A stretch of DNA of 37,897 bases. Origin: Acidimicrobiia bacterium (lineage in GTDB: Bacteria > Actinomycetota > Acidimicrobiia > Acidimicrobiales > AC-14). The notes under the pieces are model-generated. The model did not search any database, was not told the DNA's origin, and worked only from the letters and a program-made list of their open reading frames with translations. Numbering within the stretch: the first letter of the stretch is position 1; each line of letters starts with the position of its first letter. Shown here one piece after another: positions 1 to 37,897 of this stretch. Location of the stretch: positions 1 to 37,897 of the forward strand of contig JAHFUP010000051.1 in assembly GCA_023265025.1 (NCBI GenBank), given 5' to 3'. A program made the position numbers and the translations under genes.

Positions 1-269
1 CCAGCACCCTCCCCGGCCGCTCGCCTCAGTGCAACAATTATCGCACTCCCAGGACGGGAAGTGGCGGATAGGTGCTGGTCAGGAGGGTGCCCGCCGCTCT
101 ATGTCAGGAGGTCTGGAATCGTACGGAATCTGTGCCTAGTTGTCATGCGATTTCGGCGGAGTGCAGGGTCAGCCCCCTCGTAGCGCACGCTCTACCGATG
201 AGGCGCCAGTCGCGCTGCACGGAGTTTCGTGATCACAACGTGTAGATATGCCGGTCGTCCTACAGCGAC
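1..269. other. Non-coding left edge, inside the integrative element
   Basis: I see no convincing gene here. Bases 1-8 (CCAGCACC) are repeated inverted at 73-80, and AGTGC (29-33) pairs with GCACT (44-48) around an AT-rich loop, so the first 90 bases could fold. These may be a terminator or integrase/excisionase arm sites, but nothing decides this. A D-arm-like string near 190-203 on the minus strand does not extend into a tRNA. Confidence 0.4.
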
Positions 270-506
270 ATGTCCTCCACGCACCCACCCAGGCAGAGCA
301 CCCCGGTGGCGGGGCGAACCCTGCATAACGTGCGCTTCGCCGACGTCGACCTCGACGCATGGCTCGATGCGCGCCGGGTCGAAGGCCGTCGTCAGTCCAT
401 GCGACGTCCGGTACGCGCGTCGATGGCTGCCGAGCGTAGAAACACACGAAATGTCGCACCCCCTCGTAGGCTGATTGCGACGGTCGGTCGGAAGGAGTCG
501 CGATGA
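270..506 (+). CDS. Excisionase-like protein, probably N-terminally degraded
   Basis: This 78-residue frame ends in TGA overlapping the integrase ATG (ATGA, 4 bases), a translational-coupling arrangement. Around residues 17-38 it has the ending typical of small MerR-type excisionases: a Gly-Arg, a Val-Arg-Phe strand, then Asp-Leu-Asp-Ala-Trp-Leu-Asp-Ala-Arg-Arg. The helix-turn-helix that should precede it is absent; the upstream frame closes at 243. The rest of the protein is Arg-rich and unrecognised. Position directly before an integrase supports a recombination directionality factor, but the missing DNA-binding half suggests a remnant. It could also be a chance open frame. Confidence 0.4.
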   Translation: MSSTHPPRQSTPVAGRTLHNVRFADVDLDAWLDARRVEGRRQSMRRPVRASMAAERRNTRNVAPPRRLIATVGRKESR

Positions 507-1687
507 GCCACGTACGCCGGATTCCGAATGGGCGCTGGGAAGCTCGCTACCGTGGTTCGGATGCGCGGGAGCGCTCGAAGCGCTTTTCGACCAAGCGGGA
601 GGCGGTGCAGTTCCTGGAACGGATCGGCACGGACCAGCAAAGGGGCGAGTGGCGTGATCCCGGCCACGCACGCATCCGGCTTGACGACTGGGTGAAGGAA
701 TGGTGGGCGACGACGGTGAACCTCCGGCCGTCCTCCCGCGCTCGGGACGACTGCTACCTCCGCAACCACGTGCTTCCCGTGTTCGGGACAACTGCGCTCG
801 GCCGGATTACCCAGCTGGACGTCCGCGCCTGGGTGGCAGACCTCGCCGCCTCGGGGCGCGCGCCGGCGACGGTCCACAAGGCGTACCAGACGCTCTCCAA
901 GGTGCTGCGCGCCGCCGTCGACGGCGGGCTCATTGCGCAGTCACCATGCAGAAGCGTCCAGCTCCCCAAGATCGAAACAGAGGAGATGCGGTTCCTCACG
1001 CCGACGGACATCGCCAGGCTGGCCGCGTCGATGACCGACCGATACGAGGCAATGGTGGTCTTCGACGCCTACTGCGGGCTCCGTCTCGGCGAACTGGCTG
1101 GCTTACGGCGCGGACGGGTGGACCTCATCCGACGGCAGGTGCGGGTCATCGAGACGGCGGTCGAGGTGCAAGGCGCAGTCCTGTTCAACGCTCCGAAGAC
1201 CCGGGCCGGCAACCGAACGGTCCCCATTCCTCCGTCCGTCGCCGATCGACTCGCCGACCACCTGGAGAGTTTCTCGCAGACCGGACCGGACGGCCTGGTC
1301 TTCCCCGGCCCCGACGGTGGCGCGCTCCGGGCCAACGGCTTCCGAGCCCGCCACTGGGGTCCGGCGGTGCGCGCCGCCGGACTGCAACCGCTCCGTCCGC
1401 ACGATCTCCGACACACGGCCGTCGCCCTCTGGATCGCCGCCGGCGCCAGTCCCAAGCAGATCGCCACCTGGGCCGGCCACACCTCCGTGGCGGTCGTCCT
1501 GGACCGCTACGGACACCTCCTGCCGGGCCATGACGACGACGTGCTGGCCCGCCTCGACGCCCTCGCCATGAGCCCGCCGCCGACCACCGTTGACCCCCTT
1601 GGACCGGTACCGCACGAGAATTCCGCGGGTTTTTCGCGGGGGGCGGGGCGCCCGAGCCGCCGAGTCAAGGAGTCACACCCCCTCTGA
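503..1687 (+). CDS. int: Tyrosine-family site-specific integrase
   Basis: A 394-residue phage/ICE-type integrase. The N-terminal part (about 1-60) resembles an arm-binding domain, residues about 65-165 are a SAM-like core-binding domain, and the rest is the catalytic domain. All expected catalytic residues are visible: Arg194 (GLRLGEL), Lys232 (PKTRAGNR), His300 and Arg303 (HDLRH), His326 (GHTS) and nucleophile Tyr336 (DRYGHLLP). ATG is preceded by a GGAAGGAGT-type ribosome-binding site. It stops 16 bases from the 3' end of a tRNA-Val gene pointing at it, the usual geometry for an element that integrated into that tRNA. The element must extend left beyond the window. The last 35 residues are a low-complexity tail that may cover part of the attachment region. 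It looks intact. Confidence 0.95.
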   Translation: MSHVRRIPNGRWEARYRGSDARERSKRFSTKREAVQFLERIGTDQQRGEWRDPGHARIRLDDWVKEWWATTVNLRPSSRARDDCYLRNHVLPVFGTTALGRITQLDVRAWVADLAASGRAPATVHKAYQTLSKVLRAAVDGGLIAQSPCRSVQLPKIETEEMRFLTPTDIARLAASMTDRYEAMVVFDAYCGLRLGELAGLRRGRVDLIRRQVRVIETAVEVQGAVLFNAPKTRAGNRTVPIPPSVADRLADHLESFSQTGPDGLVFPGPDGGALRANGFRARHWGPAVRAAGLQPLRPHDLRHTAVALWIAAGASPKQIATWAGHTSVAVVLDRYGHLLPGHDDDVLARLDALAMSPPPTTVDPLGPVPHENSAGFSRGAGRPSRRVKESHPL

Positions 1688-1703
1688 CCTGGACTTTTAC
1701 GAG

Positions 1704-1775
1704 TGGGCGATGAGGGTCTTGATCCCCCGACCTCTGCCGTGTGAAGGCAGCGCTCTGCCGCTGAGCTAATCGCCC
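1704..1775 (-). tRNA. tRNA-Val (anticodon CAC)
   Basis: It folds as a cloverleaf on the minus strand: acceptor GGGCGAT/ATCGCCC, D-stem GCTC/GAGC, anticodon stem CTGCC/GGCAG around TTCACAC (anticodon CAC, reads GTG), T-stem GGGGG/CCCTC. The discriminator is A and CCA is not encoded. The T-loop is ATCAAGA rather than the usual TTC-starting loop, an odd base at position 54 that may reflect recombination at this end. Its 3' half faces the integrase and is the likely attachment site. Its first 10 bases overlap the end of the upstream protein gene, which stops at the tRNA's own TAG. Confidence 0.95.
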
Positions 1776-2455
1776 GTGAGGGTGTGCTGGGACTGCGGGG
1801 CCCACGTTAGCGCCGGCTCGGGGGCCCGCAGCGGGGCTCGCAGCGTGGCGGTCAGGCCTACGGGGCGGCGAGCCGGGCAGACGACCAGCCGCATGCCGGC
1901 GACGAGGAGGCCGCGGTGGCGGCCGGCCAGGCCGGCGAGCGGGTCGTCCTCGGGCACGTCGATCTCGACCCGCGCCACGCGGCCGCGGCCCCGGGCGTGG
2001 CCGAGGATCGACACCGGGCCGTCGGCCCGGCGCTGGAGCGCCCGCAACGGGATGAGCACCGGAAGCGGCGGGCCCACCGGGGTCGCCCGCACGACGATCT
2101 CCCGCTCCTCCCACCGAAAGACCCTGCCGTCGCCCTCGTCGAACCACACGAGCGTGCCCAGCTCCTTGGGGAAGCCCCAGTTCACCCGCCCGCCCAGCCG
2201 GGCGTCCACCGACGTGACGGCCATGGTCGTGATGCACATCCCGGGGCGGGCGCCGAGGTGCGCCGGCTGGGCCACGGCCAGCTCACGGTAGGGACCGACG
2301 GGCGAGTCGTCGTAGCGCGCCGCGGTGACCGTGCAGGGCCCAGGCAGCCGGCCCAGGCCCTCGGGGAGGTCGCCCACGGACGGCCGAGCCGACGCCAGGG
2401 CCATGATGCACTCGCCACCGAGCACCCAGGGTGCGTGCGGAGGCTGCGAGCTCAC
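1766..2455 (-). CDS. Acetoacetate decarboxylase-family protein
   Basis: A 229-residue protein whose centre matches the acetoacetate decarboxylase beta-barrel fold: a substrate-entry segment around 55-75, then GRVNWGFPKEL, where the Lys of FPK aligns with the family's Schiff-base lysine region. Whether it decarboxylates acetoacetate or acts on another keto acid cannot be told; many actinobacterial members are uncharacterised. GTG at 2455 has GGAGGT directly before it with no spacer, so ATG at 2404 is a real alternative start. Its TAG stop lies at bases 8-10 of tRNA-Val(CAC), so the gene and tRNA overlap by 10 bases on one strand and may share a transcript. It is divergent from the glycosyltransferase, about 40 bases away. 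Confidence 0.75.
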   Translation of the reverse strand: MSSQPPHAPWVLGGECIMALASARPSVGDLPEGLGRLPGPCTVTAARYDDSPVGPYRELAVAQPAHLGARPGMCITTMAVTSVDARLGGRVNWGFPKELGTLVWFDEGDGRVFRWEEREIVVRATPVGPPLPVLIPLRALQRRADGPVSILGHARGRGRVARVEIDVPEDDPLAGLAGRHRGLLVAGMRLVVCPARRPVGLTATLRAPLRAPEPALTWAPQSQHTLTGD

Positions 2456-2494
2456 ACCTCCACACTACCGGCCGGCGTGTGCTCAACTCCCCTG

Positions 2495-3517
2495 GTGAAC
2501 ATCGGCATCATCGCCCCGCCGTGGGCCCCTATCCCCCCCGACCTCTACGGCGGCATCGAGCAGGCCGTGGACTGCCTCTGCCGGGGCCTGGTGGCCGCCG
2601 GCCACGAGGTCCTCCTGTTCGCCACCGGCGACTCCACCTGCCCCGTGCCGACCAAGTGGTTACTCGAGAAGTCCGAGGGAAACCGGATCGGGTTCACCGT
2701 CCCGGAGCTGCGCCACGTGCTCGCCGCGTACGACGCGGTCGGCGACTGCGACCTGATCCACGACCACACCATGGTCGGGCCGGTCTATGCGTCCGCCCTC
2801 ACCAACGTTCCCGTCGTCACCACTATCCACGGCCCGCTGAACGTCGAGCTGATCGACCTCTACCAGCGCATCGCCAGCCGCGTGCCGCTGATCGCGATCT
2901 CCCATGTCCAGCTCACCGCCGACCCGGACCTTCCTGTCGCCGGCGTGATCCACCACGGCGTGGACGTGCACGACTTCCCCATCGGCCTCGGCAAGGGCGG
3001 CTACTGCATGTATCTCGGCCGGATGGTGGCCGAGAAGGGTGCCCATCGGGCGATCGTCGCCGCCCGGGAGGCCGGCGTGCCCATCCTGCTCGCCGGCAAG
3101 ATGCGCGAGCCGTGGGAGACCGCCTACTTCGAGTCCCACATCGAGCCGCTGCTCGGCGACGGGGTCGAGTACCTGGGGGAGGTCCCCTACGAGGAGAAGC
3201 TGCGCCTCCTGTCCGACGCCCAGGCCACCCTGTTCCCGATCCGGTGGGACGAGCCCTTCGGCCTGGTGATGCTCGAGTCCCTGGCCTGCGGCACGCCGGT
3301 CCTGGCCTTCGCCGAGGGCGCCGCGCCCGAGGTCGTCGCCGACGGTCGCACCGGCTGGCTGTGCAAGGACGAGTCAGACATGGCGGCCAAACTGCTCACC
3401 ATCGACCAGATCGACCGGGCCGAGTGCCGGGCCGACGTCGAGGTGCGGTTCTCGACCGAGCGTATGGCCCGCCAGCACGCCGAGCTCTACGCCAGGGTCG
3501 TCAACTCCCGCTCGTAG
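2495..3517 (+). CDS. GT4-type glycosyltransferase (family 1)
   Basis: A 340-residue cytoplasmic retaining GT-B glycosyltransferase. The N-terminal domain opens with a beta-strand and the substrate-loop pattern APPWAPIPPDLYGGIE; the C-terminal half carries the nucleotide-sugar signature EPFGLVMLESLACGTPV with the EX7E spacing, followed by a GAAPEVV segment. Acceptor and sugar cannot be predicted; relatives make glycolipids, glycans or compatible solutes. GTG 2495 is chosen because the product then starts with the conserved first strand (NIGIIAPPW); GTG 2477 is an in-frame alternative. Neither has a strong ribosome-binding site. Its last 17 bases overlap, tail to tail, the end of the mscS-like gene. 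Confidence 0.85.
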   Translation: MNIGIIAPPWAPIPPDLYGGIEQAVDCLCRGLVAAGHEVLLFATGDSTCPVPTKWLLEKSEGNRIGFTVPELRHVLAAYDAVGDCDLIHDHTMVGPVYASALTNVPVVTTIHGPLNVELIDLYQRIASRVPLIAISHVQLTADPDLPVAGVIHHGVDVHDFPIGLGKGGYCMYLGRMVAEKGAHRAIVAAREAGVPILLAGKMREPWETAYFESHIEPLLGDGVEYLGEVPYEEKLRLLSDAQATLFPIRWDEPFGLVMLESLACGTPVLAFAEGAAPEVVADGRTGWLCKDESDMAAKLLTIDQIDRAECRADVEVRFSTERMARQHAELYARVVNSRS

Positions 3518-4355
3518 ACGGCCGAGCCGGCGGCGGCTCGGTGGCCACCATCCCCTCCCGCTGGAGCCGGGCGGTGATCCGGGAGCGCATCTCCCGGGCG
3601 AACGGGGCACGGTGTGACGGCGTGATCTTGGTCGACACCCGCACGGTGACGTTGTCGGCCCCGAGCGACTCCACGCCCAGCACTTCCGGTTCTTCGAGCA
3701 CCGCATCGATCCACGCCGGCTCGCGCGCCACGGCGGCCGCCTCCTCGGCGATAGCGGCGGTGGCTGCGGCCAGGTCGGCCTTGTTCGGCACGATGACGTC
3801 GACGATCGACCGCGACCACTCCTTGGCCGAGTTCCCGACCTTGCGGATCTCGCCGTTGGGCACGAACCACACGGTCCCGTCGGTCGCCCGCAGGCGGGTG
3901 ATCCGCAGGTTGATCTCCTCGACGGTGCCGGTCTGCTCGGCGATGGTGATGACGTCGCCGACCGCGTACTGGTCCTCGACCAGGATGAAGAACCCGGAGA
4001 AGAAGTCCTTCACCAGGCTCTGGGCGCCGAAGCCGACGGCCACGCCGACGATGCTGGCGCCGGCGATCAGCGGACCGAGGTTGAGGCCCACCTCCTCGAG
4101 GATCAGCAGGACGGCGACCGACCAGACGACGATCCGCACCATGCTGACGGCCACGCCGGCCAGCGTCTGGGACCGCTGCTCCGACCGGGGCGACGCCTCC
4201 CGCAGTGGTGATCGGGCCCCGAGAGAACGGATCGACCGGTCCGCCAGCCGGCTCCCCACACGGATGAAGATGATCCCGAGCACGAGGACCAGCACGATTT
4301 TCGCACCGTGACCTGCAACGCCGGACCACTCTTGGCGGTCGAACCACTCGCGCAT
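3501..4355 (-). CDS. MscS-family mechanosensitive channel
   Basis: A 284-residue small-conductance mechanosensitive channel. Three hydrophobic segments lie at about 16-36, 70-88 and 92-118; the last is the pore helix with the family's Gly/Ala pattern (GVAVGFGAQSLVKDFFSG), followed by the beta-domain motif around EDQYAVGD and the cytoplasmic alpha/beta domain to about residue 265. It would release solutes on hypo-osmotic shock from the cytoplasmic membrane. The length is normal for a minimal three-TM MscS. It overlaps the convergent glycosyltransferase by 17 bases, so transcription of the two 3' ends collides. Its start lies about 50 bases from the divergent acyl-reductase operon. Confidence 0.92.
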   Translation of the reverse strand: MREWFDRQEWSGVAGHGAKIVLVLVLGIIFIRVGSRLADRSIRSLGARSPLREASPRSEQRSQTLAGVAVSMVRIVVWSVAVLLILEEVGLNLGPLIAGASIVGVAVGFGAQSLVKDFFSGFFILVEDQYAVGDVITIAEQTGTVEEINLRITRLRATDGTVWFVPNGEIRKVGNSAKEWSRSIVDVIVPNKADLAAATAAIAEEAAAVAREPAWIDAVLEEPEVLGVESLGADNVTVRVSTKITPSHRAPFAREMRSRITARLQREGMVATEPPPARPSTSGS

Positions 4356-4406
4356 CTAGATGTCCGTCTGGCAGGCCATGGGTGCCCTGATGCTAGAGAA
4401 GGGTCC

Positions 4407-6722
4407 GTGATCGCAGAGGCTCTGGCCGGAAAACGCATCGCCATCACCGGCTCGACCGGCTTTTTGGGCACCGCTTTGGTCGAGCGGCTGCTGCGCGCCG
4501 TCCCCGGTTGCGAGCTGGTCCTGATCGTCCGGGCCGGCCGGCGGACGACCCCCGCGGCCCGGGCCAAGCGGGAGATCTTCGGCAACGACGCCTTCAAGAC
4601 GCTGCGGGCCCAGCTCGGCAAGGAGTTCGACGCCGAGATCGCCCGCCGGGTCCAGGTTGTCGCCGGCGATGTGTCCGTCGACGGGCTCGGGCTCGACGAC
4701 GAGGCTGCCGCCCTGGTCACCAGCTGCGACACCGTCATCCACTCGGCCGCCATCGTCAGTTTCGACTCCCCCATCGACGTCGCCGCCGAGGTCAACCTCA
4801 TGGGGCCCGTCCGGATGGCTGAGCTCCTTCGTGAGTCAGGATCGTCAGCCCACATGGTCGCCGTGTCGACCGCCTACGTCGCCGGCACCCGTCGGGGCCG
4901 GGCCGCCGAGGCGGCGCTGGCCGACACGCCGTTCAGCACCGAGGTCGACTGGCGGGCCGAGATGGCCGCCGCCCGCCGGGCGAGGGCCGACGCCGACGCC
5001 GCCAGCCGGGATCCCGACCTGCTGGCCCAGTTCGCCAAGGAGGCCCGGGCCGAGCTGGGCGCCGCCGGCCCGCCCCTGCTGGCGGCGAAGACGGAGAAGC
5101 GGCGGGAGAAATGGGTGGCCGACCGCCTGGTCGAGGCCGGCCGGTCGCGGGCCAAGAGCCTGGGCTGGCCCGACGCCTACGCCTACACCAAGGCCCTGGC
5201 CGAGCGGGCCACCCAGGAGGTCCGGGGCCATGTGCCGGTCACCGTCGTGCGGCCGTCGATCATCGAGTCGGCCTGGCAGGAGCCGCACCCGGGCTGGATC
5301 CGTGGCTTCCGCATGGCCGAGCCCGTCCTCATCTCCTACGGCCGGGGCCTGCTGAGCGAGTTCCCCGGCATCCCGGAGGGCGTGGTCGACGTCATCCCCG
5401 TCGACATGGTCGTGGCCACCATCATCACCGTGGCCGCCAAGGGCCCCGAGCCCGACGGCACCGGCGTCTACCAGGTCGCCACCGGCAACCGGAACCCCCT
5501 GTACTACCGAAACCTGGTCAACCTGGTCCGGGAGTACTTCCTCGAGAACCCGCTGTACGACACCGACGGCCAGCCGATCGTCGCCCCCGACTGGTCGTTC
5601 TCCGGCCGGGGAAAGGCCCTCCGCCAGCTCCAGCGCGGCGTCAGGGCGCTGGGCCAGGCCGAGAAGGTCGTCGCCGCGCTCCCGATCCGGGGCAAGCGGG
5701 CCGAGGTGATGGCCCGCCTCGAGGAGCGGCGGGACATGGGGGAGCGGGCGCTCGACTACGTCAAGCTCTACGGCTCCTACGCCGAGACCGAGGCGCTCTT
5801 CGACGACACCCGCCTCCGGGGGCTCCTCGCTGGCATGAGTCCTGACGACCAGGCTGCCTTCGGCCTCGACACCAACGTCATCGACTGGAAGCACTACGTG
5901 CAGGTCATCCACCTGCCCTCAGTCGTGCGCCAGGCCCGGGTCCGCACGACGGGCGGCGCCCGCCAGAGCGAGACCCGCCACGAGCGCGGGAAGCGGACCA
6001 TCCTCTCCCCCGAGCGCCACATCGCCGCCTTCGACCTCGAGAACACCCTGATCGCGTCGAACGTGGTCGAGTCGTACTCCTACCTGGCGTCCCGCCGGCT
6101 CCCCAACGACGAGCGGGCCCGCTTCACCCTCGACATGCTCCGCCAGGGGCCCGGCCTGCTCGCCCTCGACCGCAAGGACCGGGGCGACTTCCTCCGCCAT
6201 TTCTACCGGAAGTACGAGGGTGCGCCGGCGGCCCACATCCGTGAGGACGCCTGGCAGCTCTTCAGCGACCTCATCCTCACCAAGTCGTTCCCCGCCGGTA
6301 TCCGCCGCGTCCGGGAGCACCGGGCGCTCGGCCACCGCACCCTGCTCATCACCGGCGCCCTGGATTTCGTGATCGAGCCCCTGCGGCCCCTCTTCGACGA
6401 CATCGTGTGCGCCCGCCTCGGCGAGCGGGACGGCCTGTTCACCGGCGAGATGATCGAGGCCCCGCCGACCGGCGAGGCCCGGGCCATCGCCATCGCCGAC
6501 TACGCCCAGGCCGAGGGCCTGCTCCTGGCCGAGTCCGTGGTCTACGCCGACTCGGCCAGTGACCTTCCGATGCTGGAAGCGGTCGGGCATCCGGTGGCGG
6601 TCAACGCCGAGCCCAAGCTCGCGGCGATCGCCCGCAAGCGGGGGTGGCACATCGAGCAGTGGACCAAGGCGGCCGGGGCACCGATACCCCTGCTTCCCCT
6701 CGCCCCCCGACGGGGGGCGTGA
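4407..6722 (+). CDS. Fatty acyl-CoA reductase / HAD-IB hydrolase fusion
   Basis: A 771-residue two-domain protein. The N-terminal domain is a FAR-type extended SDR: dinucleotide-binding TGSTGFLG at 14-21 and a YxxxK active site at Tyr258-Lys262, then a FAR C-terminal region to about 525. The C-terminal domain (about 535-755) is a SerB-like HAD-IB hydrolase: nucleophile Asp543 in DLENT, LLITGA as motif II, ADSASD as motif IV. The residue two after the nucleophile is Glu545, where most HAD phosphatases have Asp. FARs reduce acyl-CoA or acyl-ACP to aldehyde or alcohol with NADPH; the HAD substrate is unknown. GTG 4407 follows AGAAGGG. The stop overlaps the next start (TGATG), opening a four-gene operon whose last product is an acyltransferase, so a lipid role is likely. 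Confidence 0.85.
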   Translation: MIAEALAGKRIAITGSTGFLGTALVERLLRAVPGCELVLIVRAGRRTTPAARAKREIFGNDAFKTLRAQLGKEFDAEIARRVQVVAGDVSVDGLGLDDEAAALVTSCDTVIHSAAIVSFDSPIDVAAEVNLMGPVRMAELLRESGSSAHMVAVSTAYVAGTRRGRAAEAALADTPFSTEVDWRAEMAAARRARADADAASRDPDLLAQFAKEARAELGAAGPPLLAAKTEKRREKWVADRLVEAGRSRAKSLGWPDAYAYTKALAERATQEVRGHVPVTVVRPSIIESAWQEPHPGWIRGFRMAEPVLISYGRGLLSEFPGIPEGVVDVIPVDMVVATIITVAAKGPEPDGTGVYQVATGNRNPLYYRNLVNLVREYFLENPLYDTDGQPIVAPDWSFSGRGKALRQLQRGVRALGQAEKVVAALPIRGKRAEVMARLEERRDMGERALDYVKLYGSYAETEALFDDTRLRGLLAGMSPDDQAAFGLDTNVIDWKHYVQVIHLPSVVRQARVRTTGGARQSETRHERGKRTILSPERHIAAFDLENTLIASNVVESYSYLASRRLPNDERARFTLDMLRQGPGLLALDRKDRGDFLRHFYRKYEGAPAAHIREDAWQLFSDLILTKSFPAGIRRVREHRALGHRTLLITGALDFVIEPLRPLFDDIVCARLGERDGLFTGEMIEAPPTGEARAIAIADYAQAEGLLLAESVVYADSASDLPMLEAVGHPVAVNAEPKLAAIARKRGWHIEQWTKAAGAPIPLLPLAPRRGA

Positions 6723-7885
6723 TGCGGGCCCTGCAGTTCCGTCGCAATCTGCCGAAGTACGCGGCGGCCATGGTGGCCGGCGGGGTGGTGCCCGGCCTCG
6801 GGGCGCGCGTGGGCCCGCTGCGGCTGGCCGACGTCGACGAGCCCGACCTTCCCGGGCCGGGCTGGCGCCGCATCCGCCCCCGCCTGGCCGGCATCTGCGG
6901 CTCGGACCTTTCGACGATCGACGGCAAGTCCTCGCGCTACTTCGAGCCCATAGTGTCCTTCCCGTTCGTGCCCGGGCATGAGATCGTCGCCGACAGCGAC
7001 CTCGGGCGGGTGGTCGTCGAGCCCGTCCTGAGCTGCCTCCCCCGGGGCATCGACCCACCGTGCTCCTTCTGCGCCGCCGGCCTCACCGGTAGCTGCCAGA
7101 ACATCGCCCTCGGCGAGCTCGAGTCCGGCCTCCAGATCGGCTACTGCGCCGACACCGGCGGTGGGTGGTCGACGGCCATGGTGGCGCACGAGAGCCAGCT
7201 GCACGCCGTCCCCGACGCCATGTCCGACGAGGCCGCGGTGATGGTCGAGCCGGCCGCCTGCGCGGTGCACGCCGCCCGCCGGCCGGCGGTCGACCAGCCG
7301 GAGACGGTGGTCGTGCTGGGCGCCGGCACCGTCGGACTGTGCACCATCGCCGCCGTGCGCCGGCACCTGCGACCCGGCACGCTGATCGCCTCGGCCAAGC
7401 ACCCCGACCAGCGCAAGCTGGCCGTCGAGCTGGGCGCCGATGTGGTGGTCGAACCCGGTGAAGTGCGCCGGGCGGTGCGGCGGATGAGCCGGTCACCGAT
7501 GGTGGGCGACAGCGTCGGCGAGGGAGCGGAGGTGGTCTTCGACTGCGTCGGCAGCGCCGGCAGCATCGACGACGCCATCGCCGTCGTCCGGCCCCGCGAG
7601 CACGTGGTGCTCGTCGGCATGCCGGGACGGGTCGCCCTCGACCTGACCGGCCTGTGGCACAAGGAGGTCCGCCTGGCCGGCGCCTACGCCTACGGGCAGG
7701 AGTCGACCGGCGAGCGGACCTTCGACCTGGCCTTCGACCTGGTCAGGGATGCCGATCTGGGGCGCCTGGTCTCGGCCACCTACACCCTCGACCGCTACCG
7801 TGACGCTATCGACCACGCGGCCAACGCCGGGGCCCGGGGGGCCGTCAAGGTGGTTTTCGATCTACGAGGAGAGCGCAACAGGTGA
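6722..7885 (+). CDS. Zinc-dependent medium-chain alcohol dehydrogenase
   Basis: A 387-residue MDR-family dehydrogenase. Catalytic zinc ligands are visible as Cys59 (GICGSD) and His86-Glu87 (PGHE); a Cys-containing lobe around residues 105-122 (CLPRGIDPPCSFCAAGLTGSC region) could hold the structural zinc. The Rossmann motif is VVLGAGTVG near residues 197-205. It likely interconverts an alcohol and an aldehyde or ketone with NAD(P). Coming directly after an acyl reductase, it could reduce the fatty aldehyde; that is inference. The start shares one base with the upstream stop. The stop overlaps a GTG that opens a 26-codon frame leading to the next gene. Confidence 0.88.
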   Translation: MRALQFRRNLPKYAAAMVAGGVVPGLGARVGPLRLADVDEPDLPGPGWRRIRPRLAGICGSDLSTIDGKSSRYFEPIVSFPFVPGHEIVADSDLGRVVVEPVLSCLPRGIDPPCSFCAAGLTGSCQNIALGELESGLQIGYCADTGGGWSTAMVAHESQLHAVPDAMSDEAAVMVEPAACAVHAARRPAVDQPETVVVLGAGTVGLCTIAAVRRHLRPGTLIASAKHPDQRKLAVELGADVVVEPGEVRRAVRRMSRSPMVGDSVGEGAEVVFDCVGSAGSIDDAIAVVRPREHVVLVGMPGRVALDLTGLWHKEVRLAGAYAYGQESTGERTFDLAFDLVRDADLGRLVSATYTLDRYRDAIDHAANAGARGAVKVVFDLRGERNR

Positions 7886-7962
7886 GCGAGCCCCTGGCGA
7901 GCGAACGAGCAAGCACAGTGTCCCGCTCAGCGGGACAGCGGCCGAAGGCCGCGGCCCGGTGA
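7882..7962 (+). CDS. Possible 26-residue linker ORF between dehydrogenase and LarA-like gene
   Basis: A short frame starts with GTG overlapping the dehydrogenase stop (GTGA) and ends with TGA overlapping the GTG of the LarA-like gene (GTGA again). It would encode a Ser/Ala/Arg-rich peptide with no recognisable domain. The DNA holds two tight hairpins, so it may instead be an inserted palindromic repeat that happens to be open. The LarA-like gene has no strong ribosome-binding site of its own, so translation of this frame could couple the two genes. Confidence 0.3.
   Translation: MSEPLASERASTVSRSAGQRPKAAAR
7920..7952 (+). repeat. Two tandem hairpins inside the lipid operon
   Basis: GTCCCGC-TCA-GCGGGAC (7920-7936) and GCGGCC-GAA-GGCCGC (7938-7952) are perfect inverted repeats with three-base loops, side by side. 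There is no T-run after them, so they are poor terminators. They may stabilise the upstream mRNA half, attenuate, or be a dispersed palindromic repeat. Confidence 0.6.
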
Positions 7963-9542
7963 GTCGTCCCGGGTTTGTTTTAGAGGTTGACCGGTCGACG
8001 CCGCCCATCCTCTTCCACCACGGCGAGGGGTTCCGCCTGGAGCGGCTGCCCGCCGGCAGCAGGGTGGTGTACCCGGCCGAGCCGGTGGCGCCCCTGAAGG
8101 ACCCGGACGCCGCCATCCGCCACGCCCTGCTCAACCCCGTGGGCGACAGCCAACCGCTCCCCTCGCTTCTGCACTCGGGCATGAAGCTGACCATCGCCAT
8201 GGACAACCAGGCGGTGCCGCTGCCCCCGATGCAGCAGCCGGACAACCGCCAGCGGGTCATCGAAATCGTCCTCGACATGGCCGCCGCCGCCGGCGTGGAC
8301 GACGTCGAGCTGATCGTCGCCCACGGCCTGCACCGCCGCCAGACCGAGGCCGAGCTCCGCCACATGCTGGGCGACCGCATCTACGACGCCTTCGCGCCTC
8401 ACGGCATGCTCACCCAGCACGACGCCGAGGACCACGACAACCTGATCCTGGTCGGCCGCACCGAGCAGGGTGAGCACGTCGAGCTCAACAAGCGGGCCGT
8501 CACCAGCGACCTGCTCATCTACGTCAACGTGAACCTGGTGGCCATGGACGGCGGCCACAAGTCGACCATGACCGGCATCTCGTCGTACCGGAGCCTGAAG
8601 CACCACCACAACGTCACCGGCATGCAGCACAGCCGGTCGTTCATGGACCCGCCCAACTCCGAGCTGCACAACTCGACGTGGCGGATGGGCCGGCTCCTCG
8701 CCGACGCGGTGAAGATCTTCCAGATCGAGACCACGGTCAACACCGACACCTTCCCGAGCCAGTTCGCCTTCCTGCAGAAGCGGGAGTGGGAGTGGTCGGC
8801 CCGGGACCGGGCGTCGTACTTCGGCGTCTCGAAGAGCCTCGAGCGGGTGCCGCCCCGGATCGCCCGCAGCATCTTCCACGGCATCAAGTCGCCCCAGAAG
8901 ATGACGAGCGTGCAGGCCGGCGAGGTCGAGGCCGTCCACAAGATCACGCTGGAGAACGTCCACCGCCAGCATCTCGTGCCGGTCCAGGGCCAGGCCGACG
9001 TGCTGACCATGGGACTGCCCTATGTCGGGCCGTACAACGTCAACTCGGTCCTCAACCCGCTGCTGGTCATGTGCCTCGGCCTCGGCTACTTCTTCAACCT
9101 CTACCGGGGCAAGCCGCTCGTGCGGCAGGGCGGGGTGGTCATCCTCAGCCACCCCACGCGGTGGGAGTTCCACCCCGTCCACCACCCCAGCTACATCGAC
9201 TTCTTCGAGCAAGTGTTGACGGAGACGACCGACCCGCTGGAGATCGAGAAGAAGTTCGAGGACGACTTCGCCACCGACCCCTGGTACATCCACCTGTACC
9301 GCAACAGCTACGCCTACCACGGGGTCCACGCCTTTTACATGTGGTACTGGGGCGCCCACGCCCTCCAGCACGTCGGCCAGGTCATCATCGTGGGCGGAGA
9401 GCCCCGGGCCGTCCGCCGTATGGGGTTCAAGCCGGCGTCGACCCTGCGGGACGCCCTGGAGATGGCCGAGGACGTGGTGGGGCGCAACCCGTCGATCACC
9501 CACATCCACAACCCGCCGATCTTCCTGGCCGACGTGACATGA
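7959..9542 (+). CDS. LarA-like protein (lactate racemase/DUF2088 family)
   Basis: A 527-residue member of the LarA family, whose founder racemises lactate with a nickel-pincer nucleotide cofactor. Aligning by eye to L. plantarum LarA: His125 (HGLHR) matches catalytic His108, Lys201 (GGHK) matches cofactor-attached Lys184, and His217, the last of HHH 16 residues on, matches nickel ligand His200. The other catalytic base, His174, should sit ten residues before the lysine, but Val191 is there, flanked by Asn190 and Asn192. At 527 residues it is longer than the usual roughly 425. A different 2-hydroxy-acid or another substrate is therefore likely. No larB, larC or larE is in view. GTG 7959 is chosen because it overlaps the preceding stop; the PlsC gene overlaps its end by 4 bases. 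Confidence 0.75.
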   Translation: MSRPGFVLEVDRSTPPILFHHGEGFRLERLPAGSRVVYPAEPVAPLKDPDAAIRHALLNPVGDSQPLPSLLHSGMKLTIAMDNQAVPLPPMQQPDNRQRVIEIVLDMAAAAGVDDVELIVAHGLHRRQTEAELRHMLGDRIYDAFAPHGMLTQHDAEDHDNLILVGRTEQGEHVELNKRAVTSDLLIYVNVNLVAMDGGHKSTMTGISSYRSLKHHHNVTGMQHSRSFMDPPNSELHNSTWRMGRLLADAVKIFQIETTVNTDTFPSQFAFLQKREWEWSARDRASYFGVSKSLERVPPRIARSIFHGIKSPQKMTSVQAGEVEAVHKITLENVHRQHLVPVQGQADVLTMGLPYVGPYNVNSVLNPLLVMCLGLGYFFNLYRGKPLVRQGGVVILSHPTRWEFHPVHHPSYIDFFEQVLTETTDPLEIEKKFEDDFATDPWYIHLYRNSYAYHGVHAFYMWYWGAHALQHVGQVIIVGGEPRAVRRMGFKPASTLRDALEMAEDVVGRNPSITHIHNPPIFLADVT

Positions 9543-10435
9543 GGTTCATCGGGCCGCGGTTCCCGCTGGGGAAGCCGAACTGGCCGACGTCGGTGCCCCG
9601 ACCGCCCGTCGAGCGCCGGACCGGGGTCGACTACGAGACGGAGTGGTCCCGCACCTACCCCGCCCGCGTGGCACGCGCCGTCATCGTCGACGACGTGCTG
9701 CGGCCGGCGCTCCGGGCCATCGCCTCGCCGACGGTCCACGGCGCCGACCGCCTCGTCGGCCTGGAGGCGCCGGCGATCTTCGTGGCCAACCACCACAGCC
9801 ACCTCGACACCGGCCTGGTGCTGACGTCACTGCCGGAGCGGTTCCGGCACAAGGCCATCGTGGCTGCGGCCGCCGACTACTTCTTCACCACCCGGGCCAA
9901 GGGGGCCTTCTCGGCCCTGGCCATAGGGGCCATCCCGATGGAGCGCACCAAGGTGGGCCGGCGGTCGGCCGACCTGGCCGCCGAGCTCCTCGACGACGGC
10001 TGGAACCTGGTCATGTTCCCCGAGGGTGGGCGCAGCCCCGACGGCTGGGGCCGGGCGTTCCGGGGTGGCGCCGCCTACCTGTCCCTGCGGTGCGGGCGCC
10101 CGATCGTCCCGCTCTACCTGGAGGGCACCGGCCGCCTGTGGCGGCGGGGGAAGCGCTTTCCCAAGGTCGCCGGCAAGGGCGAGGGCGTGCACGTCACCTT
10201 CGGCGCCCCCATGTGGCCCGAGGAGGGCGAGGACGCCCGCCGGCTGGCCGCTCGCGTCGAGCGGACCGTCGGCGCGCTGGCCGACGAGTGGTCGACCGAC
10301 TGGTGGACGGCCCGCAAGCGGGCCTCCGCCGGCGTCACGCCGGCGCTGACCGGCCCGGCGGGCGGGGCGTGGCGGCGGGCGTGGGCCCTCGACGCCGACG
10401 CCACGTCGAGGTCGGGCCGGCGCTCCTGGCCGTAG
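9539..10435 (+). CDS. PlsC-type 1-acylglycerol-3-phosphate acyltransferase family protein
   Basis: A 298-residue acyltransferase of the LPLAT family. The catalytic HX4D is His85-Asp90 (NHHSHLD), and the acyl-acceptor motif is FPEGGRS at 160-166 with IVPLYLEG further on. There is no clear transmembrane helix, so it is probably membrane-associated through its surface. It would move an acyl group from a thioester to a glycerol-phosphate or other hydroxyl acceptor. ATG overlaps the LarA-like stop (ATGA). As the last gene of the acyl-reductase operon it points to synthesis of a lipid with an unusual head or chain, possibly a wax-like or hydroxylated product; which one is not decidable here. The C-terminal 40 residues are Arg/Ala-rich and not conserved in the family. 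Confidence 0.88.
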   Translation: MRFIGPRFPLGKPNWPTSVPRPPVERRTGVDYETEWSRTYPARVARAVIVDDVLRPALRAIASPTVHGADRLVGLEAPAIFVANHHSHLDTGLVLTSLPERFRHKAIVAAAADYFFTTRAKGAFSALAIGAIPMERTKVGRRSADLAAELLDDGWNLVMFPEGGRSPDGWGRAFRGGAAYLSLRCGRPIVPLYLEGTGRLWRRGKRFPKVAGKGEGVHVTFGAPMWPEEGEDARRLAARVERTVGALADEWSTDWWTARKRASAGVTPALTGPAGGAWRRAWALDADATSRSGRRSWP

Positions 10436-10442
10436 TCGCACG

Positions 10443-10491
10443 GTTCTTTGTGAGCTGAGCGACCGCCTCGGTTGTCACGGACACAAAGAAC
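10443..10491. terminator. Inverted repeat between convergent genes
   Basis: GTTCTTTGTG (10443-10452) and CACAAAGAAC (10482-10491) are perfect 10-base arms around a 29-base spacer, between the ends of the plsC-like gene (10435) and the PD40 gene (10506). Position and symmetry suggest a two-way terminator; the long loop and lack of a T-run leave room for a protein-binding site. Confidence 0.5.
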
Positions 10492-10505
10492 GGCTGGACT
10501 TGGCC

Positions 10506-11765
10506 CTAGCCGAGCGGAGGACCCGCTGACGTCACGACGATCACAGCGATCTTGCGCCCATCCAGCGACCAATCAGGCTGGTGGACGCCGAGATCGGCGC
10601 CTGGATCGAAGACGGTGCGCCGGTCCGAACCGTCGGCGGCTGTCGTCTGCAGCGTCTGGTGGGCCCAGCCGTCCGCCCGGATGACCCGTTGATCGGAAAA
10701 TGCCAGCCGGCGCCCGTCCGGCGACCAGGCCGGCGACGTCGCCTGGGGCACCAACACCCGCTCGCCGGTCCCGTCGACCCCGACGATCTTGATGTCGCCC
10801 TGGTCGATGAACGTCAGCAACCGGCCGTCGGGCGACCACTGCAGCGGCGATCCCACAGACTCGGAACCACAGCACATCCCGGTGAGGTCACGGGACCCTG
10901 ATCCGTCGATGCTGGCGACGGCCATCCGGTTGCTCATGTACGCCACGAGGCGACCATCGGGCGAGGGTGCCGGCGGGACGAAGGACGAGGCCCCGGTCGC
11001 CAGCACCCGGCGAATCCCCGCGTCGTGGATCGTCATCGTCGACGCGACCGCCGGGCGTTCAGTAATGACGACGAGGCGGCTGTCCGGCGTCCACGCCGGG
11101 ACACTTCCTTCCGCGTCGACCAGCGTGGCCGTCCCCGAACCGTCGGCGGCGACGATGTACAGGCCGCCCCCGGACCGGGTGAACGCGATACGGGCTCCGT
11201 CGGGCGACCACGTCGGGCCCAGGGCACCCCGGCCGGCGGAGAGCGTCGTGCGCGCCGACCCGTCGGCCTCGACCACCACGAGGTCGGCTCCGTTTGCATA
11301 CGCCAACCGGCGACCGTCGGGGGACCACGTGAACTGTCCAGGGCCTTCCATGACCCGACGAGGGCTGCTGCCGTCGGCGCTGAGTACGTAGAGCCCGGCA
11401 CCGCGCACGCCCACCGGCGCCGGCGCCGGGGCGGTCGTCGACGTGGATGCCGGCGGACGGGTCGTTGCGGTCGTCGGCGGCTGGCTCGTCGGCGGCTGGC
11501 TCGTCGGCGGCTGGGTCGTCGTGGGCCGAACGCTGGTCGGCGGGGCAGCCGCAGTCGTCGTAGGTTCGAGCTGCGATTCGACTGCGCTCACGCCGAGGGC
11601 GGACGACCGGGCGGACTGCCCCTCGGCCGACACCCGATCCGAGGGCCTGGGCCCTTCGTCGCTGCGGGCCAGCAGCACTATCCCGTTCAGGACGAGGAGG
11701 GCGGCAACGGCACCGCCGACAAGCGCTCGCGAGCCAGCTATCGCCATTTCAGGGCTTGTCGGCAC
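10506..11765 (-). CDS. Membrane-anchored PD40/TolB-like beta-propeller protein
   Basis: A 419-residue extracytoplasmic protein. One hydrophobic segment at about 11-33 acts as signal anchor; residues about 60-118 form a Thr/Pro-rich linker with repeated TTTQPPTSQPPT-like units; the rest is a beta-propeller built from PD40 repeats (SADGSSP, WSPDGRRLAY, WSPDGARIAF, WSPDGRLLTF, WSPDGRRLAF, WSLDGRKIAV). Such propellers bind ligands or proteins at the cell surface; no catalytic domain accompanies it, so the function is unknown. GTG 11765 is taken as start; ATG 11747 would also give a complete anchor. It lies head to head with the DUF2207 gene with almost no room for separate promoters. Confidence 0.8.
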   Translation of the reverse strand: MPTSPEMAIAGSRALVGGAVAALLVLNGIVLLARSDEGPRPSDRVSAEGQSARSSALGVSAVESQLEPTTTAAAPPTSVRPTTTQPPTSQPPTSQPPTTATTRPPASTSTTAPAPAPVGVRGAGLYVLSADGSSPRRVMEGPGQFTWSPDGRRLAYANGADLVVVEADGSARTTLSAGRGALGPTWSPDGARIAFTRSGGGLYIVAADGSGTATLVDAEGSVPAWTPDSRLVVITERPAVASTMTIHDAGIRRVLATGASSFVPPAPSPDGRLVAYMSNRMAVASIDGSGSRDLTGMCCGSESVGSPLQWSPDGRLLTFIDQGDIKIVGVDGTGERVLVPQATSPAWSPDGRRLAFSDQRVIRADGWAHQTLQTTAADGSDRRTVFDPGADLGVHQPDWSLDGRKIAVIVVTSAGPPLG

Positions 11766-11785
11766 TTCGCCGGCCGTCCTTGAGC

Positions 11786-13243
11786 ATGAGGCACAATGCC
11801 GCGGTGCTGCTGGCCCTGACCCGAGCGGAGTACGCCGCCCGGTTCGGCCTCGCCGCCGGCGTGGCCGTCGCCGCCTGGCTGGTGCTGCTCGGCCTGCTCG
11901 CCGTCGCCACCCGGGCCCGCACGCCCGACCCAGGACCGGCGGTCGTGGAGCTGCCGGGCGAGGAGTCGCCAGCGGTGGTCGCCATGCTGACCGACGGGTG
12001 GGAGGTCGGGCGGGAGGCGGTGCCCGCGACGCTCATCGACCTGGCGGCCCGGAAGGTCCTGGCCATCGAAGGGGTCGGGCTCGACCGGTTCGTCGTGCGC
12101 CTCCGGCCGGCGCCGGCCACTCGGTCCGATCTGGCGCCGTACGAGGACCAGGTGCTCGACCACGTCCGCCGGCTGGCCTCCAGTGACGGCACCGTGCCGG
12201 GTGAGGCGCTCACCACCGGCCCGGAGGACGAGTCGAAGCACTGGTGGTCGAGGTTCGAGAAGGCGGTCGTCAAGGACGCCCGGGACCGGGGGCTGTCCAG
12301 GGGCCGGTGGAGCAGGTGGATGCTCGGCGTCCTCGGGGCCGCCGCGCTCGTGCCGGCCATCCTCGTCGCCCTGGCCCTCGTCACCGCCCCGAAGGAGGAC
12401 GCCAGCGACGACGACAACCCGGTGGGCGCCTTCATCGGGATCACGGCTATCGGCTGGTTCGGGCTCATGGCCATCCCGGGCAAGATGCGGGCGGAGCGGG
12501 AGACGCCGGCCGGCCAGCAGGCGGCGGCCCGCTGGCTCGGGCTCCGCGAGCACCTGGAGGGCAGCGGCGGGTTCACCGACGCCCCGCCGGCCGCGGTGGC
12601 CATCTGGGACCGCTACCTGTCCTACGGCGCCGCCCTCGGCGTGGCCGCCGGCGCGGTCCGGGCCCTGCCCCTGGGCAGCGAGTCCGACAAGGTGGCGTGG
12701 ACGTCGCACGGTGGGACCTGGCGCATGGTGAAGATCGACTACCCGAAGCAGTTCCCGCCCGGATGGGGGAAGCCGCCGGCGCTGGCCACCCTGATCGGCG
12801 CCGCCAGCCTGCTGGCCGGGCTGTTCGTGGCCAACATCTTCTTCCCGCTCATGGCCGACACCGCCGGCGAGCTGTTCAACGAGACCCGGGACCAGGGATT
12901 CGACGTTGTAAACCTGATCGGCGTGGCCATTCTGGCCATCCCGACCACGGTCACCGCGGTGTGGCTCGTCCGGTCCGCCCTCATGCTCCGGGCCGCGGTG
13001 CCCGACGTGTTCGCCAAGAGGGAGGTGGAGGGAATCGTCCTGCGCGTCCGGCGGAAGGAGAAGGCCACCTGGATCGCGGTGGACGAGGGCTCCGGCACAC
13101 GGCTGAAGGCATGGCTCGTGAAGCCGGTGACCCTCGACGCCGCCGGCCTCAGCCAGGGCTCGCCCGTCTCGGCCACGGTCAGCCCCCATCTCGGGCACGT
13201 GTCCCGCCTGGCAAAACCGTCGGACGACCGCCCGGACACCTGA
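11786..13243 (+). CDS. DUF2207-type multi-pass membrane protein
   Basis: A 485-residue membrane protein. An N-terminal helix at about 13-38 is followed by a soluble region containing a winged-helix-like stretch (about 60-170), then helix pairs near 180-202 and 212-230, and two more near 330-355 and 375-398. The segment WDRYLSYGAALGVA is typical of the C-terminal half of DUF2207 (YciQ-like) proteins. The large extracellular N-terminal domain of full-length DUF2207 members is missing, making this a short form. After the last helix comes a soluble tail of about 80 residues with a small beta-rich look. ATG 11786 is preferred; ATG 11756 would overlap the divergent gene. Function unknown. Confidence 0.7.
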   Translation: MRHNAAVLLALTRAEYAARFGLAAGVAVAAWLVLLGLLAVATRARTPDPGPAVVELPGEESPAVVAMLTDGWEVGREAVPATLIDLAARKVLAIEGVGLDRFVVRLRPAPATRSDLAPYEDQVLDHVRRLASSDGTVPGEALTTGPEDESKHWWSRFEKAVVKDARDRGLSRGRWSRWMLGVLGAAALVPAILVALALVTAPKEDASDDDNPVGAFIGITAIGWFGLMAIPGKMRAERETPAGQQAAARWLGLREHLEGSGGFTDAPPAAVAIWDRYLSYGAALGVAAGAVRALPLGSESDKVAWTSHGGTWRMVKIDYPKQFPPGWGKPPALATLIGAASLLAGLFVANIFFPLMADTAGELFNETRDQGFDVVNLIGVAILAIPTTVTAVWLVRSALMLRAAVPDVFAKREVEGIVLRVRRKEKATWIAVDEGSGTRLKAWLVKPVTLDAAGLSQGSPVSATVSPHLGHVSRLAKPSDDRPDT

Positions 13244-13266
13244 GATACTGTCCTGCCGCACTTCAC

Positions 13267-13327
13267 CCGGGGCAGAGGCAACGACGCCTCTTCGCCAATG
13301 AAGGCTTCGACGAGGAAGCGTCCCCGG
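13267..13327 (+). promoter_or_regulatory. Candidate structured RNA leader (three-way junction) before gltB
   Basis: CCGGGG (13267-13272) pairs with CCCCGG (13322-13327) and encloses two hairpins: AGAGGC/GCCTCT (13274-13279 with 13286-13291) and GCTTC/GAAGC (13304-13308 with 13315-13319). A competing helix joins GCC..TTC (13286-13293) to GAAGGC (13300-13305), so two exclusive folds are possible. It lies about 40 bases before the gltB start. It does not match the glutamine-riboswitch (glnA) consensus that I know. High GC makes chance pairing likely, so this is a candidate only. Confidence 0.35.
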
Positions 13328-13365
13328 TCTCCCGCCAGCAGTCCTGACCCGTCGCGAGGTGACGC

Positions 13366-16300
13366 GTGCCCATCAGCCCAACACGAGAGCTCGACGCCTG
13401 CGGGATCGGCTTCGTCGCCCACAGCTCCGGCCGTGCCTCCCGCGACGTGGTCACCGCCGCCCTCGGGGGCCTGGCCTGCGTGAAGCACCGCGGCGCGGTC
13501 GCGGCCGACGCCAGGTCGTCCGACGGCTCCGGCCTGCTCCTCCCGATCCCGCCGGCCATCTTCGGCGCGGGCCGAGGGCTGGCCATGCTCTTCGTCCGGG
13601 GCGACGACCCCCGCGCCGCGGTGGAGGAGGCGGCCAAGGCCGAGGGCATTCGCGTGGTCGAGTGGCGCACCCCGCCCACCGACGACACCGTCCTGGGCCA
13701 ACTGGCCCGTCAGTCGGCCCCCGTCATGCTCCAGGCCGTCCTCGAAGCCGACGCCGACGGGGTTCCAAATGGTCGTCCGGACGAGCGGGCCGCGTTCCGC
13801 CTCCGCCGGCGCATCGCCGCCACCACCACCGGCACCTACGTGGCCTCGTGCTCGTTCCGCACCGTCGTCTACAAGGGCCTGATCACCGCCGACTCACTGG
13901 CCGGCTACTGGCTGGACCTGGCCGACGAGCGCTTCGAGGCGCCGTTCGCCGTCTTCCACCAGCGCTTCTCCACGAACACCCTGCCGACGTGGGAGCGGGC
14001 CCAGCCGTTCCGGACCCTCTGCCACAACGGCGAGATCAACGCCGTCGCCGGCAACATCAACCGCATGCGGGCGCGCGCCGTGCTCGGCACCGAAGCCGCC
14101 GGCCTCGGCCCCGAGGCGCTGTGCCGCCCGGTCGTCGACGCCGAGGACTCCGACTCCGGCCAGCTCGACTCCGTCGTCGAGCTGCTGACGCTCGCCGGGC
14201 GCGACATCCGCCACTCGGTGGCCATGACCATCCCGGAGGCCTGGGAAGGCGAGCGCGACATCGCGTCGGAGGTCAAGGGCTTCTACCGCTACCACGCCTC
14301 CCTGATGGAGCCCTGGGACGGGCCCGCCGGCCTCATCTTCACCGACGGCGCCGGCGTGGGCGCCGCCCTCGACCGCAACGGCCTGCGCCCGCTGCGCTGG
14401 GCCGTGTGCGAGGACGGCCTGGTCGTGTGCTGCTCCGAGGCCGGCGCCGTGGACCTCGCCGGTCGGGGCCAGATCCGGCGGGGGCGGCTCGGGCCCGGGC
14501 AAATGCTCTACGTCTCCCCCACCGCCGGCGTGATCTTCGACGCCCAGAACAAGCAGCAGCTCGCCGCCGGCGGTCCCTACGCCCGCTGGGCCCAGGACGG
14601 CCTCCGCCACCAGGCCGCCGGCAGACCGATCGACCCCGCCGACGACCCCGCCATCCTGGAGCGCCGCCAGTCCATCTTCGGGTACTCCCGCGAGGAGCTG
14701 GCCATGGTGCTGCGGTACATGGCCAACGAGGCCAAGGAGCCCACGTACTCGATGGGCGACGACTCGCCCCTCCCCCACCTCGCCGGTCGCCCCCGCCCGA
14801 TCCACCACTACCTGCGCCAGCGCTTCGCCCAGGTCACCAACCCGCCCATCGACCACCTGCGCGAGCGCCTGGTCATGAGCCTGCGCACGCTGCTCGGTCC
14901 CCGCCACCCCATCCTGACCCCGAGGGCCGAGTCCACCGAGCTGCTGGTCCTGAAGTCCTTCTTCGTCTACCCGTCGACCATCGTGAGCCTGCTGACCGGC
15001 GACTGCTCCACCTTCGGCTGCGGCCACCTCGACGCCACGTTCCCGATCGCCGACGGCCCCGACGGGCTGCGGGCGGCGGTCGTGCGGCTGGCCAACGAGG
15101 CCGAGCGCATGGTCACCGAGGGCGCCGGCATCCTGATCGTCGACGACGGCGGCGTCGGCGAGGAGCGGGCCCCGGTGCCGGCGCTGCTGGCCACCGGCGC
15201 CATCCACCACCGACTGGTCGACAGGGGCCTGCGGTCCAACACCAGCCTGGTCGTCTCCGCCGACGACGCCCGCGACGTCCACTACCTCGCCTGCCTGCTC
15301 GGCTACGGCGCAGACGCCATCTGCCCCGGCCTGGCCCTGGAGACGGTGGCCCGGGAGGCCGACCAGAACGTCGACTCCGAGCTGAACGGGGCTGAAGCCC
15401 AGCACCGGCTGCAGGCCGGCCTGGAGGACGGCGTGCTGAAGGTGATGTCCAAGATGGGCATCTCCACCGTCGACTCGTACCGGGGCGCGCAGATCTTCGA
15501 GGTCATCGGGCTGGGCCCCGAGGTCGTCGACGTCTGCCTCGCCGGCACGCCGTCGGTGGTCGGCGGCGTCGGCTGGGCCGAGCTGGGCGAGGATGCCCTG
15601 AGCCGCCATGCCGAAGGCCGGATGGTCGAGGGCGGCTACTACCGGGCCCTCAAGAACAAGGGCGAGTTCCACACCCACAACGACCCGGTGGTGAAGGCCC
15701 TCAACGAGATGAAGGCCGCCCACCTGCTCCAGGCCGCCATCCGCGACGGGAACAACGAGCAATACGATCGTTTCGCCGCCCTCGTCAACAGCCGCCCGCC
15801 CACCGAGCTGCATGACCTGCTCGAGTTCGTCCCCGCCGGCCCCCCGGTGCCGGTCGGCGAGGTCGAGCCGGTCACCGAGATCGTCAAGCGGTTCTCGACG
15901 GGTGCCATGTCGCATGGGGCCCTCAGCCGCGAGGCCCACGAGACCCTCACCATGGCCATGAACCTCATCGGCGGGAAGTCGAACTGCGGCGAGGGGGGCG
16001 AGAGCCACGCCCGGTTCATCACCCGGGGCCACCCCACGCGCGACTCGAACAGCCGCATCAAGCAGATCGCCTCCGGGCGCTTCGGCGTCACGCCGGAGTA
16101 CTGCGCCTTCGCGGACGAGCTCAACATCAAGATGGCCCAGGGCTCCAAGCCGGGCGAGGGCGGCCAGATCCCGGGCAACAAGGTGTCCGAGGAGATCGCC
16201 GCGCTGCGCCACACCCAGCCCGGCATCGGCCTCATCTCCCCGCCGCCCCACCACGACATCTACTCCATCGAGGACCTGGCCCAGCTCATCTATGACCTGA

Positions 16301-17763
16301 AGCAGGTCAACCGGCTGGCCGACGTGTCGGTGAAGCTCGTCGCCGAGGACAACGTGGGCACCATCGCCGCCGGCGTCGCCAAGGCACTGGCCGAGGTCAT
16401 CCACATCTCGGGGGCCAACGGCGGCACCGGCGCCTCACCGCTCGGCTCCATCAAGCACGCCGGCCTGCCGTGGGAGCTGGGCGTGGCCGAGACCCAGCGG
16501 GCACTGATGGACAACGGCCTGCGCGACCGGGTCCGCCTCCGGATGGACGGCGGGCTCATGACCGGCCGCGACGTCCTCATGGCCGCCTTCCTGGGCGCGG
16601 ACGAGTATTCGTTCGGGACCGCGGCCATGATCGCCGAGGGCTGCATCATGCTGCGGGCCTGCCACAAGGACACCTGCACCACCGGCATCGCCACCCAGCG
16701 GCCCCACCTGCGGGCCAAGTTCGCCGGCACGCCCGAGGGCGTGGCCGCCTACATGCTGTTCATCGCGGACGAGATGCGCCGAGAGATGGCGGCCCTCGGG
16801 CTGCGCACCGTCGACGAGGCCATCGGGCGGGTCGAGTGCCTCCGCCAGCGGGTGATCGGCGAGACCCGGCCCGACTGCATGGACCTCACGCCCCTCATCA
16901 CCCCGCCGGACGACCTCGACGCGCCCCGCCACTTCCTCCGCCCCATGGCCCTGCAGAAGCCGCGCTCGGCGCTCGGTGACCGGCTGGCGGCCGACGCCTA
17001 CCGTCCGATGTGGGACGGCGACGACATCGAGCTGGAGTACGAGATCAGCAACGCCGACCGCACGGTGGGCGCCGCCCTGTCCGGTGCCCTGGCCCTGGAG
17101 TTCGGCTCCACGCCGCCCCCCGGCTCCGCCGAGGTGCGCTTCACCGGCTCCGCCGGCCAAAGTTTCGGCGCCTTTCTCGGCCACGGCATCGAGTTCGAGC
17201 TGACCGGCGAGGCCAACGACTACGTCGGCAAGGCCATGGCCGGCGGCCGCATCGTCATCCGGCCACCGGTCGATGATGCTGGAGACCCGGTGCTCGCCGG
17301 CAACACCTGCCTGTACGGCGCCACGGGCGGCGAGCTGTACATCGCCGGCTCCGCCGGCGAGCGATTCGGCGTGCGCAACTCGGGCGCCACCGCCGTCGTG
17401 GAGGGCGTCGGCGACCACGCGTGTGAGTACATGACCGGCGGCACCATCGTGGTCCTCGGCCCCGTGGGTTACAACCTCGGTGCCGGGATGACGGGGGGCC
17501 GGGCCTACGTCTGGGACCCCGGGGCGCAGCTCACCGCTCGGCTCAACACCGCCCTGGTCGAGGCGGCACGGCCCGACTCGGAGTCGCTCGAGGAGCTGCG
17601 CTGGCACATCGAGCGGCACCAGGAGCTCACCGGGTCGGCCCAGGCCACACGGCTGCTCGACGACTGGCTGTCGACGGTGGCCCACAGCTGGCTGGTGGCC
17701 CCGGTCGACCACATCCGGCGGATGGAGGCCCAGCAGGCGACACGGGTGGCAGCCAGCGCGTAA
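13366..17763 (+). CDS. gltB: Glutamate synthase, large subunit
   Basis: A 1465-residue glutamate synthase alpha subunit, complete. The N-terminal glutaminase domain begins at the catalytic Cys12 (ELDACGIGF), which would be exposed after removal of a short propeptide; next the central domain (about 430-720), the FMN-binding synthase domain (about 780-1150) with the 3Fe-4S cysteines in the CHKDTCTTG region, and the C-terminal GXGXG beta-helix (about 1200-1400). It moves the amide of glutamine to 2-oxoglutarate, giving two glutamates. GTG 13366 follows GCGAGGTGA. The NAD(P)H-oxidising small subunit gltD, often adjacent, is not in the window; it may be elsewhere or electrons may come from ferredoxin. 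A possible structured leader precedes it. Confidence 0.97.
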   Translation: MPISPTRELDACGIGFVAHSSGRASRDVVTAALGGLACVKHRGAVAADARSSDGSGLLLPIPPAIFGAGRGLAMLFVRGDDPRAAVEEAAKAEGIRVVEWRTPPTDDTVLGQLARQSAPVMLQAVLEADADGVPNGRPDERAAFRLRRRIAATTTGTYVASCSFRTVVYKGLITADSLAGYWLDLADERFEAPFAVFHQRFSTNTLPTWERAQPFRTLCHNGEINAVAGNINRMRARAVLGTEAAGLGPEALCRPVVDAEDSDSGQLDSVVELLTLAGRDIRHSVAMTIPEAWEGERDIASEVKGFYRYHASLMEPWDGPAGLIFTDGAGVGAALDRNGLRPLRWAVCEDGLVVCCSEAGAVDLAGRGQIRRGRLGPGQMLYVSPTAGVIFDAQNKQQLAAGGPYARWAQDGLRHQAAGRPIDPADDPAILERRQSIFGYSREELAMVLRYMANEAKEPTYSMGDDSPLPHLAGRPRPIHHYLRQRFAQVTNPPIDHLRERLVMSLRTLLGPRHPILTPRAESTELLVLKSFFVYPSTIVSLLTGDCSTFGCGHLDATFPIADGPDGLRAAVVRLANEAERMVTEGAGILIVDDGGVGEERAPVPALLATGAIHHRLVDRGLRSNTSLVVSADDARDVHYLACLLGYGADAICPGLALETVAREADQNVDSELNGAEAQHRLQAGLEDGVLKVMSKMGISTVDSYRGAQIFEVIGLGPEVVDVCLAGTPSVVGGVGWAELGEDALSRHAEGRMVEGGYYRALKNKGEFHTHNDPVVKALNEMKAAHLLQAAIRDGNNEQYDRFAALVNSRPPTELHDLLEFVPAGPPVPVGEVEPVTEIVKRFSTGAMSHGALSREAHETLTMAMNLIGGKSNCGEGGESHARFITRGHPTRDSNSRIKQIASGRFGVTPEYCAFADELNIKMAQGSKPGEGGQIPGNKVSEEIAALRHTQPGIGLISPPPHHDIYSIEDLAQLIYDLKQVNRLADVSVKLVAEDNVGTIAAGVAKALAEVIHISGANGGTGASPLGSIKHAGLPWELGVAETQRALMDNGLRDRVRLRMDGGLMTGRDVLMAAFLGADEYSFGTAAMIAEGCIMLRACHKDTCTTGIATQRPHLRAKFAGTPEGVAAYMLFIADEMRREMAALGLRTVDEAIGRVECLRQRVIGETRPDCMDLTPLITPPDDLDAPRHFLRPMALQKPRSALGDRLAADAYRPMWDGDDIELEYEISNADRTVGAALSGALALEFGSTPPPGSAEVRFTGSAGQSFGAFLGHGIEFELTGEANDYVGKAMAGGRIVIRPPVDDAGDPVLAGNTCLYGATGGELYIAGSAGERFGVRNSGATAVVEGVGDHACEYMTGGTIVVLGPVGYNLGAGMTGGRAYVWDPGAQLTARLNTALVEAARPDSESLEELRWHIERHQELTGSAQATRLLDDWLSTVAHSWLVAPVDHIRRMEAQQATRVAASA

Positions 17764-17785
17764 AGGGAGTACAGAGGGGGTCGCA

Positions 17786-18520
17786 ATGAGTTCCCGGCCC
17801 GGCGAACCCAGTGCAGAGGCCTTCGCCGACTTGGCGCGCGCCCTCTCGGGTCAGAGCGACGTCCATGAGACGCTGCAGAAAATCGTCGACCTGGCCGTGG
17901 AGACGGTCGTCGGCTGCGACCATGCCGGGATTTCAGTCCTCAAGGACGGCAAGGGCTCGACGCCCGCGGCGAGCGACGGCGTGCCGCGTCTGGTCGACGC
18001 CATCCAGTACGAGACCGGCGAGGGCCCGTGCCTCTCGGCGATCCGCGAGCACGAGGTGTTCCAGAGCGGGGACCTGGCGTCGGAGACCCGCTGGTCCCTG
18101 TTCGCGGCGCGGGCGGCCAAGGAGACCGGCGTGTCGAGCATGCTCTCCTTCCGGCTCTTCGTGGCCGGCGACACTCTCGGTGCCCTCAACCTGTACTCCG
18201 AGACCGTCGACGCGTTCGACGAGGGGTCGCGCACCGTGGGCCTCGTCTACGCCGCCCACGCGGCCATGGCGCTCGCGTCCGCCATGCACGACGAACAGAT
18301 GGGCCAGGCGCTCCAGTCGCGGGACCTGATCGGTCAGGCCAAGGGCATCCTGATGGCGCGCGAGGGTGTGGACGCCGACCAGGCCTTCGACATGCTCCGG
18401 CGGGCATCGCAGCGCCTGAACATCAAGCTCCGCGACGTCGCCGGCGACATGGTGGAGTCGACGCGGGCCGGAGGGTCAGCGGTGCCGGCAGACGACGACG
18501 AGAGCCAAGCCGGCACCTGA
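17786..18520 (+). CDS. GAF-ANTAR transcription antitermination regulator
   Basis: A 244-residue cytoplasmic two-domain protein. The GAF sensor domain covers about 20-165 (DETGEGPCLSA-like QYETGEGPCLSAI motif is visible), and an ANTAR RNA-binding domain covers about 170-222 (LIGQAKGILMAREGVDADQA, then FDMLRRASQRLNIKLRDVA). ANTAR proteins bind dual hairpins in nascent RNA to prevent termination; GAF-ANTAR pairs are abundant in actinobacteria. The ligand is unknown. ATG follows GAGGGGG. It starts 22 bases after gltB and may be co-transcribed with it, which would make a link with nitrogen metabolism reasonable but unproven. It ends converging on the acidic-repeat gene. Confidence 0.92.
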   Translation: MSSRPGEPSAEAFADLARALSGQSDVHETLQKIVDLAVETVVGCDHAGISVLKDGKGSTPAASDGVPRLVDAIQYETGEGPCLSAIREHEVFQSGDLASETRWSLFAARAAKETGVSSMLSFRLFVAGDTLGALNLYSETVDAFDEGSRTVGLVYAAHAAMALASAMHDEQMGQALQSRDLIGQAKGILMAREGVDADQAFDMLRRASQRLNIKLRDVAGDMVESTRAGGSAVPADDDESQAGT

Positions 18521-18565
18521 GAGGGTGCGGTCGCCAGCCGGCGGTGCTGACCTGGTCCTGGAGGC

Positions 18566-20053
18566 TTACCGACGGGTCCCCTTGACCGAGCCTTCGAGAC
18601 CCCCTTCTACACCCGTGTCGACACCGCAGACCAGCACCCGGCGGCCGTCCTTCCACGCCGACTCCTGGGGCACGATCTCGAAGTCCTTCAGCTTGGACTG
18701 CTCCATCGGGACGCCCAGGTACTCGGTGAGGGGCTGGCCGAGGCAGGCGTCGGCCGCGAACTGCACCAGCGCGTCCTTCCCCGGGTAGGGCGCATCGGCC
18801 GGCGCCGGGTGGTTGACCAGGAAGAAGATCTCCGAGTTGTGAGGCTCGGCGCAGGGCTTGACCTTCACGCCCCGGACCTCGTTGGACACCGCCGAGTCGA
18901 AGCAGTCGCCGACCTTCAGCTTCGAGTAATCGACGCCGTCCTCGCGCAGGGCGAGGTAGGCGAAGGTACCGCCGCCGACCAGCAACACCACGACCAGCAG
19001 CACGACGGCGACGACCGACCACCGGATGCCGCGGCCGGACTTCCGTTTCCCGTAAGGCGCCGGCTCGAAGGTGGCGGCGGCGTGGGGGGCGGGCTCGAAT
19101 GTCTGCGTCGGTGCCGGCGGCTCAGGCTTCGGCGCCGGCGGGGGCGTCCAGGTGCGAGGCGGGGGTGCCGGGCGCGGTGGCGGTGGCCGTGGCGTGGACG
19201 TCCCGTCGTCGAGGACCTCCGGCACATCCCATTCGTCCTCGTCCTCGTCCTCGTCGAGGTCGTCCTCCGCGACCTCCAGCTCCTCCTCGAGCTCGGCGTC
19301 CGGATCGTCGTCATCGTCGTCCTCGTCCGGCTCGTCCTCGAAGTCCTCCTCTTCGAAGTCCTCCTCGTCCTCGAAGTCGTCGCCCTCATCGACCTCGTCC
19401 TCGAAGTCGTCGTCCTCGAAGTCGTCGTCCTCGAAGTCGTCGTCCTCGAAGTCGTCGTCCTCGAAGTCGTCGTCCTCGAGGTCGTCGTCGAAGTCGTCGC
19501 CGAGCTCTGGCTCAGGAGACGCCGGCGCCACCAGCACCCGGGTGACCGGCTCGTCGGGGTCCGCGGGCGGGGCGACCGGGCGGGGCGCCGGCGCCGCCCG
19601 CCCGCCGGCTGCGGCCTGGTTCTCCTCCAGCCGCAGCGCGGCGGCCCGGATGAGGCCGCGGATGCGGGCGCCCGGATCCTCGCGGACGGGCTTGGGGGCC
19701 GGCTCCTCCCAGTCGTCGTCGAAGGTCTGCTCGGCCGCCAACCGGAGCCGAGGGGGCGCCTTCGTCCGGGGCGAGAGGATGGCGCCGCGGTCCCGGGCCG
19801 GCGGCGGTGTCGATGCCGCCTTCTGTGCCCTCGGCGTCTGGGATGTCAGCTTCCGGGCCGGCGCCTTGGCCGCCGCCGGCGCCTTCCTGACCGCGGCCTT
19901 CTTGAGGGGTGCCTTCTTCACCGGGGCCTTCTTCACGGGCGCCTTCTTGGCCGCGGCCTTGCCGACGACCACCTTCTTGGCCGCCGCCCGCTTCGCCGGC
20001 GAGCCAGTCGTGGATTTGCCCACCCGCCGCGCTCTTGCGTCGTCGTCTGCCAT
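18566..20053 (-). CDS. Membrane protein with histone-like basic tail, acidic repeats and septum-formation domain
   Basis: A 495-residue protein in four parts. Residues about 20-80 are Lys/Ala/Pro-rich with KKAPVKKAP repeats like the tails of histone H1 or bacterial HupB. Residues about 185-285 are extremely acidic, with five exact copies of EDDDF then longer Asp/Glu runs. A Pro-rich stretch leads to one transmembrane helix (about 348-368). The outside C-terminal domain (about 375-485, starting KVGDCFDSAV with conserved Cys and PHNSEIFF) matches the actinobacterial septum-formation domain family. The basic and acidic parts are cytoplasmic and could bind DNA and mask it, tethering nucleoid to membrane; that is inference. 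ATG follows GGAGGAC. No known single protein has this full layout to my knowledge. Confidence 0.8.
   Translation of the reverse strand: MADDDARARRVGKSTTGSPAKRAAAKKVVVGKAAAKKAPVKKAPVKKAPLKKAAVRKAPAAAKAPARKLTSQTPRAQKAASTPPPARDRGAILSPRTKAPPRLRLAAEQTFDDDWEEPAPKPVREDPGARIRGLIRAAALRLEENQAAAGGRAAPAPRPVAPPADPDEPVTRVLVAPASPEPELGDDFDDDLEDDDFEDDDFEDDDFEDDDFEDDDFEDEVDEGDDFEDEEDFEEEDFEDEPDEDDDDDDPDAELEEELEVAEDDLDEDEDEDEWDVPEVLDDGTSTPRPPPPRPAPPPRTWTPPPAPKPEPPAPTQTFEPAPHAAATFEPAPYGKRKSGRGIRWSVVAVVLLVVVLLVGGGTFAYLALREDGVDYSKLKVGDCFDSAVSNEVRGVKVKPCAEPHNSEIFFLVNHPAPADAPYPGKDALVQFAADACLGQPLTEYLGVPMEQSKLKDFEIVPQESAWKDGRRVLVCGVDTGVEGGLEGSVKGTRR
19401..19490. repeat. 15-base tandem repeat coding the EDDDF array
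   Basis: Five identical 15-base units (TCGAAGTCGTCGTCC on the plus strand) run from 19401 to 19475, with a sixth, diverged unit to 19490. Being in phase (5 codons), copy-number change by slippage would lengthen or shorten the acidic array without a frameshift. Confidence 0.95.
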
Positions 20054-20123
20054 GTCCTCCTCCAGAGCACCTCCGGCCGCCGGCCCGGCTCGCCGTCACG
20101 CTCGAGCGTTCCGATGCCGACCC

Positions 20124-20129
20124 AGCATA
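20124..20129 (-). promoter_or_regulatory. Candidate -10 element for the acidic-repeat gene
   Basis: TATGCT on the minus strand, about 70 bases before the ATG at 20053. The same hexamer appears in the promoters at 28801 and 30233. I see no good -35. Confidence 0.35.
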
Positions 20130-20200
20130 CGGGCCGGGAGTCCGCACCCGGCCGGCATGAAGGCGATCCTGCCCGCAGGCGCGACAATGGCGGACCGAAA

Positions 20201-20205
20201 GGAGG
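20201..20205 (+). promoter_or_regulatory. Shine-Dalgarno placing the aconitase start at ATC
   Basis: AAAGGAGG ends at 20205, six bases before ATC 20212. The next canonical in-frame start, GTG 20236, is 30 bases away from it and has no ribosome-binding site. Confidence 0.6.
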
Positions 20206-20211
20206 CAGGTC

Positions 20212-22473
20212 ATCACCGTCACCGCCAGTACGCCCGTGGAGCTCGTGCAGCGCCTGTACGCCGAACTGGACGACCGGGTGGCGGCCGGCCGCCGCCTCCT
20301 CGGCCGTCCCCTCACCCTGGCCGAGAAGGTGCTGGTCACCCATCTCGTCAACCGGGACATCGAGGCACCGGTCAGGGGCCGTTCCTACGTCGAGCTCCGT
20401 CCCGACCGCGTGGCCATGCAGGACGCCACCGCCCAGATGGCCGTCCTCCAGTTCATGACCGCCGGCCTGCCGTCGGTGCAGGTGCCCACCACCGTGCACT
20501 GCGACCACCTGATCCTCGCCCAGGACGGCGCCACCGCCGACCTGGCCGTGGCCGAAGAGGCCAACCGGGAGGTGTACGACTTCCTCTGCACCGCATCGAG
20601 CCGGTACGGGATCGGCTTCTGGAAGCCGGGCGCCGGCATCATCCACCAGATCGTCCTGGAGCGCTACGCCTTCCCGGGCGGGATGATCATCGGTACCGAC
20701 AGCCACACGCCGAACGCCGGCGGGCTGGCGTCGATCGCCATCGGCGTGGGCGGCGCGGACGCGGTCGACGTCATGACCGGCGGCCCCTTCGGCCTGCGCT
20801 GGCCCCGGCTCATCGGCATCCACCTGACCGGTGCGCTCTCGGGGTGGACGGCGCCCAAGGACGTCATCCTGCGCGTGGCCGAGATCCTGACGGTGCGAGG
20901 GGGCACGGGTGCCATCGTCGAGTACTTCGGTCCCGGCGCCGCCGCCCTGAGCGCCACGGGGAAGGCCACGATCTGCAACATGGGCGCCGAGATAGGCGCC
21001 ACCACGTCGATCTTCCCCTACGACGACCGCTCCCGGGCCTACATGGTCGCCACCGGCAGAGGGCCGCTGGCCGATGCCGCCGACGCGGTCGAGGCGCACC
21101 TCCGCCCCGACGACGAGGTGCTCGCCGACCCCGGCACCTTCTTCGACGAGGTCATCGAGATCGACCTGTCCACCCTGGAGCCCCACGTCGTCGGCCCCCA
21201 CACGCCCGACCTCGGTCGCAGCGTGTCGGCCCTGGGCGCCGAGGCCAAGGAGCGGGGGTGGCCGCTGGAACTGTCCCAGGCCCTCGTCGGCTCGTGCACC
21301 AACTCCTCCTACGAGGACATCGCCCGGGCCGCCAGCGTCGCCCGCCAGGCCACGGCCCGGGGCCTCCGGGTCCGCACGCCGCTGCTGGTCACGCCGGGCT
21401 CCGACTCGGTGCGGGCCACCGTCGAGCGGGACGGCCTGCTGGGCGACCTCGAGGCCGTGGGCGCCACCGTCCTGGCCAACGCCTGCGGGCCGTGCATCGG
21501 CCAGTGGGCCCGCTCCGACGTGATCGAGGGCAAGAGCAACTCGATCATCACGTCCTTCAACCGGAACTTCCCCAAGCGCAACGACGGCAACGCCGAGACC
21601 CACGCCTTCATCGCGTCGCCGGAGACCACGGTCGCCTACGCCCTGGCCGGCACCCTCGACTTCAACCCCCTGACCGATCCCATCGGCGACTCGCCCCTCG
21701 ACGAGCCCCAGGGCAGCGAGCTCCCGACCGGCGGGTTCGCCGCCGGCGACGCCGGGTTCATCGCCCCGGTCGAGAACGGCTCGGCGCCCGAGGTCGTCGT
21801 GGACCCCGGCAGCTCACGCATCCAGCTCCTCCAGCCGTTCCCGCCCAACACCGACGTCGAGCTCCTCGAGCTCCGGGTCCTGCTCAAAGCCCGCGGCAAG
21901 TGCACCACCGACCACATCTCCGCCGCCGGCAGGTGGCTGCGCTTCCGGGGCCACCTTGAGAACATCAGCGGGAACCTCTTCCTGTCGGCCACCAACGCCT
22001 ACACCGGTGCGTCGGGTGTGGGCTGGTGCGACGTCCACCAGGCCCGCGAGCCTTTCCCCGACGTGGCCCGCCACTACAAGGTCGCCGGCCTGGCCTGGGT
22101 GGCCGTCGGTGACGAGAACTATGGCGAGGGCTCGTCGCGGGAGCACGCGGCCATGGAGCCGCGGTTCATGGGCGGCCGGGCCGTGATCGTCCGCTCCTTC
22201 GCCCGCATCGCCGAGACAAACCTGAAGAAGCAGGGCGTGCTGCCCCTGGTCTTCGCCGACCCGGCGACCTACGACGCGATCGGCGAGCTAGACCGGATCT
22301 CGATCCTCGGGCTCGACCGGCTGGCGCCCGACCTGCCCGTCGCCTGCACGATCCACCGCCCCGACGGGTCCACCGTCGACTTCACCTGCACCCACACCCT
22401 CAGCGACGAGCACGTCGACTGGTACCGGGCGGGTAGCGCCCTCAACCTCATCCGGGAGCGCTTCGGGGTCTGA
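20212..22473 (+). CDS. Aconitate hydratase (mitochondrial-type)
   Basis: A 753-residue aconitase interconverting citrate and isocitrate in the TCA cycle. [4Fe-4S] ligands are in GSCTNS and ACGPCIGQW; the substrate-site segments GTDSHTPN and SSREHAAMEP are present, and length and layout match the mitochondrial/ACO2-like branch rather than the longer AcnA or AcnB. The best ribosome-binding site (AAAGGAGG) points to ATC 20212, giving MTVTASTPVELVQRLY, which fits related N-termini; with GTG 20236 the protein would be 745 residues. The gene's last 186 bases are also open on the minus strand as the end of a membrane protein gene. It stands alone, not with other TCA genes. Confidence 0.95.
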   Translation: MTVTASTPVELVQRLYAELDDRVAAGRRLLGRPLTLAEKVLVTHLVNRDIEAPVRGRSYVELRPDRVAMQDATAQMAVLQFMTAGLPSVQVPTTVHCDHLILAQDGATADLAVAEEANREVYDFLCTASSRYGIGFWKPGAGIIHQIVLERYAFPGGMIIGTDSHTPNAGGLASIAIGVGGADAVDVMTGGPFGLRWPRLIGIHLTGALSGWTAPKDVILRVAEILTVRGGTGAIVEYFGPGAAALSATGKATICNMGAEIGATTSIFPYDDRSRAYMVATGRGPLADAADAVEAHLRPDDEVLADPGTFFDEVIEIDLSTLEPHVVGPHTPDLGRSVSALGAEAKERGWPLELSQALVGSCTNSSYEDIARAASVARQATARGLRVRTPLLVTPGSDSVRATVERDGLLGDLEAVGATVLANACGPCIGQWARSDVIEGKSNSIITSFNRNFPKRNDGNAETHAFIASPETTVAYALAGTLDFNPLTDPIGDSPLDEPQGSELPTGGFAAGDAGFIAPVENGSAPEVVVDPGSSRIQLLQPFPPNTDVELLELRVLLKARGKCTTDHISAAGRWLRFRGHLENISGNLFLSATNAYTGASGVGWCDVHQAREPFPDVARHYKVAGLAWVAVGDENYGEGSSREHAAMEPRFMGGRAVIVRSFARIAETNLKKQGVLPLVFADPATYDAIGELDRISILGLDRLAPDLPVACTIHRPDGSTVDFTCTHTLSDEHVDWYRAGSALNLIRERFGV

Positions 22474-24396
22474 CTTCCGGAAGCGGAAGTACCCCCAGAA
22501 CGCGAACGAGAAGACGGCGAAGCCGACGAACAGGCCGATGACCACGCCGGCCGGCGACACCGAGGTGTTCGACACATAGCCGGTGCCCGGCCGCAGCAGG
22601 ATGTGGACGAACGCCAGCAGGGTCACGCCGTAGAGCACCCCCCAGGCAAGGCGGCTCCAACCGACGACCTTCGACCCCTCCAGCAGCCGCAGGGGCAGCA
22701 TGGCGATGACCAGGCTGTCGAGCGCGCACCAGAAGATGCCGCCCAGCAGGTTCTCGACCAGGATCGTCCCGAATGTCTTCCCGTCCTCCGCCGCCGCGGC
22801 CGACACCGGGAGCAGCGCCAACCACGCCCCGATGCTGAGGACGAGGAGGAAGGCCACCGTGCGGCCGGCCAGGCGGCCGGACTCGTCCTTTTCAAGGGAC
22901 CGGCTGAGGGCCAGCCCGCCCAGCAGGCCGTAGAAGTATCCGGGCTGGAAGTGCACGGCCCGGGACAGCAGCACACAGGCGACCGCGATCACGAAGGAGC
23001 CGGGGAGGGCGATGGGGCTGGCCCGCTCCCGGTACCGACGCCGGACGTGCACGACCTCGGGCAGGTCCGAGGCGAGCACGACGACGCCCGTGGCCAGGCT
23101 CAGTCCGAGGGCGCCGACGGCCGTCGCCGCGTCGAGGCGGCTGCTGGCCTGCATGGCGAACCACAACGGGCCGCTGAGGAGCAGGAAGGCCGCCAGCAGC
23201 GCGCCGTGATGGCGCCCGCCGCCGAGCGGGCGAGGCTTGAGGCCGAACCACCCCCGGACCTCGTCGTAGTGCTCCTCCAGGGTGGTGTTGAACAGCTCGG
23301 CGGGGAAGGCGATCATCACCAGCAGGCCGAGCACGGCCAGGGCGCTGATCAGAAGCTGGTCGGCACCGAAGTCGATCTGGTCGACCTGCGGGAGCGACGT
23401 GGCCAGCGCATTGCGGTGGATGGCGGCGTCGGTCACCTCGAAGGTCGACGTGGCCAGCACGGGGGTACCCGCCGAGCGGCAGCTGGCGGCGACGTCGTGG
23501 CGGCCGGGGTCGACGTCGCCGGGCACCGACAGCCCGCTCTTGCGGACGTCGCCGACAGTGTCGGGGCCCGTCGACCCGATGCGCCGGCCGTCGACGAAGA
23601 AGTACACCGTCGGGCATGCCGGTCCGGACTGGGCCCGCGACGGCGCCGCCTCCTCGCCGGCGCCGTCGCGGGCGGCCGGGTAGCCGGCCCCGGTCACGGT
23701 GATGCCGATGCCGGGCGGCCCCGACCGCCGGCCGCCGGCGGCGGTGGCGTCGAGGGTCGGTCCCCGGCCGGCCGGCGCCGGCGCCAGGGTGCTGGTGGTC
23801 GTGCTCGTGCTCGTGCTGGTCGTTGTCTCCGCCACCGTCGTCGTCGTCGACTCGAGGGTCGACGTCGTCGACTCGACCGTGGTGGTGGTCGCCGTCGCGG
23901 TCGTCGTGGTCGGGCGTGGGGCCGTCGTGGTCGCGGTGGTGGTCGTCGCCCGCGCCGTGGTGGTGGTCTCCTCGACGGTCGTCGTGGTCGCGGGCACCGT
24001 CGTGGTCGTCGCCGGCGTGGCCACGCCCGTGAGCGTGCTCCGCACCGTGTTGTCGGCGTTGTAGACGACGAACACCGAGCCGCTCAGAGTGCCGACGACG
24101 GTTGGCGAAAAGGCGACGTTGACGGTGCAGCTCGCCACCACGCCGGGCGTGCAGGAACCGCCCGTGATGCCGAACGGCCCGGTCGTGCCCACGCTGTTCA
24201 GCATCACCGGCGAGGCGCTGGAGAAGGTGAACGTCTGCGCCGAGGTGGAGTCGCCGGCCATGACCGGCCCGTACGAGGCGGTCGCCGGCAGCAGGGTCGG
24301 CGGCGCCGCCTGGGCGCCGGCGCCGGCCGCCCACAGGACCACCAGCAGGGCCGCGACCGCTCCCCCGATAGCGACCCTCGCGCTGCTTGCCGTCAC
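22288..24396 (-). CDS. Secreted/membrane protein with Ig-like domain, Thr-rich linker and multi-pass region
   Basis: A 702-residue protein of unknown function. A signal peptide (about 1-31, AAGAGAQA) is followed by a choice-of-anchor-D/ASPM-like beta domain (about 35-125, with paired Cys), a Thr-rich linker (about 130-220, TTTT and STST runs, likely O-glycosylated), a second beta domain with Cys (about 240-345), and then about eight hydrophobic helices from 365 to 655. GTG 24396 is chosen because the signal peptide starts there. The last 60 or so residues, after the final helix, are low-complexity and lie antisense to aconitase with no earlier stop; the biological end may have drifted by loss of the original stop. 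Divergent from rpsR. Confidence 0.65.
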   Translation of the reverse strand: MTASSARVAIGGAVAALLVVLWAAGAGAQAAPPTLLPATASYGPVMAGDSTSAQTFTFSSASPVMLNSVGTTGPFGITGGSCTPGVVASCTVNVAFSPTVVGTLSGSVFVVYNADNTVRSTLTGVATPATTTTVPATTTTVEETTTTARATTTTATTTAPRPTTTTATATTTTVESTTSTLESTTTTVAETTTSTSTSTTTSTLAPAPAGRGPTLDATAAGGRRSGPPGIGITVTGAGYPAARDGAGEEAAPSRAQSGPACPTVYFFVDGRRIGSTGPDTVGDVRKSGLSVPGDVDPGRHDVAASCRSAGTPVLATSTFEVTDAAIHRNALATSLPQVDQIDFGADQLLISALAVLGLLVMIAFPAELFNTTLEEHYDEVRGWFGLKPRPLGGGRHHGALLAAFLLLSGPLWFAMQASSRLDAATAVGALGLSLATGVVVLASDLPEVVHVRRRYRERASPIALPGSFVIAVACVLLSRAVHFQPGYFYGLLGGLALSRSLEKDESGRLAGRTVAFLLVLSIGAWLALLPVSAAAAEDGKTFGTILVENLLGGIFWCALDSLVIAMLPLRLLEGSKVVGWSRLAWGVLYGVTLLAFVHILLRPGTGYVSNTSVSPAGVVIGLFVGFAVFSFAFWGYFRFRKSDPEALPDEVEGATRPVPVDVLVAEGVGAGEVDGGPVGAVDRAGDGQVGRQPVEPEDRDPV

Positions 24397-24497
24397 CGCT
24401 CCCCCGTCGCCCGATCGAACACTGAGGCGACCGTTCCACCCTACGCCCGACCGCCAGGAACGGGTAGGTGCGACCTCAACCGCTACACTCGACGGCG

Positions 24498-24962
24498 ATG
24501 GCACGGAACAACGACCGCGATCGCGGCAAGAAGAGAACGCCGATTCGCGACACCAACCGCCGCGGCAAGCCCAAGGTCTGCGTTTTCTGTCGCGACCACG
24601 TCGTGTGGGTGGACTACAAGGACGTCAACGTCCTGCGCCGGTTCATCTCCGACCGGGCCAAGATCAAGGCCCGCCGCACCACCGGCACGTGCCTGCAGCA
24701 CCAGCGCGACGTGGCCGTCGCCATCAAGACCTCGCGTGAGCTGGCCCTGCTGCCGTACACCCAGCGCACGGTGAGCGACAAGGCCGGCGGGCGCGAAGGG
24801 CGTGGCGGCGGGCGTGGCGGTCCCCGCGGTCCCCGGCCCGACGGTCCCCGCGATGCGGACAACGGCGCGGTGGCGGACGAGTTGATCGTCGACGGAGTCG
24901 ACGGCGAGGCCGGCGACGACGACGTGGCCGCCGGCGAGGCCGAACCCGCCCTCAGCGAGTAG
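24498..24962 (+). CDS. rpsR: 30S ribosomal protein S18 with a long C-terminal extension
   Basis: A 154-residue protein. Residues about 20-92 are a standard bS18: KVCVFC with Cys28 and Cys31, then [17 protein letters not shown] with Cys65, a zinc-binding (C+) type, ending LALLPYTQR. Normal S18 is about 75-85 residues and stops there. Here a 60-residue tail follows: a Gly/Arg/Pro-rich part ([18 protein letters not shown]) resembling RGG RNA-binding segments, then an acidic end. The gene is not beside rpsF, ssb or rplI as is usual, so it could be a relocated or second S18. A TACACT (24484-24489) lies just upstream, giving a very short leader; there is no clear ribosome-binding site. Confidence 0.93.
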
Positions 24963-24989
24963 CGAAGCAGCCCGGCGCCAACCGTCCCG

Positions 24990-26417
24990 GTGATCCGGCT
25001 GGCGGGCGGCTGCGTGGTGGTGCTGGTCGGCCCGTCGGCCAGCGGGAAGACGGCGTGGGCGCACGAGTGGTTCGCGCCCGCCCAGGTGGTCTCCGCCGAC
25101 CGGCTACGGGCCCTCGTGGGCGAGGGCGAGGGTGACCAGCGGGCCGGCACCGACGCCTTCGCCGTCCTCGACCTGGTGCTGGAGCGCCGGCTGCGACGGG
25201 GGCTGCTCACCGTCGTCGACACCCTCGGCCTCGACCGCGACCGGCGGCAGGGTTATGTCGCCCTGGCCCGCCGCCACGGCCGGGCGGTGGTCGCCGTCGC
25301 CTTCGACGTGCCCGCCGGCGAGTGCCGGGCCCGCAACGGCCGGCGGGACCGGCCGGTGCCGGCGAAGGTGCTGGCCGGCCAGCTCAAGCGGTGGCCGGTC
25401 GTCCGCGACACCGAACTGGCCGAGGACGGCTTCGACGCGGTGGTCCCGCCGGGACCCGTCCGCATCGTGCACCCCGAGCTGCTGACCGCCCCCGACGCCG
25501 CCGCCCGCCAACAGGAGGACCCGATGCCGCTGTCGTTCGGCCTGCAGATCGCCAGCTTCGACTGGCCGGAGGGGTCGGCCGCCATCGGGCCCCGGCTGGC
25601 GGCCATCGCCCGCCTCGCCGAGGACGCCGGCTTCGGTGGCTTCTGGGTCATGGACCACTTCATCCAGATCCCCCAGGTCGGCCGTCACTGGGACCCGATG
25701 CTGGAGAGCTGGACCACGCTGGGGTTCCTCGCCGCCCACACGACCCGGGCCACGCTCGGCACCATGGTGACGGGGATCACCTACCGCAACGTGGCCCACC
25801 TGGCCAAGATCGTGGCCACCCTCGACGTGCTCTCCGGCGGCCGGGCCTACTGCGGTGTCGGCGCCGCCTGGTTCGAGCGGGAGCACAACGCCTACGGGTT
25901 CGACTTCCCGCCGGCCCGGGAGCGCCTGGATCTGCTGGAGGATGCCCTGCAGGTCCTCCCGCTGATGTGGGGACCTGGGGCGCCGGCGTTCGAGGGCAAG
26001 GTTATGAAGGTGGCCGAGGCCGTGTGTTACCCGCGGCCGCTCCAGGAGCACGTCCCGATCCTGGTCGGCGGCTCGGGCGAGAAGCGCACCCTCCGGCTGG
26101 TGGCCAGGTACGCGGACGCCTGCAACCTCACCGGCGGCGTGGCCAATGTCGGCCACAAGCTCGAGGTGCTCCACGGCCACTGCGCCGATGTCGGGCGGGA
26201 CCCGGCCGACATCGCCGTCACCCACCTCGGGTCGGTGACCATGGCGGACGAGCCGGCGGACCGGGGCGTCGGCAACGTCGCCGGCACGGTCGAGGACCAC
26301 GTCGGCCGCTTCCGGACCCTGGCCGAGGCCGGCGTCCAGACCGCGATCGTCCGGCTGTCGACCCTCGACCAGAAGACGATCGAGGCCTTCGCCCCGGTGA
26401 TCGCGGCGTTCAGGTAG
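24990..26417 (+). CDS. P-loop kinase-like domain fused to luciferase-like (F420-type) oxidoreductase
   Basis: A 475-residue fusion. Residues 1-170 are a small P-loop NTPase of the polynucleotide-kinase/zeta-toxin-like kind: Walker A GPSASGKTAWA near 13-23, a conserved Ser-Ala-Asp-Arg after it, and a C-terminal R-x-x-R-D-R lid. Residues 179-475 are a luciferase-like monooxygenase-fold oxidoreductase (FWVMDHF, GTMVTGITYRNVAHLAK, VGGSGEKRTLRLVA), similar to F420-dependent members. Substrates are unknown. An AGGAGG with ATG (25524) sits exactly at the domain junction in the same frame, so the second domain could also be made alone (297 residues). GTG 24990 has no clear ribosome-binding site. Its end overlaps the convergent PLP gene by 8 bases. 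Confidence 0.8.
   Translation: MIRLAGGCVVVLVGPSASGKTAWAHEWFAPAQVVSADRLRALVGEGEGDQRAGTDAFAVLDLVLERRLRRGLLTVVDTLGLDRDRRQGYVALARRHGRAVVAVAFDVPAGECRARNGRRDRPVPAKVLAGQLKRWPVVRDTELAEDGFDAVVPPGPVRIVHPELLTAPDAAARQQEDPMPLSFGLQIASFDWPEGSAAIGPRLAAIARLAEDAGFGGFWVMDHFIQIPQVGRHWDPMLESWTTLGFLAAHTTRATLGTMVTGITYRNVAHLAKIVATLDVLSGGRAYCGVGAAWFEREHNAYGFDFPPARERLDLLEDALQVLPLMWGPGAPAFEGKVMKVAEAVCYPRPLQEHVPILVGGSGEKRTLRLVARYADACNLTGGVANVGHKLEVLHGHCADVGRDPADIAVTHLGSVTMADEPADRGVGNVAGTVEDHVGRFRTLAEAGVQTAIVRLSTLDQKTIEAFAPVIAAFR
25514..25526 (+). promoter_or_regulatory. Internal ribosome-binding site and ATG at the domain junction
   Basis: GGAGG (25514-25518), five bases, then ATG 25524, in frame with the upstream P-loop domain. 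This looks like the original start of a separate luciferase-like gene that became fused when the stop before it was lost, or is still used to make a short product. Confidence 0.6.
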
Positions 26418-27540
26418 CCAGCGCCTGCTCCAGGTCGGCGAGGAGGTCCTCGACGTCCTCGATGCCGACCGAAAGGCGGACGAGGCCGGGGTCGGCGGCG
26501 TGCGGGGTGCCGGCCAGGCTGGCGTGGCTCATGCGGGCCGGATAGCCGATCAGCGACTCCACCCCGCCCAGGGACTCGGCGAGGGTGAACAGCCGGGTGC
26601 CGATGACCAGGCTGGCCGCGGCATGGGCGCCGCCGGCCATCACGATCGAGAGCATGCCTCCGAAGCCGCCGGCCATTTGCCGGGCGGCCAGGGCGTGACC
26701 GGGATGGTCTCCCAGGCCGGGGTAGTTCACCCACTGGACCGCCGGATGGGCGGCCAGGAAGCCGGCGATGGCGAGGGCGTTGGCGCAGTGGCGCTCCATG
26801 CGCAGCGCCAGCGTCTTGACCCCCCGGAGCACCAGGAAGCAGTCGAACGGCCCCGGCACGGCGCCGGCCGCATTGCGCACCAATCTGAGGGCGGCGGCCA
26901 AGGCGTCGTCGTCGGTGGCGACGAACCCGCCGATGACGTCGGAGTGGCCGCTGAGGTACTTGCTGGTGGAGTGGACGGCGAGGTGGGCGCCCAACTCCAG
27001 CGGGCGCTGGAGCCACGGGGTGGCGAAGGTGTTGTCGACCGCGCACCAGGCGCCCCGCTCCCGGGCCAGGGCGGCGAGGGCGGCGATGTCGACCACCGCC
27101 AGGCCCGGGTTGGTGGGCGACTCCGCCCACACCAGGCGGGTGCGGTCGGTCCACGCCGCGGCCACCGCGTCGAGGTCGACGAGGTCGACGAGGGTGAACG
27201 AGGCGTCGTGGACCTGGGTCAGCAGTCGGTGGGTGCCGCCGTACCCGTCGGCGTTGAGGATGATGTGGTCGCCAGCGGCCAGCTGCCGTACGACGGTGTC
27301 GACCGCGGCCATGCCACTGGCGAAGGCCAGCCCGTGCGCCGCGCCTTCGAGCGACGCCAGGCAGGTCTCGAGGGCGGTCCGAGTCGGGTTGGCCGTCCGG
27401 GCGTAGGAGTAGTCCGGGTCAGCGTCCAGCCCCGTCCACGCGTACGTGGAGGTCTGGTAGAGGGGCGTGACGACCGCCCCGGTCGCAGGATCGGGCTCCT
27501 GGCCGGCGTGAATGGCCCGGGTGGTGAAGCCCGCGGTCAG
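26410..27540 (-). CDS. Cystathionine gamma-synthase/lyase-type PLP enzyme
   Basis: A 376-residue Cys/Met-metabolism PLP enzyme. PLP lysine is about Lys194 in STSKYLSGHSD; the AVDNTFATPW strand before it and the N-terminal FTTRAIHAGQEPD and VTPLYQTSTYA segments are family hallmarks. It probably forms or cleaves cystathionine; gamma-synthase, beta/gamma-lyase and homocysteine-forming variants cannot be separated by eye. The first ATG (27312) would cut off 76 conserved residues, including the tetramer and PLP-phosphate parts. No ATG, GTG or TTG lies in frame before that segment; the best start is CTG 27540, overlapping the CooC-like gene's stop (CTGA), giving MTAGFTTRAIHAG. That start is inference from conservation. 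Confidence 0.85.
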   Translation of the reverse strand: MTAGFTTRAIHAGQEPDPATGAVVTPLYQTSTYAWTGLDADPDYSYARTANPTRTALETCLASLEGAAHGLAFASGMAAVDTVVRQLAAGDHIILNADGYGGTHRLLTQVHDASFTLVDLVDLDAVAAAWTDRTRLVWAESPTNPGLAVVDIAALAALARERGAWCAVDNTFATPWLQRPLELGAHLAVHSTSKYLSGHSDVIGGFVATDDDALAAALRLVRNAAGAVPGPFDCFLVLRGVKTLALRMERHCANALAIAGFLAAHPAVQWVNYPGLGDHPGHALAARQMAGGFGGMLSIVMAGGAHAAASLVIGTRLFTLAESLGGVESLIGYPARMSHASLAGTPHAADPGLVRLSVGIEDVEDLLADLEQALAT

Positions 27541-28358
27541 CTCTTCTGCAGCTCGGCGATGCGAGCGTCGATCCGGTCGCGCTCGGCGAGCAGCGCCTCC
27601 TTCTCGGACTCGCCGGACTCGATCACCTCGATGATGCGCTCGACCGCCTCGCGCACGGGCTGGGCCTCATCGGCGAACAGCGGACCACCGCGGCGGTCGC
27701 ACTTGGGGACGTCGGCGTCCCAGGGCACGACGGTGGCCAGCGGCACGCCGTACTCCTCGGAGAGGCGGTGGAACAGCTCGATGTCGGCCTCGCCCTTGGC
27801 CTTGTTGCCCACGCCGTAGATGCGGGGGATGCCCAGCTCGCGGGCGAGGGGCACGGTGCGGCCGGCGGTCATGACCGACTTGTGGGTGGGCTCCATGACC
27901 ATCAGGAGGACATCGGCGTAGGCCAGCGTGCCGCCCGAGCGGCTGAGGTGCTCGAGGCCGGCCTCCATGTCGACGAGGGTGACGTCGGCGCACTCCTCGA
28001 TGGCGGTGCCGAGCAGGCTGCGGACCATGTAGTGGTCGGCGCAGCTGCAGCCGGCGCCGGCCTGATCGATGCGCATGGCGTGGAGGAGCGTGGCGCCCGA
28101 GGGCGTCGGGAGGCCGTACTGCTCGATGAGGGCGCCCGGCGACAGCGTGCCGTCACCGAGGCCGACGACGAGCTTGCGGGGCACCAGCGGCGCCTCGTTG
28201 GCCGTCTTCTCGTCGAGCCCCAGGCTCATGGCCAGGTTGGGGTTGGAGTCGGTGTCTACGGCCAGCACCTTCTTGCCCCGTGCGATGTAGGCCTGGCAGA
28301 TGAGACCCGACAACGAGGTCTTGCCCACGCCGCCCTTGCCGACAACCCCGAGCTTCAT
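27537..28358 (-). CDS. CooC-like P-loop ATPase (MinD/CooC family)
   Basis: A 273-residue cytoplasmic ATPase. It has the deviant Walker A GKGGVGKTS (7-15), the DTDSNPNL switch segment near 35-42, and a Cys-Ser-Cys pair at 104-106, matching the CxC metal site of CooC, the ATPase that loads nickel into carbon monoxide dehydrogenase. A short coiled-coil tail (about 250-273) is added. No CO dehydrogenase gene is in the window, so the client is unknown; the LarA-like protein far upstream would also need nickel, but nothing links them beyond that. ATG follows AAAGGGAGA. The downstream PLP gene overlaps its stop. A perfect TGGCAG/CTGCCA inverted repeat sits in its leader. Confidence 0.85.
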   Translation of the reverse strand: MKLGVVGKGGVGKTSLSGLICQAYIARGKKVLAVDTDSNPNLAMSLGLDEKTANEAPLVPRKLVVGLGDGTLSPGALIEQYGLPTPSGATLLHAMRIDQAGAGCSCADHYMVRSLLGTAIEECADVTLVDMEAGLEHLSRSGGTLAYADVLLMVMEPTHKSVMTAGRTVPLARELGIPRIYGVGNKAKGEADIELFHRLSEEYGVPLATVVPWDADVPKCDRRGGPLFADEAQPVREAVERIIEVIESGESEKEALLAERDRIDARIAELQKS

Positions 28359-28378
28359 GCGCAGTCTCCCTTTCCTGG

Positions 28379-28397
28379 TGGCAGGTCCATTCTGCCA
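28379..28397. promoter_or_regulatory. Inverted repeat in the leader of the CooC-like gene
   Basis: TGGCAG-GTCCATT-CTGCCA, perfect six-base arms, 20 bases before the ATG at 28358. It could be an operator or an RNA hairpin close to the ribosome-binding site. Confidence 0.4.
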
Positions 28398-28423
28398 AGA
28401 AAGTGACTGGTGCGGGACTTTCT
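28398..28423. terminator. Hairpin at the 3' end of the DUF6458 gene
   Basis: AGAAAGT (28398-28404) pairs with ACTTTCT (28417-28423) around a 12-base loop. It begins at the stop codon of the DUF6458 gene and lies before the CooC-like gene, so it is a plausible weak terminator. Confidence 0.4.
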
Positions 28424-28700
28424 AGAGGACCTCGCGGCGGCGAACGACCCGCCGGCGGCTCGCGGGCAGGGGATCCGCGTCGACGTAGGCGTCCTCGACG
28501 ACCGTCCGGCGCCGGGGGCCGCCGTACCACCCGCCGGTGCCGCCGTTGAGGATAAGCATGGTCACGGCCAAGCCGATCACGCCCACGACCATCAGGATCA
28601 CGCCGATCGTGTTGACGTCGATGCCGCCCGACGAGACGTTCACCGCGAAGGCCAGGATCGCTCCAACTGCGATCAGAAAAATGCTCACGCCGATGCCCAT
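28422..28700 (-). CDS. DUF6458-type small membrane protein
   Basis: A 92-residue protein with two transmembrane helices (about 4-24 and 32-53), separated by a short loop (SSGGIDVNTIG), then Gly/Tyr and an Arg-rich cytoplasmic tail ending in RRRVVRRREVL. This is the layout of the DUF6458 family, common in actinobacteria and of unknown role. ATG 28700 follows GGGAGGGTGTC. Upstream, two exact 21-base repeats separate it from the divergent helicase and may regulate either gene. Confidence 0.75.
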   Translation of the reverse strand: MGIGVSIFLIAVGAILAFAVNVSSGGIDVNTIGVILMVVGVIGLAVTMLILNGGTGGWYGGPRRRTVVEDAYVDADPLPASRRRVVRRREVL

Positions 28701-28751
28701 GACACCCTCCCGAGTCCTGTGTTCCGCAGTACGTACCCACGGCGCGGCCGC

Positions 28752-28793
28752 GTTACCCGTTCCGGAGACAGGGTTACCCGTTCCGGAGACAGG
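28752..28793. repeat. Perfect 21-base tandem duplication between divergent genes
   Basis: GTTACCCGTTCCGGAGACAGG occurs twice, head to tail (28752-28772 and 28773-28793). On the minus strand each copy contains GGAAC, which resembles an ECF-sigma -35, about 17 bases before CGTG for the outer copy. Regulator-binding or a recent slippage event are both possible. Confidence 0.9.
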
Positions 28794-28800
28794 CTCGGGG

Positions 28801-28806
28801 TATGCT
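28801..28806 (+). promoter_or_regulatory. Candidate -10 of the DEAD-box helicase gene
   Basis: TATGCT lies directly after the 21-base repeats. Transcription starting near 28813 would leave a leader of about 120 bases before the helicase start, long enough for regulation as in cold-induced helicase mRNAs. The -35 is weak. Confidence 0.4.
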
Positions 28807-28935
28807 GGGAACGCGCCAGGGTGCAATGGGCACCTTCGGTCGGGGCCTTTCCTTCCTCCTGAGCACCGGTTCTCCGAAGCCGGGCGTCGAGATGGCGGGT
28901 TCGGCCCACCACCTTCGACAGCTCAGGAGTTCCTC

Positions 28936-30198
28936 ATCACCACGACAAGAACATTTGCCGCGCTCGGCGTGGCGCCCGACCTCTCGGACGCCCTGGCCGC
29001 CTCCGGCATCACCTGTCCCTTCCCGATTCAGACCCTCACCATCCCCGATGCTCTGGCCGGCCGCGACGTCTGCGGGAAGGCTGAGACCGGGTCGGGCAAG
29101 ACGCTGGCGTTCGGCCTCCCGGTCATCATGCGCATGACCGAGGCCAGGCCCCACCGGCCCAAGGCCCTCATCCTGGTCCCCACCCGCGAGCTGTGCCACC
29201 AGGTCCAGGAGGTGCTGACGCCGCTCGCCGCATCCCGGGGTCACCGCCTGAGCGCGGTCTACGGCGGGGCGCCGATGGACCGCCAGGTCAAGGCGCTCAA
29301 GCGGGGCGTCGAGATCGTCGTCGCCACCCCGGGCCGGCTCATCGACCTGGGCGACCGGGGCGACATCTCGATGGCGGACGTCGAGATGCTGGTCCTCGAC
29401 GAGGCGGACCGCATGGTCGACATGGGCTTTCTCCCCCAGGTCGAGTGGGTCCTGCGCCGGCTGCCCGAGAAGCACCAGACCCTGCTGTTCTCGGCCACCC
29501 TCGACCGCGACGTCGACCACCTGGTCCAGACCTACGTGCGGAACCCGGCCCGCCACGAGGTGGTCTCGGAGGCGCCGACCGTCGAGAGCATGGAGCACCG
29601 CTTCCTGAAGGTCCACCAGATGGACAAGGTGAAGGTCGCCTCGGCCATCGCCCAGGGCGTCTTCCGGACGCTGCTGTTCGTGCGGACGAAGCGGGGCGCC
29701 GACCGTCTCGTCCTCGCGCTCCGGAAGGAGGGCGTGAAGTCAGAGGTCCTGCACGGCGATCTGACGCAGAGCGCCCGCCAGCGCGCCCTCCAGCGCTTCA
29801 TCGCTGGCGACGTCGGCCTCCTGGTCGCGACCGACGTGGCCGCCCGTGGGCTGGACATCGACGGCGTCGACGTGGTCATCCACTACGACCCGCCCGAGGA
29901 CCACAAGGCGTACCTGCACCGCTCCGGGCGCACGGCCCGGGCCGGCGAGAAGGGCGTGGCGGTCAGCCTGCTCCTGTGGGACCAGGTCGACGAGGCCGAG
30001 AAGCTGCGCAAGCGCCTCGGCATCCGCCAACCGCTGGTCGAGCTGTTCTCCAACGACGCCCGGCTGCGGACCCTGGCCGACGACGTGTGGGGCCCCCCCG
30101 ACGAGGCGGCCACGGGCACCGAGGGCACGGTGTTCCAGCCGACGCACACGATCGCCCGCCGCATGGGCGGTGGCGCCGGACGCAGGCGTCGACGCTAG
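28936..30198 (+). CDS. DEAD-box RNA helicase
   Basis: A 420-residue ATP-dependent RNA helicase with all core motifs: Q motif (FPIQ, Gln32), Walker A AETGSGKT (49-56), PTRELCHQV, TPGRLID, DEAD (155-158), SATLDRDVD, and in the second lobe VATDVAARGLDI and HRSGRTARAGE. The C-terminal extension is short and Arg-rich, as in RhlE-like members. The AGGAG at 28925-28929 with six-base spacing points to an ATC start at 28936, giving MTTTRTFAALGV, which fits relatives; the only canonical in-frame alternative nearby is GTG 28969, which lacks a ribosome-binding site and would remove the start of the Q-motif region. It likely works in ribosome assembly or RNA decay. Confidence 0.93.
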   Translation: MTTTRTFAALGVAPDLSDALAASGITCPFPIQTLTIPDALAGRDVCGKAETGSGKTLAFGLPVIMRMTEARPHRPKALILVPTRELCHQVQEVLTPLAASRGHRLSAVYGGAPMDRQVKALKRGVEIVVATPGRLIDLGDRGDISMADVEMLVLDEADRMVDMGFLPQVEWVLRRLPEKHQTLLFSATLDRDVDHLVQTYVRNPARHEVVSEAPTVESMEHRFLKVHQMDKVKVASAIAQGVFRTLLFVRTKRGADRLVLALRKEGVKSEVLHGDLTQSARQRALQRFIAGDVGLLVATDVAARGLDIDGVDVVIHYDPPEDHKAYLHRSGRTARAGEKGVAVSLLLWDQVDEAEKLRKRLGIRQPLVELFSNDARLRTLADDVWGPPDEAATGTEGTVFQPTHTIARRMGGGAGRRRRR

Positions 30199-30210
30199 AG
30201 GCATCGGTCA

Positions 30211-30238
30211 TTGACTCCGGCGGGCGTTTCAGTATGCT
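30211..30238 (+). promoter_or_regulatory. Strong sigma-70-type promoter for a leaderless small gene
   Basis: TTGACT (30211-30216), 16 bases, then TATGCT (30233-30238). Seven bases later comes GTG 30246, the expected transcription start, so the message would begin at its own start codon. Confidence 0.7.
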
Positions 30239-30245
30239 CCCGCTC

Positions 30246-30350
30246 GTGCCCATCCTTGGAGAAGTTTCCGACGGAATTGTCCTCCTGGTGATCGTTGCGA
30301 TCGTCGTGGTCGGGATCATCGTGGCCGTAGCCATGGGCAAGGGGAAATAG
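30246..30350 (+). CDS. 34-residue single-pass membrane peptide
   Basis: A tiny protein that is almost all membrane helix: a short head (VPILGEVSDG), a 20-residue Val/Ile-rich hydrophobic run, and a MGKGK positive end. It sits exactly seven bases after a clear promoter, supporting leaderless translation from GTG; ATG 30234 lies inside the -10 and is unlikely. The head and Gly-Lys end fit a small membrane modulator, but no function can be named. Confidence 0.65.
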   Translation: MPILGEVSDGIVLLVIVAIVVVGIIVAVAMGKGK

Positions 30351-30378
30351 CCGTCCTGCCTCGACACAACCGCAGGCC

Positions 30379-30798
30379 CTAGCTGCCGGTCGCGCTCCCG
30401 AAGCGGCGGCCGGTGACGGTCTTGGCGTCGATGCGCAGGAGGCGGGGCTTCGATCCGGGCGCCCAGGGTGAGACGTCGAGGGTCTGGAGGTGCTCCGACT
30501 TGAGGTCGAGGGCGTCGGTGACGTCGTGCCCGACGCCCTGCACCAGCACGCTCCACCCGCGGCGCCGGCCGGCGTCGAACCCGTCGATCTCGAAGGCGAC
30601 CAGCCCGAGGGCTGCACCGCTCAACAGGGCGCCGAAGCCCGTGCGCAGCACGACGCTGCCGTCGGCGAAGACGTAGTTCACCGGGAAGACGAGCGGCTGG
30701 CCGTCCACGACCACGCCGATCCGCCCCACCAGCTCGCCGGCGAGGAGCGCGGTGCACTCCTCCTCGTCCAGTTCCTGCGTCCCGTGCTCGTCAGTCAT
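30379..30798 (-). CDS. Pyridoxamine 5'-phosphate oxidase-fold flavin protein
   Basis: A 139-residue protein of the split-barrel PPOX family. The pattern ELDEEECTALLAGELVGRIG, then PVNYVFADGSVVLRT and a C-terminal strand near SKPRLLRID, matches the actinobacterial group that binds F420 or FMN and includes nitroimidazole-reductase-like proteins. Likely a dimeric redox enzyme or flavin/F420 binder with an unknown substrate. ATG 30798. A long imperfect hairpin lies upstream. Confidence 0.82.
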   Translation of the reverse strand: MTDEHGTQELDEEECTALLAGELVGRIGVVVDGQPLVFPVNYVFADGSVVLRTGFGALLSGAALGLVAFEIDGFDAGRRRGWSVLVQGVGHDVTDALDLKSEHLQTLDVSPWAPGSKPRLLRIDAKTVTGRRFGSATGS

Positions 30799-30883
30799 CG
30801 CCGCCAGTCTCGCGCTCGCCCGCCGACGGGACCGAACCGGGCGCTAGCGGTGCCGCGCAGATCACAATCGACGCTGAACCCCT

Positions 30884-30943
30884 GGTGCGTTTTCGGTCGT
30901 CAGAATCCGACATCTCGCGCCGGATCACGACCAGAAACGCACC
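30884..30943. terminator. Long hairpin between the EEP and PPOX genes
   Basis: Arms 30884-30900 and 30927-30943 match at 15 of 17 positions, and an inner ATCCG/CGGAT pair (30905-30909 with 30921-30925) extends it to a 60-base hairpin. On the minus strand it follows the end of the cluster at 30967-33894, so termination is the simplest role; there is no T-run after it, and it could also be a mobile palindromic repeat. Confidence 0.5.
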
Positions 30944-30966
30944 GAACGTCACGTCGGACCGGCGCT

Positions 30967-31941
30967 CTAGAGGACGGACACGTCGGCGACGAGCGGGCGA
31001 TGGTCGCTGCCGGTCCCCGCGCCGGCATGTATGCGGGTGACCACGAGACCTCGGGTCGTGAGGATGTGGTCGATCCTGAGCAGCGGTGGCACGACAGGGA
31101 GGTCGCGTGGCCAGGTCATCTGGTACGGCTTCCCGCAGGCGGCCGCGGCGTCGGTCAGCCCGATCGAGAGCAGCGACCGGAAATGCCTGTGTCCCCATGT
31201 GGCGTTGAAATCGCCGGCGACGAGGACAGGGCGGTCCTCGGCGGCGACCGCCGACCGCAGCACCTCGAGGTCTTCGATCCACGCGACCCGCGCCCCGCCG
31301 GTCGGGGCGACGGTGTGAACCGCGAAAAGGCGCACGGCGCGACCTTCGACCTCGACCGTCGCACGGATCAGGATCGGTCGCCCGTGGGAGGCCACGATGT
31401 CGTCCTCGGTGACCGGCCACCGGGACGCCACCACGGCTGCGAAAGGGTCGTCACGGGGAACAGTGATCCGGAACGGCAGGTCGGCCGTGGCGCCGGTCGC
31501 GTCCAGGTCGGCCACGAACGTGGGGGTCGCCTCCTGGAGAATGAGCACGTCCGGCCGGTGACGGCGAATCTCGGCGGCGAAGGCCACCGTGTCGCGATTC
31601 GGGGCATAGACGTTGGCGTCGAGCACCCGGAAGTGCGGAGCCGACCGGGCCGCGGCAGGGATGGCCTCGCCGGCCCGGACCTCAGGCAGGGCAAGGCCGA
31701 TGTGAGCCACGACGACCACCGCGCTGGCAGCCACGAGCGCCCACCGACGGAGGGCGCCGGCCAGGACTGCGACCGGCCACGCCGGCAAGAAGAGCACCGG
31801 GGTCAGGGCGTTCAGCTCGACGAGGGAAGTCCTCGCGTCCCACGCCACGAGTCGGGCGAGGGCCACCACCGCCAGCGGGATCACGATGACCCACCCCGCG
31901 AGGACGAGCACGCCGGCCGCGAGGCGCTTGGCGCCGGTCAC
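30967..31941 (-). CDS. Membrane-anchored endonuclease/exonuclease/phosphatase-family protein
   Basis: A 324-residue protein. Three hydrophobic segments (about 7-30, 44-62, 66-84) precede an extracytoplasmic EEP domain (about 100-324) with the metal and catalytic motifs in order: QEA (Glu), HTV, GDFNAT, RIDHILT and GSDHRP. Members hydrolyse phosphodiester bonds in nucleic acids, inositol lipids or sphingomyelin. Its location outside the membrane favours a lipid or extracellular DNA substrate. GTG 31941 starts 12 bases after the Cys-rich gene's stop, so it is probably the last gene of that operon, though its link to the redox proteins is unclear. Confidence 0.82.
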   Translation of the reverse strand: MTGAKRLAAGVLVLAGWVIVIPLAVVALARLVAWDARTSLVELNALTPVLFLPAWPVAVLAGALRRWALVAASAVVVVAHIGLALPEVRAGEAIPAAARSAPHFRVLDANVYAPNRDTVAFAAEIRRHRPDVLILQEATPTFVADLDATGATADLPFRITVPRDDPFAAVVASRWPVTEDDIVASHGRPILIRATVEVEGRAVRLFAVHTVAPTGGARVAWIEDLEVLRSAVAAEDRPVLVAGDFNATWGHRHFRSLLSIGLTDAAAACGKPYQMTWPRDLPVVPPLLRIDHILTTRGLVVTRIHAGAGTGSDHRPLVADVSVL

Positions 31942-31953
31942 CCCGTGATCAGG

Positions 31954-32634
31954 TCAACGACCGGGGGGTCTGAGGCTGCGTCCGAGGGACTGGAGCAGCC
32001 CGCTCACGAGCTCTCCCACCTGGGTCAGGAGGTTCGGTGCCGGCGGAGGGACGGCGGCCGGTGGTGGGACGGGCGGAGGGCATCCAGGGGCGAGGCACGG
32101 GGCAGAGTGCTGCGCGGTGGCGTTGTCGGTGAGCACGTCGCCCGAGCACGTCTCGTCGAACGTCCACGGCGGGTTGCAGCTGATCACCCGGCAGACGATG
32201 GGTCCGTAGCAGGCGATCTCCTGGTGGCACTGGCCGTAGCGGAACACGTTGCAACAGACCTTGCGCTCATCGCAGGTCCCGCTGGCGCACCGGCACGTGC
32301 ATTCCGCGCCGCACAGCTGGTTGCAGTCGATGTAGTAGCGCGCCGCGTTCCCGCAGCAGAGGCCCGAGGTGTCGGCCTTCCACCACCCGCCGGCGAACGA
32401 GCCGGGCGGGCAACGGTTCTGGCCCGCGACGGTGCAGCACATGGCGGTGTACCCACCGCCGCACGAGGAATCCGGCCCGCAGACCGCGGCATAGGCCGTG
32501 ACGGGCTGAAGCACGTAGCGCAACGGCGTCACCGTCAACGCCGACCCCACCACCGCCATGCGCACGAGGAAGCTCCGCCGGCTCGACTTCGCGCCGAGGA
32601 ACGTCGCCGCCGCGTCGGCCATCTCCTTGTTCAC
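31954..32634 (-). CDS. Tat-exported Cys-rich protein resembling methylamine dehydrogenase light chain
   Basis: A 226-residue protein. A twin-arginine signal (SRRSFLVRM, residues 18-26; hydrophobic core to about 49) is followed by a domain with about 22 cysteines between residues 52 and 185, then a Pro-rich stretch and an amphipathic end. The order of Cys-rich turns, CPPGS at 75-79, Trp84-Trp85 just after it, a paired CC and a later Trp157 resembles the light chain (MauA), where two Trp are cross-linked into tryptophan tryptophylquinone. Whether such a cofactor forms is unknown; no heavy chain is nearby. GTG 32634 overlaps the upstream stop (GTGA). The MauD-like protein upstream suits disulfide formation in this product. 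Confidence 0.7.
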   Translation of the reverse strand: MNKEMADAAATFLGAKSSRRSFLVRMAVVGSALTVTPLRYVLQPVTAYAAVCGPDSSCGGGYTAMCCTVAGQNRCPPGSFAGGWWKADTSGLCCGNAARYYIDCNQLCGAECTCRCASGTCDERKVCCNVFRYGQCHQEIACYGPIVCRVISCNPPWTFDETCSGDVLTDNATAQHSAPCLAPGCPPPVPPPAAVPPPAPNLLTQVGELVSGLLQSLGRSLRPPGR

Positions 32635-33134
32635 ATCGCCTCGAGCCACTCGGGAGGTAGTGCGGCCGAGATGCTGATCGCCGAGAGCACCGCGTTCACC
32701 CTCGGGACCACACGGCCACGGTCCGCCATGCTGCCCAGGACGACGTACAGGCAGAAGGCCCGGCCCTCCTCGACGAAGAACCGCTGCACTCCACCTTGGC
32801 CCCGGAGCGTGCGTTGGAGCTGCCGGCCGCTGAACTCGTCGGTGCGCAGTTCCCGTGGCATGCCGCCCGAGGCGAACAGCGCGGTGCCGGCGCTCCCGGA
32901 GCCGTACTCCACCAATGCAATGAACGCGTGGTGGGAGCGCATGGTCTCGACGGCGCCGCTGCCGAAGTCGCCCCGCTCGTCGGGGAGCGGGAAGTCGGCG
33001 GCGTGGAGCATCGCGTGGGAGCGGAACTTCGGGGTGTCGGCGCATCCCGCCTCGACAGGAAGCGGCTGCCGGCGGATGCGCCCTTCCCAGCCCGTGGGGA
33101 GATCCACGGCCAGACCGTGGGCGGAAATCCTCAT
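32631..33134 (-). CDS. Conserved-looking 167-residue protein of the MauA-like cluster
   Basis: I do not recognise a named domain. The protein begins with a short beta-rich part (ISAHGLAVDLPTGWEGRIRR), has no signal or membrane segment, and is a mixed alpha/beta chain with FFVEEGRAFCLYVVLGSM near residue 118-136. It lies 13 bases after the MauD-like gene and its stop overlaps the start of the Cys-rich gene, so all three are translated together. A chaperone or maturation partner for the exported Cys-rich protein is a reasonable guess from position only. Confidence 0.65.
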   Translation of the reverse strand: MRISAHGLAVDLPTGWEGRIRRQPLPVEAGCADTPKFRSHAMLHAADFPLPDERGDFGSGAVETMRSHHAFIALVEYGSGSAGTALFASGGMPRELRTDEFSGRQLQRTLRGQGGVQRFFVEEGRAFCLYVVLGSMADRGRVVPRVNAVLSAISISAALPPEWLEAM

Positions 33135-33147
33135 GATCGGACCGCGG

Positions 33148-33894
33148 TCACGCGTTGTCGCCGGTCAGTGGCGGCGTCGTGGGATACAGGCTCGGGTCAC
33201 CGGGCAGGATCCCCGCCGCGGTGAGCTCCTGGTCGATGTGATCTCCCCGGCCCCCGTCGCGCGGTCGGCCGGCGCCGTTGCGTAGCCTCCGCCGGTCGCC
33301 GGCGGCGCGGGCCACCAGGCCCACGACCTGATCCCACGCCGCCGCAGTTCCTTCCCCGGCCACCCGACCGGTGGTGCCGTCGACGTGGACGAAGTACGGA
33401 GAGCCGGGCACCTGGTAGTCCGACCAGGCCTCGGTGGACATGAGCACCGTCTGCCCGCCGGTGGCCAGGACGCGGACAGCGGACTCACTTTCGTCCCCGG
33501 GCCCCTTGGTGACCGCCACCACCCGCATCCCCGCCGGCAGGCCGAGGTCCCCGCCGTCCCCCAGCGCCTCCCAGAAGCCGTTGCACGTCAGACATCCACT
33601 CGACAGGAAGGCCAGCAGCGTCTCGTGTGGCGCCCCGAGCACGGCGATTGCGGCGGACTCGCCGTCCGGGGTGAACCCGGAGATGTCGTGCGCCTTCGCT
33701 CCGGTGGAGCCCCCGACGGCGAGGTCGACCGGAACGGGCTGAGGTGCCTCCTCGGTCCTTCCGGCGCCGAGCTCGTGAAGTTGGCGCAGGATCTCGGCGT
33801 GGCTCTTCAGGAGCCCCACGACGAGCAGACCGAGGAGGACCGTGGCCGTGGCTTGGATCCCGTCGAGGGCCGTCACGTCGATCGGCCCACACAA
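33148..33894 (-). CDS. MauD-like membrane-anchored thioredoxin-fold protein
   Basis: A 248-residue protein: one N-terminal transmembrane helix (about 12-29), a linker, and an outward-facing thioredoxin-like domain (about 65-215) with the redox pair Cys101-Leu-Thr-Cys104 in FLSSGCLTCNGFW and a cis-Pro-containing VPGSPYFVHVD. This resembles MauD, needed for disulfides in the methylamine dehydrogenase light chain. With a 22-cysteine exported protein in the same operon, an oxidase or isomerase role is likely. GTG 33894 is taken; GTG 33876 would also keep the helix. No ribosome-binding site is obvious. Divergent from the lipoprotein gene. Confidence 0.75.
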   Translation of the reverse strand: MCGPIDVTALDGIQATATVLLGLLVVGLLKSHAEILRQLHELGAGRTEEAPQPVPVDLAVGGSTGAKAHDISGFTPDGESAAIAVLGAPHETLLAFLSSGCLTCNGFWEALGDGGDLGLPAGMRVVAVTKGPGDESESAVRVLATGGQTVLMSTEAWSDYQVPGSPYFVHVDGTTGRVAGEGTAAAWDQVVGLVARAAGDRRRLRNGAGRPRDGGRGDHIDQELTAAGILPGDPSLYPTTPPLTGDNA

Positions 33895-33972
33895 TGGTCG
33901 CCGCCAGCAGGCACGGCCGTGAGTGTACGGGTGTCAACGGCGGCACGCCGTTCCGGTGCTTGAATCGTCACC

Positions 33973-34473
33973 GTGCGAGAGCGGCGACTGGTCCATCTGG
34001 CTTCCGCCCTCGTCCTGATCGCCGCTCTCGGATCCTGCTCGTCCGACGATGAACCGACGCCGCCGGCCGCCGGTCCTGTGCCGGCGTCGACCTCCTCCAC
34101 GACCCCGAGCGCCACGACCGCCCCGTCGAGCGCGATCGGGAGCACGACCCCGACGACGGCCGCGATCCCGGGTGGCTGCCCGTCGGGCGTCGGCGTCGCC
34201 GCCCAGAGTGCCCAGCAGGCTGCTCGCTGCCTTTTCCAGAGCTGGGAGCGGGACGATCGGACGAGGGCGGCCACGTTCGCGTCCCTCGACGTGGTCGACG
34301 TCCTGTTCCGGGAGCGGTGGTCGGCTCCTGCCGGGACGTTCATCGGCTGTTCGGCGCAGCCCGGCACCGACGCGCAGGCGTGCACCTTCGAGCATCGGGG
34401 CAGCCGCTACGTGTTCGACGTCGCCCGTTCAGAAGGTGGTTGGCGGGTCACACAGCTCCGGCGGCCGGCGTGA
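33973..34473 (+). CDS. Small lipoprotein with Thr/Ser/Pro-rich linker
   Basis: A 166-residue lipoprotein: signal peptide with lipobox LGSC (Cys at about residue 22), a Ser/Thr/Pro linker (about 25-66), then a compact domain of about 100 residues with four cysteines (GGCPSG, ARCLFQSWERDD, IGCSAQPG, ACTFEHRG) that may form two disulfides. The domain has the look of small NTF2- or DUF-type extracytoplasmic folds (SWERDDRTRAATFASLDVVD) but I cannot name a family. GTG 33973. It would sit on the outer face of the membrane. Confidence 0.7.
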   Translation: MRERRLVHLASALVLIAALGSCSSDDEPTPPAAGPVPASTSSTTPSATTAPSSAIGSTTPTTAAIPGGCPSGVGVAAQSAQQAARCLFQSWERDDRTRAATFASLDVVDVLFRERWSAPAGTFIGCSAQPGTDAQACTFEHRGSRYVFDVARSEGGWRVTQLRRPA

Positions 34474-34612
34474 GCGGGCGCTGTCGCGACGCCGAACCGG
34501 CAACTGCGGCAACCTTGGCCGCTCATTCACGGGGGAGGCTAAGTTAAAGCGCCGGACGGGCGCGACAGGGTGGATCGGAGCATCCTCGTCCACCTGAGCT
34601 CCCGGGAGTGCG

Positions 34613-34618
34613 TACGAT
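34613..34618 (+). promoter_or_regulatory. Candidate -10 for a leaderless 66-residue gene
   Basis: TACGAT, six bases before ATG 34625, the spacing expected when transcription starts at the start codon. No convincing -35. Confidence 0.4.
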
Positions 34619-34624
34619 TGCTTC

Positions 34625-34825
34625 ATGAGCGAGCAGCCTGTCGAAACGGCGGGCAACGACGCCGACGAATCGCCGCCCGCGGCGGCCCCCGCCGCGGGCA
34701 AGCACGTCCGCCGCACGATGCTGTCGACCGGGTTCAGCGACGTCCCCGGCAAGACGTGTGAAGTCTGCGGCTTCCAGGGGTTCCGCTGGCAGACGGAGTG
34801 CCCAGCCGGCCATCCGCTGGCCTGA
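34625..34825 (+). CDS. 66-residue protein with a Cys-knuckle motif
   Basis: A small cytoplasmic protein: a disordered Ala/Pro-rich half (1-30), then HVRRTMLSTGFSDVPGKTC and a knuckle made of CEVC, ECPAGH spaced to bind one zinc (Cys-x2-Cys, then Cys and His about 12 residues on). There is no recognised family. The candidate promoter suggests leaderless expression; there is no ribosome-binding site. Confidence 0.55.
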   Translation: MSEQPVETAGNDADESPPAAAPAAGKHVRRTMLSTGFSDVPGKTCEVCGFQGFRWQTECPAGHPLA

Positions 34826-34858
34826 GCGTTTGCCTCATGCTGACAGAAAGGGGGTCGC

Positions 34859-34912
34859 CACCGAAGTCCCCCAGTTGTCGCACTTGCGTGAACAGATCAG
34901 AGGACTTCGGTG
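34859..34912. terminator. Perfect 11-base inverted repeat downstream of tRNA-Val(GAC)
   Basis: CACCGAAGTCC (34859-34869) and GGACTTCGGTG (34902-34912) with a 32-base spacer, between the 66-residue gene and the 3' end of the tRNA. It could stop transcription from both sides. Confidence 0.45.
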
Positions 34913-34924
34913 AAGACCTCAGGG

Positions 34925-34997
34925 TGGGCCGTAAGGGATTTGAACCCCTGACCCCCTGCGCGTCATGCAGGTGCTCTGCCAACTGAGCTAACGGCCC
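34925..34997 (-). tRNA. tRNA-Val (anticodon GAC)
   Basis: A minus-strand cloverleaf: acceptor GGGCCGT/ACGGCCC, D-arm GCTC...GAGC, anticodon stem CCTGC/GCAGG around ATGACGC (anticodon GAC, reads GTC), normal T-arm AGGGG TTCAAAT CCCTT. The discriminator is A and CCA is not encoded. The putA frame runs into its first 10 bases and stops at the tRNA's TAG, the same arrangement as the tRNA-Val at 1704. Confidence 0.95.
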
Positions 34998-37897
34998 TCG
35001 GCGAGCAGACTACCCGACTCCACAGGGGCGAAGCCCTGACGCAGCGTGTTCTCGCTCACGGTGCGGGGCTCGACGAACTGGAGGAGGTAGTCGGGGCCGC
35101 CGGCCTTCGACCCCACACCGGACAGGCCGTAGCCGCCGAAGGGCTGGCGACCGACCACGGCGCCGGTGATCGTGCGGTTGACGTAGACGTTGCCCGCCCG
35201 CAGCTCGGCGGCGGCCACGCGGATGTGGGCCGGCGACCTCGACACCACGCCGGCGGTGAGCGCGAACTCGGTGTCGTTGGCCAGGGCCAGGGCCTCGTCG
35301 AAGGAGCCGGCCCGGAAGACGCTCAGGACGGGGCCGAAGATCTCCTCCCGGGCCAGGCGTCCACCCGGCCGGACCTCCGAGACAACGGTCGGGCCGACGA
35401 AGTAGCCCTCTTCCGGGATTTCGTCCATGGCCAGCACCACATCGCCCTCGGCGGGCGCCAGCTCGACGTACGAGCGGACCCGGACGTGGGCCTCGGCGTC
35501 GATCAGCGGGCCGACGTCGACCGCCATGGCCCGGGGGTGGCCGACCTTGAGCAGGCGGGTGGCGCCGACCAGGCGGTCGACCAGCTCGTCGTAGACGTCG
35601 TCGAGGACGATCAGGCGGGAGCAGGCCGAGCACTTCTGGCCGGCGTACCCGAAGGCGGAGCCGACGGCGATGGGCACGGCCTGGTCGAGGTCGGCGTCGG
35701 CGTCGACGATCAGGGGGTTCTTGCCGCCCAGCTCGGCGATGACCCGCTTGACGTGGCGCTGGCCGGGACGCACCTCCGCCGCCGCCCGCACGATCCCCAG
35801 CCCGACCGGCTTGGAGCCGGTGAAGGCGACGAAGGATACGTCGGGGTGCTCGACCAGGTAGGCGCCGACCTCCTCGCCGAGGCCGGGCAGGAACCCGAGA
35901 ACACCGTCGGGCAGGCCGGCCGCCAACAGCGCCTCGACCAGCTTCGAGGCGATCGCCGGCGTCTGCTCCGCCGGCTTGAACAGCACCGCGTTACCCGTCA
36001 CCAGCGCGGCGACCACCATGCCGGTGGGGATGGCCAGCGGGAAGTTCCACGGCGAGATCACCACGCCGATCCCCCGCGCCTGATAGGTCAGGCGGTTGTG
36101 CTCGCCCGGCGGCGACTGGACCGGACCGCCCTCCTCCAGGCGGATCGCCTCCCGCCCGTAGTACTCGCAGAAGTCGACGGCCTCGCAGACGTCGGCGTCC
36201 GCGTCGCGCCACGGCTTGCCGGCCTCGAAGACCTCCAGCGCGGCCAGCTCGTTGCGACGCCGGCGCATCCAGTCGCCGGCGCCGAACAGGACTGCGGCCC
36301 GCCGGCGGGCCGGCAGCCGGCGCCACGCCGGCCACGCTCGCCGGGCTGCGTCGAGCGCCTCCTCCGCCTCGTCCGGGCCGCACCGGGCCGAGCGGGCGAC
36401 GACGGTTGACGGGCATGCGGGGTCGTTGGACTCGATCTCGCCGGCGGTGGTGACCGCCCGGCCGCCGATCCTGGCCGGCACGGCGAGCCGGAGGCGCCCT
36501 TCGCCCAGTCCGGCGACGGCCGCGCCCATGGCCGCCCGCACCGTCGCCCGCCGCCACTCCCCGATCGGCTCGGGCTCGTATGCCGCGGGCGCCGCCTGAT
36601 CGGTCGGCGGCCGGTGGACGGCCGGCTCGCGCTCGGGGATCTCCTCGACCGCCGGCGGCGCCAGCAGGGCGTCGAGGTCCTCGCCCTCGACGAACCGCCG
36701 GCGCACGAAGCTCTCGTTCGCGGTGTTCTCCAGCAGCCGGCGGACGAGGTAGGCCATGCCCGGCACCAGCTCCCCCACCGGCGCGTAGACCCGCAGCCGA
36801 AGGCCCATCTTGCGCACCGCGGCGTGCAGCTGCTCCGCCATCCCGTAGAGCAGCTGGATCTCGTAGCCGTTGTCGGGGATGCCGACCGACCGGGCGTACT
36901 CGACGGCGTAGGCCAGGGAGCGGAGGTTGTGGGTGCCGAAGGCAGCCCGCACGGTGCCGTGGCTGTCGTGGAGCAGGCGGGTGCAGCGCTCGTAGTTGGC
37001 GTCGGTCTCGACCTTCTCGGAGAACACCGGCACCGGCCACCCCTCGGCCTGCGAGTGGACCGTCTCGGTGTCCCAGTACGCCCCCTTGACCAGGCGCACG
37101 GTGATCGGCCGAGCCCGGCCGCCGGCCCAGGCGATCAGGTCGGCCAGGTCGTCGCGGGCGTCCTTCAGGTAGGCCTGGATGACGATGCCGGCGTCGAGCC
37201 CGGCCAGCTCGGGGTCGTCGAGCACGTCCCGGAAGAGCTGCAACGTGAGGTCCTTGACGTCGTAGTGCTCGGCGTCGAAGTGGACGTAGGCCCCGGCGGC
37301 CGCCGCCTCCCGCAGCAGCGGACGGAGGCGCGCCCTGGCGCCGGCGACGCCGTCGGCCCGGGTCAGCGGGGCGTACCGGGTGGCCAGGGCGGTCGACTTG
37401 ATGCTGACGTTCACCCGGGCCAGCGGTCCGAGGTCGTCGGACTCGAGGATGGGGCTGGCCGGCCAGCGGGGGGCGGCGGTGGTCAGGGTCCGCAAGAGCT
37501 CGCGGACGCGCGCCGCGTACCGGTCGGCGTCGGCCTCGGTCAGTGTCTTCTCGCCCAGAAGGTCGACGGTGGACGCGCTGCCGCCGGCCCACAGCTTCCG
37601 GAGCCCCGGGACGGCTTCGGCCGGCGTCTGGCCGACGATGAACTGCTCGGCCACACGGGAGATGCTCCGGCGGGCGAGGCCGGCCGCCGCCGCCTTTCCG
37701 AGGGGGAGGTGCTCCGCGGCATCTAAACCCAGATCGAGAATCCGGGGGACGTCCGTGCCGCCGTGCAGGTACTCGTCGAGGTGGCGGACGACGTCCTCGT
37801 CGCCCGTCGTGGCGGGGAACACGTCAACGAAGCGGAACAGCTGGGTCTTGAACGACGGGTGCGACATCGCCCACTCGAGCATCCGCTCGCTCCACCA
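34988..37897 (-). CDS. putA: Bifunctional proline dehydrogenase / P5C dehydrogenase, 5' end beyond the window
   Basis: An open frame of 969 codons reaching the window's right edge, so the N-terminus is missing; codons before ATG 37882 (WWSER) continue the family's N-terminal pattern. The N-terminal FAD-binding proline dehydrogenase barrel is followed by its flavin-site end (YLVRRLLENTANESF). A linker leads to an aldehyde dehydrogenase domain with ELGGKNPLIVD, AGQKCSACSRL (catalytic Cys) and a C-terminal FGGYGLSG. It oxidises proline to glutamate through P5C, feeding the glutamate pool that gltB also serves. There is no DNA-binding domain in what is seen. Its TAG stop is bases 8-10 of the adjacent tRNA-Val(GAC). 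Confidence 0.95.
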   Translation of the reverse strand, partial: WWSERMLEWAMSHPSFKTQLFRFVDVFPATTGDEDVVRHLDEYLHGGTDVPRILDLGLDAAEHLPLGKAAAAGLARRSISRVAEQFIVGQTPAEAVPGLRKLWAGGSASTVDLLGEKTLTEADADRYAARVRELLRTLTTAAPRWPASPILESDDLGPLARVNVSIKSTALATRYAPLTRADGVAGARARLRPLLREAAAAGAYVHFDAEHYDVKDLTLQLFRDVLDDPELAGLDAGIVIQAYLKDARDDLADLIAWAGGRARPITVRLVKGAYWDTETVHSQAEGWPVPVFSEKVETDANYERCTRLLHDSHGTVRAAFGTHNLRSLAYAVEYARSVGIPDNGYEIQLLYGMAEQLHAAVRKMGLRLRVYAPVGELVPGMAYLVRRLLENTANESFVRRRFVEGEDLDALLAPPAVEEIPEREPAVHRPPTDQAAPAAYEPEPIGEWRRATVRAAMGAAVAGLGEGRLRLAVPARIGGRAVTTAGEIESNDPACPSTVVARSARCGPDEAEEALDAARRAWPAWRRLPARRRAAVLFGAGDWMRRRRNELAALEVFEAGKPWRDADADVCEAVDFCEYYGREAIRLEEGGPVQSPPGEHNRLTYQARGIGVVISPWNFPLAIPTGMVVAALVTGNAVLFKPAEQTPAIASKLVEALLAAGLPDGVLGFLPGLGEEVGAYLVEHPDVSFVAFTGSKPVGLGIVRAAAEVRPGQRHVKRVIAELGGKNPLIVDADADLDQAVPIAVGSAFGYAGQKCSACSRLIVLDDVYDELVDRLVGATRLLKVGHPRAMAVDVGPLIDAEAHVRVRSYVELAPAEGDVVLAMDEIPEEGYFVGPTVVSEVRPGGRLAREEIFGPVLSVFRAGSFDEALALANDTEFALTAGVVSRSPAHIRVAAAELRAGNVYVNRTITGAVVGRQPFGGYGLSGVGSKAGGPDYLLQFVEPRTVSENTLRQGFAPVESGSLLAEGR

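Follow-up and report, generated by a model that had tools for sequence, protein, structure and literature searches.

Does a short gene cluster of an Acidimicrobiia bacterium, in which a cysteine-rich, probably exported protein stands beside a MauD-like thioredoxin, encode a new relative of the methylamine dehydrogenase (MADH) light chain MauA with its TTQ cofactor, or something else that uses similar maturation genes? The window, i.e., the whole stretch of DNA analysed, covers 37,897 nt of contig JAHFUP010000051.1 (assembly GCA_023265025.1). An earlier note had described a four-gene operon within it as a minimal cluster without other mau genes. All four ORFs are present on the minus strand. 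The proteins are called D, P, and A below, and two further proteins encoded next to A in relatives are called E and X. The features are:

33148..33894, minus strand, D: MauD-like thioredoxin-type protein, membrane-anchored (ORF, weak TIGR02661 match, relatives)
33583..33594, minus strand, CLTC active-site motif of D (sequence)
32631..33134, minus strand, P: 167-aa protein, overlap-coupled to A (ORF, AlphaFold2, loci survey)
31954..32634, minus strand, A: Cys-rich protein of Tat type, probably exported, 226 aa, GTG start at 32634, 22 Cys
32488..32634, minus strand, putative Tat-type signal region of A, SRRSFLV...AYA, about residues 1-49 (RR conservation, TIGR01409)
32170..32499, minus strand, predicted MauA-like core of A, residues 46-155, equal to model residues 1-110 (AlphaFold2, VIA-align)
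32380..32385, minus strand, Trp84-Trp85 (GWW) of A (invariant in the alignment)
32326..32328, minus strand, Asp103 of A, DC motif (invariant, 80/80)
32230..32232, minus strand, Gln135 of A, at the TTQ Trp108 place by Cys spacing
32164..32166, minus strand, Trp157 of A (NPPW), past the matched core (Trp 72, Tyr 8 of 80)
31954..32088, minus strand, Pro-rich short C-terminal tail of A, 44 aa plus stop (tail comparison)
30967..31941, minus strand, EEP (PF03372) gene: mere neighbour, outside the cassette (Pfam; 0/80 loci)

The features first described for A (22 Cys, CPPGS, and Trp84/85 and Trp157, here in the 226-aa numbering from the GTG) are all found, and its Tat-type signal region has the twin-arginine motif SRRSFLV. 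The starts and stops, said to overlap, do so at the P/A junction only (GTGA, 32631-32634), while gaps of 13 nt and 12 nt separate D from P and A from the EEP gene. D carries a hydrophobic stretch at its N-terminus in addition to CLTC.

The gene neighbourhood of A was surveyed in relatives, as the earlier note had proposed. Of 246 relatives detected, the 80 best were kept as loci, two genomes giving two loci each; the sample therefore leans toward close relatives. Profile searches detected D in 69 and P in 72 of the 80 loci, many of which are cut by contig ends, and this supports the proposed MauD-type partner of A. In the full-flank subset, 36 loci whose DNA extends 4.5 kb or more before and 5.5 kb or more after the A gene, D and P were each present in 34, E (MauE-type) in 33, and X in 28. 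The D/P/A grouping is thus beyond chance and constitutes a conserved module. Two gene orders prevail among the 80 loci, EDXPA (25 loci) and EADXP (11 loci); another 11 loci have the order EDPA with X not found in the DNA covered, some of them being cut by contig ends. The cassette occurs almost exclusively in actinobacteria in this survey. Cys-type X genes (see below) are found at the loci of Nakamurella silvestris and N. endophytica, and the locus of Aquihabitans sp. G128 is without X. The window copy lacks both E and the membrane gene X. A search of the window confirmed the reported absence of MauE, and a second, complete cassette copy that includes MauE was found elsewhere in the same genome. 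It follows that neither E nor X is strictly needed beside A, and that "minimal cluster" is a misleading term for a five-gene cassette in reduced form. The EEP gene, earlier counted as an operon member, was absent from all 80 relative loci (phmmer with the window EEP protein, E 0.01) and was rejected as a cassette partner; a PNPOx gene was likewise dropped at 0/80 loci. By crude gene calling and clustering over the 80 loci, the largest clusters of other recurrent neighbours (ABC ATPases; SDR enzymes) reach at most 11 loci, with the exception of one mixed cluster that spans 26 loci and consists partly of antisense frames. A literature search, in which one query matched mostly unrelated words, gave no title on this cassette among the matches listed.

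The CxxC of D is kept in 66 out of 66 aligned relatives. The MauD model TIGR02661 scored 14.9 bits on D of the window and 21.6 bits (residues 66-196, 1.2e-4) on D of the second copy, both below the cut-off of 188.6; D is only MauD-like. All four E proteins tested pass the MauE family PF07291 (44.1-60.2 bits, cut-off 27). P has no signal seen in its sequence and no Pfam match, and AlphaFold2 predicts a Mog1/PsbP-like fold (pLDDT 91.6). Foldseek with P gave nothing at 0.001 (best E 0.0075, MucB), and the structure matches, with Z up to 6.2, include PsbP, LpqN, MTC28, EagT6, SciW, and Mog1, which have several functions.

X was an unexpected member of the cassette. Among the 55 loci in which the SPxG motif can be read (the partial X of L062 and L071 were excluded), 43 have an in-frame TGA and 12 a Cys codon (TGC or TGT) in the same column; this is the one conserved Cys/Sec column, with no second Cys column at 30% or more. 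Just 3' of the UGA the inner five pairs of a hairpin can form in 41 of the 43 UGA genes and in 1 of the 12 Cys genes, compared with a mean of 14.6 and a maximum of 26 of 43 in 2000 trials of synonymous resampling, a control in which relatedness is ignored. The Ser codon after the UGA is AGC in 43/43 genes vs. a background of 32%. This putative element is SECIS-like in place and size. A tRNA-Sec of at least 59 bits was found in 40 of 44 UGA genomes vs. 2 of 23 others (Fisher p=2e-11, a value that is too small since related genomes are not independent; the threshold was chosen after the gap was seen). Read by eye at the Rfam cut-off of 47 bits, the numbers are 42/44 and 7/23. L073, the second locus of a genome already counted, is omitted from this count. 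The exceptions are four UGA genomes with none at threshold, and two genomes that do have it, one of them Cys-type and the other X-less. X from the genome of the window passes PF13386 (DsbD_2) at 27.3 bits with TGA read as U (cut-off 24.9) and scores 28.2 bits with one TGA inside; the Cys-type X of L031 has no Pfam match, and none of the NCBIfam models matched X. On account of the UGA/Cys exchange, the conserved hairpin, and the tracking with tRNA-Sec, X is very probably a selenoprotein by computational prediction. Alternatively, the UGA could be a regulatory stop or the mark of a pseudogene, with translation of the downstream part starting solely at the ATG of GESM. A Met codon does lie four codons past the UGA, the UGA-type loci in this survey all stem from assemblies of uncultured organisms, and the support for Sec insertion is computational. 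Against this, the codon is TGA in each of 43 genomes, with TAA and TAG in none, and WSP is conserved on the 5' side and G-x-S-M on the 3' side; the hairpin is constrained at synonymous sites; Cys-type X is found mostly in genomes without tRNA-Sec; and the genome of the window encodes the full Sec machinery (SelA adjoining SelB, SelD, and tRNA-Sec). We regard a non-Sec UGA as highly improbable.

The domain alignment of A comprises 80 sequences, the window and 79 loci (L087, nearly identical to L082, was dropped). Each domain has 16-28 Cys, and the twin-arginine RR is invariant in 14/14, with TIGR01409 scoring 15.6 bits on A against a cut-off of 16.7; the claim of a disulfide-rich Tat-type protein is thus supported at the level of sequence features. 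The tails of most relatives are longer than that of the window protein, and mostly consist of fused cell-wall or lectin parts, with LGFP in 44 of the 69 C-terminal tails scanned. These 69 are from the window, L109, and 67 of the 80 loci; tails that are short (L029, L049, L056, L059, L090, L092), cut (L046, L053, L066, L096), contain N (L075), or are near-duplicates (L081, L087) were omitted. One A tail matched GDP-mannose dehydratase.

Direct sequence homology of A with MauA was rejected: the sequence comparisons give no proof of descent. PF02975, proposed as a check, matched neither A of the window (0 families) nor any of the 80 domain members, and had 0 matches in the genome of the window, where the search control matched nowhere either. 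In searches of PDB, phmmer with A found no match (best E 0.61, unrelated) and a profile of A found nothing at E 10. With hhalign, A and MauA aligned at CPPG alone with a probability of 1.3. In pairwise shuffles the mean z was 1.1, with 6 of 80 above 3, a highest value of 5.1, and 1.7 for the window protein. The structure comparison proposed earlier gave a mixed answer. The best of five AlphaFold2 models of residues 46-182 (mean pLDDT from 88.6 down to 72.6) has a pLDDT of 88.6 and a pTM of 0.85. Foldseek found no significant match with it (best E 5). In a second look by VIA-align at 66 Foldseek-ranked chains, 26 had Z of at least 2; each of the 21 entries listed is a structure of MADH or of aromatic amine dehydrogenase (AADH), and the chains have the length of the light chain. 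These alignments cover 70-86 residues at rmsd 3.0-4.5 with Z of 2.5-3.3, a range in which, according to the notes of the tool (Z below 8), a match may reflect merely a common arrangement. The match is weak but specific, and the modelled fold of A is probably MauA-like; as MADH/AADH were picked out only in the second look and at low Z, shared descent is merely plausible.

Could A be a true new quinoprotein, its Trp84/85 oxidised or cross-linked as in TTQ into a redox cofactor outside the cell, with E and D assisting in maturation as in MADH? The GWW pair and Asp103 are kept in 80/80 domains, and by motif alignment Asp103 falls at the place of Asp76-Cys77 of MADH; together with the predicted MADH/AADH-like fold and the MauE and MauD-like partners, this speaks for the idea put forward at the outset. 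The TTQ pair of the MADH light chain is Trp57 and Trp108. At the Trp108 place given by the Cys spacing, A has Gln in 76 and Asn in 4 of the 80 domains; in an alternative Cys register the residues are Ala, Pro, Ser, Gly, Arg, Asp, Thr, and His, with no Trp listed. No Trp column besides GWW is fully conserved. As judged from the alignment, TTQ in A is unlikely: the second TTQ place has no Trp, and Trp157, which gives way to Tyr in 8 of 80 domains, is situated past the matched core. The heavy chain PF06433 was matched in 0 of 25 genomes searched, a result to be read with the fact that the control of this family matched nowhere either, and the neighbour clusters described above offer no further candidate in more than 11 loci, the one mixed cluster aside. 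We therefore hold a TTQ-like quinoprotein to be quite improbable.

A different possibility is that E, D, and X form a general extracellular disulfide system with A as one client, or that A itself is a surface protein that buffers thiols or binds metal. Some genomes do carry several A genes (that of the window, and the one shared by L059 and L073), A stands without any partner gene in 2 of the 36 full-flank loci (L073 and L099), and the window copy has to do without E and X. The tight linkage of D and P to A in 34/36 loci argues against a general role, as does the position of the sole MauE match in the genome of the window, which lies within the complete A cassette. This explanation is unlikely. 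Our preferred reading, which we consider likely, is that the window holds a reduced copy of an actinobacterial cassette in which E, D, and X are a dedicated disulfide-maturation system for the MauA-fold surface protein A.

The cassette of MauE (E), the MauD-like D, the DsbD_2-type X with one Sec or Cys, P, and A is established computationally, as are the families of E and X, the UGA/Cys exchange, the hairpin, and the Sec machinery. For the topology, the direction of electron flow, and the roles of P and of the cell surface, we infer the following scheme. Cytosolic P, with its predicted Mog1/PsbP fold and no signal, would hold A before export, and the twin-arginine signal would carry A across the membrane. 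There, E (Cys-x-Cys) may oxidise the CxxC of D, and D may insert disulfides into A. X could exchange electrons with D or E through the single Sec of its SPUG motif so that wrong disulfides are corrected; DsbD has a pair of membrane cysteines, X has one conserved Cys/Sec, and the electron path of X is thus a guess. Mature A would be a compact, disulfide-locked MauA-like domain that bears the invariant Trp-Trp pair and is displayed on the cell surface, in many cases by way of an LGFP, lectin, or cell-wall-binding part at its C-terminus. For the window copy, E and X would be supplied by the complete cassette elsewhere in the genome.

These results suggest that MauD/MauE-type maturation is not confined to methylamine oxidation with its TTQ cofactor, and that the MauA-like fold may have a second life as a surface domain. 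The list of candidate selenoproteins would gain the membrane DsbD-type X, for which the Cys-type and X-less relatives are natural comparisons; gene annotation that ends at the UGA would shorten X. It is conceivable, if rather unlikely, that the cassette is a Sec-dependent actinobacterial system in which E, D, and X build a disulfide-locked A domain of MauA fold, fixed to the cell surface, whose Trp-Trp pair has a new redox function, as a non-TTQ cofactor or an electron relay. If true, MADH would represent a specialised branch within a broader family of surface proteins that MauE and MauD mature.

Compared with known systems, P resembles in predicted fold the Mog1/PsbP superfamily including the Eag proteins EagT6 and SciW, cytosolic chaperones of exported proteins, and departs from its members in the low best Z of 6.2, low sequence identity, and lack of a Pfam match. 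X passes the family cut-off of the DsbD/CcdA-type thiol transporters (PF13386) and carries an SPC-type motif within its first hydrophobic stretch; it is set apart from DsbD_2 proteins by the single conserved Cys/Sec, selenocysteine in 43/55, and a mau-like operon. It is also akin to the known prokaryotic selenoproteins tabulated in PMC13188914 in being a redox protein with Sec for Cys, some of those having membrane parts. No SPUG DsbD_2 selenoprotein was found in Table 1 of this 2026 inventory, where TsoB (NF045694), a rhodanese/DsbD fusion-like protein, is listed as a rhodanese fusion with two Sec (UxxxxU) (PMC13188914). X, by contrast, has an SPUG motif and a single Sec; a literature search returned no title on a DsbD_2/SPUG selenoprotein among the matches listed. 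A itself is close to the MauA system in being small, disulfide-rich, probably exported, and encoded beside a CxxC MauD-like protein and MauE (in relatives; the window copy itself is without MauE), and its CPPG, Trp, and Asp-Cys motifs come in the same order as in the MADH light chain. It differs from MauA in lacking both a PF02975 match and the second TTQ Trp and in having more Cys, and a search for the heavy chain, whose control matched nowhere, found none. Unlike MADH, A mostly carries cell-wall or lectin tails, and its cassette adds the candidate selenoprotein X and protein P.

The earlier note had described a minimal cluster of four open reading frames in the window. All four are present, and the grouping is more than chance, as the cassette to which three of them belong recurs across relative loci:

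33148-33894, minus strand: D, MauD-like thioredoxin-type protein with CLTC
32631-33134, minus strand: P, 167-aa protein
31954-32634, minus strand: A, Cys-rich Tat-type protein, 226 aa from GTG, with 22 Cys, an SRRSFLV motif, CPPGS, Trp84/85 and Trp157
30967-31941, minus strand: EEP-family protein

Overlap of starts and stops holds for the P/A junction (GTGA); the remaining junctions are gaps of 12-13 nt. Window A, P and D matched no Pfam family, and D gave a weak, partial match to MauD (E 0.013). Profile searches of the window found neither E (MauE-type membrane protein), as the note had said of MauE, nor X (DsbD_2-type membrane protein). The EEP gene no longer counts as a cluster member since its protein occurs in 0 of 80 relative loci. 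A PutA-type fused proline dehydrogenase/aldehyde dehydrogenase close to the cassette (window 34988-37882) is ordinary.

A public-genome scan gave 246 relatives, the best 80 of which were kept as loci; these come from Acidimicrobiia, Nitriliruptoria, relatives of Egibacter and Euzebya, Frankiales, Nakamurella and others, with actinobacterial record titles throughout the best 80 bar one labelled Melainabacteria. Around the window's own genome, A was present in 21 of 60 genomes searched (own genome counted). In iterated profile searches of the 80 loci, A is accompanied by D in 69, P in 72, E in 66 and X in 57, and the commonest gene orders are EDXPA (25), EADXP (11) and EDPA (10). Among 36 well-flanked loci (at least 4.5 kb before and at least 5.5 kb after A) the counts are D 34, P 34, E 33 and X 28. 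No partner lies beside A in the other two, L073 and L099; the L073 genome carries the full set elsewhere (L059), making its A an orphan client. Separate from the main D-P-A set, a short D-like fragment accompanies a MauE-type gene at L097:11636-12246, L102:5425-6104 and L103:11594-12222, and on the minus strand in L062 and L064. Only D, P and A remain in the window copy and in L029, a close relation of it. In the own genome, which is 98.4% complete in 185 contigs, a further copy of A sits on a different contig, within a complete locus (L109, contig C24) of E, A, D, X and P; the single MauE match of this genome lies inside that cassette.

The strongest new point is X, a DsbD_2-type selenoprotein candidate of the complete cassette, outside the window. 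With UGA read through, the own-genome X exceeds the DsbD_2 cut-off (27.3 vs 24.9 bits). The relevant codon of the second cassette is:

L109:5549-5551 (own genome, contig C24): in-frame UGA of X

At this site (SP-?-G-x-S-M), the sole conserved Cys column of X, 43 of 55 X genes have TGA and the other 12 TGC or TGT, never TAA or TAG, with flanks conserved on both sides. A hairpin, GAUGCU-NNNN-AGCAUC, is kept directly 3' of the UGA in the UGA-type genes, and its inner five pairs are found in 41/43 UGA-type vs 1/12 Cys-type genes; in 2000 trials of synonymous-codon randomisation, a mean of 14.6 and a maximum of 26 of the 43 had these pairs. All 43 UGA-type genes use AGC for the Ser in the stem, compared to 32% AGC in other cassette genes. 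At a score of 59 bits or more, tRNA-Sec is present in 40/44 UGA-type genomes, own included, vs 2/23 comparison genomes (carrying either a Cys-type X or EDPA in which no X was seen); at Rfam's own 47-bit cut-off the figures are 42/44 and 7/23. Sec or Cys in X largely follows the Sec machinery of the genome. The own genome has SelA adjoining SelB, plus SelD and tRNA-Sec. Its SelD match (contig C19:11996-12910) contains one in-frame TGA, and SelD itself may be a selenoprotein there. In L068, from a record labelled Candidatus Melainabacteria, a UGA-type cassette occurs with tRNA-Sec, by transfer or in a mislabelled or mixed bin. No NCBIfam model matched X, and one Cys-type X searched against Pfam gave no match. 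A 2026 inventory has 119 prokaryotic selenoprotein families, and the part of its table of prokaryotic selenoproteins that we compared holds no X-like protein (PMC13188914).

E is above the Pfam MauE cut-off in 4/4 proteins tested, with its Cys-x-Cys pair kept in 62/62 aligned. D keeps CxxC in 66/66 aligned but falls well short of the equivalog cut-off for MauD. For P, a high-confidence model (pLDDT 91.6) predicts a Mog1/PsbP-like fold; the structural hits, with Z no higher than 6.2, are modest, and among them are PsbP, LpqN, MTC28, Tse3-Tsi3 complexes and two Eag chaperones, EagT6 and SciW. In most relatives, A continues into a long C-terminal part, with a median length of 326 aa over the 75 cases that are not cut. 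LGFP repeats occur in 44 of 69 tails scanned, two ricin-type lectin families in 4 each, cell-wall-binding CWB2 in 3 and FG-GAP in 3, which points to display of A on the cell surface. The tail is just 44 aa and Pro-rich in window A, and 2-3 residues in four relatives.

The disulfide-rich light chain of methylamine dehydrogenase requires MauD and MauE; proteins of the DsbD type carry electrons through the membrane and hand them to thioredoxin-like partners. On this basis and the cassette anatomy, we propose that A would be held by P and exported by Tat, that D, oxidised by E, would form the disulfides of A, and that X would supply electrons for repair; the reduced copy in the window would draw on the second locus for E and X. 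The direction of electron flow, the topology and the role of P we infer.

The note had also raised a new quinoprotein. By the Cys register, the place of the second Trp of TTQ, the two-Trp cofactor of MauA, is taken in the 80 sequences of A by Gln (76) or Asn (4); an alternative register has no Trp there either. Trp84/85 is invariant, yet Trp157 is Tyr in 8 of 80 (Trp in 72) and lies beyond the matched core (model 1-110, residue 1 being A residue 46). TTQ in A is therefore unlikely, and the quinoprotein reading lacks support. Sequence methods showed no A-MauA relationship, and Foldseek with the predicted A domain (pLDDT 88.6, pTM 0.85) gave no significant match. In a second look with VIA, all 21 entries listed were methylamine or aromatic amine dehydrogenase structures, matched in chains of light-chain length (105-126 residues) with low Z over 70-86 residues. 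A also shares with MauA the landmark order CPPG, Trp, Asp-Cys, CxC and two Cys 12 apart (C91/C103 in model numbering, whose MauA counterpart we take to be C109/C121). Because of these matches and this order, the modelled A likely has a MauA-like fold: the Mau connection is real in the partners and, at VIA Z 2.5-3.3, probable in the fold.
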